A stretch of 64,000 bases of DNA from Methanocaldococcus lauensis (GTDB taxonomy: Archaea > AGJL01 > Methanococci > Methanococcales > Methanocaldococcaceae), in the NCBI RefSeq assembly GCF_902827225.1, contig NZ_LR792632.1, positions 55,030 through 119,029 of the forward strand. The letters are read 5' to 3'. This document shows, piece after piece, positions 1-64,000 of this stretch. The notes under the pieces were generated by a model. It saw only the letters and a program-made list of their open reading frames with translations. It did not search any database and was not told the DNA's origin. The position numbers were made by a program, and so were the translations under genes. The number at the start of each line of letters is the position of its first letter. The first letter of the stretch is position 1.

Positions 1-115
1 TATTGAGGATACAATTAGAGAGATTTGTATAAAACTACATGGGAAGACATTTTTAGTTAGAGGATTTGAAGGAAAAGAAGGAAATTACATTATAACAGAT
101 ATGGAAGATATATAA
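1..115 (+). CDS. C-terminal fragment of an unidentified protein
   Basis: An open frame enters from the left edge (first full codon at base 2) and ends at TAA 113-115, leaving 38 residues that finish in GNYIITDMEDI. Codon use matches the neighbours and the next gene lies 62 bases downstream on the same strand, so this is probably the tail of a real gene. No motif in the visible part identifies a family. Confidence 0.6.
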   Translation, partial: IEDTIREICIKLHGKTFLVRGFEGKEGNYIITDMEDI

Positions 116-177
116 ATATGAGGTTATTATTAACACACAAATATTATTTTATTCTTAGGTTTTTGTAGGTTATAAAT

Positions 178-975
178 ATGGAGATAGAAAAAATTATTGA
201 AGAAAAAATAAATAAAAAATTGATTGAATTAAGATTAAAAAATTCTTTGGAAATTTTAGAAAAATTAAATTTAAGTAATAATGTAAAATATGCTTTAAAA
301 AATATGCTTTTAAGGAGATTAAATGGAGAAAAGGATTTTTATAAAATCTCTATTGATGAAGAGGAGAAACCAAAATCTGTAATTGCATTCAGTGGCGGAG
401 TTGATAGCACAACATCCTTAATAATTGCCAAACAAATATTTAATGTAAAGGCTGTTTCTTGCTATTCAAAGTACATAATAACTGATGATATAAAAAAAAA
501 TATTAAAAGTTTGGCTAAACATTTAAAGGTAGATTTGGAATTTATAGACATTGATTTAGAAGATGTTTATAAAAAGGTTGTTGAGGGGAGATTTCATCCC
601 TGCGGTAGATGTCACAAAATCATTGAAGAATCTGTTTTAAATTATGCAAAGAAAGTTAATGCTGAATTTGTTATATTTGGAGATTTATTAGCGTTTGGAT
701 ATCTATCACTATATAGGATAGACAATAATATTTTTAGGTTTAATTTACCTTCTTTTTTTGCTCTAACTAAGGATGAAGAAAGAGAGATATTAAAAAATAA
801 TAAAATTTTTATAGAATCATCTTATGGTTGCCCTTTGCTAAAAGTTTATCATAAATACAATAGAGGATATAAATTTTCAATCCAAAGAATATTGAGAGAA
901 GTCAGAGGGAGAGTTATTAGTGAAGAGGAAGGATTTAAAAATATAGTTGAACTTATTGAAAATTTAGAGGATTAA
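178..975 (+). CDS. PP-loop ATP pyrophosphatase family protein
   Basis: This 265-residue protein has the PP-loop signature SGGVDST at residues 72-78, which in this superfamily binds ATP and adenylates a substrate. A CGRC pair follows at 142-145 and could hold zinc or take part in sulfur transfer. The first 65 residues are a charged helical extension. Related enzymes include QueC/ExsB-type and thiolation enzymes, but nothing here fixes the substrate. The start is the ATG at 178, preceded by TAGGTTATAAAT, a weak binding site. It lies upstream of pssA on the same strand with a 19-base gap, so the two are probably co-transcribed. The superfamily call is sure; the function is unknown. Confidence 0.85.
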   Translation: MEIEKIIEEKINKKLIELRLKNSLEILEKLNLSNNVKYALKNMLLRRLNGEKDFYKISIDEEEKPKSVIAFSGGVDSTTSLIIAKQIFNVKAVSCYSKYIITDDIKKNIKSLAKHLKVDLEFIDIDLEDVYKKVVEGRFHPCGRCHKIIEESVLNYAKKVNAEFVIFGDLLAFGYLSLYRIDNNIFRFNLPSFFALTKDEEREILKNNKIFIESSYGCPLLKVYHKYNRGYKFSIQRILREVRGRVISEEEGFKNIVELIENLED

Positions 976-994
976 AAAATTAGATGGGATACTT

Positions 995-1597
995 ATGTTT
1001 AATATTAGAAAAATCTTAACAGTATCAGATTATGTAACAATGCTAAATATTATCTCTGGTCTCTTAGCAATATTTTTAAATAGTTTTTCCTTTGTTTATT
1101 TAGCAGTTATTTTTGATTCCTTAGATGGGTATGTTGCGAGAAAAACAAATACTGTCTCTGACTTCGGGGCTGAACTTGATAGTATTTCAGATGTTGTTAG
1201 TTTTGGAGTGGCTCCCGCATATTTATTATATACAAATTTTGAATCTACATTATCTTTAATATCTGCCATAATATTCTGCCTTTGCGGTGCTTTGAGATTA
1301 GCAAGATTTGGAATATTGAATGTTAAGGGCTTTATTGGACTACCAATACCGGCTGGGGCTTTATTAGTTGTAAGTTTTTGTCAATTAATTAACAATAAAA
1401 TGATAGATTCAATATTTGCCATATTTGTGGGATTACTAATGATTAGTGATGTAAAATACCCAAAATATCCAAAGAAAATATTTATTTACATGTTTGCAAT
1501 ATCTTTAATTTTAGCAATGTTTGGAATTCCTCACTTTGCCTTATTATTATGTTTAATATATGCAATCTATGGTTTAATCAAACACTTTAATAGGTGA
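995..1597 (+). CDS. pssA: CDP-diacylglycerol-serine O-phosphatidyltransferase
   Basis: This integral membrane enzyme of 200 residues carries the complete CDP-alcohol phosphotransferase motif: D41, D44, G45, A48, R49, G58, D62 and D66, matching D-x2-DG-x2-AR-x8-G-x3-D-x3-D. The acidic residues bind the metals and the CDP-lipid. Several hydrophobic segments follow up to the C-terminus. In methanogens this family makes archaetidylserine from CDP-archaeol, and length and hydrophobicity fit PssA. The next gene begins at the base directly after its stop, so the two form a translationally coupled pair. An archaetidylglycerol or inositol phosphate synthase is possible but less likely. Confidence 0.85.
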   Translation: MFNIRKILTVSDYVTMLNIISGLLAIFLNSFSFVYLAVIFDSLDGYVARKTNTVSDFGAELDSISDVVSFGVAPAYLLYTNFESTLSLISAIIFCLCGALRLARFGILNVKGFIGLPIPAGALLVVSFCQLINNKMIDSIFAIFVGLLMISDVKYPKYPKKIFIYMFAISLILAMFGIPHFALLLCLIYAIYGLIKHFNR

Positions 1598-2236
1598 TTG
1601 AAAATTAAAGAGGAGATTTTAAAAAAAATTCCAGAAAATATATTAAATATAGAAGCATTGAATAGATTAAAGGAGATTAAAAAAGTAAAGATTATAGATG
1701 TCTTAGGAAAGGGACATAGGGGGGTTGTATTAAAAGGAATATACAATAATAAAGAGGTGGCTATAAAAATTCCAAGAAAGGATAGTCCAAAAAATACTAT
1801 AGAAAATGAGGCAATGATTTTAAATATGCTAAAAAAATATAATATTGCACCAAAAGTTTATGACTATGGTGAAGATTATTTAATTATGGAATTTATAGAT
1901 GGGGAGGAGTTAAAATCTGCAGTAGATAAGTTAGAAAAAAATAAATTATTGAAGGTCGTTGAAGATATATTAAGGATTACTTTAAAACTTGACAACCTTG
2001 GAATAGAGCATAAAGAAATTCAAGGGGGAAGACATTTTTTAATAACCAATGAAAAAACTTACATTATTGACTTTGATAAGGCAAAGATAAAAAAAACTAC
2101 TAAAAACTTTACTGGGGCAATTGCATTATTATTTGGTGAAGGTAAAATATCAAAAACAATTAGGGAAAAGCTGAATATTGATAATGATGAAATAACTTTC
2201 ATAAGAAAATTTGCAAAAACTTATAAAAAACTTTAA
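1598..2236 (+). CDS. Atypical serine/threonine protein kinase-like protein
   Basis: This is a short kinase-like fold of 212 residues. It has a glycine loop GKGHRG at 37-42, the ATP-anchoring lysine K57 in VAIK, a partner glutamate E71, and a hinge region ending MEFIDGEE near 97-104. The catalytic loop is unusual: HKE (138-140) stands where HxD is expected and no Asn follows at the usual place. The metal motif is DFD (158-160). It starts with TTG at 1598 directly after the pssA stop, with GGTGA at 1593-1597 as the ribosome binding site. It resembles the archaeal predicted kinases grouped with RIO/Bud32-like proteins. Substrate and activity are unknown. Confidence 0.75.
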   Translation: MKIKEEILKKIPENILNIEALNRLKEIKKVKIIDVLGKGHRGVVLKGIYNNKEVAIKIPRKDSPKNTIENEAMILNMLKKYNIAPKVYDYGEDYLIMEFIDGEELKSAVDKLEKNKLLKVVEDILRITLKLDNLGIEHKEIQGGRHFLITNEKTYIIDFDKAKIKKTTKNFTGAIALLFGEGKISKTIREKLNIDNDEITFIRKFAKTYKKL

Positions 2237-2265
2237 AGATAATAAAATTATTAAGGTGATGTCAT

Positions 2266-3033
2266 ATGGTTAAGATTATTACAAGAGTTATAAAAGAGAT
2301 TGAACCTCTAAAAAATGCTCTATTAATTGAAGGATTACCTGGAATTGGACACGTTGGTAGATTAGCGGCTGAGCATTTAGTTCATGAATTTAATGGAGAA
2401 TTATTTTTAGAGTTATTCTGTTATGATTTCCCTCCACAAGTTTTAGTTAAGGATGATGGGACAATTGAGTATATGAGTGCTAAATTCTATGCCATAAGAG
2501 AGCCAAAGCCAATGATAGTTGTTTTAGGTAATACTCAGGCATTATCTCCTATAGGACAGTATCATTTAGCAGAAGAAATCGTAAAAATTGGAATAAAGTA
2601 TGGGGCAAATTTCGTTTATACATTAGGTGGTTTTGGTGTTGGAAAGTTATGTGAAGAAATTAAGGTTTATGGAGCCACAACATCAAAAGAACTTGCTGAA
2701 AAACTTAAAGAGCATGGAATTTTATTCAGAACAGATGGAGGGGGGATTGTTGGAGCTGCAGGTTTAATGCTAATGTTTGCAGATTTAAATGGAATTCCAG
2801 GAATTTGCTTAATGGGAGAAACTCCTGGTTATTTAATTGATCCAAATGCGGCAAAGGCTGTTTTAGAAAAATTTTGCAAACTTGAAAATATAGAAGTTGA
2901 TATGACAGAGTTAGAGAAGAGGGCTAAGGGTATGGAGCAGTTTATTGAAAAGATTAAGAAGTTTGAAGAAGAGATGTTAAAGGCAGCTCAAGCAAAACCA
3001 CCAAGTGATGAAGATTTAAGATACATTGGATAA
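2266..3033 (+). CDS. PAC2 family protein (proteasome assembly chaperone-like)
   Basis: The 255-residue protein begins with the PAC2 pattern: hydrophobic strand, then GLPGIGHVGRLAAEHLV near 23-39, and later GGFGVGK near 125. Family members in archaea (PbaB-type) are compared with the eukaryotic 20S proteasome assembly chaperones PAC1/PAC2. The C-terminal 50 residues form a charged helix. The ATG at 2266 has GGTGATG upstream. It follows the kinase-like gene by 29 bases and may share its transcript. The family call is firm; the client complex is inferred from related proteins. Confidence 0.85.
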   Translation: MVKIITRVIKEIEPLKNALLIEGLPGIGHVGRLAAEHLVHEFNGELFLELFCYDFPPQVLVKDDGTIEYMSAKFYAIREPKPMIVVLGNTQALSPIGQYHLAEEIVKIGIKYGANFVYTLGGFGVGKLCEEIKVYGATTSKELAEKLKEHGILFRTDGGGIVGAAGLMLMFADLNGIPGICLMGETPGYLIDPNAAKAVLEKFCKLENIEVDMTELEKRAKGMEQFIEKIKKFEEEMLKAAQAKPPSDEDLRYIG

Positions 3034-3072
3034 AATAAAAATTAAAAAATTATTTTTTTTGTATTTTTAGAT
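3034..3072. terminator. Convergent T-rich/A-rich terminator region
   Basis: The PAC2 gene and the SAM synthetase gene converge here. The 39 bases between their stops hold T runs on the plus strand (3051-3067) and A/T-rich tracts on both strands, the usual archaeal termination signal. There is no GC-rich stem. Confidence 0.4.
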
Positions 3073-4293
3073 TTAGAATGTATTTACTTTGCCTTCAACT
3101 ATCATTTTTTGAACTTCCATAATATTATCTAACCACTTATTTGCAATTTCTTTTGCTTTTGGTTCTATTTCTTTTATATCATAGCCATTTTCTGTAATTA
3201 TCTCAATATCTAATGCCTTTGGTTCATTTATTGGCTTACCAATTTGACTCAATATTCTTACATAACACTCCTTAACTCCTTCTAATTTTGCTATATCATT
3301 TGCTATTAAGTTAGCTAAGATATTATAAATCTTTCCAACATGATTTACTGGGTTTTTACCGCTCGCCGCTTCCATACTCATAGGTCTAAATGGTGTTATT
3401 AATCCATTAACCCTATTCCCTCTACCAACAGAACCATCATCTCCCATTTCTGAAGAAGTTCCTGTAACAGTTAAATAGACACTTCCTCTTTCGTAATCAT
3501 CTGCAGTATTTATATTTACTTCTACTTCATATCCATTTGCTATTTTTTTAGCCAAATCTTCAACTTTTTCTTTTACTTTTCTAATAACTTCTTTATACTC
3601 TTCAATATTTTTAACATACTTATCAACAACAGCCATAGCAATAGTTAAAGTTATCTTATTCCCTTCTCTTAAACCCATAACTTTTATATCCTCTCCTACT
3701 GCTGGAATTTCTTTTTTTAATTCATCACTATTTAAAAATCTTTCAGTTTCTAAAACTAATTTTTCAGTAGTTGATAATGGAGCGTAGCCAACACCAAATG
3801 ATGTATCATTTGCCAAAGGAACTTTATTTTTTTGCCTTTCAAAAACATCTATTAAATCCATACTACCCTGTCCAATTCTACAGTCAATAATTACATCTTT
3901 ATCAATATCAATATTTCTTAGAACCTTTTTTAAGTATTCTTTGGCGGCTTTAACTGCTGTAGTTCCAACAGGCAATTTAATAATTTCATTCTTTTCTCTA
4001 TCATAGATTTCCATTGTGGCTCTACCAGATAATAAAATATATATTGGACTTACAAGTTCTCCTCCACCAAACTTTGGATAAGCATGCCCACCAACAAGTT
4101 CTACTTGATCAGTATTGTGATGCAAAATAGTTCCAAATTTTTCAATATACATTTTACACAATGCCCTACTAACGCTTTCTGCTATACCGTCACAAATTGA
4201 ATCCGGATGTCCCAACCCTTTTCTTTCAACGATCTCAACTTCTCTTTCTTCTATTGGCTCAATATCTAATTTTTTTACAATTATGTTTCTCAT
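3073..4293 (-). CDS. metK: Archaeal-type S-adenosylmethionine synthetase
   Basis: This makes S-adenosylmethionine from methionine and ATP. The 406-residue length and motifs match the archaeal MAT class, which is very divergent from bacterial Met[14 protein letters not shown] near 29-40, [12 protein letters not shown] near 58-69, and [15 protein letters not shown] near 284-298. The ATG at 4293 has AGGTGAT upstream. It lies downstream of the Pcc1-GNAT gene on the same strand with an 83-base gap. The protein looks complete with no missing motif. Confidence 0.95.
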
Positions 4294-4376
4294 TATGTAT
4301 CACCTTAAACAATAGATAAAAAAGATAAGATTAAATTTTTATATTTAAAGTTAATCCTCATAATTATTACAATTAT

Positions 4377-5072
4377 TTATAGCCTTTTTATCATTCTTAG
4401 CCATTCTTTAACCACTTCTTTTTCTTCAAATCCTAATTTTTTGTAAAATTCTCTTGCATTTTTATTTTCTACTCCAACCCATAGTTCAACTAAATCTTTT
4501 CCTCTTTTTTTAGCATAATCTATTGCCTTGTTCATTAACAATTTACCTATTCCTCTACCCCTATAATCTGGATCTACAAATATCTCGTGGATTTCAGCAA
4601 CATCTCTTTTCTCTATATTACTAATCCAATTACAATCACAACCTATAAATCCAACTGGTTTATTGTTAATTTCACAGACAAAAAATCCATCCTTATCTCT
4701 TTTCATTAACCACTTAAAATACCACTTAGCCCATCTTCTTGTCTTGTAATAGTATTTATCAAAACCTCTATATGCTTTAAAATATAAATTTAAAAAACTA
4801 TCTAAGTCATCCTTAGTTACATTTCTTATTACAAGTTTTTCATCTTTATCCTTTTTTGTTAAATCATAAATTTTTATACTGGCATCTAAACATCTGAAAA
4901 AATCATCTAAAATTGACTTTAAAGAACCGATAGAATGGGTTTTAACATATAATATTGGCTCTTTTTCACATTGTAATTTAATCGTAATATCATCTTTAAT
5001 ATAGTTATCAACCTCTAAACTTTTACAAACTTCTTTTGGAATGTCTAATTTAAGTTTTAAATTGACCCTCAT
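4377..5072 (-). CDS. Fusion of a Pcc1-like (KEOPS) domain with a GNAT acetyltransferase
   Basis: Residues 1-72 follow the pattern of the KEOPS subunit Pcc1: two strands around VCKSLEVDN and ILYVKT, then the helix SIGSLKSILDDFFRCLDAS. Residues 80-231 are a GNAT acetyltransferase domain with the acetyl-CoA loop RGRGIGKLL at 171-179 and a final strand near FYKKLGFEE. KEOPS makes t6A in tRNA, and Pcc1 is normally a separate protein of about 80 residues. The fusion therefore suggests a KEOPS-linked or tRNA-linked acetyltransferase, though this is inference. The gene starts at ATG 5072 with GTGAGATT upstream and lies just downstream of two tRNA-Gly genes. Confidence 0.8.
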   Translation of the reverse strand: MRVNLKLKLDIPKEVCKSLEVDNYIKDDITIKLQCEKEPILYVKTHSIGSLKSILDDFFRCLDASIKIYDLTKKDKDEKLVIRNVTKDDLDSFLNLYFKAYRGFDKYYYKTRRWAKWYFKWLMKRDKDGFFVCEINNKPVGFIGCDCNWISNIEKRDVAEIHEIFVDPDYRGRGIGKLLMNKAIDYAKKRGKDLVELWVGVENKNAREFYKKLGFEEKEVVKEWLRMIKRL

Positions 5073-5143
5073 AATCTCACAAAGAATTAAAAAAGTTAAT
5101 TTATTGATTTAATTCTATAAATATATTGTTCAAAAATAAAAAA

Positions 5144-5219
5144 TGGTGCGCCGGCCGGGATTTGAACCCGGGTTGCTGGCTTGGAAGGCCAGAGTGATAC
5201 CAGGCTACACCACCGGCGC
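5144..5219 (-). tRNA. tRNA-Gly (anticodon TCC)
   Basis: Read on the minus strand, the acceptor strands GCGCCGG and CCGGCGC pair, the T arm has the GGTTCAAATCC form, and the anticodon loop CTTCCAA gives anticodon TCC. The 3' CCA is encoded (5144-5146) after discriminator A. No intron is visible. It reads GGA and GGG glycine codons. Confidence 0.95.
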
Positions 5220-5244
5220 TTATTTAACAGATACTCAAATTCAG

Positions 5245-5320
5245 TGGTGCGGCCTCCGGGATTTGAACCCGGGGTCCGGGCGTGGCAGGCCCGTGTGTTA
5301 CCAGGCTACACCAAGGCCGC
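5245..5320 (-). tRNA. tRNA-Gly (anticodon GCC)
   Basis: On the minus strand the acceptor GCGGCCT pairs with AGGCCGC, the anticodon stem CGGGC/GCCCG closes the loop CTGCCAC (anticodon GCC), and the T arm is intact. CCA is encoded at 5245-5247. It lies 25 bases upstream of tRNA-Gly(TCC), so both are probably processed from one transcript. It reads GGC and GGU. Confidence 0.95.
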
Positions 5321-5360
5321 TCATTTGAGCGGTTGTAAGCAAGAATAACATACTCAAAAC

Positions 5361-5380
5361 TTATATATATAATTTTCGGT
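5361..5380 (-). promoter_or_regulatory. Promoter of the tRNA-Gly pair
   Basis: On the minus strand, ACCGAAAA (TFB recognition element) is followed by TTATATATATAA (TATA box), about 40 bases upstream of tRNA-Gly(GCC). This is the strong stable-RNA promoter shape of Methanocaldococcus. A TGC at the expected start distance (near 5341) fits an initiator. Confidence 0.75.
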
Positions 5381-5624
5381 CATAAGATTGAAATATATAA
5401 AAGTTTTTAAAAATGTAATGTAATATTAAAATATTTTTAGTCGTTTATTAGCATAATAGACTATAATAGTGTCCTAAAACATCTTATAAAACTTATTTAA
5501 TTTTCTTAAATTTAGTAACACTTATACACATAAAAATAATTTTTTATACTTTGATTTGTTTTATTAATATCATTGAGAGATTACTATTCATTGGTGAGAT
5601 TCAAAATTATTACTGGTGATGATT
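5381..5624. other. AT-rich intergenic region upstream of dnaG
   Basis: No gene is visible between the tRNA promoter and dnaG. The stretch is AT-rich, with several TATA-like tracts (for example near 5550) that probably include the dnaG promoter. No inverted repeat stands out. Confidence 0.5.
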
Positions 5625-6866
5625 ATGAATAATTTGGGGACTACTAAGTATATAATTCATGCTGAACTTATTGCTGATGGTTATGTTGAGAAACATGACG
5701 TTATTGGAGCAATATTTGGACAAACAGAGGGACTTTTAGGAGATGAATTAGATTTAAAAGAATTACAAAAGTCTGGGAGAATAGGTAGGATTGATGTAGA
5801 ATTAACTAATATAAACGGAAAGTCTATTGCTAAAATTACTGTTCCTTCAAGTTTAGATAGAATAGAAACTTCTATACTGGCGGCTACCTTGGAGACAATA
5901 GATAGGGTAGGGCCATGTGTAGCTACTGTTAAAGTAGTAGATATTGAAGATATTAGAAAGAAAAAGAGAGAATATATTATTGAAAGAGCTAAGGAAATAT
6001 TAAAGCAGTTAATGAGTAATATAGATATAAATACAATAATTGAGGAGGTTAAAGAAAGCGTAAGAATGGGAGAAATTATTGAATATGGTCCTGAAAAACT
6101 ACCTGCTGGACCAGCAGTTGATATATCTGACGATATTATTGTAGTTGAAGGAAGGGCGGATGTTTTAAATTTATTAAGATGTGGTTTTAAAAATGTCATA
6201 GCAGTTGAGGGAACTTCAGTTCCTAAAACCATAATAGAGCTTAGTAAAAAAAAGATAGTAACCATCTTTACAGATGGAGATAGAGGGGGAGAACTTATTT
6301 TAAAAGAATTACTACAAGTTTGTGATGTTGATTTTATAGCAAGAGCTCCTCCTGGAAAAGAAGTTGAAGAACTTTCTAAAAAGGAGATAATAAAATGTTT
6401 AAGAAGTAAAATTCCAGTAGAACATTTTTTAACCCAACAATTATGTAGTGAGAAAAATAGGGATAAACTTGAATATGAAAAATTTTTATATGTTGCTGAA
6501 AATAATAACAATAATACCAATGTTGATATTATTTCAACAGTAAAAACAGATTCTGATATAGAAAAATATCCACAAACATTAAAACATATAAAATATAAAA
6601 AATATTATGAGAAATTTGTTAATTTAAAATATTCTGAAGTTTTAGTAATTTATAATGGTGAAGAAAAAGTTGTAAATCTTAATGAATTGATATCTAATAT
6701 ATCTCACTATGACCTATTTGATGCCATTATAATTAAAGGAACTGTAAATCAAAAGTTAGTAGATATTTTATATGAAAAAACTAACTTAATTTTTTGTAAT
6801 GATGCCAAAATAATAAAAAAGCCAGCAAACTTGAGAATTATCTCTTTTGGTGATTTAAATGCATAA
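5625..6866 (+). CDS. dnaG: DnaG-type primase / exosome-associated DnaG
   Basis: This archaeal DnaG has a central TOPRIM domain with EGRADV (catalytic Glu near residue 175) and DGDRGG near 218-223, which bind Mg2+. Archaeal DnaG is mostly a subunit of the RNA exosome that favours poly(A) RNA, with only weak primase activity. The N-terminus [11 protein letters not shown] is conserved in the family. I start at ATG 5625 because GGTGAT (5615-5620) sits four bases before it; in-frame GTG 5616 and ATG 5619 lie inside that site. The last 150 residues are less conserved. It overlaps the next gene by 8 bases. Confidence 0.9.
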
Positions 6867-7173
6867 AGATGAACTTATTCAGTTACATCAACTACTTGTT
6901 TATTTAAGAAAATACATTGAAAAAAAATATAACTGTAGTAATGATGAATTTAAAGAGTATGATGACTTAAATATTTATCCCCATCACATTCATAGGACTA
7001 AAGCAGAGCATATATATGCGATATTTTTACTCTCTACAATAATCGCAAAAATATTATCAAATAATGGGAAAATTCCAAGAAGTGTTTCAAACTTGCTTAG
7101 AATAAGTGGAGAAGAAGTAAAAAAAGAAATCCAGAGAAAAAGATTAAAAATAAAAAATAAATTTAAAAAGTAA
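6859..7173 (+). CDS. UPF0058 family protein
   Basis: This 104-residue helical protein has the UPF0058 pattern: [13 protein letters not shown] at the start, a central [14 protein letters not shown] block near 47-60, and a basic tail. The family occurs in euryarchaea and has no known function. It overlaps the end of dnaG by 8 bases, so translation is probably coupled. That pairing hints at a role near RNA or DNA metabolism but proves nothing. Confidence 0.75.
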
Positions 7174-7184
7174 AATGGGATAGA

Positions 7185-8051
7185 ATGATAATGTTTGCTT
7201 TACCAAATAAGGGAAGGATTTCAGAACCAGTTATGAAGGTCTTAGAAAAGGCAGGTTTAAAAATTACTGTCCAAGGTAGAAGTTTATTTGCAAATACAGT
7301 AGATGAGGATATTAAGGTAATGTTTGCAAGAGCAAGAGATATTCCAGAATTTGTAGCTGATGGTGTTGCTGATATAGGAGTTACAGGATATGACTTAGTC
7401 TTAGAGAGAAATGTAGAGGATAAAGTTGAGTTTTTATTAGATTTTGGTTTTGGATTTGCAAAATTAGTTTTAGCCGCTCCAGAAGACTCAAATATTAATA
7501 GTGTTGATGATATAAAGGATGGTATGAGAGTGGCAACAGAATTTCCAAATTTAACAAGAAAATTTTTTGAAAAATTAAATAAAAAAGTTGAAATTATTGA
7601 ACTTAGCGGAGCCACAGAGATAGCCCCATTTATAGGAGTAGCGGATATAATAAGTGATTTAACATCTACAGGAACCACGTTAAAGTTAAATAGATTAAAG
7701 GTTATTGAAGAAATTGTATCATCAACTACAAGGTTAATAGCAAATAAAAATAGTCTAAAAGATAAAGAAAAGAGAGATAAAATAAATAAAATTGTATTAG
7801 CGATAAAAAGTGCATTATTTGCAGAGACTAAGAGATTAATTATGATGAACGCTCCTAAGGATAAAGTTGAAGAAATAAAAAAGTTAATTCCTGGAATGAG
7901 TGGCCCTACTGTTGCAAAAGTTTTATCTGACGATAATATGGTGGCTATTCACGCAGTTGTTAATGAAGATGAAATATTTAATTTAGTTCCTAAACTTAAC
8001 GCCTTAGGAGCAAGAGATATATTAATAGTGCCAATTGAAAGAATTTTATAA
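7185..8051 (+). CDS. hisG: ATP phosphoribosyltransferase (long form)
   Basis: HisG catalyses the first step of histidine synthesis, joining ATP and PRPP. The 288-residue length and a C-terminal ACT/PII-like regulatory domain (about the last 75 residues, [15 protein letters not shown]) mark the long form, which is inhibited by histidine and needs no HisZ. The N-terminus is [10 protein letters not shown], and the PRPP loop [10 protein letters not shown] is near residue 160. The ATG at 7185 follows GGGAT; ATG 7191 is an alternative. It is 11 bases after the UPF0058 gene. Confidence 0.92.
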
Positions 8052-8052
8052 A

Positions 8053-8070
8053 TCCAAAAGTTTTATATAC
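8053..8070 (+). promoter_or_regulatory. Promoter of the L7Ae gene
   Basis: Directly after the hisG stop, a purine-rich CCAAAAG is followed by the TATA box TTTTATATAC. The expected start near 8090-8095 would give a leader of about 50 nt that begins at the stem-loop described next. Confidence 0.6.
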
Positions 8071-8092
8071 TAAAAATAATTAAGTTGTTATA

Positions 8093-8133
8093 CCTTCTTC
8101 ACCAATGACTGAAAAATAAAAAGATGAAGGAGG
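8093..8133 (+). promoter_or_regulatory. Leader stem-loop that can hide the L7Ae ribosome binding site
   Basis: CCTTCTTCA (8093-8101) can pair over nine bases (one G-U) with TGAAGGAGG (8125-8133), which includes the strong Shine-Dalgarno GGAGG of L7Ae. The loop carries CTGA (8109-8112), and AAGATGA (8121-8127) lies at the 3' side. These resemble the box D and box C elements that form the kink-turn bound by L7Ae. Autoregulation is inferred. Confidence 0.45.
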
Positions 8134-8141
8134 TCGAAAAT

Positions 8142-8495
8142 ATGGCAGTTTATGTAAAGTTTAAAGTTCCAGAAGAAATTCAAAAAGAATTATTAGACGC
8201 TGTAGCAAAAGCTCAAAAAATCAAAAAAGGAGCAAATGAAGTAACAAAAGCAGTAGAGAGAGGAATTGCAAAATTAGTTATAATCGCTGAAGATGTTAAA
8301 CCAGAAGAAGTTGTTGCTCATTTACCATACTTATGTGAAGAAAAAGGAATTCCTTATGCTTATGTGGCATCAAAACAAGATTTAGGTAAAGCTGCTGGAT
8401 TGGAAGTTGCAGCTTCGTCAGTGGCTATTATCAACGAAGGAGATCCAGAAGAATTTAAAGCGCTAATTGAAAAAATAAATGCTTTAAAACAATAA
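8142..8495 (+). CDS. rpl7ae: Ribosomal protein L7Ae
   Basis: L7Ae binds kink-turns in 23S rRNA and is also the core protein of box C/D and H/ACA guide RNPs and of archaeal RNase P. The 117 residues include the RNA-binding stretch [13 protein letters not shown] near 33-45. I start at ATG 8142 because GGAGGT is 7 bases upstream; the longer in-frame ATG 8124 would overlap that site. It heads a group with S28e and L24e, though gaps of 100-130 bases suggest separate promoters. Confidence 0.95.
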
Positions 8496-8626
8496 AAACA
8501 CGATGATATAAAGTTAAAAAATAAAAAGTATGAATTATCACTTTTTTTATAGATTTTTTATATTAAACCTTTAAATTTTCTTTTAAGATATAAATATACT
8601 AACATTTTTATTATTAGGTGATGAGG

Positions 8627-8854
8627 ATGGAAGACGAATTTGTATATAAAGAGGCAGTAGCAGCTGAAGTTATTGAAGTAATTGGTAGAACAGGAGTTAC
8701 TGGAGGGATTATCCAAGTTAGATGTAAAATTTTAGGGGGCAAAGACGCTGGTAGAGTTTTAGTTAGAAACGTTAAAGGGCCAGTAAAAGTTGGAGATATA
8801 ATTATGTTAAGAGAAACAGAAAGAGAAGCAAGACCCTTAGACAGAAAAAGATAA
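8627..8854 (+). CDS. rps28e: Ribosomal protein S28e
   Basis: This small-subunit protein of 75 residues has an OB fold with the pattern [19 protein letters not shown] and a C-terminal [10 protein letters not shown] typical of S28e. ATG 8627 has GGTGAT four bases upstream; in-frame GTG 8618 and ATG 8621 fall inside that site and are rejected. L24e follows 33 bases later, as in other archaea. Confidence 0.95.
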
Positions 8855-8887
8855 AACATTAAAAAATTAATTTTAAGGTGAAGAACT

Positions 8888-9103
8888 ATGCCAGAGTGGA
8901 GAGTTTGCAGTTTCTGTGGATATGAAATTGAGCCTGGAAAAGGAAAAATGGTTGTAGAGAAAGATGGAACAGTATTATATTTCTGCTCATCAAAGTGTGA
9001 GAAAAGTTATAGAATGGGAAGAAACCCAAGAAAATTAAAGTGGACTAAAGTATATCAAGATATGAAAGCTGAGTTAAAGAAAGCTCAAGCCGCAAAAGAG
9101 TAA
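8888..9103 (+). CDS. rpl24e: Ribosomal protein L24e
   Basis: This 71-residue zinc-ribbon protein of the large subunit has a CxxC at residues 7 and 10 (CSFC) and a second CSSKC group near 32-36. The basic segment [12 protein letters not shown] binds rRNA. AAGGTGAAGAACT precedes the ATG. It is probably co-transcribed with S28e. The ndk gene that often follows in archaea is absent here and a methylase gene comes next. Confidence 0.95.
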
Positions 9104-9265
9104 AAAACTATAACAACCAAATTATAAAATTTTTTCCTATTTTATTTTAAAATTAATTTAAACTTAAGATATATTTTTGATATGATATTTTATTTATTTA
9201 GTGTTAATTTTTATCTAATTAATTTTATATTTTTGAATTGGAAAATATTTATTTTGGTGATAAGG

Positions 9266-10351
9266 TTGAGATTTATAGACTTATTTTGTGGATGTGGGGG
9301 ATTTTCAAGAGGTTTTGTAGAGGAAGGTTTTGAACCATTGGTGGCTATTGAATTAGATGAAGATGCCGCTTTTTCCTATGCATTAAACTTTAATGGAGAG
9401 ATATATGAAAAAGTGAGAGATGGAGAATATAGATTAAAGGAATTAAAAGGTTATGTAGGAAGTTACCCATTCAAATTTCCTTTTGAAGATAAAGATATAA
9501 AGTGGTTAAGAAGATTGGGAACATTAAATGAGAAAACTGAAAAATTAAAGCCAATAGTTATTAACGATGACATTAGGGAGATACATTCCTTAGATATAAA
9601 AAAATTCTGCAAGAATAAAAAAGTAGATGTTATTATTGGAGGTCCTCCTTGTGAAGGATATACTGGGGCTAATCCAAAGAGAGAAAAAAATCCCTATGAT
9701 AGATTGTATAAAGATGAAACTGGAAGGTTAGTTTTAGAATTTATAAGGATAGTGGGAGATTTACAACCAAAAATATTTGTTATGGAAAATGTTCCTGGAA
9801 TTAAAGAAGTTAGAGGGGAAATAATAAAGGAGTTTAGAAATGTAGGTTATGAGGATGTATATTTCAATATCTTAAGAGCAGAAGATTATGGAAATCCTTC
9901 TGTTAGAAGAAGAGTTTTTGTATCAAATATAGAAATTAATCCTGAAAAGAAAGAACCAAAGACAGTTATTGAGGCAATAGGAGATTTAATGTATAAAGGT
10001 AGAGACATCCCAAATCACGAATTTGCAGCTTTACCAGCAAGGTTTAGAAAGAGAGTTCATAAATTAAGTTGGGGAGATGCTTTTATATATTTCAAAGGGG
10101 CTAATAGAAGGTTAGGTAATTATATAAGATTGCATCCTCTTAAATTGTCTGAAACTGTTATGGGTAAGAGATTCTTTATCCATCCTTATGAAGATAGGTT
10201 ATTAACACCAAGAGAACAGGCAAGATTAATGAGTTATCCTGATTATCATCTATTTGCAGGAGGTATAAGAAGTTCCTATAATCAGATTGGAGAAAGTGTT
10301 CCTGTAGCTTTGAGTAGAGCAATTGCCCAAGTAGTTAAGGAAAATTTATAA
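9266..10351 (+). CDS. DNA (cytosine-5) methyltransferase
   Basis: This transfers a methyl group from SAM to C5 of cytosine in DNA. Motifs appear in the normal order: I FCGCGG (7-12), IV GGPPCEGY with catalytic Cys129, VI ENVPG (from Glu174), VIII PSVRRRVF, and X NQIGESVPVALSRAIA at the C-terminus. The start is TTG 9266, which has GGTGAT four bases upstream; the 28 hydrophobic residues encoded before it are non-coding. There is no restriction endonuclease gene beside it, so it looks like an orphan methylase. The target sequence cannot be read from the protein. Confidence 0.88.
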   Translation: MRFIDLFCGCGGFSRGFVEEGFEPLVAIELDEDAAFSYALNFNGEIYEKVRDGEYRLKELKGYVGSYPFKFPFEDKDIKWLRRLGTLNEKTEKLKPIVINDDIREIHSLDIKKFCKNKKVDVIIGGPPCEGYTGANPKREKNPYDRLYKDETGRLVLEFIRIVGDLQPKIFVMENVPGIKEVRGEIIKEFRNVGYEDVYFNILRAEDYGNPSVRRRVFVSNIEINPEKKEPKTVIEAIGDLMYKGRDIPNHEFAALPARFRKRVHKLSWGDAFIYFKGANRRLGNYIRLHPLKLSETVMGKRFFIHPYEDRLLTPREQARLMSYPDYHLFAGGIRSSYNQIGESVPVALSRAIAQVVKENL

Positions 10352-10439
10352 ATAAAGTAATAAAAATAAATTATCAAAAAACATATAGAAAATTAAAAGA
10401 ACAAAATAAAAAATAATTAAAAATTAACTGGGTGAAAAA

Positions 10440-10871
10440 ATGTTTATCTGCTTACATAATACATACAGTGCTAAGCAAGTAGAGGAGTTTGGTAGAATTG
10501 CATATGGGTTTGACATAAACACAATAGTTATAACGAAGGCTACTGCTTCAGCAGCACAAAGTGGAGTTCCTACATTGCACAAGATGGCATATAAATTAGG
10601 TAAAAATGTTTTATTCTTTGAGGAGTTGGATGACGCTATAGAAGTTTTAAGACCAGAAAAAGTATTTTTAATAGGAAATAAAAATATTTGTGAAGAAAAA
10701 CTAAATTTTGACGAAGTTGGAAAAAATGATTTAATTGTTTTCTGTGGAGCATCAACAGGATTTACTAAATTAGAGTTAGAAAAAGGATTAGGAAGATACA
10801 TTGTAGAAAATGAAATTGGAGCTTTGGGGAATTTATCAATCTTTTTATATGAAATGAGTAAAAGAATTTAA
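10440..10871 (+). CDS. Conserved archaeal protein, possibly SPOUT-like
   Basis: This is a 143-residue protein of a conserved archaeal family sometimes labelled RecB-family nuclease, though no nuclease motif is visible. The C-terminal part, GLGRYIVENEIGALGNLSIFL, ends in an NLSIFLYEM helix that resembles the cofactor knot of SPOUT RNA methyltransferases. That comparison is my own and tentative. It starts at ATG 10440 after GGGTGAAAAA, stands alone, and converges with the nuclease gene downstream. Confidence 0.6.
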   Translation: MFICLHNTYSAKQVEEFGRIAYGFDINTIVITKATASAAQSGVPTLHKMAYKLGKNVLFFEELDDAIEVLRPEKVFLIGNKNICEEKLNFDEVGKNDLIVFCGASTGFTKLELEKGLGRYIVENEIGALGNLSIFLYEMSKRI

Positions 10872-10925
10872 AAACTGAATATTTAATTAAATCAATAAAT
10901 AGAACTAAATAAAAAAGTTTTTAAT

Positions 10926-13208
10926 TTACTCTTTTGGCTTCATATTTCTAATAATCTCTATAAACCTATTAATTACTTTATCTCTCAATCCTTCCACAAA
11001 TTTTAAACTACCTGCACACTCATGCCCTCCTCCATCTAAAGATGCTTCAGGAATCTCTTCCATTAACTGCTCAACTATTAAGTTTAAATTAAAGTTGTAT
11101 TTTTCATGAACTGCGTCTGTTGCTCTAACAACTCCAAAGTCAGGACCATAGGATAATGTTATAATTGGCTTGTCTTCACCATACTTTTGAACTATGTAGT
11201 CATGAGCAAACCCTGTTGTCTTTCCAGGTGGTGGGAAGGTAAATTTATGAGCATACTTCTCTACATCTAAAGTATTCAATATAATTCCATTTTCTAAGAA
11301 CTCTGTTTTTAATGCAGGAATTACTGACTTCATCTGTCTATCAACCATTTTCATTGCCTGTTCATATAATATCTCAATTAAATCCTCGTGTCTCTTAAAT
11401 TCTTTTATGTTTGTTGCCAATATATCATCAACAATTCCCTTTCCATCCATAAATCTTAAGTAGAATGCTTCAAAATCCATACATAAGGATATTTTTTCTA
11501 AATATTCTCTATTATATTCTCTTCCTTTACCATACTTTTTACTTAGTTCAGTCAATCTCTCAATTGCTATTTTTACATACTGCTCTGCCTCTTCCCCTTT
11601 AGCGTGATCCCCAACAACAGCTATTCCAGGAATATGTTTTATTTCATCTTCAACATCTGGATTAATCATCCTTGCTATCTCAGTTCCTAAAACTCCTGCC
11701 GTTAAATTGCTATCTCCACCAACTAAGTAAGGATTTACATGAGCATCGACATAGTCATCAACTTCTACTCTACCATCAACAACCTCTCCAGGGAAGTGGT
11801 GATCAATAACTATCACTTCAATACCATAAGCCTTTGCCTTTGATATAGCGGGAATATCCTCATCAGTACTACCGTTATCAATTAACACAATCAAAGGTAG
11901 TTTTTGCCCAAATTTTAAAGAGTCCTCTATGGAAAATACAAGGTCTTTGGTAACATCTTCTAACTCATAGAATGGAGCTTTTGAAGGTCTTCTTTTGAAG
12001 AAGTGCCATATTGCATCGACATCTATAGCAAACTGGTCAATTATTGGCAGTATTGCCTTCTCTAAGGCAATTCCTCCACAGTAACCATCTGTATCAGCGT
12101 GATGTCTAATAATTATTGGTCTTCCATCTAAAACTGCCTTTCTAATTCTCTTAGCAACATCAGCCATTTTTGGTCTTAATTTTTCTAAAACCTCACTTTT
12201 AACTAAGAATTCTATATCTCTTGCTGGCTCTGCTCTTTTATCTATTTCTTCCTCTATTTTTTTCTTAATTTCTTCTGCCTCTTTACCTTCTAATTTTACA
12301 AGTTTTATTCTTTCAATTTGTAATCTTCCTTCCCTTATTGTAACTCTACCTATAACATCAACTATATCTCCAACTTTAACTTCTGGATGAGCCCTTAAAC
12401 CAGCAATCTCTAATGCCGCCACCCATGTAAAGTCAGTTCCATCAGTTATGGTAAATACAGTTGGTCCAGGAGTTTGAACTATTTGGACTACTTCTCCTCT
12501 TATATGAACTACTTGATCTCTCATTTCAACTAAATTTTTGGTTATATCTTTTATTTGGGAGATAGGAATTTCTTTTTCATATTTAACTAAGTCATAAGTT
12601 GTTAGTGGGATATATTTAAAGTCAATTTCTCTTTTTTCTGGTCTAACATCTATTGCTTGCACAATAATCTCATCGCCAATATTTAAGTCCTCTAATTTTA
12701 AACTTATCATGTCTCTTGGCCTTAAAAGTCCTCTAACTTGATCGTTTAAGTTAATAAACGCCCCATACTTTTCAATTCTTGTTACAACACCTTTGTAAAA
12801 TTTACCCGGCTCTACATCGTAAAATGTAGCTAACTCATCAAACACATAAACATTTCTTAGTCCTTTCTTTCTCTCTTCCTCCTCTTTTAAACATTTATCA
12901 CATAAAGTCCTATCTTTAAAGTCAGGATACTTTCCAATTATTGCTCCACATCTGTCACATTTAACTACCTTCCCACTACCTCCACAGAAATCACATTTTG
13001 CATAAATTGGAACTTTTCCCGTTCCTTTACACTTTGGACACTCTATTTCTCCATAATCTAAGTCATAGTTTGCTCTCTTAGAAACTCTTTTTATGTGTTG
13101 TTTTGGTGAAAATTCATCTATGTATCCAGTTCCCTCACATACAGGACATGTTCTATATTTAACTATTTTTTTACCAGTTCCATCACAAATAGGGCATTTA
13201 ACTATCAT
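10926..13208 (-). CDS. DHH/RecJ-like nuclease with zinc-finger, S1 and OB domains
   Basis: A 760-residue multidomain protein. Residues 1-125 hold DnaJ-like zinc repeats (CPICDGTG, CPVCEGTG, CPKCKGTG, CDFCGGSG, then CDRC and CDKC). Around 133-205 is an S1 RNA-binding domain (GVVTRIEKYGAFINL), then an OB fold near 230-310. The DHH domain follows, with HHADTDGYCGG and IDHHFPG as metal motifs, and DHHA1 ends with DGGGHECAGS. The family cleaves single-stranded DNA or RNA from an end. Domain make-up suggests RNA or DNA processing linked to translation or replication. GAGGGAT precedes ATG 13208. Confidence 0.88.
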   Translation of the reverse strand: MIVKCPICDGTGKKIVKYRTCPVCEGTGYIDEFSPKQHIKRVSKRANYDLDYGEIECPKCKGTGKVPIYAKCDFCGGSGKVVKCDRCGAIIGKYPDFKDRTLCDKCLKEEEERKKGLRNVYVFDELATFYDVEPGKFYKGVVTRIEKYGAFINLNDQVRGLLRPRDMISLKLEDLNIGDEIIVQAIDVRPEKREIDFKYIPLTTYDLVKYEKEIPISQIKDITKNLVEMRDQVVHIRGEVVQIVQTPGPTVFTITDGTDFTWVAALEIAGLRAHPEVKVGDIVDVIGRVTIREGRLQIERIKLVKLEGKEAEEIKKKIEEEIDKRAEPARDIEFLVKSEVLEKLRPKMADVAKRIRKAVLDGRPIIIRHHADTDGYCGGIALEKAILPIIDQFAIDVDAIWHFFKRRPSKAPFYELEDVTKDLVFSIEDSLKFGQKLPLIVLIDNGSTDEDIPAISKAKAYGIEVIVIDHHFPGEVVDGRVEVDDYVDAHVNPYLVGGDSNLTAGVLGTEIARMINPDVEDEIKHIPGIAVVGDHAKGEEAEQYVKIAIERLTELSKKYGKGREYNREYLEKISLCMDFEAFYLRFMDGKGIVDDILATNIKEFKRHEDLIEILYEQAMKMVDRQMKSVIPALKTEFLENGIILNTLDVEKYAHKFTFPPPGKTTGFAHDYIVQKYGEDKPIITLSYGPDFGVVRATDAVHEKYNFNLNLIVEQLMEEIPEASLDGGGHECAGSLKFVEGLRDKVINRFIEIIRNMKPKE

Positions 13209-13409
13209 ATTATCCCTCTTAATTTAATAAACTTTAAAGGTTATTTATTAATATTAATTTTAATTAATAATATGGTAGAATAGTAAGTATTACTATCGCT
13301 AATAACTTGGAAGTCATTAATATAATTATCGAAGTTGAAAATAACTAAAAGATCAAATATAAAATTACAGAGAATGTAGGGTGATAACATTTCAAAAATT
13401 AGAATAACT

Positions 13410-14435
13410 TTGCTTTTATCGTTTCTTATATTATCAATATTTTCTTTATCAATACTAAGTATAATAACAGGAACTATTAAAATAGAACCAAAAAAATTTT
13501 ATAATTATTTATTAAAGAGAACGACTGGAAATCCTATTTATGATAAAATTATTGAAAAGTGTAGAATGCCAAGAACCCTTGGAGCTATATTTGCAGGAAT
13601 GGGATTGGCTGTTGCTGGTTTGTTAATGCAAAGTTTATTTAGAAATCCACTTGCAGATCCCTATTTAATAGGTGTATCAAGTGGAGCATCACTAGGAGTG
13701 GCTATTTATGTTTTTACCTCTTTACTATTTAAGTTTGGGATACCGCAATCTATATGGGGGTTTATAATATCTGCATATTTAGGTTCATTACTGTCTATGT
13801 TTGTAGTATTAAGTTTAGCAAGGAAAGTTAAACAAATTACCACGCTTTTAATTGTAGGTCTTATGCTTGGTTATATATCATCTGGGTTAATTACAATTGT
13901 CATTGCATTTAGTGATTTTGTTGGAGTTAATAATGAAGTCTTAGCAAGTTTTATAATGTGGGGATATGGTTCTTTAAGCCCATTAACTATGAAGGAATCA
14001 ATAATTATGAGTATTTTTGTAGTTATATGTTGCTCTATAACTTACCTTTTGTCAAAATACCTTGATTCTTACTTACTTGGGGAAATGTATGCAAAAAGTG
14101 TTGGGGTTGATATAAAAAAATTGAGAATTTTTATTATTTTAATATCTTGTATGATTACAGCAACTGTTGTAGCATTTGCTGGACCAATTGGATTTATTGG
14201 GTTGGTGTGTCCAATAGTTGCGAGATTGTTGTGCGGAACTTCAAAACACATCTATGTAATTCCAAGTGCTATGTTAATTGGAGCAGTTTTTTTAATTATA
14301 GCAGACATTCTCGTAAGGCCAGGTGTAGTAATTCCTACAACGAGTACTGAATTACCTTTAATGTGTCCTTTATCGATAATTGGAGCTCCAATTGCTATAA
14401 TAATTTACATAAAAAGAAAAAGAATGGGGATATAG
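13410..14435 (+). CDS. FecCD/BtuC-family ABC transporter permease, copy 1
   Basis: A multi-pass permease of the iron-siderophore/cobalamin class, with the family motif [16 protein letters not shown] near residues 73-88. The coordinate uses the first canonical start, TTG 13410. A perfect GGGTGAT (13379-13385), however, sits three bases before an in-frame ATT at 13389, and no ATG or GTG lies between. The true start may be that ATT, adding seven residues (M-S-K-I-R-I-T). The second permease starts on the base after its stop. No binding protein or ATPase gene is adjacent. Confidence 0.85.
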
Positions 14436-15467
14436 ATGAGAAAAATCCTTATTATTCTGATATTAATATTATTAACTTCCTCACTATTTCTCTATGGAAT
14501 TTTTAAAGGAGGAAATGCAAAATCTATAAGTATTGAAGATGTAAAAAATTTTTTACTATATGGAACTACTAAAAATGATTTTAAAGATATGTTAATCTGG
14601 AAAGTTAGAATCCCTCCACTAATAACTGCCTTAATAGTTGGTGCAGTTTTGGCAGTTTCAGGTTTAAAACTTCAAACCTTATTTAGGAATCTTTTAGCAT
14701 CACCATATACGACAGGAATATCGAGTGGGGCAGTGCTTGGTGTAGCAATTGCCATATTTCTTGGATTTTCATTTACATCTTTAAGTTTTCTTTTAGATAT
14801 TTCTAAGTCTAACTATGTAGTTGGTGGTTGGGTAGGAGCAGCTTTGGCATTGGTTGTTTTATTATTACTTGCTTCAAAAGTTAGAGAAGTTACTGGAGTG
14901 TTAGTTTGTGCTTTACTATTTTCATACTTCTACTATGGTGTTGAGAGTTATCTTATAACATTTGCTGAAAATGTGCAAATTCAAGAATTTTGGATGTTTC
15001 TACAGGGAAGTTTTACTGGTGTTAGATGGAATGATATAAAATTAATGGTCATATGTTCCTTAATTTTTTTAATTTCATCATATTTATTATCAAAACACTT
15101 AAATGCCCTACTGTTTGGAGAATCTTATGCAAAAAGTTTTGGTTTAAATATTAAAAGGGTTAGAATATTAATTCTATTACTTTCTGGCTTTATTGTAGGA
15201 TCTACAATTCCATTTGTAGGTTTAATTCCATTTATTGGAATCGCCTCTCCATATATAGCCAGAATTATTATGAGAACATCTGACCATAGGTGGACAATTC
15301 CTGCGTCAATGCTTATAGGAATGTGTATCTCACTACTATGTTATTTAGTATCTATAAAGATATTTGCTCCAAAAGTAGTTCCTGTAAAATCAATTTTAGA
15401 TTTGTTAGGTGGAGCGTTAGTTGTTTATTTAATATATAGCTCAGAGAAAAAATATAGATTTGAGTAA
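14436..15467 (+). CDS. FecCD/BtuC-family ABC transporter permease, copy 2
   Basis: The 343-residue paralogue of the preceding gene starts at the base after its stop. It has the equivalent motif RNLLASPYTTGISSGA and about ten hydrophobic segments. BtuC-type permeases usually work as homodimers; two tandem, different copies suggest a heterodimer. The substrate (Fe3+ chelate, haem or corrinoid) cannot be read from the sequence. The ATPase and substrate-binding lipoprotein must be encoded elsewhere. Confidence 0.85.
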   Translation: MRKILIILILILLTSSLFLYGIFKGGNAKSISIEDVKNFLLYGTTKNDFKDMLIWKVRIPPLITALIVGAVLAVSGLKLQTLFRNLLASPYTTGISSGAVLGVAIAIFLGFSFTSLSFLLDISKSNYVVGGWVGAALALVVLLLLASKVREVTGVLVCALLFSYFYYGVESYLITFAENVQIQEFWMFLQGSFTGVRWNDIKLMVICSLIFLISSYLLSKHLNALLFGESYAKSFGLNIKRVRILILLLSGFIVGSTIPFVGLIPFIGIASPYIARIIMRTSDHRWTIPASMLIGMCISLLCYLVSIKIFAPKVVPVKSILDLLGGALVVYLIYSSEKKYRFE

Positions 15468-15529
15468 ATTATTATATATAGTTACAGGCAAATAGTGTTT
15501 ATTATATAATAAAAATTGTGGGGATATTT

Positions 15530-17089
15530 ATGAAACCAACAGCTTATTTTTGTATGGAGTTTGCTATTCATCAACCTTTAAAAACTTACGCAGGGGGCTT
15601 AGGTTTCTTAGCAGGTTCTCATTTCAGAGCGGCTAAAAGATTAAATCAACCTCTTGTAGGAGTTTCAATATTGTGGAGTTATGGATACTATGATCAGTTG
15701 AGAGATAGAGAAGGTAATATGAAAGTTGAATACATAAGGAAGTATTATGATTTCTTAGAGGATATTAATCTAAAAGTTCCAGTTACTATAAACAATAATA
15801 CAGTGTGGGTTAAGGCATATAAATTGGAAGAGGATGTCTTTGGAACATGTCCAATATATTTCTTAACCACTGACATTCCAGAAAACGATGACTTTTCAAG
15901 AACAATAACACATAGGTTGTATGATGCTAACAATATATTACACATTGCTCAACAGATAGTTTTAGGAGTTGGAGGTTATAAGGTTATAAAAGAGTGTGAA
16001 AATGTAAAACTCTATCATATGAACGAACCTCATCCTCTACCGCTTGTTTTTAAACTTATAGAGGATTATGGGCTTGAATACACTAAAAATCATGTAGTAT
16101 TTACTACTCACACTCCATTACCAGAGGGAAATGAAACTCAGGATATTAATTTATTAAAATCTATGGGTTTCTTTGGAAATGTGGATATAAAATTAGCTGA
16201 AAAATTAGGAGGTAATCCATTTAACTATACCGTATGTGCTTTAAGAACATGTAAGAGGGCTAATGCAGTATCTAAGAAACATAAAGAAGTTTGCGATAAA
16301 ATGTGGAGTTGGGTTAAAGACAAATGTGAGATAGTTGCAATAACGAATGCTCAAGATAGACACTATTGGCAAGATCCTATAATAAGAGAGGCGGCAAAAA
16401 AATATGATATTGATATGTTGAGAGAGAGAAAAATAGAGCTAAAGGAGATATTATTTGAAGAAGTAGCTGATCAAACAGGTAAGATATTTAAAAAAGATAG
16501 ATTAACCGTAGTTTGGGCAAGAAGATTTGTAGCTTACAAAAGACCATATATTTTACTGTATGATGAAATGAGATTACTTGAATTATTAAAAAAGAAGAAG
16601 ATACAGGTTATCTGGGCTGGGAAGCCACATCCTAATGACCATAATATGATAGCCACATTCAACTGGATAGTATCAAAGACGAGAGATATGAAAGGGGCTA
16701 CAATATTAACTGGATATGAGTTAAAATTAAGTAAATTACTAAAACAAGGTTCAGATATATGGCTTAATACTCCAAAATTAAATCACGAAGCTTCAGGAAC
16801 TTCTGGAATGACTGCATCAATGAATGCATCTATACATATGAGTACTTTAGACGGTTGGCATGTAGAATGGGCTAAGATGTATCCAGATGATAGTTTTACA
16901 ATTGGAGATGGAGTTAGAGATGATGATCCTTATGTGGCTAACTGCATTTATAATTTATTGGAAGAAGTTGCTGATATGTATGACACTGAAAAATGGTGGA
17001 TGAAGGCATGTAACTGTGTTAATCATATTGTTGAATACTTTGATGCTGAAAGAATGGCAAAAGAATACGCTGAAAAGCTTTATAAATAA
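15530..17089 (+). CDS. Alpha-glucan phosphorylase-like protein lacking the PLP lysine
   Basis: The 519 residues match short alpha-glucan phosphorylases (GT35): AYFCMEFAIHQ at the start, HMNEPHPLP, THTPLPEGNE, then ARRFVAYKRP and HEASGTSGMTASMNA. In true phosphorylases the last motif reads EASGT-x-x-M-K and the Lys holds pyridoxal phosphate; here that residue is Thr428. The fold and glucan site seem kept, so it may be a glucan-binding protein or a glycosyltransferase. ATG 15530 is chosen for GGGGAT four bases upstream; GTG 15518 is the longer option. It is monocistronic. Confidence 0.75.
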   Translation: MKPTAYFCMEFAIHQPLKTYAGGLGFLAGSHFRAAKRLNQPLVGVSILWSYGYYDQLRDREGNMKVEYIRKYYDFLEDINLKVPVTINNNTVWVKAYKLEEDVFGTCPIYFLTTDIPENDDFSRTITHRLYDANNILHIAQQIVLGVGGYKVIKECENVKLYHMNEPHPLPLVFKLIEDYGLEYTKNHVVFTTHTPLPEGNETQDINLLKSMGFFGNVDIKLAEKLGGNPFNYTVCALRTCKRANAVSKKHKEVCDKMWSWVKDKCEIVAITNAQDRHYWQDPIIREAAKKYDIDMLRERKIELKEILFEEVADQTGKIFKKDRLTVVWARRFVAYKRPYILLYDEMRLLELLKKKKIQVIWAGKPHPNDHNMIATFNWIVSKTRDMKGATILTGYELKLSKLLKQGSDIWLNTPKLNHEASGTSGMTASMNASIHMSTLDGWHVEWAKMYPDDSFTIGDGVRDDDPYVANCIYNLLEEVADMYDTEKWWMKACNCVNHIVEYFDAERMAKEYAEKLYK

Positions 17090-17158
17090 CTTTATTATGG
17101 GGAGTTTTTAAATAATAATTTAATTAAAAATAATATTTAAAAAAATATTAATAAAAAA

Positions 17159-17407
17159 TTAGTCACCTTTACCTTCAATTTCTATGACTTTTACATATAT
17201 TGGATGCTCTTTTAATTGCTCATAAACTTTTTGAGCGGCTCTTCTGGATCTTGCAAGCATGACAAAAGCAATATCTCCTTGATATCTTGCTTCCGTAAAT
17301 GACAATATATCTCCTCTTGCAATACCTTCTCCAATAATTCTTCTAATTAAATCTTCATATTTAGTAGCATGCTTTTCAGGAATATTTAGTAAGATTCCAT
17401 AAATCAT
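17159..17407 (-). CDS. Small conserved methanogen protein, function unknown
   Basis: An 82-residue alpha/beta protein starting MIYGILLNIPEKHA and ending in VKVIEIEGKGD. It has no known catalytic motif. Its size and strand pattern suggest a ferredoxin-like or ACT-like fold, which is a guess. GGTGAT stands three bases before ATG 17407. It follows the next upstream gene by 33 bases and both are probably in one operon. Confidence 0.65.
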   Translation of the reverse strand: MIYGILLNIPEKHATKYEDLIRRIIGEGIARGDILSFTEARYQGDIAFVMLARSRRAAQKVYEQLKEHPIYVKVIEIEGKGD

Positions 17408-17440
17408 AATATCACCTCATCATAATATTTTATATTTATT

Positions 17441-18142
17441 TTATTCTGAAGTTTTTAATATTCCTAAGGTGTCATTTGTCTTTTTTGCAATGTCTAAGTC
17501 AAACAGTGCGATTGTTGGCAATAACCAAGAGAACCAAAATCTTGGCTCTCCATCCTTAGTTTCTCCGTAGTATGCAAATGACAATCTACCAAATCCTGTT
17601 TCTTTTTCAACTTTTCTCGCACTTCTTAAAAATCTCCTTGCAATGTTTGGAAGTTCTTCATAACTGTATGGCTTACCTCCAACACCATTCTGCATATATA
17701 GTTCTGAACTAATTCCAACATTTTTTATAGCTTTTATTAAGTTTCCTAATTTATTCTTTTTAAAGAATGCCAACAATAAAGAAGCCGCTGGAACTTTTAA
17801 AACTTCTATATTTTGGTTATCTTCATCTCTCAACTGACAAACTATATATGCTCTACCCATTTCCATCTCAATATGTGCATATAATTCCCTATTCTTTGGT
17901 AACTCTTCAAGAACTTCAATAACTTCATACTCCTTTCCATCCTTTGTAAATTTATCTCCAGCCTTTCTTTCATCTAATTCTACAGTAAAGTATGTCTCTT
18001 TACCATCAATCCTACCAAATATTAAATCAAATCCCCATTTTTTCAATGACTTTAATTTGAACTCTCTTTCTCTTTCTGGATTTCCAAGAGTTTCAAAAAC
18101 TAAAGTATTTACAACTTCGACTTCTTTTGCATCAACAACCAA
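17441..18142 (-). CDS. Conserved protein of unknown function
   Basis: This 233-residue soluble protein has a charged N-terminal half with many short strands and a mixed C-terminal half ([19 protein letters not shown]). I do not recognise the family. It starts with TTG 18142, supported by AGGTGAT three bases upstream. It is the first gene of a two-gene unit with the 82-residue protein. The 188-base gap to the divergent GTPase gene holds promoters for both directions. Confidence 0.65.
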
Positions 18143-18330
18143 TATATCACCTTTTATTGAATTTTATTAAGTAAATTTCATTTATATATTTACAAAATGT
18201 ATATGTCTTTGAAGTTCTATAAATACTTTTCTATAATTTGTTAATTTATATATTTATATTAAATGCTAAAAGGTTTAAAATAGTAAAAATAGAGAATTAT
18301 TAAAAATAGAACTAAAAATAGGTGATAATT

Positions 18331-19437
18331 ATGAGATACAAGAAAGTTCCAGTTAAAAAGATTGTTAATAAAATAATTGATGAGTGTGATGTAATTTTAT
18401 TGGTCTTAGATGCGAGAGACCCAGAGATGACAAGGAATAGGGAATTAGAAAATAAAATAAAAAGTAAGGGAAAAAAATTAATTTATGTATTAAATAAATC
18501 AGATTTAGTACCTAAGGAGATTTTAGAAAAATGGAAAAATGTATTTGGAGAAAATACTGTATTTATCTCTGCTAAAAGAAGATTGGGAACTAAAATATTG
18601 AGAGACATGATAAAAAAATCTCTAAGAGAGATGAACAAAAAAGAGGGAAAAGTTGGAATTGTTGGCTATCCTAATGTCGGAAAGTCATCTATAATTAACG
18701 CATTAACTGGAAAGAGAAAGGCATTAACTGGTTCAATTGCTGGTTTAACAAAAGGAGAGCAGTGGGTTAGATTAACAAAAAATATTAAACTTATGGACAC
18801 TCCCGGAGTCTTAGAATTGAAGGACGAGGATGACTTAGTTATAAGTGGAGCATTAAGATTAGAAAAGGTAGAAAATCCAATTCCTCCTGCCTTAAAAATC
18901 TTAAAAAGAATAGATAATTTTGATAAGTCAATAGTTAGAGAATATTTCAATATTAACTATAAAGAGATTGATGAAGAAACACTAAAAAAAATTGGTGAAA
19001 AAAGAGGTTATTTAATAAAAGGAGGGGAAGTAGATTTAGTTAGAACAGCCAGAACAATTATTAAAGAATACCAAGATGGAAAGCTCAACTATTACAAAGT
19101 AGATTTGAAGAAGTATGGACAAGATAGAAATAAGGATATTTCATTTATAACAAAGTATTTAAAAGATTTTCCATTTATTGAAGATGCTAAAATGATTATC
19201 ACTCATTTAAAAGACTTTGAAGAACTATATAAGAGAATAAAAAAACCTGTTTTAGGTTTTGAAGAAATAGATGGGAATATTGTTGTTATATCCTTTGGAG
19301 AAAAAACTAAAGATACTGGAAGGAAAAAAGTAGAAGATTTTTGTAAAAGTAAAAATATTGAGATTATTTCAAAGTTTGGAGATAAAATTGGTAATAATAA
19401 TATATATGTGGCTGTTGGGAAAAAAGTTAAAAAATAG
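18331..19437 (+). CDS. Circularly permuted GTPase (YlqF/RbgA/Nog2 type)
   Basis: The G motifs are in permuted order: G4 NKSD (55-58), G5-like SAK near 80, G1 GYPNVGKSS (112-120), then G3 DTPG (156-159). This order defines the YlqF/RbgA family of GTPases that act in large-subunit ribosome assembly. The C-terminal part (about 250-368) is an extra domain not recognised. ATG 18331 has GGTGAT four bases upstream; GTG 18322 inside that site is rejected. A ribosome assembly role is inferred from the family. Confidence 0.88.
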   Translation: MRYKKVPVKKIVNKIIDECDVILLVLDARDPEMTRNRELENKIKSKGKKLIYVLNKSDLVPKEILEKWKNVFGENTVFISAKRRLGTKILRDMIKKSLREMNKKEGKVGIVGYPNVGKSSIINALTGKRKALTGSIAGLTKGEQWVRLTKNIKLMDTPGVLELKDEDDLVISGALRLEKVENPIPPALKILKRIDNFDKSIVREYFNINYKEIDEETLKKIGEKRGYLIKGGEVDLVRTARTIIKEYQDGKLNYYKVDLKKYGQDRNKDISFITKYLKDFPFIEDAKMIITHLKDFEELYKRIKKPVLGFEEIDGNIVVISFGEKTKDTGRKKVEDFCKSKNIEIISKFGDKIGNNNIYVAVGKKVKK

Positions 19438-19457
19438 GTTGGGTATATTTAGATAAA

Positions 19458-19907
19458 TTATTGGGTGTTTTTATTATTTTTAAGAATTTCCTTTATTTCA
19501 TATAGCGTATCTTTCATCTCAATTAAAATCTTTTTATGTTCCCCTAATTCATCAAATATAAACTTAATATACTTCACTCCTTCATCCAACTTTTTATTCA
19601 ACTCTATTAAATCATCTGCCGATATTCTATTAATCCCCTCTGGGAACTCAATGTAGGTATTCAATGCCCTTTCCTCAATCTTCTCTATTTTTATAAGGTT
19701 ATCTTTTTTAGACAGTAATTCGATATACTTTTTAAAGACATCCTTTATTTCTTCATCATCAAAGTTTGCCAATATCCTAACTGTCCCATCCTTATAGTTA
19801 TATACTATGCCACTAATACCTAATGCACGCCCTAAGTTTTCTATCCTATCCCTAAATCCAACATGTTGAACTTTGCCACATATTTTTAACTCATAAGTCG
19901 TTGCCAT
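19458..19907 (-). CDS. Acylphosphatase with C-terminal helical extension
   Basis: Residues 1-90 are an acylphosphatase domain. The catalytic Arg19 in VQHVGFRDR and Asn37 in YNYKDG are both present, so hydrolysis of acyl phosphates is plausible. Residues 91-149 add a long charged helix, probably a coiled coil, that simple 90-residue acylphosphatases lack. Its gene end faces the GTPase gene, and its 5' side lies 24 bases from the decayed CRISPR repeats. I recall several such extended acylphosphatases in M. jannaschii. Confidence 0.8.
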
Positions 19908-19930
19908 ATTTTTACCTCTCTATATAACAT

Positions 19931-20142
19931 GTTTCCATCCTTGTTTTAATAAACCCATAGGGGCTTCGCCCCTATTGGTATACCCCATTTATTTTTAGTT
20001 ATTATCCTTGTTTGAATGGACAACCAATTCAAACTGTTTTAATGGACTAACGATTCAAACGCTAAAACTGTTGGAGGAAAACAGTAATTTAAAGGAAAGA
20101 ATAGCGTTTCCATCCTTATTTTAATGGACTATCGATTCAAAC
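19931..20142 (-). CRISPR. Decayed CRISPR array with one intact 37-nt repeat
   Basis: The full repeat is 20106-20142 (plus strand GTTTCCATCCTT to CGATTCAAAC, 37 nt). A 45-nt spacer-like stretch (20061-20105) separates it from a 26-nt truncated copy (20035-20060, 24 of 26 matches). That abuts a 31-nt copy (20004-20034, 26 of 31 matches), and a 20-nt 5' half lies at 19931-19950. On the minus strand the repeat starts GTTTGAATCG and ends GGATGGAAAC, the usual CRISPR polarity. This puts the leader at higher coordinates and the degenerate repeats at the trailer end. No cas gene is in the window. Confidence 0.7.
19954..19979. repeat. GC-rich palindromic hairpin inside the CRISPR remnant
   Basis: ATAGGGGC (19957-19964), a TTC loop and GCCCCTAT (19968-19975) form a perfect 8-bp stem flanked by CC and TGG. 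The same design recurs at 36142-36164. It interrupts the outermost CRISPR repeat half, so it looks like an inserted unit. Confidence 0.7.
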
Positions 20143-20560
20143 CCTACCAACTATTGCTTATTTTATACTCGAACTCCTATATAAATCTTTCTTTTAACAC
20201 TCGATTTTTCTGACTGCCTGATTATCAAAGTATTTATAAGAGTAAGAAAGGTTGTGCTAACTATTTATAAATAAAATGCACAACCATAAACAAAAATCTC
20301 AATAATTAAAAGTTATTTCATATCTTTAAAAATAAAATCAAACTTAAAATTATAAAAATAAAAACAAATAACTAAAATCTTTCAAAAATCTAAATTTTAA
20401 TCAGAAAAAATTAGTAATACTTTTTACTAATTTTCTAGTACCAAATCCAAACAACCCCTTTATAAAAGCAAGAAAGTAAAATTAATATTATTAATATGCA
20501 TATTAAAAAAGTTAATAAAATTTAAAGAAGCATAACTTATTTATATTTAAATTATAATTT
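20143..20560 (-). other. AT-rich CRISPR leader-like region
   Basis: About 420 bases without a gene follow the intact repeat. They contain an 8-bp inverted repeat, GGTTGTGC (20250-20257) and GCACAACC (20278-20285), around an A/T-rich loop. M. jannaschii is known to have long repeats of about 391-425 bp next to its CRISPR short repeats, and the length here fits such a leader. The last 35 bases (to 20595) probably belong to the hydrogenase promoter. Confidence 0.5.
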
Positions 20561-20595
20561 ATCATTAAAGATAATGATAAATTACTGGTGGCATT

Positions 20596-21039
20596 ATGAT
20601 TAAAAAAATAGCAAGAAAAAAATGTATTCATATTATGCTCGTTTATACTGGCGGATGCAATGGTTGTGATATTGAAGTAGTTAATGCAGTATTTTCTCCA
20701 TTTTACGATGCTGAACAATATAATGTTTTTTTAACTTTTAATCCAAGAGAGGCAGATATTTTAGTAGTTTCTGGATGTGTAACTAAATTTGTTGAAGAAT
20801 CCTTAAGAAAGATTTATGAAAAAATTCCTGAGCCTAAGGCAGTTGTTGCTGTTGGTTCCTGTGCGTTAATGGGTGGAGTTTATAAAAATATAGGAGGAGA
20901 TTTGGGAGTTTCTGACTTTGTTGCTGGACCTGTTGAAAATATAATTCCAGTTGATGTTAAAGTGCCTGGCTGTGCTCCAAGACCTGAAGACATTATTGCT
21001 GGAATTGCCAAGGCAATTCATAAAGTTGTTGAAGGATGA
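20596..21039 (+). CDS. ehbM: Energy-converting hydrogenase small subunit (NuoB-like)
   Basis: This 147-residue protein is homologous to the small subunit of group 4 [NiFe] hydrogenases and NuoB. Cys21 and Cys24 (GGCNGC), Cys61, Cys89 (GSC) and Cys126 (PGC) provide the ligands of the proximal [4Fe-4S] cluster. It would pass electrons between the Ni-Fe large subunit and ferredoxin at the membrane. The NuoH-like gene follows at once. The Ehb assignment rather than Eha rests on this two-gene context, so the symbol is less sure than the family. GGTGGCATT precedes the ATG. Confidence 0.8.
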
Positions 21040-21064
21040 AATAAAATATTTTGGGGGAAATATT

Positions 21065-22033
21065 ATGATTGAAGAAGTTATTTCAATTTTAGGAATTCCT
21101 TCATTGGCGTTTGTTATATCAACATACATTCCTGGAATTCAGAGAAAGATAGAGGCAAGAATTCAACAAAGAATAGGACCAAGTATATTAGCCCCTGGAT
21201 TTTGGGCATTTTTTAAGTTTTTATTTAAAAAAGTTGATAATCCAGATGCCAATTTACCAAATTTGTATAATAGATTACCATTACTATCAATAGTTGTTTT
21301 ATGGACTATATTGGCTATAACTTCACTTACAAGTTTTCATATTCTTTCAAATGAAATAGGGATTGTAGGACTTTTAAAGTTAGAGGAAATGATGTATATA
21401 ATTCTCGGCTCTCTATCATTTTCAATTATGGGTTGGAGAATGCCTTACATAGATGAATGTAAAGGAACTCCATTTATAAAAACTTTAAAAATATCATTAG
21501 AGCAGTTAGGGGCTGTAAGATGTTTTAAAATGATAACTATAGGTTCATTTCCATTTTACTTAGCAACATTTTTACCATTTATAAATAAGCATAGTATATT
21601 TTTAAAAGATATTGTTGGAGAGCCATTTTTATTTTCATTGGGAGGAATATTTGGGGCTATATGCTATTTCATTGGGTATATTATTATGGTTAAAGAATAT
21701 CCTTTCTCAATAACTCACACTAAGGCAGATGTTATTGAGGGTCCAACAATGGAGTTAATGGCTAAGTATAGGGCATTATATTTGGCAAGTTATGAACTTC
21801 TTTTAATAACATTGGGTAGTTTATTCGCCACTTTATATTTAGGAATAGCCCCAGATGTTAGTAATCCAATAACTATAATTGAAAACTTTGCAATTGCATT
21901 AATATTCCCAATATTGGCGGCAATTGTTAGAGCATTTTCTCCTCTATTGTTATTTAAACAAATATATCCTATTTCATTTATAGCCACTCTATTTGGAGTT
22001 ATTGGATTTATATTTGCATTGTTAGGATGGTAA
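21065..22033 (+). CDS. ehbO: Energy-converting hydrogenase membrane subunit (NuoH-like)
   Basis: A 322-residue membrane protein of the NuoH/HyfC family, which links the hydrogenase module to ion translocation. The conserved loop IPGIQRKIEARIQQRIGP lies near residues 19-36 and about eight hydrophobic helices follow. I start at ATG 21065 with GGGGGAAAT upstream; the longer in-frame reading from 20951 overlaps ehbM and is not conserved in character. It converges with a feo-linked membrane protein 7 bases away. EhaJ is the alternative identity. Confidence 0.78.
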   Translation: MIEEVISILGIPSLAFVISTYIPGIQRKIEARIQQRIGPSILAPGFWAFFKFLFKKVDNPDANLPNLYNRLPLLSIVVLWTILAITSLTSFHILSNEIGIVGLLKLEEMMYIILGSLSFSIMGWRMPYIDECKGTPFIKTLKISLEQLGAVRCFKMITIGSFPFYLATFLPFINKHSIFLKDIVGEPFLFSLGGIFGAICYFIGYIIMVKEYPFSITHTKADVIEGPTMELMAKYRALYLASYELLLITLGSLFATLYLGIAPDVSNPITIIENFAIALIFPILAAIVRAFSPLLLFKQIYPISFIATLFGVIGFIFALLGW

Positions 22034-22040
22034 TTTAATT

Positions 22041-22481
22041 TTATAAAGACTTAGCAATTTTATATGGAATTATTGATAAGACTCCTAAAATTAAATATAT
22101 AGTTATATTTTTAAATAAACTCCAATTTTTCCAATCTTCAAAACCTAACAAAAATCCAATAGCATTAGATACTAAAAATAAAAAAGCAATTATTCCTATA
22201 CCCAAACCAATGATTGAAGCAGTAAATAAATAAGAAACTGCCTTTATATCTCCAATAACTGCTTTTTTTACTCCTAAAAAATAAGTTACTCCTATTGCCA
22301 ATAATGCAAATCCTCCAAATACATCTCCTACAAATAATGGAAATTCTATATTCATATTAAGTATTGAATTAGAAAAACCTATCAAAATTTCTATAAATCC
22401 TGAAGTTGAAAACAATGCTCCAAATATTAAAGATAATGCCAGTAAAGTATTTTTAACCTCTTTAATATTTTTTAGTTCCAT
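22041..22481 (-). CDS. Small membrane protein of the feo operon
   Basis: A 146-residue protein with four hydrophobic segments and short charged loops. No family is recognised. It begins 21 bases after the feoB stop on the same strand, so it is probably the third gene of feoA-feoB. This suggests, but does not show, a part in iron uptake. Confidence 0.65.
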   Translation of the reverse strand: MELKNIKEVKNTLLALSLIFGALFSTSGFIEILIGFSNSILNMNIEFPLFVGDVFGGFALLAIGVTYFLGVKKAVIGDIKAVSYLFTASIIGLGIGIIAFLFLVSNAIGFLLGFEDWKNWSLFKNITIYLILGVLSIIPYKIAKSL

Positions 22482-22502
22482 ATTTTAACACCTTTGAAAT
22501 TA

Positions 22503-24539
22503 TTAAATAACTGAAAAGAGATGCAAAATTCCTGAGCCTACTACTGTTATTATTAATGCCACAATATAAGCCAATACAAGTTCATAGATTAAAGTAAATA
22601 CTGCCCACTTCCAGCCGATTTCCTGTTTTATTACTGCCAATGTCGCCAAACAAGGGGTATATATTAAACAGAATGCCATATATGCGTAGGCTGATACTGG
22701 AGTGAATACTTTCGCTAAAATACTTACTAAATTTTCTTCTCCTACTCCATATAAGACAGCCATAGAACCTACAACTACTTCTTTTGCTATGAATCCAAAT
22801 ACTAATGCTGAACACGCTCTCCAATCCCAACCCATCGGACTAAATATTGGAGTTAAAGTTTTTCCAATAATTGCTACATAAGATTTTTCAATAAGTTGTG
22901 AATTATGTAATGCATCAACTCCTAAGAATCCTGAAGGACCATATACAGATAAAAACCAAACTAACATAACTCCAAATACTATAATAGTTCCTGCCTTCTT
23001 TAAAAAGTCATAAACTCTATCCCACGTGTTCATTAAAACTACATTTAAATTTGGGAGATGATAGGGAGGAAGTTCTACAATTAAAGGCATAGGAGAAGAT
23101 TTAAAAATAAACTTTCTAAATAAAATTGCTAAAATTAACGCTAAACACAATCCAAGAGCATACATACTTATAACAACCAAACCCTGATACTTTTGAAACA
23201 ATGCCCCTGCAAAGAAGGCATAAATTGGCAATCTTGCAGAGCAAGACATCAAAGGATTTATTATAATGGTTAAAATTCTATCTTTCTCGTTTTCTATAGT
23301 TCTCGTAGCCATAATTGCTGGGACATTACATCCAAAACCCATAACTAATGGAATTATTGCCTTTCCGGGCAAACCAAATTTGTTCATAATCCTATCTGCA
23401 ATAAATGGAATTCTCGCCATATATCCACTTTCCTCCAATAGAGAGAGAGCAAAGAACAAAAATGCCAATATTGGGAAAAATGTTAAAACTGCCCCAACTC
23501 CTGAAATAATTCCATCAGATAATAAGGAGGCAATAAATTTGTTTGGTATAGATGATTTAACAATGTCTGCTAAAACTCCAAATCCATAATTAATCATTGC
23601 AGAAAATGGAGCTGAAACATCAAAGGCAAATTTAAACAACATCCATAACATTGGAATTAACAATAAAATTCCCACTTTTTCGTCAGTTAAAACATCGTCA
23701 AGCATCTGAGTAGTTGTTAATTTTCCAGAAGTTTTCCTAACAACCTCACTGACGATTTTATCAATAATCTTATATCTTTCCTCAACTATTCCCAACTCTG
23801 ACTCTCCATATTTTTTAGCTAATTCTTCCATTATTTTATTTAAAACTGAGTTTAATTCATTCCAAACTTTGCTATTTTTTATTAGTTCTTCTATATATTT
23901 ATCTCTTTCAAGTAATTTTATAGCAAGATACTTTAAATTGTATTTTTTTAAATTTTCATCCTTTTGCAAGATAGAGACAATTTTTTTTATGTATGGCTCT
24001 AATTTAGGATATTCAATTTTAGTAAATTTTTTATTTTTTACCTCCTCTGAAATAACCTTTTTTAACTCTTCAATTCCCATCTTCTTTGCGGCGGATATTG
24101 GAACAACTCTAACCCCTAATAGCTTCTCTAATTTATTTATATCGATATTTATTCCAGACTTTTCTGCTAAATCCATTTTATTTAATGCTAACAATAGATT
24201 AGTACCTATTTCCATTAACTGTAAAGTTAAATACAGATTTCTCTCTAAAGATGTAGCATCAACTATATTAACTACTAAATCAGGTTTTTCATTTAATATG
24301 TAATCCCTTGCAACGACCTCATCAATAGAGTTGGCAGTTAAACTATAAACTCCGGGTAAATCTACAACTTTAAATTTTTTTCCATTGTATGTAAATTCTC
24401 CTTCTTTTTTTTCAACAGTTACTCCGGGCCAATTTCCTATATATACATTCTCTCCAGTTAAGGCGTTAAATAATGTAGATTTACCTACATTTGGGTTTCC
24501 AATTAAGGCAATTTCATATTTATCTTCATTATTAGGCAT
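22503..24539 (-). CDS. feoB: Ferrous iron transport protein B
   Basis: FeoB takes up Fe2+ across the membrane. The N-terminal G domain has G1 GNPNVGKS (14-21), G3 DLPG (60-63), NKMD near 119 and SAAKK near 149. The rest is a polytopic membrane region with the two Gate repeats, including GYMARIPFIADRIMNKFG and GFGCNVPAIMATR. The length of 678 residues is normal. It follows feoA by 21 bases and precedes a small membrane protein. Control by the divergent DtxR-like gene is likely. Confidence 0.95.
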   Translation of the reverse strand: MPNNEDKYEIALIGNPNVGKSTLFNALTGENVYIGNWPGVTVEKKEGEFTYNGKKFKVVDLPGVYSLTANSIDEVVARDYILNEKPDLVVNIVDATSLERNLYLTLQLMEIGTNLLLALNKMDLAEKSGINIDINKLEKLLGVRVVPISAAKKMGIEELKKVISEEVKNKKFTKIEYPKLEPYIKKIVSILQKDENLKKYNLKYLAIKLLERDKYIEELIKNSKVWNELNSVLNKIMEELAKKYGESELGIVEERYKIIDKIVSEVVRKTSGKLTTTQMLDDVLTDEKVGILLLIPMLWMLFKFAFDVSAPFSAMINYGFGVLADIVKSSIPNKFIASLLSDGIISGVGAVLTFFPILAFLFFALSLLEESGYMARIPFIADRIMNKFGLPGKAIIPLVMGFGCNVPAIMATRTIENEKDRILTIIINPLMSCSARLPIYAFFAGALFQKYQGLVVISMYALGLCLALILAILFRKFIFKSSPMPLIVELPPYHLPNLNVVLMNTWDRVYDFLKKAGTIIVFGVMLVWFLSVYGPSGFLGVDALHNSQLIEKSYVAIIGKTLTPIFSPMGWDWRACSALVFGFIAKEVVVGSMAVLYGVGEENLVSILAKVFTPVSAYAYMAFCLIYTPCLATLAVIKQEIGWKWAVFTLIYELVLAYIVALIITVVGSGILHLFSVI

Positions 24540-24560
24540 ACATTTTCACCATTTTTTAAA

Positions 24561-24782
24561 CTAAACTCTCTCAACAATTATTTTCATAGCCAAACCCTTT
24601 CCAATGGCTATATTACAGCCTCTCACTGAGACAATTACTGGACCATTCTGATTTCTGATAACCTTTAATTTACTCCCAATATTCAATCCCATACTACTTA
24701 ATCTTTGAATTACGCCAAATCCTGCATTAATACTCTTTACAATAACTGTTTCCCCTTCTTTAGCAAACGCTAACGGATACAT
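24561..24782 (-). CDS. feoA: Ferrous iron transport protein A
   Basis: An SH3-like protein of 73 residues that assists FeoB in the cytoplasm. It has the FeoA pattern GFGVIQRLSSMGLNIGSKLKV and a GCNIAIGKGLAMKI C-terminus. I use ATG 24782; GTG 24791 would add three residues. It is the first gene of the feo operon and is divergent from the DtxR-type regulator gene across about 110 bases. Confidence 0.9.
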   Translation of the reverse strand: MYPLAFAKEGETVIVKSINAGFGVIQRLSSMGLNIGSKLKVIRNQNGPVIVSVRGCNIAIGKGLAMKIIVERV

Positions 24783-24814
24783 AGTTACCACAACATTTAT
24801 ATATGATTAAAATT

Positions 24815-24830
24815 TTTAATTATAATTAAA
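24815..24830. promoter_or_regulatory. Palindrome between feoA and the DtxR-type gene
   Basis: TTTAATTATAATTAAA is a perfect 16-bp palindrome in the divergent promoter gap. It could be the operator of the metal-dependent regulator. The region is so AT-rich that chance is a real alternative. Confidence 0.35.
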
Positions 24831-24893
24831 TTTTTTAAATATGGTTAAATATTAAGTAACTATATAGGGGTATAAATACCTTTCTGTGATACT

Positions 24894-25274
24894 ATGTCTC
24901 AAAGTATTGAAGATTACTTAGAAAAAATATATATTTTTACAAAAGAAAATAAGAGACCTATAAAAACTACGGAATTAGCAAAGTTGTTAAATATAAAACC
25001 ATCAGCAGTTACAAGTATGGCACAAAAATTAAGTAAGTTAGGATATGTTGAGTATGAGCCATATATTGGAATAACATTAACAAAAAAAGGATTAGATCTT
25101 GCCAAAAAAGTTTTAGATAAACATCAAACTTTACAGACATTTTTAGAGAAATATTTAGGAATAGATAAAGAAATGGCGTCAAAAGAGGCGTGTAAATTAG
25201 AACATGCAATGTCTGATGAAGTTTTGAAAAAATTAAAGATATTTATGGAGGAACATAAGGATTTAGTTGAATAA
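24894..25274 (+). CDS. DtxR/MntR-family metal-dependent repressor
   Basis: The 126 residues contain an N-terminal winged helix (LAKLLNIKPSAVTSMAQKL near 28-46) and a dimerisation/metal domain with KHQTLQTFL and EACKLEHAMSDEV, whose His and Glu residues bind Fe2+ or Mn2+ in this family. The SH3 domain of long DtxR proteins is absent, as in MntR. Divergence from feoA makes iron uptake its likely target. TCTGTGATACT precedes the ATG. Confidence 0.88.
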   Translation: MSQSIEDYLEKIYIFTKENKRPIKTTELAKLLNIKPSAVTSMAQKLSKLGYVEYEPYIGITLTKKGLDLAKKVLDKHQTLQTFLEKYLGIDKEMASKEACKLEHAMSDEVLKKLKIFMEEHKDLVE

Positions 25275-25281
25275 TAAATAA

Positions 25282-26160
25282 TTACTCTTTCAATTTTTTA
25301 CCAATTTTTTTTCCTAATTCAACTGCCTTATTAATATCTTTTACTTTACATTTTATTTCCCCACAGGCTTTTTTTATTTTATCGTTAATAATAACCCCTG
25401 CATCTAATTTTAATAACTCATCTTTTTCATCGTAAATTGCTAATGCACCCATCGGAACGCTACATCCGCCTCCAAATTCATTTAATGCAGTTCTTTCACA
25501 AGTTGATTCTAAATAAGTTTTTTCATCATTTATTTTTTCTAATATTTTTCTTAAATTTTTGTCATCTTTTTTACATGCAACGGCAATTATTCCCTGTGCA
25601 GGGGCTGGGAGAATATTTAGCCTTTTATATTTGAAATCACTCAAATCAATTCCCAATCTTATTATTCCTGCCTCAGATAAGACAATAGCATCATATAAAC
25701 CTTCTTTTAGTTTTCTTAATCTTGTATCTACATTACCTCTAAGGAGTTTAAATTTTGCATTCTTAAATATAAACTTTAAAAAAGATCTCCTTCTTAAACT
25801 TGAAGTTCCTATAACTATTTCACTATCTTCATCAAAATCTTTATCTTTATTCCATATTAACAAATCATAGTAACTATCTCTCTCTAAAACTGCCCCAATT
25901 ATTAAGTTTTCATTCCACACAGTTGGAATATCTTTTAAACTATGAACGGCAATGTCTATCTCATTGTTTAATAATGCCAAGTCCAATTCTTTTGTAAAGA
26001 CACCAATACCAATATCAGAAAGTTTTTTATCTAAAATTTTATCTCCAGTAGTTTTTATTATTTTTATTTCAACATCATAACCTATATTTTTAAGCTTTTC
26101 AGATACTTTATTTGCTTGATATAATGCTAACTTACTCCCCCTTGTCCCTATTCTTATCAT
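25282..26160 (-). CDS. hemC: Porphobilinogen deaminase (hydroxymethylbilane synthase)
   Basis: HemC joins four porphobilinogens to hydroxymethylbilane on the way to sirohaem, F430 and corrinoids. RIGTRGSKLALYQA opens the protein, HSLKD is near 73-77, and GTSSLRR near 118-124. Cys233 in GGCSVPMGAL is the residue that carries the dipyrromethane cofactor. The 292 residues are full length. It converges with the DtxR-type gene 7 bases away and lies downstream of dph6 on the same strand. Confidence 0.95.
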   Translation of the reverse strand: MIRIGTRGSKLALYQANKVSEKLKNIGYDVEIKIIKTTGDKILDKKLSDIGIGVFTKELDLALLNNEIDIAVHSLKDIPTVWNENLIIGAVLERDSYYDLLIWNKDKDFDEDSEIVIGTSSLRRRSFLKFIFKNAKFKLLRGNVDTRLRKLKEGLYDAIVLSEAGIIRLGIDLSDFKYKRLNILPAPAQGIIAVACKKDDKNLRKILEKINDEKTYLESTCERTALNEFGGGCSVPMGALAIYDEKDELLKLDAGVIINDKIKKACGEIKCKVKDINKAVELGKKIGKKLKE

Positions 26161-26183
26161 AGTTTCCCATTTCTAATTATTAA

Positions 26184-26855
26184 TTATTCCTTATCAACCA
26201 ATTTAGCTTTTTTTATATTGTATATTCCCCATGTTTCATGCCATTCTATCTCTGCTTCAACAACTTCAATTCTCTTTTTAAAAACAGGAGAATCAAATAC
26301 AAATGTTTCTGCCTCTCCTCCTTCAAATGCCTTATGTATCCCATACTTTTCACATATCTGTAATAATCTATCAATATTATCCTTTGTTATTCTCTTTCCT
26401 AACCATTCTTTGCCTAATCCATAGGCATAAACTCCAACAATTCTCACATCGAAAAGGTCACTTACAGTTCTTAAAATCCACTCAGGATCTTTATGCCACA
26501 ATGGAGAAAAAGATTTTAATCCGAGTTCTTCACAAACTCTATCAATTCTTGATTTTTGATAGACACTTGCCACAGCCCCAGTAACAATTCCCTCAACATC
26601 TAACTTTTCCAATCCTTTTTTTAAATCTTCAACTTCTTTCTCCTTCTCTCCCTTTGTATAAATCTTTACAAGAGGAATTCCAACAGCCTTAGAACTGAGT
26701 TCAGTTAAATGCACATTTGGTATGTGGAACATATAACTTTCTTTATTCTCGCTCTCTACATTTATAAGATACTTGACATTAAAACCTTCTTTTAATGCCC
26801 AATATAATGCATAATTTGAATCTTTTCCACCTGAATATAGAACAGCAACATCCAT
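26184..26855 (-). CDS. dph6: Diphthine-ammonia ligase family (Dph6/MJ0570-type)
   Basis: A 223-residue N-type ATP pyrophosphatase with SGGKDS at residues 8-13. The middle block [26 protein letters not shown] (given in part) is the signature of the MJ0570/Dph6 family. These enzymes amidate diphthine on elongation factor 2. AGGTGAT lies before ATG 26855. hemC follows after 23 bases, so the two may be co-transcribed. Confidence 0.85.
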
Positions 26856-26909
26856 TTATAATCACCTAAAAATATTAAAAAATAAAAATTTAAAAATAAG
26901 AATCAAAAT

Positions 26910-27935
26910 TTAAGGATGTAACCCAACATTAAACAACCCTTCTTTTTCATCAAATCCAAACATTATATTCATATTCTGTATTGCTTGCCCACTGGCTCCT
27001 TTAACTAAGTTATCTATTGCTGAAATAATAACCAATCTATTGTGTTCATCTATCTCAAACCCACCAATATCGCAGAAATTCGTTCCTCTAACCCAAGTTA
27101 ATTTAGGAATCTCTTCTGAAAATATTCTAATAAAAATTTCATCTTTATAAAATTTCTCATAAATCTTAATTATACCTTCTCTATCCAAATTTTCAACTAA
27201 AAATGTGTGTGCCGTTGTTAAAATACCCCTTGTGATTGGAGCTAAGTGAGGAGTAAATGAAACTTTAACATTTCCAAGTTTTTTTAATTCTTTTTCTATT
27301 TCTGGTGTATGCCTATGAGTTGTTATTTTATATGGGTTTATATTTTCATTTACATTAGGGAAATGGGTAGTTTCTGTTGGATTTATTCCTGCTCCACTGA
27401 CTCCAGTTTTTGAATCAAATATAATTCTCTCCTCAATAATTTTTTCTTTTACTAATGGGGCTACTGCTAAAATACATCCAGTAGGAAAACATCCGGGATT
27501 TGCTACTAATTGAGCCTCTTTTATTTCTTTTCTATGTAATTCAGGCAATCCATAGGCAATTTTTGCATCTACAAGACCCTTATGCTTTATTTTATAATAC
27601 TTTTCATACAATGATATATCTTCAAATCTGTAATCTCCACTTAAATCTATTACTTTAATTCCTCTCTCAATAAAATCTGGAACTATTTCCATTGAAGCTC
27701 CGTGTGGTGTTGCAGTAAATATTAAATCTGCGTCAATTTTATCTAAATCATTAGTAAAATATAAATTTTCATACTTTTTAATACCCTTTAAATGAGGATG
27801 AACTTTAAAAACATGTTTTCCCTCTTCTTTTCTTGAAGTTATATACTTTACCTCAACCTCCTTATGGTTTGACAACAATCTTAAGAGTTCTGCCCCTGTA
27901 TATCCAGTAGCTCCAATTATAGATACTTCAATCAT
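26910..27935 (-). CDS. argC: N-acetyl-gamma-glutamyl-phosphate reductase
   Basis: ArgC reduces N-acetylglutamyl phosphate with NADPH in arginine synthesis. It has the nucleotide loop [13 protein letters not shown] (8-20), catalytic Cys149 in NPGCFPTG and a later TPHLAP with the partner His. At 341 residues it is complete. GGTGATATT precedes the ATG. It is the last gene of a short run that also holds a winged-helix protein and a membrane protein. Confidence 0.95.
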
Positions 27936-27949
27936 AATATCACCAAAAT

Positions 27950-28234
27950 TTATTTCTCAAAGAATTCATCTATTTTATCATTGTCTATATAAAATTTAAA
28001 TTTCTTTGCTCTATACATTCTCTTAGCCCTTGCGTCATCTAATACTAAATAACTTTCCACTAAATCAGCCTCTTCCAGTTTTTTTAAATGAGTATATAAC
28101 ACAGGCCTCGATAGATTTAGAGCTTTAGCTAATTCATAAATACTCATCGGTTTTTTATTCAAAAGATATAATATTTTAATCCTTACGGGATTAGATAATG
28201 CTGTTCCTATCTTAACAGTTTTTTCTAAATCCAT
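27950..28234 (-). CDS. ArsR-like winged-helix transcription regulator
   Basis: A 94-residue DNA-binding protein with the pattern [17 protein letters not shown], helix-turn-helix [22 protein letters not shown] and a wing ending in RMYRAKKF. No metal-binding cysteines are visible, so the signal is unknown. I start at ATG 28234 (AGTGAT three bases upstream) rather than TTG 28246. The stop of the membrane protein gene lies 4 bases before, so the two are translated together. Confidence 0.78.
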
Positions 28235-28238
28235 AAAA

Positions 28239-28487
28239 TCACTCAATTTCTTCCCATTTTTTCTTTAAATCTTTAACAATCTCTTTTATTTCTTCTACAT
28301 CTTTCTCTATTTTTGCTAATTCTACTTCACTATTGGGTTTTTTGAATATCAAATATGCCAACATTATTATGATAATTACTAAAAGAATTATTACAATATA
28401 TTCGTATCCTACAAATATATGACCAATTGTTGTATGCGTAGTAGTATCTTCTACAACAAAATGGCTCATTCCTGCACCATAAGGCAT
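28239..28487 (-). CDS. Small single-pass membrane protein with C-terminal coiled coil
   Basis: An 82-residue protein: about 25 polar residues, one long hydrophobic segment (YIVIILLVIIIIMLAYLIF), then a charged helix rich in E, K, I and V with heptad spacing. It probably anchors a complex at the membrane. The next gene is a winged-helix regulator only 4 bases away, which suggests a membrane-linked regulatory pair. ATG 28487 follows GAGGTGA. Confidence 0.65.
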   Translation of the reverse strand: MPYGAGMSHFVVEDTTTHTTIGHIFVGYEYIVIILLVIIIIMLAYLIFKKPNSEVELAKIEKDVEEIKEIVKDLKKKWEEIE

Positions 28488-28734
28488 TATCTTCACCTCA
28501 GAGAAATAAATAAATTTTATTATTATAAAGAACTGGTTAAATATATATTTAAATATATCATCAGTATTAAAAAATCTTATCGTAGTTTTAATTTTAAATT
28601 TTATTTAAATTTTATAGTTTTCTTCTGCAATAAAATAGACCACCGTATATAAAATGTAATATTATTAATATTACTAAAAAATAACATAAAATTTAAATAA
28701 AATTTAAAATAAGAAAATAAAAAAGAATTTTAAT

Positions 28735-29754
28735 TTATTGAATATTTATGGTGTTGTTATTATTTATATTTTTGTAATAAATGTGAGGAGCTTTTTCATA
28801 ACCTTTTGAAGCGTTAATTATATGATAGTTTATATGTGATACAGTTTCATTCATTTTATTTATTTGATTGTTAAATCCTCTCGTACCATTTGCCATTCCG
28901 CCATGCCACATTGGATGTAAATGCAATCTAACCATTACCATATGCATTTCTTGAAGTTGAACCATAATTCTGTATGCTTCTTGGTATCTGTTTTGATTCA
29001 TTAGTTGTATAACTTCATTCAATTTGTTTTCTAAGTCCGTAGTATTTACGCCAAGATTTTTTAATCTTTCAATTTTCATTTCCATTAATCTAATTCTATT
29101 TTGTAACATTAATTTTACTCTCTCATCAGAAATTTTAGTTACATTAACCTTAAATCCTCTATGCATTAACATATTTGTGATTCTTGAATAATTACAAAAT
29201 GGACAAATTGGATTTTCAATAACTTCAATATTTTGTATTCTTAACTGTAATCTTGTTGGTTCAACTGATAAGTTTGTTCCATTTGTTAATAATAGTAAGC
29301 AATGTCCATCTCTAATTTTTTCCATACTTTCATTTAATGCTATGTCATCTAATCCATAGCAAACACATGCTGATACATTATTTCCAAAAGCGTTTTTAAA
29401 TTGATTTTGGAATCTTAAAGTTACATTAGCATTAGTTTCATATCTTGTTTGTCCTCCTACTCTTTCAACAGTAATTCCAGCATTTTCCAAGGCTGTTGTA
29501 TAGTTTTCAACAACTGCTAATGGGCCTCCAATTATTATAACCTTATCAGGATTTAATGCTAATATTTCATTTACTACATTTTCGTCATAAACTCCCCAAG
29601 TTGTTGTTACAACTGTAGCATTTAACGCCTTTGCTAATTCAAGAGCAGTTGCCTGATCTGCACAATTATCACTTACTAAAACAACAGTATTTGTCGATAC
29701 TATTGGCAGAGCTACTAATGATAATAATAGAACTACCATTTTCTTTATTATCAT
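28735..29754 (-). CDS. Secreted protein with cell-wall-binding repeat 2 (CWB2)-like domain
   Basis: The 339-residue protein has an N-terminal signal peptide, then a CWB2-type domain (VVLVSDNCADQATALELAKA, DKVIIIGGPLAVVENY, VERVGGQTRYETN). A second weaker copy follows with two Cys pairs (ACVC near 130, CPFC near 185). The C-terminal third is a long coiled coil and an Asn-rich tail with His and Met groups. CWB2 domains attach proteins to surface polymers in bacteria; here an S-layer or surface role is inferred. GGTGAT lies before the ATG. Confidence 0.72.
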   Translation of the reverse strand: MIIKKMVVLLLSLVALPIVSTNTVVLVSDNCADQATALELAKALNATVVTTTWGVYDENVVNEILALNPDKVIIIGGPLAVVENYTTALENAGITVERVGGQTRYETNANVTLRFQNQFKNAFGNNVSACVCYGLDDIALNESMEKIRDGHCLLLLTNGTNLSVEPTRLQLRIQNIEVIENPICPFCNYSRITNMLMHRGFKVNVTKISDERVKLMLQNRIRLMEMKIERLKNLGVNTTDLENKLNEVIQLMNQNRYQEAYRIMVQLQEMHMVMVRLHLHPMWHGGMANGTRGFNNQINKMNETVSHINYHIINASKGYEKAPHIYYKNINNNNTINIQ

Positions 29755-29789
29755 AGGCTTATCACCTGATTATTGTTTATATTTTATTT

Positions 29790-30077
29790 TTATCTATACC
29801 ATCCCCAACAACATCCACATCTACAATAACCACAGCAAGGACAATAACCATATGGAGGATGGTAATTATCAAAAGGTGAATGGTAGTAGTCGCTAATGTT
29901 ATCATTAATTGAATTATCATTTGGGTAAGGGTAATAATGAGAAGGATAGTAATAATTTGGAGGATAGGCATGATAGCCCCAATATCCATAAGGAACCCAT
30001 GCAAATACAACGCCTATCAAACAAAGAACCCCCAAAGCAACGATACCTTTTAGCATTTTACTTTTAAAAAGTGTCAT
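29790..30077 (-). CDS. Small secreted Tyr/Pro/Cys-rich protein
   Basis: ATG 30077 has GGGGG upstream and begins a signal-peptide-like segment (LKGIVALGVLCLIGVVFAWVP). The mature part of about 65 residues is dominated by Tyr, Pro, Asn and His, and ends in a cluster with seven Cys in fourteen residues (CPCCGYCRCGCCWG). It could bind metal or cross-link into the cell surface. It lies directly upstream of the CWB2 gene on the same strand and may be co-expressed. I know no family for it. Confidence 0.65.
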   Translation of the reverse strand: MTLFKSKMLKGIVALGVLCLIGVVFAWVPYGYWGYHAYPPNYYYPSHYYPYPNDNSINDNISDYYHSPFDNYHPPYGYCPCCGYCRCGCCWGWYR

Positions 30078-30264
30078 TTTATTCCCCCTATTAATATCTG
30101 TTTTATTATTTAACAATATGTAGTATTTTTACTACACATTATTATGTTATGCAACATATATTTATATATTACGGAGTTGTTCAAATATTAATCACAACTG
30201 TAAAAATAAAAAATTAAGGTAAATTTAAAACAAATTAAATCAAATTAAAAATAGAAATGGAAAA

Positions 30265-31572
30265 TTACAATAAATGAGGGGGAACAATATCTTTATAAAT
30301 CAAATCTGCATAAGTTTCTCTTTCTCTAATTATAAATACTCCCTTTTTACTTGTTAAAATCATTCTTGGTCTTCCTCTTGCATTGTAGTTGTTAGCCATA
30401 CTTATTCCATAAGCACCAACATCAAATATAGCCAATACATCCCCTATATCAACTTTGTCCAACTCTCTATCTCTACCAAAAACATCACTACTTTCACAAA
30501 GCCCTCCTGCTATACTAACAATTTCTTTTTCATCTTTAACTTTACAGTTTATTATGTGATGATAGGCATCATACATAGCTGGTCTCATCATATCATTCAT
30601 TCCAGCATCAATCATAACCCACTTTGTTAATGGAGTTTCTTTTATATGATGAACTTTTCCTAATAGATAGCCAGCAGTGGAAACTATGCTTCTTCCTGGC
30701 TCTAATATTAGGTTTGGAATCTCTACTTTATCACTATATTCCAACATTGTATCTATTATTGCGTCTGCCAAATCTTTTGGAGTGGGTATTTTTTTATCTT
30801 TTTCATAAGGAATTCCTAAACCTCCTCCCAAATTAACATCTTCTATTTCTATACCCTCATTTTTTAATTCTACGACAAAATCCATAACTTTTCTTGTTTC
30901 TTCAATAAATGGACTAATATCTGTCAATTGGGAGCCAATATGACAATGAACTCCAACCACATTAACATTTTCCATTTCCATAGCCATTTTTATAGCCTTC
31001 AAAGCCAAACCACTTTCAACATCTAAACCAAACTTATTCTTCTTTAACCCTGTTGAAATCTTTGGATGTGTTTTTGGATCTACATTTGGATTTATTCTAA
31101 AAGCTACATTTGCTACTTCTCCCAACTCTTTTGCAGTTTCATTTATTAAAATTAATTCACTTATGCTATCTACATTAAAAGCTCTAATCTTTGCCTCAAT
31201 TCCCATTATAATTTCTTCTTTTGTTTTACAGTTTCCATTAAAAACAATTTTTTTTGAAGGAACATTTGATAACTTTGCTATATATAGTTCTCCTCCACTG
31301 ACTACATCAGCCCCACATCCTAATTTAGTTAATAATCTTGTAATAGCCAAGTTAGCATTTGCTTTGTATGCGTAGGCAAGAATAAAATCTTTTCCAGTCT
31401 CTTCTTCCCATCTTTTAAATGCTTCAAAATATCTATTTACATTTATTTTAATTTGCTCCTCTGACATAACATACAAAGGAGTCCCAAACTTCTCAGCCAA
31501 TTCTATAGCATCATAGCCATCTATAAAAAATTTCCCTTCTTTTATCTCTACTGTATCATTACCTAAAAACAT
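30265..31572 (-). CDS. lysA: Diaminopimelate decarboxylase
   Basis: LysA converts meso-diaminopimelate to lysine and uses PLP. The PLP lysine is in AYAYKANAN near 68-76, HCHIGSQ and EPGRSIVS bind the phosphate, and CESSD near 338 supplies the active-site Cys from the partner chain. The 435 residues are full length. AAGGTGAAAAG precedes ATG 31572. In M. jannaschii, as I recall, argC and lysA are close neighbours; here the secreted pair lies between them. Confidence 0.95.
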   Translation of the reverse strand: MFLGNDTVEIKEGKFFIDGYDAIELAEKFGTPLYVMSEEQIKINVNRYFEAFKRWEEETGKDFILAYAYKANANLAITRLLTKLGCGADVVSGGELYIAKLSNVPSKKIVFNGNCKTKEEIIMGIEAKIRAFNVDSISELILINETAKELGEVANVAFRINPNVDPKTHPKISTGLKKNKFGLDVESGLALKAIKMAMEMENVNVVGVHCHIGSQLTDISPFIEETRKVMDFVVELKNEGIEIEDVNLGGGLGIPYEKDKKIPTPKDLADAIIDTMLEYSDKVEIPNLILEPGRSIVSTAGYLLGKVHHIKETPLTKWVMIDAGMNDMMRPAMYDAYHHIINCKVKDEKEIVSIAGGLCESSDVFGRDRELDKVDIGDVLAIFDVGAYGISMANNYNARGRPRMILTSKKGVFIIRERETYADLIYKDIVPPHLL

Positions 31573-31593
31573 CTTTTCACCTTAATACATATT

Positions 31594-32847
31594 CTAAGTT
31601 AGTTCAGATACTTTATCTAAAGATGTATAAATCTCTTTCTTGGCATCATTTATTTGATTTAACACATCATTTATATAATCGTTAAGATTAAACTTCTTCC
31701 ACTCTAAATTTCTTTCAGATCTTGGAATTAACCATCGTTTATACCAATATTCATAGAACTCTCTAAATGTGTAATTGTAATATTCTGGTTCAACATTATT
31801 TTTAATGACTTCTTTGAGATTTTTAGCATGGGGGAATAAGTAACATCCTCTTTTTATATTGTGGTAAATAAATGTCTTTCCATTATTACTTTTAAATCCT
31901 AATTCATAGAAAGCTCGTGAAATAAGCCTTAACTTTCGTGAAGGTCCTGTACCATAACCTCTTTTAGTATTAATACCAAGAAGTCTAAGATATTTTAGTA
32001 ATTTTTCATATAGTTCATCAGGTATATGAAAAGTCCCTGAACCTTTTGTATATCCAATAAAAATACTCAAGTTTTTTCCATTATATTTTAACCTCTCATA
32101 TATAGTTCCTTTTCCATAAGCAGAAGTAGTAGTTATAAATAATAATCTTGCAGGAAGTTTTCTGTTCCTGATGAATGTTACTCTATCTTTGTATTTATTT
32201 TCATAAATTTCTCTTATATCCTTACTTGCTAAAGACATTGCAACTAATTTTCCTCCTAATAAATAGTTATATGGTGGAATAGCCCCAACTCTCTGAGCAT
32301 ACATTGACTGATTTAACCAATAATCTTTATCTTCTTTTTTTAATTCTAAGTATTCATCTCTAATTGACGAATGTAAAACAGGACTTTGTAATTGAACTAA
32401 TCCAAAAACTGTGTTATGATATCTATCCCATAATAAATATCTAATCTGTCTCCCAATAGGTCTTTCATAAGGAAGAGACCACCAAGACAAATTCCACCAT
32501 CGAAATAATATAGTCTCTTTTTTTGTTTTTACTACTCTTAACTCTATATCGATATTTTCCACATCCAATTCAGAACCACTTATAGCATATTTTTCAATAA
32601 TGTCAATATTTTTCTCTAAAAATTGTTTATTTTTCTTTAACAATTCTAATTTTCTTATATAATGAACTTTTTTAAGGTCTTCTTTAGAAAATCCATTTGG
32701 AACTATCTCATAATTTTTTGTAATTTTAAATCCCTGTTTTGTAAGTGTAAATATAATTTCTTCTCTTAATTGTTTTTCTAAAGTTTCTAAAATTTCTATT
32801 TTTTTTATACTTTTGCTATGTGTTTTTCTCGTCTTTTGTTTTCTCAT
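31594..32847 (-). CDS. DUF4338 / Druantia DruA-like protein
   Basis: The 417-residue protein has the block order of the DUF4338 family that includes DruA of the Druantia anti-phage system: GRQIRYLLWD (132-141), RVGAIPPYNYLLGGKL (186-201), TTTSAYGKGTIYERL (239-253) and GYTKGSGTFH (265-274). The first 110 residues are charged and helical. DruA's biochemistry is unknown to me. It is the last gene of an operon after NurA-like and HerA-like genes, with 22 bases of gap. I start at ATG 32847 (GGGGTT upstream); TTG 32859 is the longer choice. No DruE helicase is nearby. Confidence 0.82.
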   Translation of the reverse strand: MRKQKTRKTHSKSIKKIEILETLEKQLREEIIFTLTKQGFKITKNYEIVPNGFSKEDLKKVHYIRKLELLKKNKQFLEKNIDIIEKYAISGSELDVENIDIELRVVKTKKETILFRWWNLSWWSLPYERPIGRQIRYLLWDRYHNTVFGLVQLQSPVLHSSIRDEYLELKKEDKDYWLNQSMYAQRVGAIPPYNYLLGGKLVAMSLASKDIREIYENKYKDRVTFIRNRKLPARLLFITTTSAYGKGTIYERLKYNGKNLSIFIGYTKGSGTFHIPDELYEKLLKYLRLLGINTKRGYGTGPSRKLRLISRAFYELGFKSNNGKTFIYHNIKRGCYLFPHAKNLKEVIKNNVEPEYYNYTFREFYEYWYKRWLIPRSERNLEWKKFNLNDYINDVLNQINDAKKEIYTSLDKVSELT

Positions 32848-32869
32848 GTCTAACCCCAAAAATTAAAAT

Positions 32870-34624
32870 TTAATCAAGATTATTGCATTTTTTAAATTCT
32901 TCTGGAAAGTTTAAAGCATCTATTGCTATAGCTTTACTTGTAGGAATAAATGGTATTATTGGTCCTTTTACTATGAAAGATGGCTTTCTCTCTCCACAAC
33001 TTACTAAAGGATCTCCAAATGTTTTATATATATTCAAAGCCTCTTCCCCACCCATAATTTCATCCAAACGTCTCCATTCACTTCCATAATTTAATCCATA
33101 ACCTACAAAGAAAACCCTTAACTGGTCTAAAATTCCCTTGTCAATACTTGAAAATGTTTGGCTAATAAACATCCATCCAATTCCATATTTTCTTGTAGTT
33201 CTAACAGCATCTATTAATAATGATTTTAATCTATCTAACTCCTCATCATCAGGTTTTTCTTTAGGTGCAAATCTATGAGCTTCATCTATAACAACTAACG
33301 TGTTTAGTATTCTATCTTTGAGATATTCTTCTTCCCCAGCTTTTTTAATATAATTAACTAATTCTGCTAATATAAAGTATTTAATAGATATATTCCAAAA
33401 CATTCCTGATTTTCTCGCTTCTTCATCTGCTAAATTAATAATAATTATTTTATCTTTTCCTTTCATTTCTTCTACAATTTCAGCAATAGTTTTACAATTC
33501 TCCGTTTTTAAAAACCATTTTGAAATTTCATCCCATTTTTTTAGAATTATATTTTTATTTTGTTCAATGCTTCTTTTTAATTCTTTCTGATATTTATCAT
33601 CTTTATATACTTCATTACTTCTATTTTTTACTTCTTTTAACACTTCTCTAAAATCTTTAGATAATAAATCTTCAAGGTTATATGGGACTACACATTTTTT
33701 TGACGTGAGATACTTTATTGATTGAATAATTACTCTAATGAGTAATCTCTTCTTATCGCTAAAAACACCAAAATATTTCCAAAAATCTTCAATTCCGATA
33801 TTATTTAACAATCTCTCTAAAACATCTAATGTTTTATCCTTATCATCAAAAATAAGCCTTATATCACCAATACTAACTACTTCCACATCTTTTCCACAAG
33901 ATTTTAGTAAATCCCCCCATTTTATTTTTTTATCATCTTTTTTATCCTTAACGTCATTACTAAACTCCCCTTGTGGATCAAAAATAAATATACTCATCCC
34001 AGCATTCTTTGCATAACAAGTAATTATCATCTTTGCTAACCAACTTTTCCCAGAACCTGTTTTACCAAAGATTCCTAAGTGTATCGCTTCTCCAAAGCCT
34101 CCTTCTCCTTTACTAAAATCCCTAAATTCGAAAGGTATTAAGACATCTGTTCCATAATATTTACCAATAAACGATAGCTTTCTATCCTTTGAAAAAATTT
34201 TATTAAACTCATCCATAAACTTTTTATTAACTAAATATACTTTTGAATTGGTAGATGGAACTGTTCCTAACCTTTCCACCTTAATTTCGTTGCCATCTAC
34301 TGAAAATACCGAAATTATAGATAATCTTCCAATATGCAAATCATGATCTCCACTTATTGGTGAAATGGGTCCTTTTTGTTTAATAATGCCTCTTATTTGT
34401 GATTGCTCAAGCCAAACATTTTTAAGCTCAATATCAGTGATTTGACCAAATATTAAGAGGTCTTTCCCATCCTGACTACTTTTAATTACACAGAGATTCC
34501 CAAGTAAGTTTTTTCCAATAACTTCTTCTTTAATATCAACTTTTAACTCAGTGAGGTTAGATGGAGAACTTACAACCCCAATTTCTTCTAATTCATTATT
34601 ATCTATCATTTTAATTAATTTCAT
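32870..34624 (-). CDS. HerA-like AAA+/FtsK-type ATPase
   Basis: A 584-residue HerA/DUF87 protein with an N-terminal HAS-like barrel (about 1-165), Walker A GKTGSGKS (187-194), Walker B VVIDEAH with Asp447 and Glu448, and a C-terminal GPIIPFIP block. HerA hexamers pump DNA and work with NurA. A GGAGGGG at the end of the upstream gene stands five bases before ATG 34624 and the genes are 2 bases apart, so translation is coupled. The canonical archaeal partners Mre11 and Rad50 are absent, so this is probably not the housekeeping repair copy. Confidence 0.88.
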   Translation of the reverse strand: MKLIKMIDNNELEEIGVVSSPSNLTELKVDIKEEVIGKNLLGNLCVIKSSQDGKDLLIFGQITDIELKNVWLEQSQIRGIIKQKGPISPISGDHDLHIGRLSIISVFSVDGNEIKVERLGTVPSTNSKVYLVNKKFMDEFNKIFSKDRKLSFIGKYYGTDVLIPFEFRDFSKGEGGFGEAIHLGIFGKTGSGKSWLAKMIITCYAKNAGMSIFIFDPQGEFSNDVKDKKDDKKIKWGDLLKSCGKDVEVVSIGDIRLIFDDKDKTLDVLERLLNNIGIEDFWKYFGVFSDKKRLLIRVIIQSIKYLTSKKCVVPYNLEDLLSKDFREVLKEVKNRSNEVYKDDKYQKELKRSIEQNKNIILKKWDEISKWFLKTENCKTIAEIVEEMKGKDKIIIINLADEEARKSGMFWNISIKYFILAELVNYIKKAGEEEYLKDRILNTLVVIDEAHRFAPKEKPDDEELDRLKSLLIDAVRTTRKYGIGWMFISQTFSSIDKGILDQLRVFFVGYGLNYGSEWRRLDEIMGGEEALNIYKTFGDPLVSCGERKPSFIVKGPIIPFIPTSKAIAIDALNFPEEFKKCNNLD

Positions 34625-34626
34625 AT

Positions 34627-35859
34627 TTACCCCTCCGCAGTTCTATAACTGTTAAATAACATTAAGATGTGATAGGGATCGATACCTTTATCAATGAAAT
34701 TTTTTATTGCTTCGTATGATAAATTTTCTTGAGAGATATTTAGCGTGTATGTAGTGCTTTTTACCATTTTATCTGCAATATACAACGGATAGGGCTCCAT
34801 AATGTTGGGATAAAACTTTGTATTATGAATAATTCCTGTAATCACGTTTTTTAATATCTTATCATTTTTGGATATATAACTATTAATTTCAAACCTTATT
34901 ACTCCTCTATTCTTACATCCACTTTCATCAGGAAGTGCATAATAAAATACTTGCCAATTTTTTAATTCATCAGTTATATCATCAATAATTTCTTCGTTTA
35001 TTAATTCCTTATCTTCTTCGTTGATTTTAAAATGAAACTCTTCTTCAAGTAATATATTAAAAGGTCCTAACAACTCTCCAGGTTTTAATATCAAATTTAA
35101 TAAGCCCCTATCATCAATTTTTAATTCTAATTCCATTTCATCTTCAATTTCTTCTTTAACATATGATGTAGTTATTGCTTTTGGGACTGCTACATAGTAC
35201 ATATCTGATCTCTTATTACTTAATATTTCTAAATAATCATTTAATGCATCATTTAATGTTGGAAATTCTAAGACATCATCATTTTCACTATAACCTTCAA
35301 TAACCTCATTTTTTTTATTAATAAAAACATCCCATAATTCTTCACTAACTCCAGATTGTTTGCTCTTATATGCTTGGTGAAGATGAATATATGGAGTTTT
35401 GATAGAGCCATCAATAAATTTTAACATGTGTGGAGCGTTATTTATTAGATGTAACTCTAATTTTACCATAATTCCTCTCAAAACACTACTATTCCTTTCT
35501 TTTCTATCTACAAAAGAAGAATAGTAAAAAAATTTTGGTTCTTTCCATTTATTCTCTTCTTTTGGTGGGGTAACTCCCTCAACAATAATTGAAGATACTT
35601 GAACTAAATCCCAACCTAACAATTGCCTCAATGTATATGCTCCATCTACTCCACAAGATGTAGGAATCGATGTAGTATCTGGAAAAACAGGTTTAATTTT
35701 ATTCTTTGATTCTAAACAATCTCTTATTTTATCCTTTATTTTTAAAAGTTCATTAAATTCAGAGATCATTTTATCTTTCATTTTTGGGAGGTCTTTTTCT
35801 ATTAACTTATCAATTAAACTTTCAGGAACATATAATTCTTTATCGTCATTAATTTGCAT
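34627..35859 (-). CDS. NurA-domain nuclease-like protein
   Basis: The 410-residue protein has the NurA pattern: Asp72 in SCGVDGAYTLRQL, Asp150 in MLKFIDGSIKTP, and a C-terminal YPLYIADKMVK strand-helix. In NurA, acidic residues at these places bind Mn2+ for single-strand endo- and exonuclease activity. The N-terminal helix and an acidic middle part (215-290) are larger than in classic NurA. I start at ATG 35859, with AGGTG seven bases upstream. It is the first gene of the NurA-HerA-DUF4338 operon. Confidence 0.78.
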   Translation of the reverse strand: MQINDDKELYVPESLIDKLIEKDLPKMKDKMISEFNELLKIKDKIRDCLESKNKIKPVFPDTTSIPTSCGVDGAYTLRQLLGWDLVQVSSIIVEGVTPPKEENKWKEPKFFYYSSFVDRKERNSSVLRGIMVKLELHLINNAPHMLKFIDGSIKTPYIHLHQAYKSKQSGVSEELWDVFINKKNEVIEGYSENDDVLEFPTLNDALNDYLEILSNKRSDMYYVAVPKAITTSYVKEEIEDEMELELKIDDRGLLNLILKPGELLGPFNILLEEEFHFKINEEDKELINEEIIDDITDELKNWQVFYYALPDESGCKNRGVIRFEINSYISKNDKILKNVITGIIHNTKFYPNIMEPYPLYIADKMVKSTTYTLNISQENLSYEAIKNFIDKGIDPYHILMLFNSYRTAEG

Positions 35860-35988
35860 ATTCCCCACCTAATATTTCTACATACGTCAATAACAAAATA
35901 AAAAAATAAATATTATAAAAACTTTTTGATTTCAATATATAAATTAATTTACTAAATTAAGAATTTTACTTTTATAATTAATAATAAA

Positions 35989-36023
35989 GAATAAAAAAAT
36001 ACGCCCCAGCCGGGAATCAAACG
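35989..36023. repeat. Degenerate direct repeat of the tRNA-Arg 3' end
   Basis: The segment 36001-36023 matches the 3' end of the tRNA-Arg gene at 36280-36302 (ACGCCCC then GCCGGGA) with three differences in the first 23 bases. The preceding GAATAAAAAA-type tract also matches. A decayed copy of a tRNA 3' end is what an old attachment site leaves. It cannot form a tRNA. Confidence 0.65.
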
Positions 36024-36055
36024 GACCATTTAGAAAAAGTTTCATCAAAACGGAT

Positions 36056-36267
36056 GCATTGCTTCCTAAAGGAAGCAATGCCTCATAATGACATTAATTG
36101 CCCCTGAAAGGGGCAACTTAATGGATGTGGGGTATCCCGAACCATAGGGCTTCGCCCTATTGGGATACCCAAAATTTACACCTCTGCCTTTGGCAGAGGT
36201 GTTAGGGAGTATAGCAATAGAGGGTCTCCCTCTATGCGGTGTATATCAATAGGGGGTTTCCCCCTAT
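36056..36267. repeat. Cluster of six GC-rich palindromic hairpins
   Basis: Six perfect inverted repeats lie in 212 bases: 36056-36081 (11 bp, TAAA loop), 36098-36116 (7 bp plus an outer ATTAA/TTAAT), 36130-36170 (9-bp outer and 7-bp inner stem), 36178-36202 (11 bp), 36217-36235 (8 bp) and 36249-36267 (8 bp). Hairpins 3, 5 and 6 share the form ATAG-G(n)-3-nt loop-C(n)-CTAT with the element at 19957. The stretch is far richer in G+C than its surroundings. No reading frame of note crosses it. Confidence 0.85.
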
Positions 36268-36280
36268 GGAATAAAAAATA

Positions 36281-36352
36281 CGCCCCGGCCGGGATTCGAA
36301 CCCGGGTCTTGACATCCGCAGTGTCAAAGGATATCCGCTACCCCACCGGGGC
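36281..36352 (-). tRNA. tRNA-Arg (anticodon GCG)
   Basis: Read on the minus strand, acceptor GCCCCGG pairs with CCGGGGC. The anticodon stem TGACA/TGTCA closes loop CTGCGGA with anticodon GCG, and the T arm has GGTTCGAATCC. The discriminator is G and CCA is not encoded, unlike the two Gly tRNAs. It reads CGC (and CGU) arginine codons. It lies 64 bases downstream of aspS on the same strand. Confidence 0.92.
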
Positions 36353-36416
36353 TAAAAAATAATAAAATGAATTGTTAAAATAAATATCATAACCTAAATA
36401 AAATTACTAAATAAAA

Positions 36417-37721
36417 TTATGGAGTTAATCTCTGTCTATCTCTTGGGAATAGGACACACTCTCTAATGTTTTCTTGCTGTGTTAAAACCATAGTGAATCT
36501 ATCTGCTCCTAAACCCCATCCAGCGTGTGGAGGCATTCCATACTTAAATGCCTCTAAGTAATAAGTAAATCCATCTGGATTTAGTCCTTTTTTCTTAATA
36601 TTTTCTACTAATAAATCATATTGATGAATTCTTTGAGCTCCAGAAGAGATTTCTAAATCTTTATACATTAAATCAAATGCCTTACAAACTTCTGGATTAT
36701 CTTCTTTTGGCATAGTATAGAATGGTCTTGTCTCAGATGGCCAGTCAGTTATAAAGTATAATCCTCCCATCTCCTCTCCAATAGCTTTCTCTGCCTCTCT
36801 ACTTAAATCTTGCCCCCAAACAATTTCAACGCCCTTAGAGTTCGCAATATCAATAGCTTCATCATATGTAATTCTATCAAATTTTTTTGGAGGTATTTCA
36901 AATTTAATTCCTAATGTCTCAATCTCCTTGCTTCTATTTTCATAAACATCTACAAATGCATTATATACAACCTTCTCTAACATTTCCATAGCATCATTAT
37001 CATCAGCAAATGCCATTTCAATATCTATAGATGTAGCTTCATTTAAATGCCTTCTTGTGTTATGTTCCTCAGCTCTAAATATAGGGGCTATTTCAAACAC
37101 TCTATCCAAACCTGTAGCCATTAACATCTGTTTATAGAGTTGAGGACTCTGCCCTAAAAAAGCCTCTCTCTCAAAGTAAGATATTGGGAATAGTTCAGTT
37201 CCTCCCTCAGTGCATGATGCAACTAACTTTGGAGTATTTACTTCAATAAATCCTTCATTATATAGCGTTTTTCTAACGGATTTTAACATTTCATTTCTTA
37301 TTTTAAATATTGCTTGGATTTTAGGTCTTCTCAAATCTAAAAATCTGTTTTCTAACCTTGTATCTAACTCTGCTGGAACTTTTTCAGAAGGATCTAAAGG
37401 AAGAGGTCTTTGAGCGGTATTTAAAACTTCTAAATCTAATGGTAATATTTCAAATCCATTTGGTGCTTTTTCATTTGCAATAACCTTTCCTTTAATTGCA
37501 ATAACATCCTCAGCTCCAAGTTTTTTTATTCTTTTAAATAACTCCTCTCCAATCTTTTGTTTTGGTGCTACTATTTGTAAAAATCCTTCTCTATCTCTCA
37601 AAATAACAAATATAATTTTACCTAACGCTCTAATTGAATGCACCCAGCCCATTACAATTACTTCTTCTCCATCCATTTCTGGCTTAATATCTGCTGAATA
37701 GTGTGTTCTTTTCCATTTCAT
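36417..37721 (-). CDS. aspS: Aspartyl-tRNA synthetase (archaeal, probably non-discriminating)
   Basis: This class II synthetase has 434 residues. An N-terminal OB fold binds the anticodon, and the catalytic domain holds motif 2 ([14 protein letters not shown] near 214-227) and motif 3 (GWGLGADRF near 407-415). The OB fold has His in GWVHSIR, a position reported to be Trp in discriminating archaeal enzymes and His in non-discriminating ones. Charging of tRNA-Asn with Asp for later amidation is thus likely. GGTGAGATT precedes the ATG. Confidence 0.93.
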
Positions 37722-37741
37722 AATCTCACCATTTATTAATT

Positions 37742-39169
37742 TTATTTTTCCTCTTCTTTAATTCCAATAACCTCTAATATCTTAGTTCTAATAGCTTCTT
37801 CAACTAACTTTCTTAGAGCCTCTTTGTCAGATACTGCTTTAAATATACCTAAAGGAATTTTAGCTGCTGCAGCTGTTTGATGCCCTCCCCCACCAAATGC
37901 CTTATTTAATATTTCTCCTAAGTTTAACCTCAAATCCTTAGTTCTTGCAGATATGTGTATTTCATCACCAACTATACCAAAGACGAATGTTGTAGATATT
38001 CCTTCCATTTTTAGTAAGAAATCAGCGGCTTTTGGTAGGGCATCTCTATTACTAATCTCTCCTACATAGGCTAAGGCTATGTTACCTTTAACTACTTTTC
38101 TGTTCATTATAGCTCTGGCTAATACTTCCATAACTTCAGTTGATATTTCTGGATTTTCAATCATATTTAGTAATGTAGCATCTATATAACCTTGTAAATA
38201 AGCAGCAGCTTCAAAATCTAATTTTGATGTCTCTCTTTTAAAATAGTCAGTATCTGACTGTATTCCATAAAATAAAGCGGTTGCTAAGTTTCTTGAAGGT
38301 TCAATATTTAACTCCATAAGATATTGAGTTAAAATAGTAGATGTCGCACCTACCTTTGGCCTTATATCAACATATTCAGCAGTTAAATCAGAATTATTAT
38401 GATGATCTATAATTATATCTATTTTAGGAGGCAATATTGGTAACTGTTTTGATGTAGATGTGTCTACAACAGCAATTATGCAGTAATCGTTTAAATTAAC
38501 ATTCTCAATATTTAAAAGATTAATACCTAACAAATTTATCATTGCCTTATTTTCATCATATCCAATACTTCCTCCATATGCTATTTCTGCCTCAACTCCC
38601 CATTTTTCAGATATTGTTTTTAAAGCCATTGCACTGGCAATTGCATCTGGATCTGGATTTGTATGGGTTAATATTAATAATGGTCTTTTACTTTCTTCTT
38701 CATTTTCTTTTTCATTAATACATTTTTTCTTACCTTCTAATAGTAAATATTTCAACCTCATTAATTTTCTTTTTAATTTTGCACCCTCAACCTCTTTTGC
38801 AATGTCTTTAGCACCACTTTCTAAGATGTTTATAACCTTATCTATATTTAAACCCATATAAAGTTCATGATAGCCAGGTATAGCACGAGCAATTTTATAA
38901 GATTTAGGACTTAATTCACAAACTTTTTCTGCTATTTTTCTATTAATATCTGGATTGTTTGTTAATATTAATACAATATCTGCTTTATCTATTTCTGCTT
39001 TTTTTAATACATTTTCATCAGTAGCATCTCCAACAATTGCCTTTATACCTTCTTTTAATAAATCATCTATATCATCAATTTTTATGTCGATTATGGTTAT
39101 AGGTTCTTTATTTTTTATTAAATTTACAACTTTTTTACCAAAAGTTCCATATCCTATTACGGTTATCAT
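37742..39169 (-). CDS. RCK_N-DHH-DHHA1 phosphoesterase
   Basis: Residues 1-120 are a TrkA/RCK Rossmann domain ([12 protein letters not shown]; acidic DATDENV). Residues 165-330 are a DHH domain with [21 protein letters not shown] and IDHHNNSD as metal motifs. DHHA1 near 395-450 has [17 protein letters not shown]1 enzymes cleave nucleotides such as c-di-AMP or nanoRNA, and RCK domains bind nucleotides. ATG 39169 is chosen for GTGAT upstream. It follows on the same strand toward aspS with a 20-base gap. The c-di-AMP role is inference. Confidence 0.85.
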
Positions 39170-39374
39170 AGTTATCACAAAAATTTAAATTTTAATTTTA
39201 TCCTATATTATTATTAGGAAAAAGAAATTTAGATAATATAAAATTTCTTACAATCCTTAGAATAGACTCTATAATTAATTTTACTTACTTTTACTATGGG
39301 GCTATATATAATTTATCGAAATAGAAATTTTGCAATATATAACTATATTCACCTATAAATTTAAATATGTTTAT

Positions 39375-40091
39375 TCATTTTAAAAATTCAATGTCTATCC
39401 TATTTTTTAAGTAATTTATTAATTTTTCAGCATATTTTAATTTTTTTATTTTTATTTCATCACCAATTTCTATCTCACTCTTTATATTGGGTCTTGAATA
39501 CTTTGTTATATAAATTCCAAAATCCATTCCTCCTAATATTAACTTCTTAGCTTTAAAGTGATATGCTAAAAAGCAACATCTATCTCCATCTGTAAATCCT
39601 CCAAAATTAACTAAATTTTTTAGATTTAACTCCATATAATTTGGAATTTGGCAACTACCTACAACATTTTTTAACTTTGGAACATACTTTTTAATTTTAT
39701 CAATATTATCTCCATGTGCATGAACCACTATTATAGATCCTCTTTTATTACATTCAAATATAGCATTTAAATCCCCGTCTAAATCTGAAACGATAATATC
39801 TGGAATAATTCCCTCTTCTAAAAAAGCCTTTGATGCCCCATCAGCAACAATTATTGGAATATCTTTATTTAAATTTTTTATAATTTTTATATGTTTTTTT
39901 AATGAAGGACCTGCACCAAATATAAAAACTTCTTTCCCTTCAATGATATTTTTAAGGTTTTTTATAGGAATTTTATCAGCATTCTCTAAGATATTGTTTA
40001 ATATTATTGCACTTTTGATATCTTTATTTTTATCAAATCCAAAATCTTCAATAATTTTATTATAAAATTTTTCCCATTCTTTCATATCCAT
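39375..40091 (-). CDS. mptE: 6-hydroxymethyl-7,8-dihydropterin pyrophosphokinase (MptE)
   Basis: MptE activates the pterin of tetrahydromethanopterin by transferring pyrophosphate from ATP. The 238-residue protein has FIFGAGPSLKKH near 52-63, IIVADGASKAFLEEG and SDLDGD near 96-101, the pattern of the archaeal enzyme (MJ1634 type). It is unrelated to bacterial FolK. The gene is divergent from mch, which acts on the same cofactor, with 152 bases between them. Confidence 0.88.
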   Translation of the reverse strand: MDMKEWEKFYNKIIEDFGFDKNKDIKSAIILNNILENADKIPIKNLKNIIEGKEVFIFGAGPSLKKHIKIIKNLNKDIPIIVADGASKAFLEEGIIPDIIVSDLDGDLNAIFECNKRGSIIVVHAHGDNIDKIKKYVPKLKNVVGSCQIPNYMELNLKNLVNFGGFTDGDRCCFLAYHFKAKKLILGGMDFGIYITKYSRPNIKSEIEIGDEIKIKKLKYAEKLINYLKNRIDIEFLK

Positions 40092-40243
40092 ATTATCACA
40101 TTTGAGTAATTATTATTTATATTAAAGTCCTATTCAAAACTAAATCATAAATTATAAAAACAATATTGACTTTAATAATAGATTATGTCTCCTTAATAAA
40201 TTCTATTCTATATAAAAAGTTATAGGTTTTGTTGGTGGTATAT

Positions 40244-41215
40244 ATGTTAAGTGTAAATAAAAAAGCCTTGGAAATCGTAAATAATATGATTTCAAAAAAA
40301 GAGGAGTTAAATATAGAAGTTATAAAATTAGAAAATGGAGCAACTGTTTTAGATTGTGGAGTTAATGTTCCTGGAAGTTGGGAAGCAGGAAAGTTATTTA
40401 CAAAGGTTTGCTTAGGAGGTTTAGCTCATGTTGGTATATCCTTATCTCCATCAGGTTTTGAAGATATAAACCTTCCATTTGTTAAAGTAAAAACATCTCA
40501 TCCAGCCATTGCTACATTAGGTTCTCAAAAGGCAGGTTGGGCAGTAAAAGTTGGCAAATACTTTGCAATGGGTTCAGGACCAGCAAGAGCATTGGCTAAA
40601 AAACCTAAGAAAACTTACGAAGAAATTGGATATGAAGATGATGCAGATGTTGCTGTTTTATGTTTAGAGGCATCAAAATTACCTAATGAAGAAGTTGCTG
40701 ACTATGTAGCAAAAGAATGTAATGTTGAGCCAGAAAATGTTTATTTATTAGTGGCTCCTACATCTTCATTGGTAGGTTCTATACAAATCAGTGGTAGAGT
40801 TGTAGAGAATGGAACATATAAAATGTTAGAGTGTTTAGAGTTTGATGTTACAAAGGTTAAATATGCCGCTGGTTTAGCTCCAATTGCCCCAATAATTGGA
40901 GATGATTTTGCTATGATGGGTGCTACAAACGATATGGTGTTATATGGAGGAATAACCTATTATTACATTAAAAGTGATGAAAATGATGATATTGAATCTC
41001 TTTGTAAGGCATTACCTTCATGCACATCAAAAGATTATGGAAAACCATTTATGGAAGTTTTTAAATCAGCTGATTATGACTTTTATAAAATAGATAAAGG
41101 TATGTTTGCTCCAGCAGTTGTAATAATTAATGATATAACAAACGGTAAGGTATACAAATCTGGAAAAATTAATGTTGAAGTACTTAAAAAATCATTAGGC
41201 TGGACAGAATTGTAA
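40244..41215 (+). CDS. mch: Methenyltetrahydromethanopterin cyclohydrolase
   Basis: Mch interconverts formyl- and methenyl-tetrahydromethanopterin, the third step of CO2 reduction to methane. The 323 residues contain [29 protein letters not shown] and [18 protein letters not shown], all typical of Mch. I start at ATG 40244 with GGTGGT upstream; upstream in-frame TTG and GTG codons lie within or before that site. The gene is monocistronic. Confidence 0.96.
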
Positions 41216-41362
41216 AATATTAAATATAATAATAAAGATTTACTTTTTTATCTTCTTTCTATGTCATCTACTAATATTTTTAAGTATTATTTTAAGTATA
41301 AAGGTTAAATTTTATTTTTTATAATAAATTTTTCTTTTAAATTCATAAAATGGGGAAAGAAC

Positions 41363-41920
41363 ATGATAAAACTCCTATATGATGGAGAACTTATAAGAGA
41401 AAATGGAATAATAAAAAAAGCATCTTCATCAGTAACTTTAATCCAAACAAAAAACCACAATATAATTGTAGATACTTCAACAAAGGATAAGAGAGAACTA
41501 ATTATTAAAGAATTGGAAAAATTAAATTTATCTCCAAAAGATATTGAGATTACTATAAATACTCATTTACATTACGACCACATTGAGAACAATTCAATAT
41601 TTAAAAATGCCACATTTTATGCCTCTCCAAAAGAATTTGGATTTAATGAATATTTTGAAGATTTTAAAAAATTTAAAGATAAAGAGATTGAGATAGTTGA
41701 AACTCCAGGGCACACTTATGGTAGTATTTCAGTTATTTATAAAGATTATATCGTTGTTGGAGATGCCTCTCCTTTAAAAAATAATGTGATAAAATTAATT
41801 CCACCAAGGTTAAATGTAGATGAAAAATTAGCCCTAAAAACTTTAAAATATATTAGAAGTTTAAAAAAGAATGTAATTACTGGACATGAAGGAATTGTAT
41901 ATAAGGAAGAGATAATTTAA
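41363..41920 (+). CDS. Metallo-beta-lactamase fold hydrolase
   Basis: This 185-residue single-domain protein has the zinc motif THLHYDH near 72-78, the third-ligand His in PGHTYG, Asp in VVGDAS and a final His in TGHEG. The fold covers glyoxalases, RNases and lactonases, and the small size suggests a thioesterase or glyoxalase-like enzyme. The substrate is unknown. It converges with the fbp gene 2 bases away. Confidence 0.85.
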   Translation: MIKLLYDGELIRENGIIKKASSSVTLIQTKNHNIIVDTSTKDKRELIIKELEKLNLSPKDIEITINTHLHYDHIENNSIFKNATFYASPKEFGFNEYFEDFKKFKDKEIEIVETPGHTYGSISVIYKDYIVVGDASPLKNNVIKLIPPRLNVDEKLALKTLKYIRSLKKNVITGHEGIVYKEEII

Positions 41921-41922
41921 AT

Positions 41923-43083
41923 TTATTCTACATCTCTTCTATCTTCTCTTTTAACTCCTCCTTCTTCAATTAACTCTAAACCTTCTAATGGTACAAATCT
42001 ATCTTTTAATGCCTCTAAAACTTTTGGAACTGTTGTGTATTCCATCATAGTTGCTGGTAATCTATGTGGTTGGAATGGACCCATTCTTCTTATTATATCT
42101 GCCATTTCTAAGGCTTTTTCTCTTGCCTTATCAAATCCTTTATCTGCGAATAAATCATTTGGTCCAATTAACATTCCATCGCATATTTGGAACCCTAATG
42201 CAATAATTCTTGCAGGTCCGTCAAATCTTGTTGGAGTGGCATCTTCTTCTCCAACTGGCATTAATGGACCCCAATGGCTACCTCTCATCCATCCTGGAAC
42301 AAAGTGTGGATTGGCAAATGGTTCTAAAACCTCCCCTACTGCTGGAAATCCACTTTGAGCTCTAACAATTGCTACTGGATCGTCTTTACCAACATACTCT
42401 CCTGCTATATAATTTAACTTTTCAGTACTAACAACTGCTGCAATTTCATTATCTTTTCTTCTATAAATTCTCTTAATAGCATATTTTTCATAGTCCCCAA
42501 TTAAAGCTAAGAGCATATACATTTCTTCTGGGGTTTCTAAGAACACTTTTTTATGTCCTACAACATCATGAACCTCAAATCTGAATCCAGAGATCATTGA
42601 AGGATCGAAAACTAAACCAGCGGTATTGAATGGATCAGCAAACATTTTAAATAATGGATAGTTAAATGCTGTTGGATCTGTTTTATCACAACAGAAAACT
42701 ACTATTGGCTCGCTCTTTCTTTCAACAAATTCCATTTCAGCACATCCTGGACCCATACCTCTAACATTCCCTGAAAAACTGTCAGATAATAAATCTTGTC
42801 CAGCACCATAAAGTTTTAACTCCTTAGCAACTTTTGTAGCTTCTTCAAATGCCTTCCAAGCCAATCCATGAACTTTTTCATTGTCACAACCTAATCTGTG
42901 AGTCATAATTAAATCAATGTCATCTCCACATCTTGTAACATAATAATCTAAGATTATCTCATCAACAGCCTCTTCTAAAACACCTTCACAAGTTTCTAAT
43001 AACTCATCTGGTGCTAAAGTATGTCCACACAACCCTCCAACATCTGCCTTTATAACACTTACAGTTACTTTATTGTTCTCCAT
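41923..43083 (-). CDS. fbp: Bifunctional fructose-1,6-bisphosphate aldolase/phosphatase
   Basis: The archaeal gluconeogenic enzyme joins triose phosphates and removes one phosphate to give fructose 6-phosphate. The 386 residues show VSVIKADVGGLCGHT at the start, GPGCAEMEF, CCDKTDPTAFN and FANPHFVPGWMRGSHWGPL, all characteristic of class V Fbp. The ATG at 43083 has AGGTGAT upstream. It is complete. Confidence 0.95.
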   Translation of the reverse strand: MENNKVTVSVIKADVGGLCGHTLAPDELLETCEGVLEEAVDEIILDYYVTRCGDDIDLIMTHRLGCDNEKVHGLAWKAFEEATKVAKELKLYGAGQDLLSDSFSGNVRGMGPGCAEMEFVERKSEPIVVFCCDKTDPTAFNYPLFKMFADPFNTAGLVFDPSMISGFRFEVHDVVGHKKVFLETPEEMYMLLALIGDYEKYAIKRIYRRKDNEIAAVVSTEKLNYIAGEYVGKDDPVAIVRAQSGFPAVGEVLEPFANPHFVPGWMRGSHWGPLMPVGEEDATPTRFDGPARIIALGFQICDGMLIGPNDLFADKGFDKAREKALEMADIIRRMGPFQPHRLPATMMEYTTVPKVLEALKDRFVPLEGLELIEEGGVKREDRRDVE

Positions 43084-43344
43084 AAAATCACCTTTTGCTG
43101 TATTTTGTATTATTAATTAGATATTTTTAGATATTTATTCACAAATAGTATATAAATTTAACTTATTGCCAATATAGTTGTTAAGACATTTAACTTTCTA
43201 TTTTTATCTAATCATTTTTTAATTATTTAAGTTATTTCTGTAAAGCTTTGAAAAACCAAATTAAATATTAAATTAAATATTAAATAGTTAAAGTTAATAT
43301 TAATTATAAAAAAACTAATTAATAAATCGTTATATGGTGATATT

Positions 43345-44628
43345 TTGTTAATAGTAAAAAAAACTGAGAGATTGGAAGGAACTATTAAATCTCCTCCCTC
43401 AAAGTCATATACACATAGAGCAGTTATTGGAGCTTCTTTAGCAGAGGGTAAAAGTATAATAAAAAATCCTCTCTGGGGGGAAGATTGCTTATCATCAGTT
43501 CACGGTTGTAAAATGCTTGGAGCCAATATAATATTAGATAAAGAAAAAGATGAGTGGATTGTTGAAGGCGGAAAGTTAAAGACACCAGATAATGTAATAG
43601 ATGTTGGAAATAGTGGAACTACATTAAGGATTTTAACCTCTATATCTTCACAAATACCAAAAGGATATGCAATTTTGACTGGAGATGATTCAATTAGGAG
43701 AAGACCAATGCAACCATTGTTAGATGCATTAAAACAACTCAATATAGAGGCATTTTCATCAAAAATGGACGGAACTGCCCCTGTAATAGTTAAAAGTTCT
43801 AAAATTTCAGGAAATGTTGTAAAGATTAGAGGTGATGTAAGTTCTCAGTTTATAACTTCATTAATGATGCTACTTCCATTTAATAATGAAGACACTGAAA
43901 TAATTTTAACTTCTCCATTAAAATCAAAGCCCTATATTGATGTAACAATAGACATATTAAATAAATTTGGAATAAAAATTGATAAAACAGAAAATGGCTT
44001 TTTAGTTTATGGAAATCAAAAATATAAACCTATAAATTACATAGTTGAGGGAGATTATTCCTCTGCCTCTTATTTAATTGCCGCAGGTGTCTTAATAAAT
44101 TCAGATTTAACAATAGAAAATTTATTTTCTGATTCAAAACAGGGAGATAAGGCAATAGTTAAAATTGTCAAAGAAATGGGGGCAGATATTAAAGTCAAAA
44201 AAGATAAGGTTATTATTAATGGAAAGTATAACTTAGAAGGTATTGATATAGATGTTAAAGACATTCCTGATTTAGTTCCTACCATAGCAGTTCTTGGATG
44301 CTTTGCAGAAGGGAAAACAGAAATATTCAATGGAGAACATGTAAGATTGAAAGAATGTGATAGATTAAGAGCATGTGCCGTAGAATTGAGAAAGATGGGA
44401 GCAGATATTAAAGAAAAACCAGATGGATTAATAATAAGAGGAGTAAAAAAATTAAAAGGATGTAAATTAAATACATACAATGACCATAGGTTGGTTATGG
44501 CATTTACAGTTGCTGGTTTAAAGGCAGAGGGAGTGACAATAATTGACAATGAGGAATCTGTAAAAATATCATTCCCAAACTTCGTTGAGGTGATGAAAAG
44601 TATAGGAGCAAATATAGAAGTGAAATAG
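43345..44628 (+). CDS. aroA: 3-phosphoshikimate 1-carboxyvinyltransferase (EPSP synthase)
   Basis: AroA adds the enolpyruvyl group of PEP to shikimate 3-phosphate. It has SKSYTHRAVIGASLAEG near 17-33, VGNSGTTLR near 89-97, RPMQPLLDALKQL and DHRLVMAFTVAGL near the C-terminus. The 427 residues are standard. The start is TTG 43345, supported by GGTGAT three bases upstream. aksA follows with 26 bases between stop and start. The 260-base gap upstream is AT-rich with short AAATTAAATATT repeats and no gene. Confidence 0.94.
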   Translation: MLIVKKTERLEGTIKSPPSKSYTHRAVIGASLAEGKSIIKNPLWGEDCLSSVHGCKMLGANIILDKEKDEWIVEGGKLKTPDNVIDVGNSGTTLRILTSISSQIPKGYAILTGDDSIRRRPMQPLLDALKQLNIEAFSSKMDGTAPVIVKSSKISGNVVKIRGDVSSQFITSLMMLLPFNNEDTEIILTSPLKSKPYIDVTIDILNKFGIKIDKTENGFLVYGNQKYKPINYIVEGDYSSASYLIAAGVLINSDLTIENLFSDSKQGDKAIVKIVKEMGADIKVKKDKVIINGKYNLEGIDIDVKDIPDLVPTIAVLGCFAEGKTEIFNGEHVRLKECDRLRACAVELRKMGADIKEKPDGLIIRGVKKLKGCKLNTYNDHRLVMAFTVAGLKAEGVTIIDNEESVKISFPNFVEVMKSIGANIEVK

Positions 44629-44654
44629 AAAAACTTAATAGTATGGTGGGATAT

Positions 44655-45851
44655 ATGGACTTTTTATTTGAAAATAATTGGAAGGCTGTTTGTCCTTACA
44701 ATCCAAAGTTAGATTTGAAGGATATTTACATATATGACACAACTCTTAGGGATGGAGAGCAAACCCCTGGGGTTTGTTTTACTAAGGAGCAGAAACTGAA
44801 TATAGCCAGAAAATTAGATGAACTTGGAATAAACCAAATTGAAGCAGGATTTCCAATTGTCTCTGAAAGAGAGGCGGAAATTGTTAAAGCAATTGCAAAT
44901 GAAGGATTGAATGCAGATATTTTAGCATTATGTAGAACATTAAAAAAAGATATAGATAAGGCAATTGACTGTGATGTTGATGGAATAATAACCTTTATAG
45001 CCACTTCTCCATTGCACTTAAAATATAAATTCAATGGTAAAAGTTTAGACGACATTTTAAAGATGGGAGTTGAAGCAGTTGAGTATGCAAAAGAACATGG
45101 ATTATTTGTTGCTTTTTCAGCAGAAGATGCTACAAGAACTCCTATAGAAGATTTAATTAAAGTTCATAGAGCTGCTGAAGAATCTGGGGCGGATAGAGTT
45201 CATATTGCAGACACTGCAGGGTGTGCTACTCCCCAAAGTATGGAGTTCATATGTAAAAAGTTAAAAGAAAATTTAAAAAAGGCTCATATTGGAGTTCATT
45301 GCCATAATGACTTTGGATTTGCAGTTATAAATTCTATATATGGTTTAATTGGAGGAGCTAAGGCAGTTTCAACAACAGTTAATGGGATTGGAGAGAGGGC
45401 AGGAAATGCCGCATTAGAAGAGTTAGTAATGGCTTTAACTGTATTATATGATGTTGATTTAAGGTTGAATTTGGAAGTTCTGCCAGAATTATGTAAGATG
45501 GTTGAAGAATACTCTGGAATAAAGTTACCAAAGAATAAGCCAATAGTTGGAGAACTTGTATTTTCTCACGAAAGTGGGATTCACGTAGATGCCGTCATAG
45601 AGAATCCATTAACTTACGAGCCATTTCTTCCAGAAAAAATTGGAATTAAGAGAAATATTGTATTAGGTAAGCATTCTGGTTGTAGGGCAGTGGCATATAA
45701 ATTGAAACTTATGGGTATAGAATATGATAAAGATATGCTATGTGAAATAGTTAAAAAAGTTAAAGAAAAGAGAGAAGAGGGAATATTTATAAGTGATGAG
45801 GTATTTAAAGAAATTGTTGATGAAGTTTTAAAAAAGAGAAAAGGTAGATAA
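44655..45851 (+). CDS. aksA: Homocitrate synthase family (AksA)
   Basis: AksA condenses acetyl-CoA with 2-oxoglutarate and longer 2-oxo acids on the way to coenzyme B and biotin. It shows the re-citrate/isopropylmalate synthase motifs [19 protein letters not shown] and ESGIHVDAV. The 398 residues and the PGVCF variant fit AksA; CimA or LeuA are the close alternatives. I start at ATG 44655 because GGTGGGAT lies just before it. The next gene starts 1 base after its stop. Confidence 0.85.
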
Positions 45852-45852
45852 T

Positions 45853-46431
45853 ATGAGACTTTTTGAATATCCTGGAAAAGAGAATACAGATGAAACTTTA
45901 AAAATAGCAGTTGAAAGAGCTAAAAAAGGAGATATAAAAAGTATTGTAATAGCATCATCTACTGGAGAAACTGCTAAAAAATTACTTGATTTGCTAAAGA
46001 AAGAAAATTTAAATTTAAATGTGGTTGTTGTAACATATCACCAAGGATTTTATGGGGAAGATATAATTTCAATGAGTGAAGAAGTTGAGGAGGAATTAAA
46101 AAAGAGAGGAGCTAAGGTATTTAGAGGAACTCATGCATTGAGTGGAGTTGAGAGAGGAATATCAAATAAATTAGGTGGCTATGGTCCTGTTCAAGTTATT
46201 GCCGAGACATTAAGAACTTTTGGACAAGGTGTTAAAGTTTGTTATGAAATTACTATTATGGCTTGTGATGCTGGATTAATAAAAGCTAAAGAAGAGGTTA
46301 TCGCTATAGGAGGGACTGGTAGAGGAGCAGATACCGCAATGGTTATAAAACCTGCAAATATGAACACATTCTTTAATATTGAGGCGAGAGAAATTTTATG
46401 TATGCCAAGATTTAAAAAGAAAAAAGAATAA
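45853..46431 (+). CDS. Pyruvate kinase alpha/beta-domain-like protein
   Basis: This 192-residue protein matches the PK_C-like alpha/beta domain found alone in archaea ([19 protein letters not shown] near 31-49, [10 protein letters not shown] near 155-164). It lacks the catalytic barrel of pyruvate kinase, so it is no kinase. A sensor or nucleotide-binding role is guessed. It is coupled to aksA, one base apart. Confidence 0.78.
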
Positions 46432-46463
46432 AAAATTTTTATTTTTAATAAAATTGGGAAAAT

Positions 46464-47207
46464 ATGAGAATTTTATTTCAATTAATTATAATCCTGTTTA
46501 TAGTTTTATTGCCATCTTTTCCAACTAATACAAATTATAATTATACTCTAAGTAAACAAAATAAGCCAATAATATTAATTCACGATGTTAGTCCAGTTTA
46601 TTTTAAAGATTTAAAAAAAATTGTAAAAATAATAAATAAATATCACTATCAAAATAGAACTTATCTTTTTTTGATTGTCAATCATGCAAATGAGCATAAT
46701 TTAAAAAACTATCCTGAATTTGTTAAATATCTGCATCAATTAGAAAAAGAGGGCTATCACATTGAATATCATGCCTACAATCATATAGGAGATGAATTTA
46801 ACTGTAATAAAACAGTTGCAGAGGAAAAACTAAATAAATCCTTTAAAATATTAAAAGAATGTGGCTTTAACCCTAAAAAAATTAAGTATTTTATTCCGCC
46901 AAGATATAGAATATCAAAAGATGCAGAAAAATTATTCTTAGAGAGGAATATATCAATAATTCTAAATAACAAAATTATTACAAAGAATAATGGAAAAATT
47001 TATGTAATTAGCATTATAAATAGAGAATATACTTGGTATCTTCCAAAAATATTTGTAAAAGATGCTGAAATAATTGCATTAATTGATTACAAATTAAGTA
47101 AAATTGAAAACAAGCCTTATTTTTTATCAATTCATCCCAAGGCAGTAAATTATGGTGGTGGATTATTATTCTTAAACGATTTTTTAAACGAAACTTTAAG
47201 AAATTAA
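46464..47207 (+). CDS. DUF2334-type polysaccharide deacetylase-like protein, secreted
   Basis: A 247-residue protein with an N-terminal signal or anchor, then deacetylase-like motifs: IHDVSP near 40-45, EYHAYNH near 103-109, PPRYR near 145-149 and IHPKAVN near 228-234. The Asp and His residues fit the metal site of this NodB-like family. It probably acts on a glycan at the cell surface. It follows the PK-domain gene by 32 bases and converges with hisH. Confidence 0.8.
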   Translation: MRILFQLIIILFIVLLPSFPTNTNYNYTLSKQNKPIILIHDVSPVYFKDLKKIVKIINKYHYQNRTYLFLIVNHANEHNLKNYPEFVKYLHQLEKEGYHIEYHAYNHIGDEFNCNKTVAEEKLNKSFKILKECGFNPKKIKYFIPPRYRISKDAEKLFLERNISIILNNKIITKNNGKIYVISIINREYTWYLPKIFVKDAEIIALIDYKLSKIENKPYFLSIHPKAVNYGGGLLFLNDFLNETLRN

Positions 47208-47217
47208 TAAAAGAGTT

Positions 47218-47811
47218 TTATAATAGTTCAACAAAGTTCTCTATAATTTTTAATCCAACCTTACCACTTTTTTCTGGATGGAACTGTGTTGCATAAATAT
47301 TGTCTTTGTTTATAGCACTTGGAAATTCTATTCCATATTCAGTTTTGCCTATAATATACTCTTTATTTAAAGGATTTACATAGTAGGAATGAACAAAATA
47401 AAAGTAACTATTATCCTTTATACCTTCAAATAATGGATTGTCTTTAACTATTTTTACATTATTCCAACCCATGTGAGGTAGTTTTTCAACATTTCTAAAT
47501 TTAATTACATTACCTTTTATTACTCCTAAGCCATTAACTCCTTTCTTCTCTTCACTTTCCTCAAATAACACCTGCATACCCAAACATATTCCTAAGAAAG
47601 GAATATTATCATCAAATATTTTATATAATGTTTCTTTTATCTTTGATAGATTTTTCATAGCACTGCCAAAATTCCCAACTCCTGGTAAGATTACTTTATC
47701 ACACGCTAATAACTCTTCACTATCTTTTGTTATTATAGCCTTGTCATAAAGTTCAACTGCCTTCTGAATACTTCTCAAGTTCCCTGCATTGTAGTCAATT
47801 ATCCCAATCAT
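47218..47811 (-). CDS. hisH: Imidazole glycerol phosphate synthase glutamine amidotransferase subunit
   Basis: HisH releases ammonia from glutamine for HisF in histidine synthesis. The class I triad is present: Cys in GICLGMQ near 79-85, and His and Glu in THFHPE-type QFHPEKSG near 180-187. The 197 residues are normal. I use ATG 47811 with AGTGAT upstream rather than the GTG at 47820. It lies 15 bases downstream of tbp. Confidence 0.93.
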   Translation of the reverse strand: MIGIIDYNAGNLRSIQKAVELYDKAIITKDSEELLACDKVILPGVGNFGSAMKNLSKIKETLYKIFDDNIPFLGICLGMQVLFEESEEKKGVNGLGVIKGNVIKFRNVEKLPHMGWNNVKIVKDNPLFEGIKDNSYFYFVHSYYVNPLNKEYIIGKTEYGIEFPSAINKDNIYATQFHPEKSGKVGLKIIENFVELL

Positions 47812-47826
47812 TTTCATCACTAAAAT

Positions 47827-48369
47827 TTAAAGTTCTTGAACTTCTTTTATTGTCTCTAAGATTTTATTTAGAGCTCTTTTAGCATCTTCCTCACTCTTTA
47901 ATCCAGTAATAACAACCTTACCGCTACCAAAAATTAAGACAACAACTTTTGGGTCGTCTAACCTATAAACTAATCCAGGAAACTGTTCAGGCTCATACTC
48001 AGTACCTTCGACCATTAAGGCGATTTCATCTAAGTTTGGCTCAATTCCCAAGTCTGCAGTAGCAACCATATTTTGAACTTTGATTTCAGGATTTTCAATG
48101 ACATCGAATCCAGCATCTTTTAATTCCTTTATAATTTTTTTAATTGCAATCTCTGCCTCTTCTTTGCTCTTAGCCCCTGTACAGTTTATTTTTCCACTTC
48201 TGAATATTAACAACGCTACCTTTGGAACTGACAATCTACAAACCAACCCAGGAAATTGTTCTGGCTCATATTCAGCATTATCTAAAATCATTGCTACTTC
48301 TTCTAAATCAATATTATCTCCAATTTTTGTTGAAACTACAACATTTACTATCTTTATATCAGGCTCCAT
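47827..48369 (-). CDS. tbp: TATA-box binding protein
   Basis: TBP binds the TATA box and starts transcription complex assembly with TFB. The 180 residues hold the two direct repeats: IKIVNVVVSTKIG...AEYEPEQFPGLVCR and IKVQNMVATADLG...TEYEPEQFPGLVYR, with Phe residues used to kink DNA. AGGTGAAAAAAT precedes the ATG. It is on the same strand as hisH, which follows. Confidence 0.97.
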   Translation of the reverse strand: MEPDIKIVNVVVSTKIGDNIDLEEVAMILDNAEYEPEQFPGLVCRLSVPKVALLIFRSGKINCTGAKSKEEAEIAIKKIIKELKDAGFDVIENPEIKVQNMVATADLGIEPNLDEIALMVEGTEYEPEQFPGLVYRLDDPKVVVLIFGSGKVVITGLKSEEDAKRALNKILETIKEVQEL

Positions 48370-48518
48370 ATTTTTTCACCTTTTTAGTAGATAGCTTAAA
48401 TATTATAGTAAATATCCACATATATATAGATTATTTAAAAATACAAACATAATATTTATATATTTAAATTAATAAATATATTGTTAAAAAAATAAAAAAT
48501 AAAGATAGTTTAAGGAAT

Positions 48519-48827
48519 TTATCCGAATAAAGCGGCTAATCCAGCAACAGCTGCTCCAGTGTCTTCTTCTTTCTTTTCTTCTTTTTTCTCTTCTTCTTTT
48601 TTCTCCTCAGCAGCTGCAGTTGTTGCAGGTGCAGGAGCAGCTGCAACTGGCATAGCAGCGTTTGCTATAGCCTCTTCAATATCAACTCCTTCTAATCCAG
48701 CAACTAATGCCTTAACTCTTGCTTCATCAACTTCTACGCCTGCAGCAGTTAAAACTGCCTTAATAGCGTCTTCTGTTATCTCTTTTCCTGCACTGTGCAA
48801 TAGTAATGCCGCATAAATATATTCCAT
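48519..48827 (-). CDS. rpl12: Ribosomal protein L12 (P1-type)
   Basis: This 102-residue stalk protein has an N-terminal dimerisation domain ([17 protein letters not shown]), an Ala-rich hinge and a charged tail ending [12 protein letters not shown] that contacts elongation factors. It is the last gene of L1-L10-L12. A strong GGAGGTG binding site and its own promoter at the end of the L10 gene fit the need for several L12 copies per ribosome. Confidence 0.96.
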
Positions 48828-48956
48828 ATTTTACACCTCCATTTTCATTCAATTTGTTTATATTAGATTTTGTTTTTATATTTGTTTAATTAGTATTGTG
48901 TTTTATCTCTACTACAAATATTATAATTAATTTGCAATTCACTATTTATTATTAAT

Positions 48957-48974
48957 TATTTATATTTTTCGGTT
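48957..48974 (-). promoter_or_regulatory. Internal promoter for rpl12
   Basis: On the minus strand, AACCGAAAAATATAAATA overlaps the L10 stop codon. It combines the ACCGAAA element with a TATA box, the shape used by tRNA and ribosomal promoters here. A start near 48935 gives a leader of about 110 nt before rpl12. Confidence 0.6.
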
Positions 48975-49989
48975 AGAATAATAAAGCCAATCCTGCGGCT
49001 CCTGTATCCTCTTCTTTCTTCTCTTCCTCTTTTTTCTCCTCTTCTTTTTCCTCTTCAGCTACTGGAGCAGCTGAAACTTCTACTGATGACAGTTTAGCTT
49101 TAATGTCTTCATCTAAAGCATCTTCAGGTAGTTTGGATGCCAATGCCAATGCTTGTGCTTGAGCCTTTGCCAATATATCTCCAGCAGTTTCTTTTGTTAT
49201 AAATGCTGTTTCAATTGCCAATGCCTTAGCATTAATAAATGCTTTCTGTATCAAGTATGGTAACACTTCTTTTGTAGGATATGCTATATTAAATGCTAAG
49301 TTAAATGCATTTTGGTAGGCAGTTTGAATATCTGCCAATAATTTTTCTTCATCTACTTTTAATACATCTGGAGTATATATAATTCCATCTTCATAAACTG
49401 CCAAAATGTTTAAACCAACTTTTATTGGTTTTATTCCTAATCTGTCCAATACTGCTGCTAATTTTGGTGAAACTACTTCTCCCTTTTTAACAACTACTTT
49501 GTCCTCTTTAATTACAATTTTACCTTTTTCAATAGCCGCTGGAATACCTACACTTTTGAGTTCTCCTAAGAATGGTCCTGGAGGCATTCCAGTAGAACCT
49601 TTCTCAACTTTAATGTCACATGGGGCAATTTGCCCTCCTTTTACAGGAGCAGGACTTTTGTTCTCTTCCAACATCTTATAAAGTTTAAATGGATTCATAT
49701 CTGTAACTAATATTGCCGCCCCTCTCTCTACATAGTTTGCCAATTCAGCTAACTTTGGATTATTCAATTCTTCAGATGCTTCTTTTAAGGCTCTTATGAT
49801 TAAGGTGTTTCTTGACATTCTCAATTTGACTTTATCTCTAATTTTGTCTCTAATTTCTTGTAATTGAGGGGCAGGGACATCCATCATATCTACTATAGCA
49901 ACTACTGGCTTACTTTTAATTAGCCCCTTTAGTGTTTTAACTTCCTCTATTTTCCACGGGGCTACGTGTGCTTTCACTTTTGTTTCCAT
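48973..49989 (-). CDS. rplP0: Ribosomal protein L10 (P0)
   Basis: P0 anchors the L12 dimers to 23S rRNA at the stalk base. The 338 residues have an rRNA-binding N-domain ([13 protein letters not shown]), an archaeal insertion and a C-terminal tail that repeats the L12 ending (GAAGLALLF) after an acidic run. I use ATG 49989, preceded by GGGGAT; GTG 50004 is longer. It follows rpl1 by 33 bases. Confidence 0.96.
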
Positions 49990-50022
49990 TTTTATCCCCT
50001 TCACTTTTATTATTTAGAGTTT

Positions 50023-50682
50023 TTATCTTTTCTTAGCTTTCTCTTTTTTAACTTTTACAGCTGGACCCATGGTTAATTTAACATAAGCATCTTTTAAGTG
50101 ATATAAACCTTTTTCATATTTCTTAGCTATAACGTTTAGAACTGCCTCTATATTATCAACTATTTGTTCATCAGTCATTTTTTCATTACCGACTAATACT
50201 TGGAAGTAAGGTTTATCTCTTGTGTTTATGACAACTGTTTTTTTCAATCTTTCAACTAATGGGGCTATGTTTGCGTTAGCAGGAACTGGTTTTGGCATTT
50301 TACCTCTTGGACCTAATATCATACCCATATATCTACCAATCAAAGGCATTAAATCGGCTTGAGCAATAAAGAAGTCGTGTGCCTTAGCAATTTTTCTTAA
50401 CTTCCTTTTGTCTTTACCTAACTCTTCAATTTCTTCTTTTCTAATAGCAGTTAATCCTAACTCTTCAGCCTGTTTAATTAAATCACCAGTTCCTATAACT
50501 GCTATCTTTGCCTCTTTACCTCTTCCATGAGGAAGCACCACTTCAGCCTTTATTCTGTTCTCTGGCTTCCTCATGTCAATTTCTTTTAATATTCCTATAA
50601 ATTCAAAGGACTGTGTGAAGTTTCTCGGCTTCGCGAGTTCGCGAGCCTCCTTCACCGCTTGCAACAGCGCTTCTCTGTCCAT
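50023..50682 (-). CDS. rpl1: Ribosomal protein L1
   Basis: L1 forms the mobile L1 stalk and represses its own mRNA in Methanococci. The 219 residues include [13 protein letters not shown] and [11 protein letters not shown] typical of L1. The first 20 codons are strikingly GC-rich against an AT-rich gene, because they carry the L1-binding hairpin. GGAGGAGTG precedes ATG 50682. It is the first gene of the L1-L10-L12 unit, about 190 nt downstream of the predicted transcript start. Confidence 0.96.
50627..50647 (-). promoter_or_regulatory. L1 autoregulatory hairpin within the rpl1 coding start
   Basis: On the minus strand GGCTCGCG, loop AACT and CGCGAAGCC form an 8-bp stem with one bulged A, 36-56 nt after the first base of the start codon. 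In Methanococcus species L1 binds a 23S-like motif about 30 nt inside its own gene and blocks translation; this matches in place and GC-richness. Confidence 0.65.
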
Positions 50683-50890
50683 ATTTCACTCCTCCTTATA
50701 ACTTTATTGATGTTTAAGCTTGTTTAATTCTTGTTTAATTATTTAAATTTGATGAAAATCACCAATATTATATGACATCTTATATAAATATTTTACAGTT
50801 GAAATTACTTTACATTTAAGTTAAAAGAGAGAGATTCACTAAATTTCTAAGACAAAAATTAAAAATTTGTATATAGAAAATACTATACAC

Positions 50891-50910
50891 AGTATATAAA
50901 ATTTTCGGTA
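50891..50910 (-). promoter_or_regulatory. Promoter of the L1-L10-L12 operon
   Basis: On the minus strand TACCGAAAATTTTATATACT holds the TFB element and TATA box. The predicted start near 50870 leaves a leader of about 190 nt before rpl1, long enough for regulation. Confidence 0.7.
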
Positions 50911-50949
50911 TACTGGATTTGAAAAGAAAACATTGAAAATTTTAATAGA

Positions 50950-51258
50950 TTATTGTTTATTCATTTTTTCTTTTAATTCATTGAGTAAAGTATCGCACAT
51001 ATTTATAATATCTCTCAAACATTCTTTTAAAACTTCTATTGGATCTACACCATCTTCAGTTATTACAGTTATCTTTGGATTTGATATATATCTTCCAGTT
51101 TCTGGATGTAACAATGGATGGTCTATAGAGTATGAAGCCATCTTTACGCCTTCTTTTGTTAATAGAATATCTTTCAATAAATTTGGTAGAGAGTGATCTT
51201 CATTTATTAACTCAATTTCAACTAAATTATTCTTCCTTTCCAATATCTTTATCTCCAT
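50950..51258 (-). CDS. rpoL: DNA-directed RNA polymerase subunit L
   Basis: RpoL (RPB11 type) pairs with RpoD to assemble the polymerase platform. The 102 residues have the pattern EDHSLPNLLKDILL and a HPLLHPETGRYISNP loop, then a C-terminal helix. Its start overlaps the end of the upstream DUF2067 gene by 32 bases, so the two are translationally linked. Confidence 0.93.
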   Translation of the reverse strand: MEIKILERKNNLVEIELINEDHSLPNLLKDILLTKEGVKMASYSIDHPLLHPETGRYISNPKITVITEDGVDPIEVLKECLRDIINMCDTLLNELKEKMNKQ

Positions 51259-51853
51259 ATTCTCCCTCCAATAGAACTTTTTTAGCTAAGTTTATATCTT
51301 TGTTTAATACTATTCTACCATCTTCCTCTTCTCTAAGGAATTCTTTTTCTAAGGCCTCTTTAATTACCTCTTCAATAGGTTTGTTTTTTATAAAAGATAC
51401 TAAAACTACTAAATTTTTTACAGGTTTTGATCCAAGATTTGAAAATCTCAACTCTTGATAAAGTTCAAAGAGATTTTTTAGAATATCATTAAATTTATTA
51501 ATGTCAATGTCTGTTTTTATTGCATTTTCATCTTCTAAGTATATAACTCTATATCCTAAAGTCTTAAGAGTATCTATTATCAAATCTTTATTAACTGGAT
51601 ATTTAAGTTCTGATAAAACATATTTATATAAGCCTTCTTTGTCTTTTCTATACATTCTCTTTACTTTTTCTATTAAATTCACTATAGTCCTATAATTTTC
51701 ATTTAAGGAATCTTTATCAAATCCGAATACAAAGATCTTTACATGATTTCCTTTTGATTCTATTGTGCAATCAACCTTTAGCCTTGATAATCTTTCACAA
51801 AGATCTAAAAGTTCTTGGTCACTACTAACCTTAAATGAAATTATTTTTCTCAT
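51227..51853 (-). CDS. DUF2067 family protein
   Basis: A 208-residue archaeal protein starting MRKIISFKVSSDQELLDLCERLSR and fitting DUF2067, which has no known function. It has an RNA- or ligand-binding look with many alternating strands and helices. It overlaps rpoL, so a link to transcription is likely. ATG 51853 is divergent from tyrS, with a shared promoter gap of about 106 bases. Confidence 0.75.
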   Translation of the reverse strand: MRKIISFKVSSDQELLDLCERLSRLKVDCTIESKGNHVKIFVFGFDKDSLNENYRTIVNLIEKVKRMYRKDKEGLYKYVLSELKYPVNKDLIIDTLKTLGYRVIYLEDENAIKTDIDINKFNDILKNLFELYQELRFSNLGSKPVKNLVVLVSFIKNKPIEEVIKEALEKEFLREEEDGRIVLNKDINLAKKVLLEGEYGDKDIGKEE

Positions 51854-51959
51854 ATATTGTCACCAACGATGGAATAACATTTAATTAGTATAAAGTGTTT
51901 ATAAAATATAACTGCCTATATAATAAAGTTTTGCATTAGAATATTTTCTGGTGGTAATG

Positions 51960-52880
51960 ATGGATACATTCGAGATGATAAAGAAAAACACTTCTGAAAT
52001 AGTTAGTGAAGAAGAACTTAAAGAAGTTTTAAATAAAACATATAAGAAGGCATACATTGGATTTGAACCAAGTGGTAAAATACATTTAGGACATTACTTA
52101 CAAATTAAAAAGATGATTGACTTACAAAATGCTGGATTTGATATTATAATATTATTGGCTGATTTGCATGCCTATCTAAATCAAAAAGGAGAGTTAGATG
52201 AGATTAGAGAAATAGGAGAATACAACAAGAAAGTTTTTGAGGCTATGGGTTTAAAGGCTAAATATATTTATGGTAGTGAGTTTCAATTAGAGAAAGATTA
52301 TACACTAAATGTATATAAATTAGCCCTAAAAACAACTTTAAAAAGAGCAAGAAGAAGTATGGAACTTATAGCGAGGGAAGATGAAAATCCAAAGGTTGCT
52401 GAAGTTATTTATCCAATAATGCAAGTTAATGATATTTATTACTTGGATGTAGATGTTGCAGTAGGAGGAATGGAGCAGAGAAAAATCCATATGTTAGCAA
52501 GAGAATTGTTGCCTAAAAAAGTAGTTTGTATTCATAATCCTGTTTTAACTGGATTAGATGGAGAAGGTAAGATGAGTTCTTCAAAAGGAAACTTTATTGC
52601 TGTTGATGATTCTCCAGAAGAGATTAGAGAAAAAATTAGAAAAGCATACTGTCCTGCTGGAGTTGTTGAAAAAAATCCAATAATGGAGATAGCCAAATAT
52701 TTCCTTGAATATCCTTTAACTATAAAGAGACCAGAAAAATTTGGAGGAGATATAACTGTAAATAGTTATGAAGAATTAGAAGAGTTATTTATAAGTAAAA
52801 AATTACATCCAATGGATTTAAAAAATGCTGTAGCTGAGGAACTTATAAAGATTTTAGAGTCAATTAGAAAAAAGCTATAG
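51960..52880 (+). CDS. tyrS: Tyrosyl-tRNA synthetase
   Basis: A class I synthetase of 306 residues that charges tRNA-Tyr. It has [15 protein letters not shown] near 34-48 (HIGH-type motif GHY) and KMSSSKGNF near 204-212 (KMSKS-type). It lacks the C-terminal S4 domain of bacterial TyrRS, as in archaea. I use ATG 51960, preceded by GGTGGTA; GTG 51951 is a longer option. Confidence 0.96.
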
Positions 52881-52881
52881 G

Positions 52882-53271
52882 TTAGACAATTATTATATCA
52901 CTTAATTTTCTCTTATTCTCTTCTTTTTTATGATCCTCTAATGAAATTGGTTTAGAATCTGCTATTATGATGTTATCATTTTTTCTATCATTAGTTTTTT
53001 TAGTAATTTTATTAAGATTTTGCATCATATTATAATTTTGTTTTTTGATATCCTTTTTATCCTTATTATTTTTTGGATGAGGGAGAGTTTTATATCTAAT
53101 TTTAACAATAATCTCTCCTTCTCCTTCATCTTTATCAAATGGTAGATTTATTTTAGCAGTATCTTTAGATAAAACTTCCAATGAAACATTTTTATCCCCT
53201 AAATAAATATCAACATAGGAAATTAAAACGCTTTCTGGATTTTGTATTGAGAGAGTTATTTTCTCCTCCAT
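52882..53271 (-). CDS. Uncharacterised charged protein
   Basis: A 129-residue protein with an N-terminal beta-rich part (about 1-65) and a lysine- and asparagine-rich, probably disordered, middle. No family is recognised. It ends 1 base from the tyrS stop (convergent) and follows cbiT by 7 bases on the same strand, so it may be co-transcribed with cbiT. Confidence 0.6.
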   Translation of the reverse strand: MEEKITLSIQNPESVLISYVDIYLGDKNVSLEVLSKDTAKINLPFDKDEGEGEIIVKIRYKTLPHPKNNKDKKDIKKQNYNMMQNLNKITKKTNDRKNDNIIIADSKPISLEDHKKEENKRKLSDIIIV

Positions 53272-53278
53272 ACTTTAT

Positions 53279-53821
53279 CTACCTGACAGCTTTTATTATG
53301 ATTATTGGATTTTTTGCTAAAAACATGTGTCCAGATGGAATTTTTTTGCTATAAGAAATGAAAACATTAACAGCTTCAACATTATAGCCCTTATTTTCTA
53401 ATTCGTTCATTATTTTAACTGCATTCTCTAAAACAATTGTATTGGCGACAATATGATTAATATTTTTTTTATCTAAAATTTCAATTATCTTTTCAATATT
53501 TTTAGTTCCTCCTATAAAAGCTTTGTTAAACTCTAATTTTTCCAAAACTTCCTCTGCCCTACCTTTTATAACTTCACAGTTTTTAATATTAAATTTGGCT
53601 AAATTTTGTTTAGTTAATTCAATAGCATCATCTACATAATCTATTGCATATACAAACTTACATCTTTTAGCCATCTCAACTGTCATTCCTCCACTTCCAC
53701 AGCCAATATCAACAACAACATCATCTTTATTTAAATTTAATTTCCCAATGCTTACAGCCCTAATTTCTTCTTTTGTTATTGGAACTTTATCTTTTCTTAT
53801 AAATTCACTGTCTGGAATCAT
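53279..53821 (-). CDS. cbiT: Cobalt-precorrin-7 C15-methyltransferase (decarboxylating)
   Basis: CbiT methylates and decarboxylates the corrin ring in anaerobic cobalamin synthesis. The 180 residues begin IPDSEFIRKDKVPITKEEIRA, then DIGCGSGGMTVEMA as the SAM-binding loop near 38-51 and AIDYVDDA near 59-66. The opening block separates CbiT from general methyltransferases. The ATG at 53821 has GGTGACATTATT upstream. Confidence 0.88.
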   Translation of the reverse strand: MIPDSEFIRKDKVPITKEEIRAVSIGKLNLNKDDVVVDIGCGSGGMTVEMAKRCKFVYAIDYVDDAIELTKQNLAKFNIKNCEVIKGRAEEVLEKLEFNKAFIGGTKNIEKIIEILDKKNINHIVANTIVLENAVKIMNELENKGYNVEAVNVFISYSKKIPSGHMFLAKNPIIIIKAVR

Positions 53822-53916
53822 AATAATGTCACCAATTTTAGTAAGTATATTAAGTAGGTAATAACATAATTGAATTTGAAGATTTAATAATTAAAAAATT
53901 GCAATAGGGGGAAGTT

Positions 53917-54939
53917 ATGAACTATTCAATTAGACTATTTAAAGTTATGGGAATTCCAATAGAATTGCATATAACATTTATCTTGTTTTTGATAATTATA
54001 ATTGGGCTATCTGTGATTAATAAAAATATATTTTGGGCTATTTTATTCATTTTATTGTTTGTCTCTGTCGTTTTACATGAATTAGGGCATAGTTATGTGG
54101 CTAAAAAGTATGGGGTTAAAATTGAGAAAATTTTACTTCTACCAATTGGCGGAGTAGCGATGATGGACAAAATTCCAAGAGAAGGAGAGCTAAAGATAGG
54201 ATTGGCTGGACCAATAGTTAGCTTTATCATTGGAATCTCTTTGTTAATTATATCTCAATTTTTTGATATAAATATAGGTGGTTATCCTTTAATATATACA
54301 GTTGGATTATTAAATTTAATGCTTGGTAGTTTTAACTTAATTCCTGCCTTTCCTATGGATGGAGGTAGAGTTTTAAGGGCTATATTATCAAAAAAATATG
54401 GCTATTTAAAATCTACAAAAATAGCGGCAAATATTGGAAAAAGTTTAGCTTTGGCTATGTTAATTTTTGGGCTACTATCAATGAATATTATATTAATTTT
54501 AGTGAGTTTGTTTGTGTATTTTGGTGCTGAACAAGAGAGTAGAATGGTGGAAGTTGAAACAATCTTTAAAAATATTAGGGCAAAAGACATTATGACCCCA
54601 AATCCAGTATGCGTAGATCCAAATATGAGCATTGAAGAATTTTTAAATTTTATGCTCAAACACAAATATTTTGGATATCCAGTAGTTGAAAATGGAAAAT
54701 TAATTGGTTGTATAGGGATAAGTAATATACACAGTAAAGAAGGGACTGTAAGAGATTATATGGAAAAACCAGTAATAGTTGATGAAAATACTGATATAAC
54801 TGACATTTTAAAAAAGATGGTTTATGCTGATAGGGTTTTTGTTGTAGATGAAAATAACAAATTAAAAGGGATAATATCAAAAACAGACATATTGAGAGCT
54901 ATGAATATATTGGAATTAAAAGAGGAATTAGAACATTAA
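53917..54939 (+). CDS. Site-2 protease family membrane metalloprotease with CBS domains
   Basis: The 340-residue intramembrane zinc protease has HELGH near 54-58 inside a helix and NLIPAFPMDGGRVLRA near 141-156, which supplies the third ligand. Two CBS domains follow (about 222-335; AKDIMTPNPVCVD and VRDYMEKPVIVD). M. jannaschii MJ0392, whose membrane core structure is known, has this layout. The substrate is unknown and CBS domains may sense nucleotides. Confidence 0.92.
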   Translation: MNYSIRLFKVMGIPIELHITFILFLIIIIGLSVINKNIFWAILFILLFVSVVLHELGHSYVAKKYGVKIEKILLLPIGGVAMMDKIPREGELKIGLAGPIVSFIIGISLLIISQFFDINIGGYPLIYTVGLLNLMLGSFNLIPAFPMDGGRVLRAILSKKYGYLKSTKIAANIGKSLALAMLIFGLLSMNIILILVSLFVYFGAEQESRMVEVETIFKNIRAKDIMTPNPVCVDPNMSIEEFLNFMLKHKYFGYPVVENGKLIGCIGISNIHSKEGTVRDYMEKPVIVDENTDITDILKKMVYADRVFVVDENNKLKGIISKTDILRAMNILELKEELEH

Positions 54940-54947
54940 ATTAAATT

Positions 54948-55130
54948 TTATTCTTTCTTTTGAGGCTGTTTCCATTCCATATATCCACATCTTCCACAGG
55001 AGTATCTGTTTAAGTGCTCAGCCATAAAAACTCCCGGCCCACATCTTGGGCAAAACTTCTTTAATCTAACAACTTTATCTCCTTCAATTTTGTAATATTT
55101 GTATTTTGCTGTTTTTTTACCTTTTGTCAT
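54948..55130 (-). CDS. rps27ae: Ribosomal protein S27ae
   Basis: A 60-residue zinc protein with CPRCGPG and CGRCGY, the C4 ribbon of S27ae. It lacks the ubiquitin fusion of the eukaryotic form. Its start directly abuts the stop of S24e, so the pair is co-translated. Confidence 0.95.
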
Positions 55131-55442
55131 TTATTCTCCCCCCTCAGCAGTTGTTTCCTCTTCTTCATCAATTTTATTCTTTCTTAAAATGTGTTCTCTT
55201 TCAATTAACTTTAACATTTCCTCATTGTCATATAATTTAGCATAACCTCTAACTCTCTGCATTCCAGATTCTCCAACAATTTTTTCAACGATTAATAAAT
55301 CCTTATTTGCGTTTAAGATTGCCGCAAGTTTTAATTTAACATCTTTGAATGTAGGTGTTGCTCCTTCATAATCTACAATAAATCTGTATTCTTTTCTCTT
55401 TAATAATGGGTTATACCTTTCTGACAATATCTTTATCTCCAT
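55131..55442 (-). CDS. rps24e: Ribosomal protein S24e
   Basis: The 103-residue protein starts MEIKILSERYNPLLKRKEYRF, then VKLKLAAILNANKDLLIV and YAKLYD, the S24e pattern. The acidic C-terminal tail EEEETTAEGGE is extra. It precedes S27ae, the common archaeal order, and lies downstream of the dephospho-CoA kinase, spt4 and rpoE genes on the same strand. Confidence 0.95.
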   Translation of the reverse strand: MEIKILSERYNPLLKRKEYRFIVDYEGATPTFKDVKLKLAAILNANKDLLIVEKIVGESGMQRVRGYAKLYDNEEMLKLIEREHILRKNKIDEEEETTAEGGE

Positions 55443-55507
55443 ACTTTATCCCTCTTTATAATTTTTTAAATTTTTATTAGCTTTTTGTTTTTGTTAATAT
55501 TAAATTT

Positions 55508-55984
55508 TTATATTTTTATAAATTGTTTTAATAAATTTTCAATTTCTTTTTTTATTTTTTCATTTATTTTTATAACAACCATTCCTTTATTTGGCAATCC
55601 ATATAAAACATAAGTACCAATTGGGAAGTATTTGATAACAATTAGAGCGAGCAAATCTTCTTCTCCATCTACCAATAGAGCGATGTCTTTATCATTTATG
55701 GTAGAGAGGTATTTAATACTTTCTATTGCCTCATCAGATATACAACCAGGAGGATTTTTTATCTTAATAATTTTTTTAAAATTGTGATTTATTTTTATAG
55801 GGATTGTTCTTTGAGTTTTTAAATCAAAAATGGATAATTTAGGAATTATGTTGTTTTCAATTACTGTTTTAGTTACTATATCTCCAACAGTTACTATATC
55901 ACCATCTATATTTGGTAATGTTTTATATACTTTTCCAAAGGGTTTTTTTAATTTTTCTCTTAAATTTTCTGGGAGTATTAACAT
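55508..55984 (-). CDS. GTP-dependent dephospho-CoA kinase (DUF359)
   Basis: This archaeal enzyme, unrelated to CoaE, phosphorylates dephospho-CoA with GTP. The 158 residues contain TVGDIVTKTVIE near 49-60 and VDGEEDLLAL near 113-122, with acidic residues that are typical of DUF359. The start overlaps no gene but lies 7 bases after spt4, whose tail holds GGAG as a binding site. Confidence 0.82.
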   Translation of the reverse strand: MLILPENLREKLKKPFGKVYKTLPNIDGDIVTVGDIVTKTVIENNIIPKLSIFDLKTQRTIPIKINHNFKKIIKIKNPPGCISDEAIESIKYLSTINDKDIALLVDGEEDLLALIVIKYFPIGTYVLYGLPNKGMVVIKINEKIKKEIENLLKQFIKI

Positions 55985-55991
55985 GCTTAAT

Positions 55992-56171
55992 CTACTCCTT
56001 TACACTTAATGCATATTTACCTTTAATTTTAATATTTGCCTTCTTAGCAATTTCTGATTTTTCTGGATTTAAAACAATCAATAACCCAATCCAATTTTCG
56101 CTTGTTGGAGAGTGACATATAGGGCATATTTCGTCGTTAGTTAAATATTTACATTTTAAGCAGGCTCTCAT
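55992..56171 (-). CDS. spt4: Transcription elongation factor Spt4 (RpoE'')
   Basis: A 59-residue zinc protein: CLKC (4-7) and CPIC (17-20) bind zinc, and SENWIGLLIVLNPEKSEIAK is the Spt5-binding strand and helix region. Spt4 joins Spt5 to raise polymerase processivity. ATG 56171 has GGTGAGGTT before it. It lies between rpoE and the dephospho-CoA kinase gene with 16 and 7 base gaps. Confidence 0.93.
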   Translation of the reverse strand: MRACLKCKYLTNDEICPICHSPTSENWIGLLIVLNPEKSEIAKKANIKIKGKYALSVKE

Positions 56172-56187
56172 AACCTCACCTTTTTAG

Positions 56188-56757
56188 TTATTCTTCTTCC
56201 TCTTTTTTATTTTTCTTTTTTTCTTCTTCAATCCACTCTAATTTTCCAAGATATGGCTGTCTCATCGTTAAAGCTATTTTACTTCCTCTCTTTCTTTCAG
56301 CTTTTAAACTAATAGCGACAATTCTTGCTCTAACATAATCACCAATTTCTAAAACTTTTCCAGTCTCTTTTCCAATAATCGCCTCTCTCTTAGGGTCATA
56401 TGATACATAATCATCCATAATTTGCGAGATGTGTATTAATCCATCCAAAGGCCCTAACCTTACAAAGCTTCCAAATTCTACGACATCTACTATTTCTCCT
56501 TCAATAAGTTCATACATTTCTGGAACATAAACAAGAGTTTCAAATACAACTGGGTGATAGGCTGAACCATCACCATGAACTACTTTTCCATCTCCTATCT
56601 CTTTTACATCAACTATTGACAAAATAAAACCTACATCTTTATCTAATCTTCCTTCATATTTTTCTATAAGAATTTTCTTTATGGTTTCTTTTAAATCATT
56701 TCCAAACTCTTCTGGGGGAACTCTAACAACATCAGCAATTTCTAATATTTTATACAT
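56188..56757 (-). CDS. rpoE1: DNA-directed RNA polymerase subunit E' (Rpo7/RPB7)
   Basis: This 189-residue stalk subunit has the N-terminal RPB7 barrel ([18 protein letters not shown]) and an S1 domain ([20 protein letters not shown]) that holds nascent RNA. I use ATG 56757, which gives the MYKIL start known for the family; GTG 56769 would add four residues. The basic tail is short. It is the first gene of rpoE-spt4-dephospho-CoA kinase. Confidence 0.95.
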
Positions 56758-57104
56758 AATTAAATTCACCTCTTATTTTGAGTTTATTTTGTTAAATATA
56801 GAAGTAAATAAAAATATAATTAGAAGATATTAAAAATAAAAAGCAAATTATCTCAAAAATAAGACTTAGAAAAAATAATATTGATAATACTTTTATTACG
56901 AAGTTGTATTTATAATTAACCATAGCTATTCATAATGGGTTGTATTTATGTTTATTATGTTTATATTCTTAACGAAACTATTTTAAAATGAATATTTAAA
57001 ACTAACCTAAAAGAATTTATTAATTTTAAATAGTATAAACAAAGTTTTTATATTATTTGGACACAAAGTTTGTCTTTCAATAACAAAAAATTTTGGGGAT
57101 AGCG
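56758..57104. other. AT-rich divergent intergenic region between rpoE and wecC
   Basis: No gene is visible in these 347 bases. They hold TATA-like tracts on both sides: minus-strand signals near rpoE and AAAGTTTTTATATTATT near 57044-57060 that probably serves wecC. The word GTTGTATTTAT occurs twice (near 56905 and 56941) and may be chance. Confidence 0.45.
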
Positions 57105-58394
57105 ATGACAGAAACATCAAATAACGATAACAACGATAAAAAAAAGATATGTGTAGTTGGTTTAGGATATATTGGACTACCAACAGCATCAATGTTAGCA
57201 ATATATGGATATGAAGTTATAGGAGTAGATATAGACAAAAAAAGAGTAGAGGAGATTAAAAAATTAAATTTTAAAACTACAGAAAAGGACTTAATGACTT
57301 TAGTCCGAGGAGCCATAAATTCAGGAAATTTAAAAGTTCAAACAAAGCCAGAAAAGGCTGATGTTTTTATTATCTGCGTGCCTACACCATGTATTGAGAT
57401 TGATGGAGAAAAAAAATGTGATTTAAGTTACTTAAATAAGGCCATTGAAGACATAAAACCATACATAGAAGATGGGAATTTAATTATTATTGAGAGTACA
57501 GTTCCCCCAGGAACTTCTGAACAGATTTATAAAAAATTGTCTAAGGAGAAGAAGATATATTTAGCCCATTGTCCAGAGAGAGTTCTGCCAGGGAATATTT
57601 TAGCGGAGTTAGTTAAAAATGATAGAATAATTGGTGGAATAGACGATAAATCAAAAGAAATGGCTAAAAAGATTTATGAGACATTTGTAGATGGAAAAAT
57701 ATATTTAACAGATACTAAAACAGCAGAGATGATAAAATTAATGGAAAACACTTATAGGGATGTTAATATTGCATTGGCTAATGAGTTTGCGAAGATTTGT
57801 GAAGAGTTAGGAATAGATGTATGGGAGGCTATAGAGTTGGCTAACAAACATCCGAGAGTTAATATTTTAAAACCCGGCCCAGGAGTGGGTGGGCATTGTA
57901 TTAGCATAGACCCTTGGTTTATTGTTGAGAAATCAAAAAATGCAGTTCTTATAAAAACTGCAAGAATTTTAAATGATTCTATGCCTTTTTTTGTAGTTGA
58001 AAGAATTAAAAAAATATTAAATAAGGATAGTGGAAAAATAGCAATATTTGGAGTAACATATAAAGGAAATGTTGATGACACAAGGGAAAGTCCAGCAGAG
58101 AAAGTTGTTAGAAAGTTAATAGAAGATGGCTTTGAAGTAAAATGCTACGATAAGTATGCAAGAAACTTTATAGTTCCATTGTATAGTTTAGAGGAAACTG
58201 TTGATGGAGCAGATATAATAGTTATTTTGGCTGACCACGATGAATATAAAAACTTTGAAGAAGGAACTATAAAAAATATATCCTCAAAAGTAAAAAATAA
58301 ATTAATCTTTGACACTAAAAATGTAATAAACAAAGATTTATGGAAAAAAGAAGGTTTTAAAGTATATATATTAGGTGATGGGAAGAATGCATAA
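57105..58394 (+). CDS. wecC: UDP-N-acetyl-D-mannosamine dehydrogenase
   Basis: This NAD-dependent enzyme oxidises UDP-ManNAc to the uronic acid used in surface glycans and protein N-glycosylation. The 429 residues have [10 protein letters not shown] near 19-28, [10 protein letters not shown], and the catalytic Cys in [10 protein letters not shown] near 264-273. I use ATG 57105, with GGGGAT four bases upstream, rather than TTG 57093. No wecB epimerase is adjacent. It overlaps the next gene by 8 bases. Confidence 0.88.
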
Positions 58395-58857
58395 ATTAAA
58401 TGAGATATACTTAAAGGAGTGTATTCATTTTTTTGACAGTTGTATAAATGCTTTAAAAGATTTTGATTTAAGAACATTTATATCAAGATTTTATTATGGT
58501 ATGCTATATTTATTAAATGCATTTGAATTTTATATTAGGGAAGATATAGAGGACTGGCACAATAAAGAGAGATATATTAATTTTAGTAAAAAAATTAGGA
58601 ACTTTTTAATAGATTTAAAGTTATATAGGCATGCATCAGATTATATCTTATCTAAAAGATTGGAGCACGGTAAATCTTATGAGGAACATTGGGAAGAATT
58701 TAGAGAAAGTTATTTAAAATTAAAATTTTTTCACTATTTGCACATATTGAAGCAGGAACTGTATAATTATAGGCATAATCAACTTATATGCATTATCGTT
58801 GAAAAACTGGACATTATTGAGAAGTTATTAAAACTCTACATTATGTTAGAGGAATAA
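58387..58857 (+). CDS. HEPN-like helical protein
   Basis: This 156-residue all-helical protein has the HEPN-type opening [20 protein letters not shown], then a His-containing turn (DWHNKERY), and [10 protein letters not shown] matching the R-x-ADY part of that domain. HEPN proteins are often RNases or partners of nucleotidyltransferases. The typical R-x4-6-H motif is not clear. ATG 58387 overlaps the end of wecC. Its downstream partner is 2 bases away. Function not known. Confidence 0.6.
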
Positions 58858-58859
58858 TT

Positions 58860-59396
58860 ATGGACGATATAATAAAAATATTAAAAGAATTTGGAATTTT
58901 TAGTGAATATTTAAAAATATTAGATATAGAGGTTGAAGGAGATAAATATATAACTATTTTAATTCCAGATGCATTAGATTGGATAGAATTGGAGGAAATA
59001 GAAGAAATCTTAGAAAAAAAGATGGATAATGTTAGAATTAAGATTTCAAAATTACCTTTAAGCAGATTTATAAAAATATATTTAGAGAGGAATCTTAAAA
59101 ATAAAACTTATGGAAATTTCATTGAAAACATTGAAATAGATGGAATAAATTATGCTTTATATATTGACTGGAAAAATAAAAAAATAATAATTCATAAATT
59201 TAATGGCAAAAATCCTATAACAGAAAGTTGTAAATTATCATCAAGTTGGGAAACTCCGTGGGGTCTTTGGGTTTTAGGTTTTAAGAGTAGGGAAGAGGCA
59301 AAGAAATTTGCTGAAAATCTTGCATCTGAAATTTATAAATATTATAAAATAAAATTTGAAAGTGTAGAACATAAAAGGTGTTTAATGGAAAATTAG
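58860..59396 (+). CDS. Uncharacterised protein partner of the HEPN-like gene
   Basis: A 178-residue alpha/beta protein with an acidic N-terminal half and a block [20 protein letters not shown] near 122-141 of unusual composition. It has no nucleotidyltransferase GS-x-D-x-D signature, so it is not a standard HEPN-MNT partner. It starts 2 bases after the HEPN-like gene and ends just before the dapB binding site. Confidence 0.6.
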
Positions 59397-59405
59397 GTGA
59401 TAAAA

Positions 59406-60230
59406 ATGATTAAAGTGGCTGTTACAGGAGCATTGGGTAGAATGGGAAGTAATATAATTAAAACAATAACTCAACAAGAAGATATGAAAGTAGTTGCGGC
59501 ATTTGAAATTCCAAATCATCCAAAAAAGGGAGAAGATGTAGGTGAATTAATTGGCATAGGAAAAATAAATGTTCCATTATCAACATCTGATGAACTAAAT
59601 GAAGTTTTAAAATCTACAAAGCCAGATGTTTTAGTTGATTTTACCATAGCAGATGCATGTGTAGAAAATGTTAAAATAGCGGCTAAAAATGGAGTTAATT
59701 TAGTTATAGGAACTACAGGATTTACTGAAGAGCAAAAAATGGAAATAGAAAAAGCAATAAAAGAGAATAAAGTAGCGGCAGTAATTTCACAAAACTTTGC
59801 AATTGGTGTAAATATATTCTTCAAAACCTTAGAATTTTTGGCAAAAAAACTTGGAGATTATGATATAGAAATAATTGAAATGCATCATAGATACAAAAAA
59901 GACGCTCCTTCAGGAACTGCCTTGAGAGCGGCTGAAATTATAAAAGAAAATAGGGGAAGAGACAGTATTTTTGTTTTTGGTAGAAAAGGATTAACTGGTG
60001 AAAGAAAGAAGGAGGAGATTGGAATTCACGCAGTGAGAGGAGGAGATGTTGTTGGAGATCATACAGTTATATTTGCTGGAGATGGAGAGAGAATTGAAAT
60101 TACTCATAGGGCAAGTAGTAGGCAGGCGTTTGTTAATGGAGTTGTATTATCTATAAGATTTATTAAAGATAAAAAGGAAGGAATCTATAATACATTCGAT
60201 GTCTTAGGTTTGAATGAGATTAAATTTTAA
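59406..60230 (+). CDS. dapB: 4-hydroxy-tetrahydrodipicolinate reductase
   Basis: DapB makes tetrahydrodipicolinate for lysine synthesis. It shows VAVTGALGRMGSNIIKTI near 4-21 as the NAD(P) site, EMHHRYKKDAPSGTAL near 156-171 with the catalytic His and Lys, and GIHAVRGGDVVGDH. Full length is 274 residues. ATG 59406 is chosen because GGTGAT stands just before; GTG 59397 is in that site. Confidence 0.94.
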   Translation: MIKVAVTGALGRMGSNIIKTITQQEDMKVVAAFEIPNHPKKGEDVGELIGIGKINVPLSTSDELNEVLKSTKPDVLVDFTIADACVENVKIAAKNGVNLVIGTTGFTEEQKMEIEKAIKENKVAAVISQNFAIGVNIFFKTLEFLAKKLGDYDIEIIEMHHRYKKDAPSGTALRAAEIIKENRGRDSIFVFGRKGLTGERKKEEIGIHAVRGGDVVGDHTVIFAGDGERIEITHRASSRQAFVNGVVLSIRFIKDKKEGIYNTFDVLGLNEIKF

Positions 60231-60304
60231 GTAAGATTTATTTTTTATTATTATTTTTTATTTTTATATAGTTAGTTCATAAAATATGAATTTTAATTCC
60301 AAAT

Positions 60305-60320
60305 AGAAAACTTTATATAG
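60305..60320 (+). promoter_or_regulatory. Promoter of the pst operon
   Basis: AGAAAACTTTATATAG combines an A-rich TFB element with a TATA box. A start near 60345 leaves about 40 nt before pstS. No phosphate-box-like repeat is obvious. Confidence 0.5.
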
Positions 60321-60385
60321 GTATATTATGCAATATTAGATACTGTAAATGTATAAAGTATGGGTTATAAATAAATGGTGAGATT

Positions 60386-61519
60386 GTGAAAAAAATATTG
60401 GCTTTAATATTAGGAATCTGTTTAATACTCCCAATAGTTTCATTGGCAGGTTGTGTAGGAGATAACTCTCAGAATAGTCAAACTCCTTCAAATTCAAAAA
60501 CTATTATAATAAGAACTACAGGAGCAACATTTCCAAAGTATCAGATACAAAAATGGATTGAAGATTATCAAAAAACCCACCCTAATGTAAAAATAGAATA
60601 TGAGGGTGGAGGATCAGGTTACGGACAAGAAACATTTTTAAAGGGATTAACTGATATTGGAAGGACTGATCCTCCAGTTAAAGAGGCAATGTGGAAAAAG
60701 TTCTTAGGAACGGGAGATCAACCGTTGCAATTCCCTGAAATCGTAGGGGCTGTTGTTGTTGCCTATAATATTCCAGAACTTAAAAATACAACATTAAAGT
60801 TAAGTAATAATGCGTTAGCAGATATATACTTAGGTAAAATAAAATACTGGGATGATCCTGAAATTAAAGAATGTAATCCAAAAATTGCTGATAAATTACC
60901 TCACAAAGAAATAATTGTCATTCACAGAAGTGACGCCAGTGGAACAACTGCAATATTTACAACATACTTAAGTTTAATAAGCAAAGAGTGGGCAGATAAA
61001 GTTGGGGCTGGAAAAACAGTTAATTGGCCTGTTGATCAGATGGGAAGAGGAGCTGCAGGGAAAGGAAATCCAGGAGTAGTGGCTATACTAAAGAACACGC
61101 CATACTCAATAACATACACTGAATTGTCATATGCAATCGAAGAAAAACTTCAAACTGCTGAATTACAAAATAAAAATGGAAAATATGTTAAAGCAAATGA
61201 AACTACAATAAAGGCAGCTGTTGAAGGTGTTAAAGCATACATTCCAAATCCAACAGAGGGTTATAAAGAAGATTTAAAACAACTGTTAAACGCTCCGGGA
61301 GATAATGCTTATCCAATAGTAGCATTTACCCACTTGTTAGTTTGGGAAAATAAAAATGGTAAGCACTACAGTAAAGAGAAGGCAAAGGCAATTAAGGATT
61401 TCTTAACATGGGTATTAACAGAAGGGCAGAAGCCAGAACATTTAGCTCCTGGTTATGTAGGATTACCTGAAAGTGTAGCAAAAATTGGTTTAGACGCTGT
61501 AAATAGAATAAAGGAGTAA
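60386..61519 (+). CDS. pstS: Phosphate-binding lipoprotein
   Basis: The 377-residue protein has a lipoprotein signal ending LAGC near residue 22, so it is anchored outside the membrane. Phosphate-binding blocks are TTGATFPKYQIQKWIEDY and RSDASGTTAIFTTYL near 189-203. It begins with GTG 60386, supported by GGTGA upstream. It is the first gene of pstSCAB and delivers phosphate to PstC/PstA. Confidence 0.93.
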   Translation: MKKILALILGICLILPIVSLAGCVGDNSQNSQTPSNSKTIIIRTTGATFPKYQIQKWIEDYQKTHPNVKIEYEGGGSGYGQETFLKGLTDIGRTDPPVKEAMWKKFLGTGDQPLQFPEIVGAVVVAYNIPELKNTTLKLSNNALADIYLGKIKYWDDPEIKECNPKIADKLPHKEIIVIHRSDASGTTAIFTTYLSLISKEWADKVGAGKTVNWPVDQMGRGAAGKGNPGVVAILKNTPYSITYTELSYAIEEKLQTAELQNKNGKYVKANETTIKAAVEGVKAYIPNPTEGYKEDLKQLLNAPGDNAYPIVAFTHLLVWENKNGKHYSKEKAKAIKDFLTWVLTEGQKPEHLAPGYVGLPESVAKIGLDAVNRIKE

Positions 61520-61725
61520 GATTTTTTAAATTCTATAATTTTTCTATTTTTTGTTTATTTTTTAGAAAAATTTAAAAACTTAGTCACAATCTATTTTAAC
61601 ATAACGAAAATTTAAAAATAAAATTTAATAATTAAGCAATCAATAAAAAATAATTAAGTATTGAAAGATAATAAAATTTAAGATTATTAAAAAATAAAAA
61701 AATTACCATAATGAGGATGAAAACT

Positions 61726-62664
61726 ATGGATATATCCAAACTATTAAAAAAAATAGATGGATTTAAAATAATAACCTCACCAGCAATAATAATAGTTTTC
61801 ATACTCTTTGCGCTAATGGTAGGATTCTATTTCTATAATGCATTGCCTGCCATTGAAAAGTATGGAATAAATTTATTTATCCAAAATATATGGCAGGCTG
61901 CTGAAGAACCAGCAAAGGAAGTTTATGGATTAGCCGCACCAATTTGGGGAAGTATTTACACTGCCACAATTGCTATTTTAATAGCACTTCCTTTATCTAT
62001 TGGTTATGCAATATTCGTAAATGACTATGCTCCAAAGCCTTTAAAGTTTCCTCTAATTATTATCTCAGACATAATGGCTGGATTACCCACAATAATTTAT
62101 GGTATTTGGGGAGCATTTATATTGGTTCCTCTTTTAAGAGATCATGTAATGAAGTTTTTGTATGAGCATTTTTCATTTATTCCTTTATTTGACTATCCTC
62201 CGCTCTCTGGATACTGTTATTTATCTGCTGGAATACTCCTTGGGATTATGGTTGTTCCTTTTGCATCTGCAATAATAAGAGAGGCTTATGCAATGATTCC
62301 TTCTGTATATAGGGAAGGATTGGTTGCTTTGGGAGCTACAAGATATGAAACTACAAAAGTTTTAATTAGATTTATAAAGCCTGCAATAATATCTGGCTTT
62401 ATATTAGCATTTGGTAGAGCTCTTGGAGAAACCGTTGCTGTCTCATTGGTTATTGGAAATTCATTTAACTTAACTTATAAGTTATTTGCTCCTGGATATA
62501 CAATATCATCCCTTATAGCAAACCAGTTTGGAAATGCTGTGTTATATGAATATATGACTTCAGTCCTATATTCTGCTGGGCTCGTTTTATTTGTAATTGG
62601 TTTGATTGTGAATATTATAGGGCTTTATTATTTGAAGAGGTGGAGAGAAAATGTTTCCCACTAA
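61726..62664 (+). CDS. pstC: Phosphate ABC transporter permease PstC
   Basis: A membrane protein of 312 residues with six main hydrophobic helices and the EAA-type loop REAYAMIPSVYREGLVALGATRYE (in part) that contacts PstB. I choose ATG 61726 because GAGGATGA lies before it; ATG 61711 and 61717 are alternatives with no clear binding site. The 206 bases between pstS and it are A-rich, with no gene. It overlaps pstA by 14 bases. Confidence 0.9.
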   Translation: MDISKLLKKIDGFKIITSPAIIIVFILFALMVGFYFYNALPAIEKYGINLFIQNIWQAAEEPAKEVYGLAAPIWGSIYTATIAILIALPLSIGYAIFVNDYAPKPLKFPLIIISDIMAGLPTIIYGIWGAFILVPLLRDHVMKFLYEHFSFIPLFDYPPLSGYCYLSAGILLGIMVVPFASAIIREAYAMIPSVYREGLVALGATRYETTKVLIRFIKPAIISGFILAFGRALGETVAVSLVIGNSFNLTYKLFAPGYTISSLIANQFGNAVLYEYMTSVLYSAGLVLFVIGLIVNIIGLYYLKRWRENVSH

Positions 62665-63508
62665 AAATAACAATTTTCATAAAAAAATTAGGACTATTAA
62701 AGATTATATCTTTTTAATAGTTGTTGGTGCTTTAACTTTTATAGCTATACTGCCTCTATTTCATATAATTGTATCAATTGTAATAAAGGGATTACCTGTT
62801 ATAATGGAAAAAGGAGCAACATTTATATTTGGAACTTTAAGTGAAGGAGGAATAGGACCGGCAATAGTGGGAACATTGATGCTAACATTTTTAGCAACTC
62901 TTATAGGATTACCTTTAGCATTTTTGGCTGGAGTGTATATTTATGAATTTTCAAATAGTTTTATAGGTAGAACTACTAAAATGTTATTACAGATAATGTT
63001 AGAATTCCCAACTATATTAGTGGGTACATTTGTTATGGGATTGTTGGTTGTTCCTATGGGAACATTTTCCGCCCTTGCAGGAGCATTAGCTCTTGCAATA
63101 ATATTAACTCCTTATGTTGCTGTATATACAGAAGAGGCTATGTCAGAAATTCCAAAAATATATAAAGAGGGAGGTTATGCTTTAGGTTGCACAAGGGCAC
63201 AAGTTATATTTAAAATTATTACAAAAATGGCTAAAAAAGGAATTTTAACAGGAATATTAATAGGTATGGCAAAGGTTTCTGGGGAAACTGCTCCTCTGTT
63301 ATTTACAGCTGGTGGATTGTATGAAGTTTATCCTACAAATCCACTTCAACCAATTGGAGCTATTCCTCTCTTAATATATACATTGGTGCAAAGTCCTTCT
63401 CCCGAAGATCATAAAATGGCTTGGGGAGCGGCGTTAGTTATGCTCATTATCTTCTTAGCAATATTCATTCCAATAAGATATGCTTTAAAGGATGACATAA
63501 AACTCTAA
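62651..63508 (+). CDS. pstA: Phosphate ABC transporter permease PstA
   Basis: A 285-residue membrane protein with a similar EAA loop ([24 protein letters not shown], in part) that forms the channel with PstC. Its start lies within the end of pstC, with AGAGGTGGAG as binding site, so translation is coupled. pstB follows 31 bases later. Confidence 0.92.
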
Positions 63509-63539
63509 CTCAATAAATAAAAATATAGATAGTGAGATT

Positions 63540-64000
63540 ATGGAAAAAGTAAAGATAGAAACTAAAAATCTAAGTTTGTGGTATGGTGAAAAACAGGCAT
63601 TGTTTGATATAAATCTTCCAATTTATGAAAAGAGAATTACTGCTTTAATTGGACCGAGTGGATGTGGTAAATCTACATTTTTAAGATGTCTAAATAGGTT
63701 AAATGATTTAATTGATGGAGTAAAAATAGAGGGAGAGGTTTTATTAGATGGAAAAAATATTTACGATGAAGATGTTGATGTTGTTGAACTAAGGAAGAGG
63801 GTAGGAATGGTTTTTCAAAAGCCAAACCCATTTCCAATGAGTATTTATGACAATGTCGCCTTTGGTCCAAGAATTCATGGAATTAAAGATAAGAAAAAAT
63901 TAGATGAAATCGTAGAATGGGCTTTAAAGAAAGCCGCTCTTTGGGATGAGGTTAAAGATAACTTAAATAAATCTGCCTTAAAATTGTCAGGAGGTCAGCA
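63540..64000 (+). CDS. pstB: Phosphate ABC transporter ATP-binding protein (5' part)
   Basis: The gene is cut by the window end after about 153 residues. Walker [10 protein letters not shown] is near 39-47, the Q loop [17 protein letters not shown] near 97-113, and the signature LSGGQQ is the last visible piece. The reading [14 protein letters not shown] at the start is typical of PstB. ATG 63540 has AGTGAGATT upstream. phoU would be expected downstream. Confidence 0.95.

Follow-up and report, generated by a model that had tools for sequence, protein, structure and literature searches.

The window analysed here, 64,000 nt of Methanocaldococcus lauensis contig NZ_LR792632.1, carries a three-gene accessory cassette that joins a diverged NurA nuclease, a HerA-type DNA pump and a full-length DruA protein. 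It is best read as a Druantia-like putative defence cassette, likely of a restriction-modification-like kind, in which HerA-NurA replaces the DruE helicase. DruA together with DruE is already known from Druantia; the trio with HerA-NurA was not found as a described system in the literature searched. In the phyla sampled, full-length DruA occurs far more often with HerA, mostly accompanied by NurA, than with DruE, which recasts DruA as an add-on unit for DNA translocases, and its predicted GNAT fold suggests a testable chemistry.

The three genes and their insertion site

The genes all lie on the minus strand: first a NurA-like nuclease (410 aa, 34627..35859), then a HerA-type DNA-pumping ATPase (584 aa, 32870..34624) and last DruA (DUF4338, 417 aa, 31594..32847). 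They are separated by only 2 and 22 bases, the tight coupling pointed out in the preliminary description, and are predicted to be co-transcribed as a single operon. The family names given there hold for all three proteins. The ATPase matches PF01935 with 61.1 bits against a cut-off of 23.2 (E = 2.1e-16) and the PADLOC HerA model at 2.7e-21, and its ATPase motifs, including Walker A and Walker B, are conserved; no SIR2 or DUF4297 partner is found among the Pfam matches of the three genes. DruA matches PF14236 with 226 bits (curated cut-off 27), so its DUF4338 assignment stands. Taken alone, the NurA protein matches no family in Pfam, NCBIfam or PADLOC and has only five weak PHROGs matches (E 0.03 or worse), and its profile finds nothing meaningful among PDB sequences. 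Its identity comes instead from its relatives and its fold: PF09376 (NurA) is hit by 25 of the 29 sequences in its alignment, the predicted fold is the RNase H-like one of NurA, and the catalytic acidic residues are conserved.

The cassette occupies an accessory insertion (31586..35988, by blastn of the window against the lysA–tRNA-Arg interval), and the adjoining frames read as lysA and tRNA-Arg/aspS; ARAGORN places the tRNA-Arg (gcg) at the border of the site (36281..36352, minus strand). A genome of the same species (L123) and one of the same genus (L124) have 76 bp in its place. Cassette-type NurA and PF14236 are each found in one of 14 family genomes, the window's own; the 13 others, one of them of the same species, show neither this NurA nor any DruA. 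A housekeeping HerA-Mre11-Rad50-NurA operon lies elsewhere in the same genome, so the pair described here is neither the only one in its host nor next to mre11/rad50. Because that operon is separate and no counterpart of the cassette was found in the 13 family genomes, we regard the cassette as an add-on; it is variable among relatives, and the accessory position proposed earlier is borne out. The palindromes, earlier taken to fit a mobile module, and the tRNA fragment are marks of the site, not of the cassette. The decayed copy of the tRNA-Arg 3' end near 36001-36024 was considered as the cassette's attachment site and rejected, as the empty site of G005 carries one too.

Recurrence of the trio across phyla

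Cassette-type NurA is scattered across phyla. DruA is also present in 60 of the 82 loci fetched with it, in many phyla of bacteria and archaea, and three further phylum surveys centred on DruA again recover the trio; one carrier is Thermanaerothrix daxensis (L016). None of the findings that the preliminary description named as refuting it was made. The usual gene order is druA-nurA-herA, and divergence is correlated among the three proteins; any further gene family (BLASTP clusters) is limited to at most 3 of these 82 loci. The remaining 22 NurA loci are without DruA, and on reading, the flanks are readable in 13 of these, so HerA-NurA of the cassette type can exist without an adjoining DruA. 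That is awkward for an enzyme of self-protection. Among the DruA-free loci, L062 (Nitrososphaeraceae) has the same NurA type next to two genes, one for a metallophosphoesterase and one of SMC type, which are Mre11- and Rad50-like, and homologues of these are carried by L079, which is cut upstream, and L081.

Four phyla, chosen because they hold a trio and with their seed genomes counted, were surveyed from the DruA side (the phyla are named after the seed loci, by their titles and their labels in the tree). With the 30 full-length DruA genes with readable flanks, both cuts (full-length being PF14236 above 200 bits) having been set after the data were seen, HerA is found in 28 cases, mostly with NurA, and DruE in two, both Chloroflexota loci. 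The 33 survey DruA genes from which these come leave out eight loci with short or fused DUF4338 (L196-L203) in the phylum of G037, for the phylum of G044 all places after the seventh, and for the phylum of G046 the genomes G921 and G1016; two of the omitted loci, L196 and L197, adjoin NurA and HerA of the cassette type. In two of the counted trio loci, L189 and L193, NurA is divided between two frames; in L180 HerA comes three genes after DruA, and in L181 it lies four genes away on the other strand. The proteins beside divergent HerA in L204, L205 and L206/L207 were not recognised as NurA in profile-profile comparison, and only that of L207 matches Pfam NurA, below the cut-off (0.001, 19 of 21 bits); for these reasons they are not counted as NurA.

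DruA also matched 13 plasmid records and 3 phage records. The three plasmid records opened, of the 13, each have alongside an annotated DEAD/DEAH helicase of DruE size (5.4-5.6 kb gene). In two loci DUF4338 forms a fusion with an SspF-like protein, and an SspG-like protein is encoded next to it. In scans of viral contigs the trio turned up twice (L086, L087), possibly on chromosomal sequence wrongly classed as viral. The 61 genes beside eight trio loci matched 80 PADLOC models, against 106 for 61 control genes drawn from 122 in eight other stretches of the same genomes, so that no defence enrichment is seen with this small control, two of whose eight stretches (L249, L252) lie 13-18 kb away on the trio's contig; the control matches include BREX- and DISARM-like models among the 25 families listed per set. 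The lower count beside the trio lends a defence reading no support.

DruA and the function of the cassette

Structure prediction gives DruA a GNAT acyltransferase fold flanked by long helices. In the fold ranking phage Mu Mom comes first, with a Z score tied with KKT23, RimI and other GNATs. Foldseek returned no PDB match at E <= 0.001, a PDB sequence search gave none, and hhalign profile-profile comparison with Mom in two settings found no match (probability 0.1% or less), on which ground DruA was rejected as a member of the Mom family; it may nevertheless work like Mom. A motif resemblance between the two, seen by eye in alignments, is not counted as evidence. An alignment of 37 sequences, 28-63% identical to the window's DruA, has 33 invariant columns, and the many polar ones among them suggest an active site. 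The sections of PMC10853773 consulted call DUF4338 a GNAT domain, on DndF, and those of PMC13316683 (2026) describe Druantia components other than DruE as without a recognised domain.

By analogy with the characterised Thermococcus HerA-NurA, we infer that the cassette's pair would carry out ATP-driven degradation of both strands of double-stranded DNA. DruA probably tells self from foreign DNA. A little short of an even chance, in our judgement, attaches to the operon being a restriction cassette against viruses or plasmids: double-stranded DNA of an invader would be driven through the HerA ring to NurA, which would degrade it, and host DNA would be spared because DruA, a predicted acyltransferase, would mark it. 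The trio fits the view that HerA-NurA pairs include defence machines and not repair enzymes alone. It is compact and combines two enzyme families of known structure with one unknown, and its mechanism is therefore directly attackable.

DruA could instead be a recognition or loading subunit: on binding a phage protein or the invader's DNA it would recruit HerA-NurA or license it to act, with no modification of DNA. This is possible, if on the unlikely side. One DruA front end would then serve several engines, as its company suggests: helicases of DruE size on the three opened plasmids and DruE in the two Chloroflexota loci, HerA, mostly with NurA, in the 28 survey loci, and the SspF-like fusion, of Ssp/Dnd-type FGH, in two. 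The long flanking helices would also suit such a role; the invariant polar columns argue for catalysis instead, and GNAT proteins are mostly enzymes.

The more specific form of host marking, that DruA is a DNA-acylating GNAT writing a Mom-like mark and that the HerA-NurA ring nuclease shreds unmarked DNA, is tentative and rather unlikely. If true, it would be a third restriction-modification chemistry beside methylation and phosphorothioation, present in many phyla and hidden under the Druantia name, and in classical Druantia I this writer would work with DruE as its engine. The Z tie and the absence of Foldseek and Mom profile matches speak against a host-marking DruA, as does the presence of DUF4338 on SspF-like proteins, in a slot that according to the parts of PMC10853773 seen is held among others by effector enzymes.

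We consider it improbable that DruA is an effector, a GNAT unleashed by HerA-NurA or another trigger to acylate tRNA or protein and so stop the cell. The predicted fold is suitable, and GNAT toxins that act on aminoacyl-tRNA exist. On DndF, DUF4338 also takes the position where variable domains, HEPN and NERD among them, are found (PMC10853773, in part); the low ceiling on other gene families noted above leaves no recurring antitoxin-like gene.

A second repair module, with DruA aiding end resection or fork rescue, is more doubtful still. The portions of the literature consulted mostly present canonical HerA-NurA as an enzyme of DNA repair, and the NurA type of L062, L079 and L081 keeps Mre11/Rad50-like company; those three loci, however, have no DruA (L079 as far as its cut upstream side allows), the host already has its housekeeping operon, and the cassette NurA is not found in the species-mate and is patchy across phyla. 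Least probable is a selfish transposon-like element that includes DruA, with HerA-NurA as cargo: in the phylum of G044 several genomes hold more than one copy of a short (~300 aa) DUF4338 protein, G665 for example three near-equal ones, but PF14236 is single-copy in all 11 trio genomes checked that carry it, the cassette has no ORF of at least 60 aa beyond the trio and short frames overlapping it, and no repeat pair of at least 14 bases joins its two ends.

Comparison with known systems

Phage Mu Mom and the Mom-endonuclease fusions are set apart from DruA by the lack of profile similarity and by the tie with other GNATs in the fold ranking. The cassette differs from the housekeeping archaeal HerA-NurA-Mre11-Rad50 operon in having DruA, no Mre11/Rad50 and an accessory distribution. 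SIR2-HerA and HerA-DUF4297, cited as defence systems in the part of PMC12977600 seen, likewise combine a HerA-type ring with a nuclease or effector; the cassette, whose defensive role is putative, differs by its NurA partner and a third conserved subunit, DruA. TdpC, the product of the third gene of TdpABC (TdpAB, PDB 8wfd), makes phosphorothioate. In the cassette the third gene encodes the predicted GNAT-fold DruA instead. HerA/FtsK is found in DndH according to the parts of PMC10853773 consulted, and DUF4338 is shared with the SspF-like proteins of DndFGH/SspFGH systems, whereas in the window DruA stands unfused in the company of HerA-NurA.

DruE is present in all three Druantia types in the portion of PMC13316683 seen. 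The window has no ORF of DruE size (the largest is 760 aa, and none within 29-38.5 kb exceeds 584 aa), in agreement with its reported absence at the locus; a search of the genome with one DruE query, run without a positive control, gave an empty and hence uninformative answer. With HerA-NurA in DruE's place, the cassette shares with Druantia type I (DruABCDE) the DruA family itself, the window's protein being 28-31% identical to three plasmid DruAs.

The cassette as an accessory insertion

The nurA-herA-druA operon of the window (31594..35859, minus strand), which encodes a NurA-like nuclease, a HerA ATPase and DruA (DUF4338), is an accessory insertion in its host genome. In that genome, profile searches with the HerA domain PF01935 match five sites, two of which outscore the cassette HerA, and those with PF09376 find one NurA, which is different from that of the cassette. 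Reading frames reveal one separate operon of HerA, Mre11, Rad50 and NurA at about 1015333-1022477 of G000:C1 (the window's own genome); its HerA and NurA are also supported by the profiles, and its Mre11 and Rad50 were identified by reading the sequences. The cassette pair is thus not the only one in the genome, contrary to one of the refuting conditions named in the preliminary description.

Among 14 family genomes (four of them <90% complete) the cassette NurA was detected only in the window's own, which is also the only one with a match to the DruA profile PF14236, and this search found no cassette NurA in the same-species genome G005. In G005 and in G009, from the same genus, the lysA–tRNA-Arg interval is uninterrupted and 76 bp replace window positions 31586-35988, so the cassette varies among relatives, a point that the preliminary description had proposed to check. 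No repeat pair of at least 14 bases joining the two cassette ends was found. The cassette-free G005 site, like the window, has similar palindromes and an incomplete copy of the tRNA-Arg, and these therefore belong to the site. In the window, short near-perfect palindromes with arms of 11-15 nt cluster at 36053-36270, flanked by the intact tRNA-Arg and a decayed copy of its 3' end, and G005 has related sequence at its empty site.

Recurrence and inheritance of the trio

Scanning genome contigs with a NurA alignment confirmed 109 loci, of which 80 were kept, and a viral scan added two (n=82). DruA is present in 60 of these, in the order druA–nurA–herA in 55, downstream of HerA in four (on the opposite strand in two of these), and one locus ends at a contig end. 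Together with the phylum surveys described below, which also contain DruA with NurA and HerA, these counts show that the trio recurs elsewhere; the preliminary description had named a failure to recur as a refuting condition. The 22 loci without DruA comprise 19 with NurA–HerA only, two with NurA only and one with an odd frame; by our own reading nine are cut next to these genes by contig ends, and the 13 that are uncut, and so carry this type of HerA–NurA without DruA, are awkward for a reading of DruA as a self-protection enzyme. Three of the 22 (L062, L079 and L081) have a metallophosphoesterase and an SMC-type gene downstream, which are Mre11- and Rad50-like (by Pfam in L062, by shared BLASTP clusters in the other two). 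In L048 (8149-9726; Bathyarchaeota) HerA is split over two frames, and this cassette is possibly decayed.

Phyla are intermixed on the NurA tree (84 rows), on which the presence of DruA is clustered (11 changes versus 19.8 in shuffles, with none of 500 shuffles as low); the bootstrap of this tree had not converged, and the window row is a long branch of unsure position. Pairwise distances across 50 complete loci and the window correlate at 0.685 (DruA–NurA), 0.489 (DruA–HerA) and 0.830 (NurA–HerA), each exceeding every one of 2000 label permutations, which shows joint inheritance, not physical contact. Exactly one PF14236 match was found in 11 of 13 genomes searched, and none in the other two, a pair selected for missing DruA at the locus.

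Neighbouring genes and possible defence context

Five loci have a single additional gene inside the trio. That of L029 lies between druA and nurA and encodes a SACS/NOV_C protein of about 1045 aa (TmtA in the defence-model set PADLOC), and L030 has its homologue in the same position; the others encode a protein homologous to L043 GmrSD (L080), a pentapeptide-repeat protein (L018) and a protein without a Pfam match (L014). L043 itself is without DruA, and its contig ends 247 bases upstream. Locus L220 seems bare in a short stretch; the wider stretch (L260) holds DruA, a 1043-residue gene of about the length of the L029 extra gene, NurA and HerA, in that order. Outside the trio no BLASTP cluster is common to more than three of the 82 loci. 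Restriction, BREX and GmrSD genes are present near individual loci, but genes beside the trio were not enriched in PADLOC matches over control genes (80 models matched near the trio versus 106 in the control). This control is weak, since two of its stretches lie on the trio's contig. No PADLOC-DB 2.0.0 model matched either of two NurA proteins tried. In an open-access library of 5.39 million papers (subscription papers and preprints lie outside this coverage) we found neither a description of the trio nor NurA, HerA and Druantia together; PMC10853773 is the only paper with DUF4338 among the matches listed for DUF4338, HerA and NurA, and PMC12977600 is one of the papers that match NurA, HerA and anti-phage activity.

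DruA and its other partners

In phyla selected for containing the trio, PF14236 matched 30 of 400 genomes (Chloroflexota, the phylum of L016, a Thermanaerothrix locus), 59 of 395 (that of L072), 5 of 389 (that of L006) and 1 of 36 (the window's). Full-length matches (>200 bits) number 33 (22, 7, 3 and 1 in the same order), and three of them (L191, L192, L217) stop at a contig edge. Among the 30 readable ones, 21 stand with this NurA and HerA (14, 5, 1 and 1), seven with a more divergent HerA (4, 1, 2 and 0) and two with the Druantia helicase DruE. The three best plasmid matches lie with a 5.4-5.6 kb gene annotated as a DEAD/DEAH helicase, an arrangement like that of Druantia, and in two genomes (L210, L211) DUF4338 lies within a protein of about 1250 residues that has an SspF-like part and adjoins an SspG-like gene. 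From its HerA–NurA, DruE/helicase and SspF-like contexts, DruA is thus common to different engines, and HerA is its most frequent partner in the phyla sampled.

Divergent three-gene versions (L206, L207 and L264; L262 and L263) join DruA and a divergent HerA to a protein of about 360-415 aa that carries a DG motif close to the N-terminus and may be a remote NurA. A contig from the viral collection (L159) carries DruA with a DruE-type helicase, a Druantia system on what may be a prophage. Short (about 300 aa) and about 700 aa DUF4338 proteins are present more than once in single genomes, the copies being partly broken (L222-L244; G665, G778, G550 and G662, in the L072 phylum), and look like mobile-element proteins, not defence DruA. 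Three uncharacterised giant-virus proteins in BFVD (A0A3G4ZXG3, A0A5K0UAJ3 and A0A3G4ZRA1) are predicted to fold like DruA (E 3e-18 to 5e-9).
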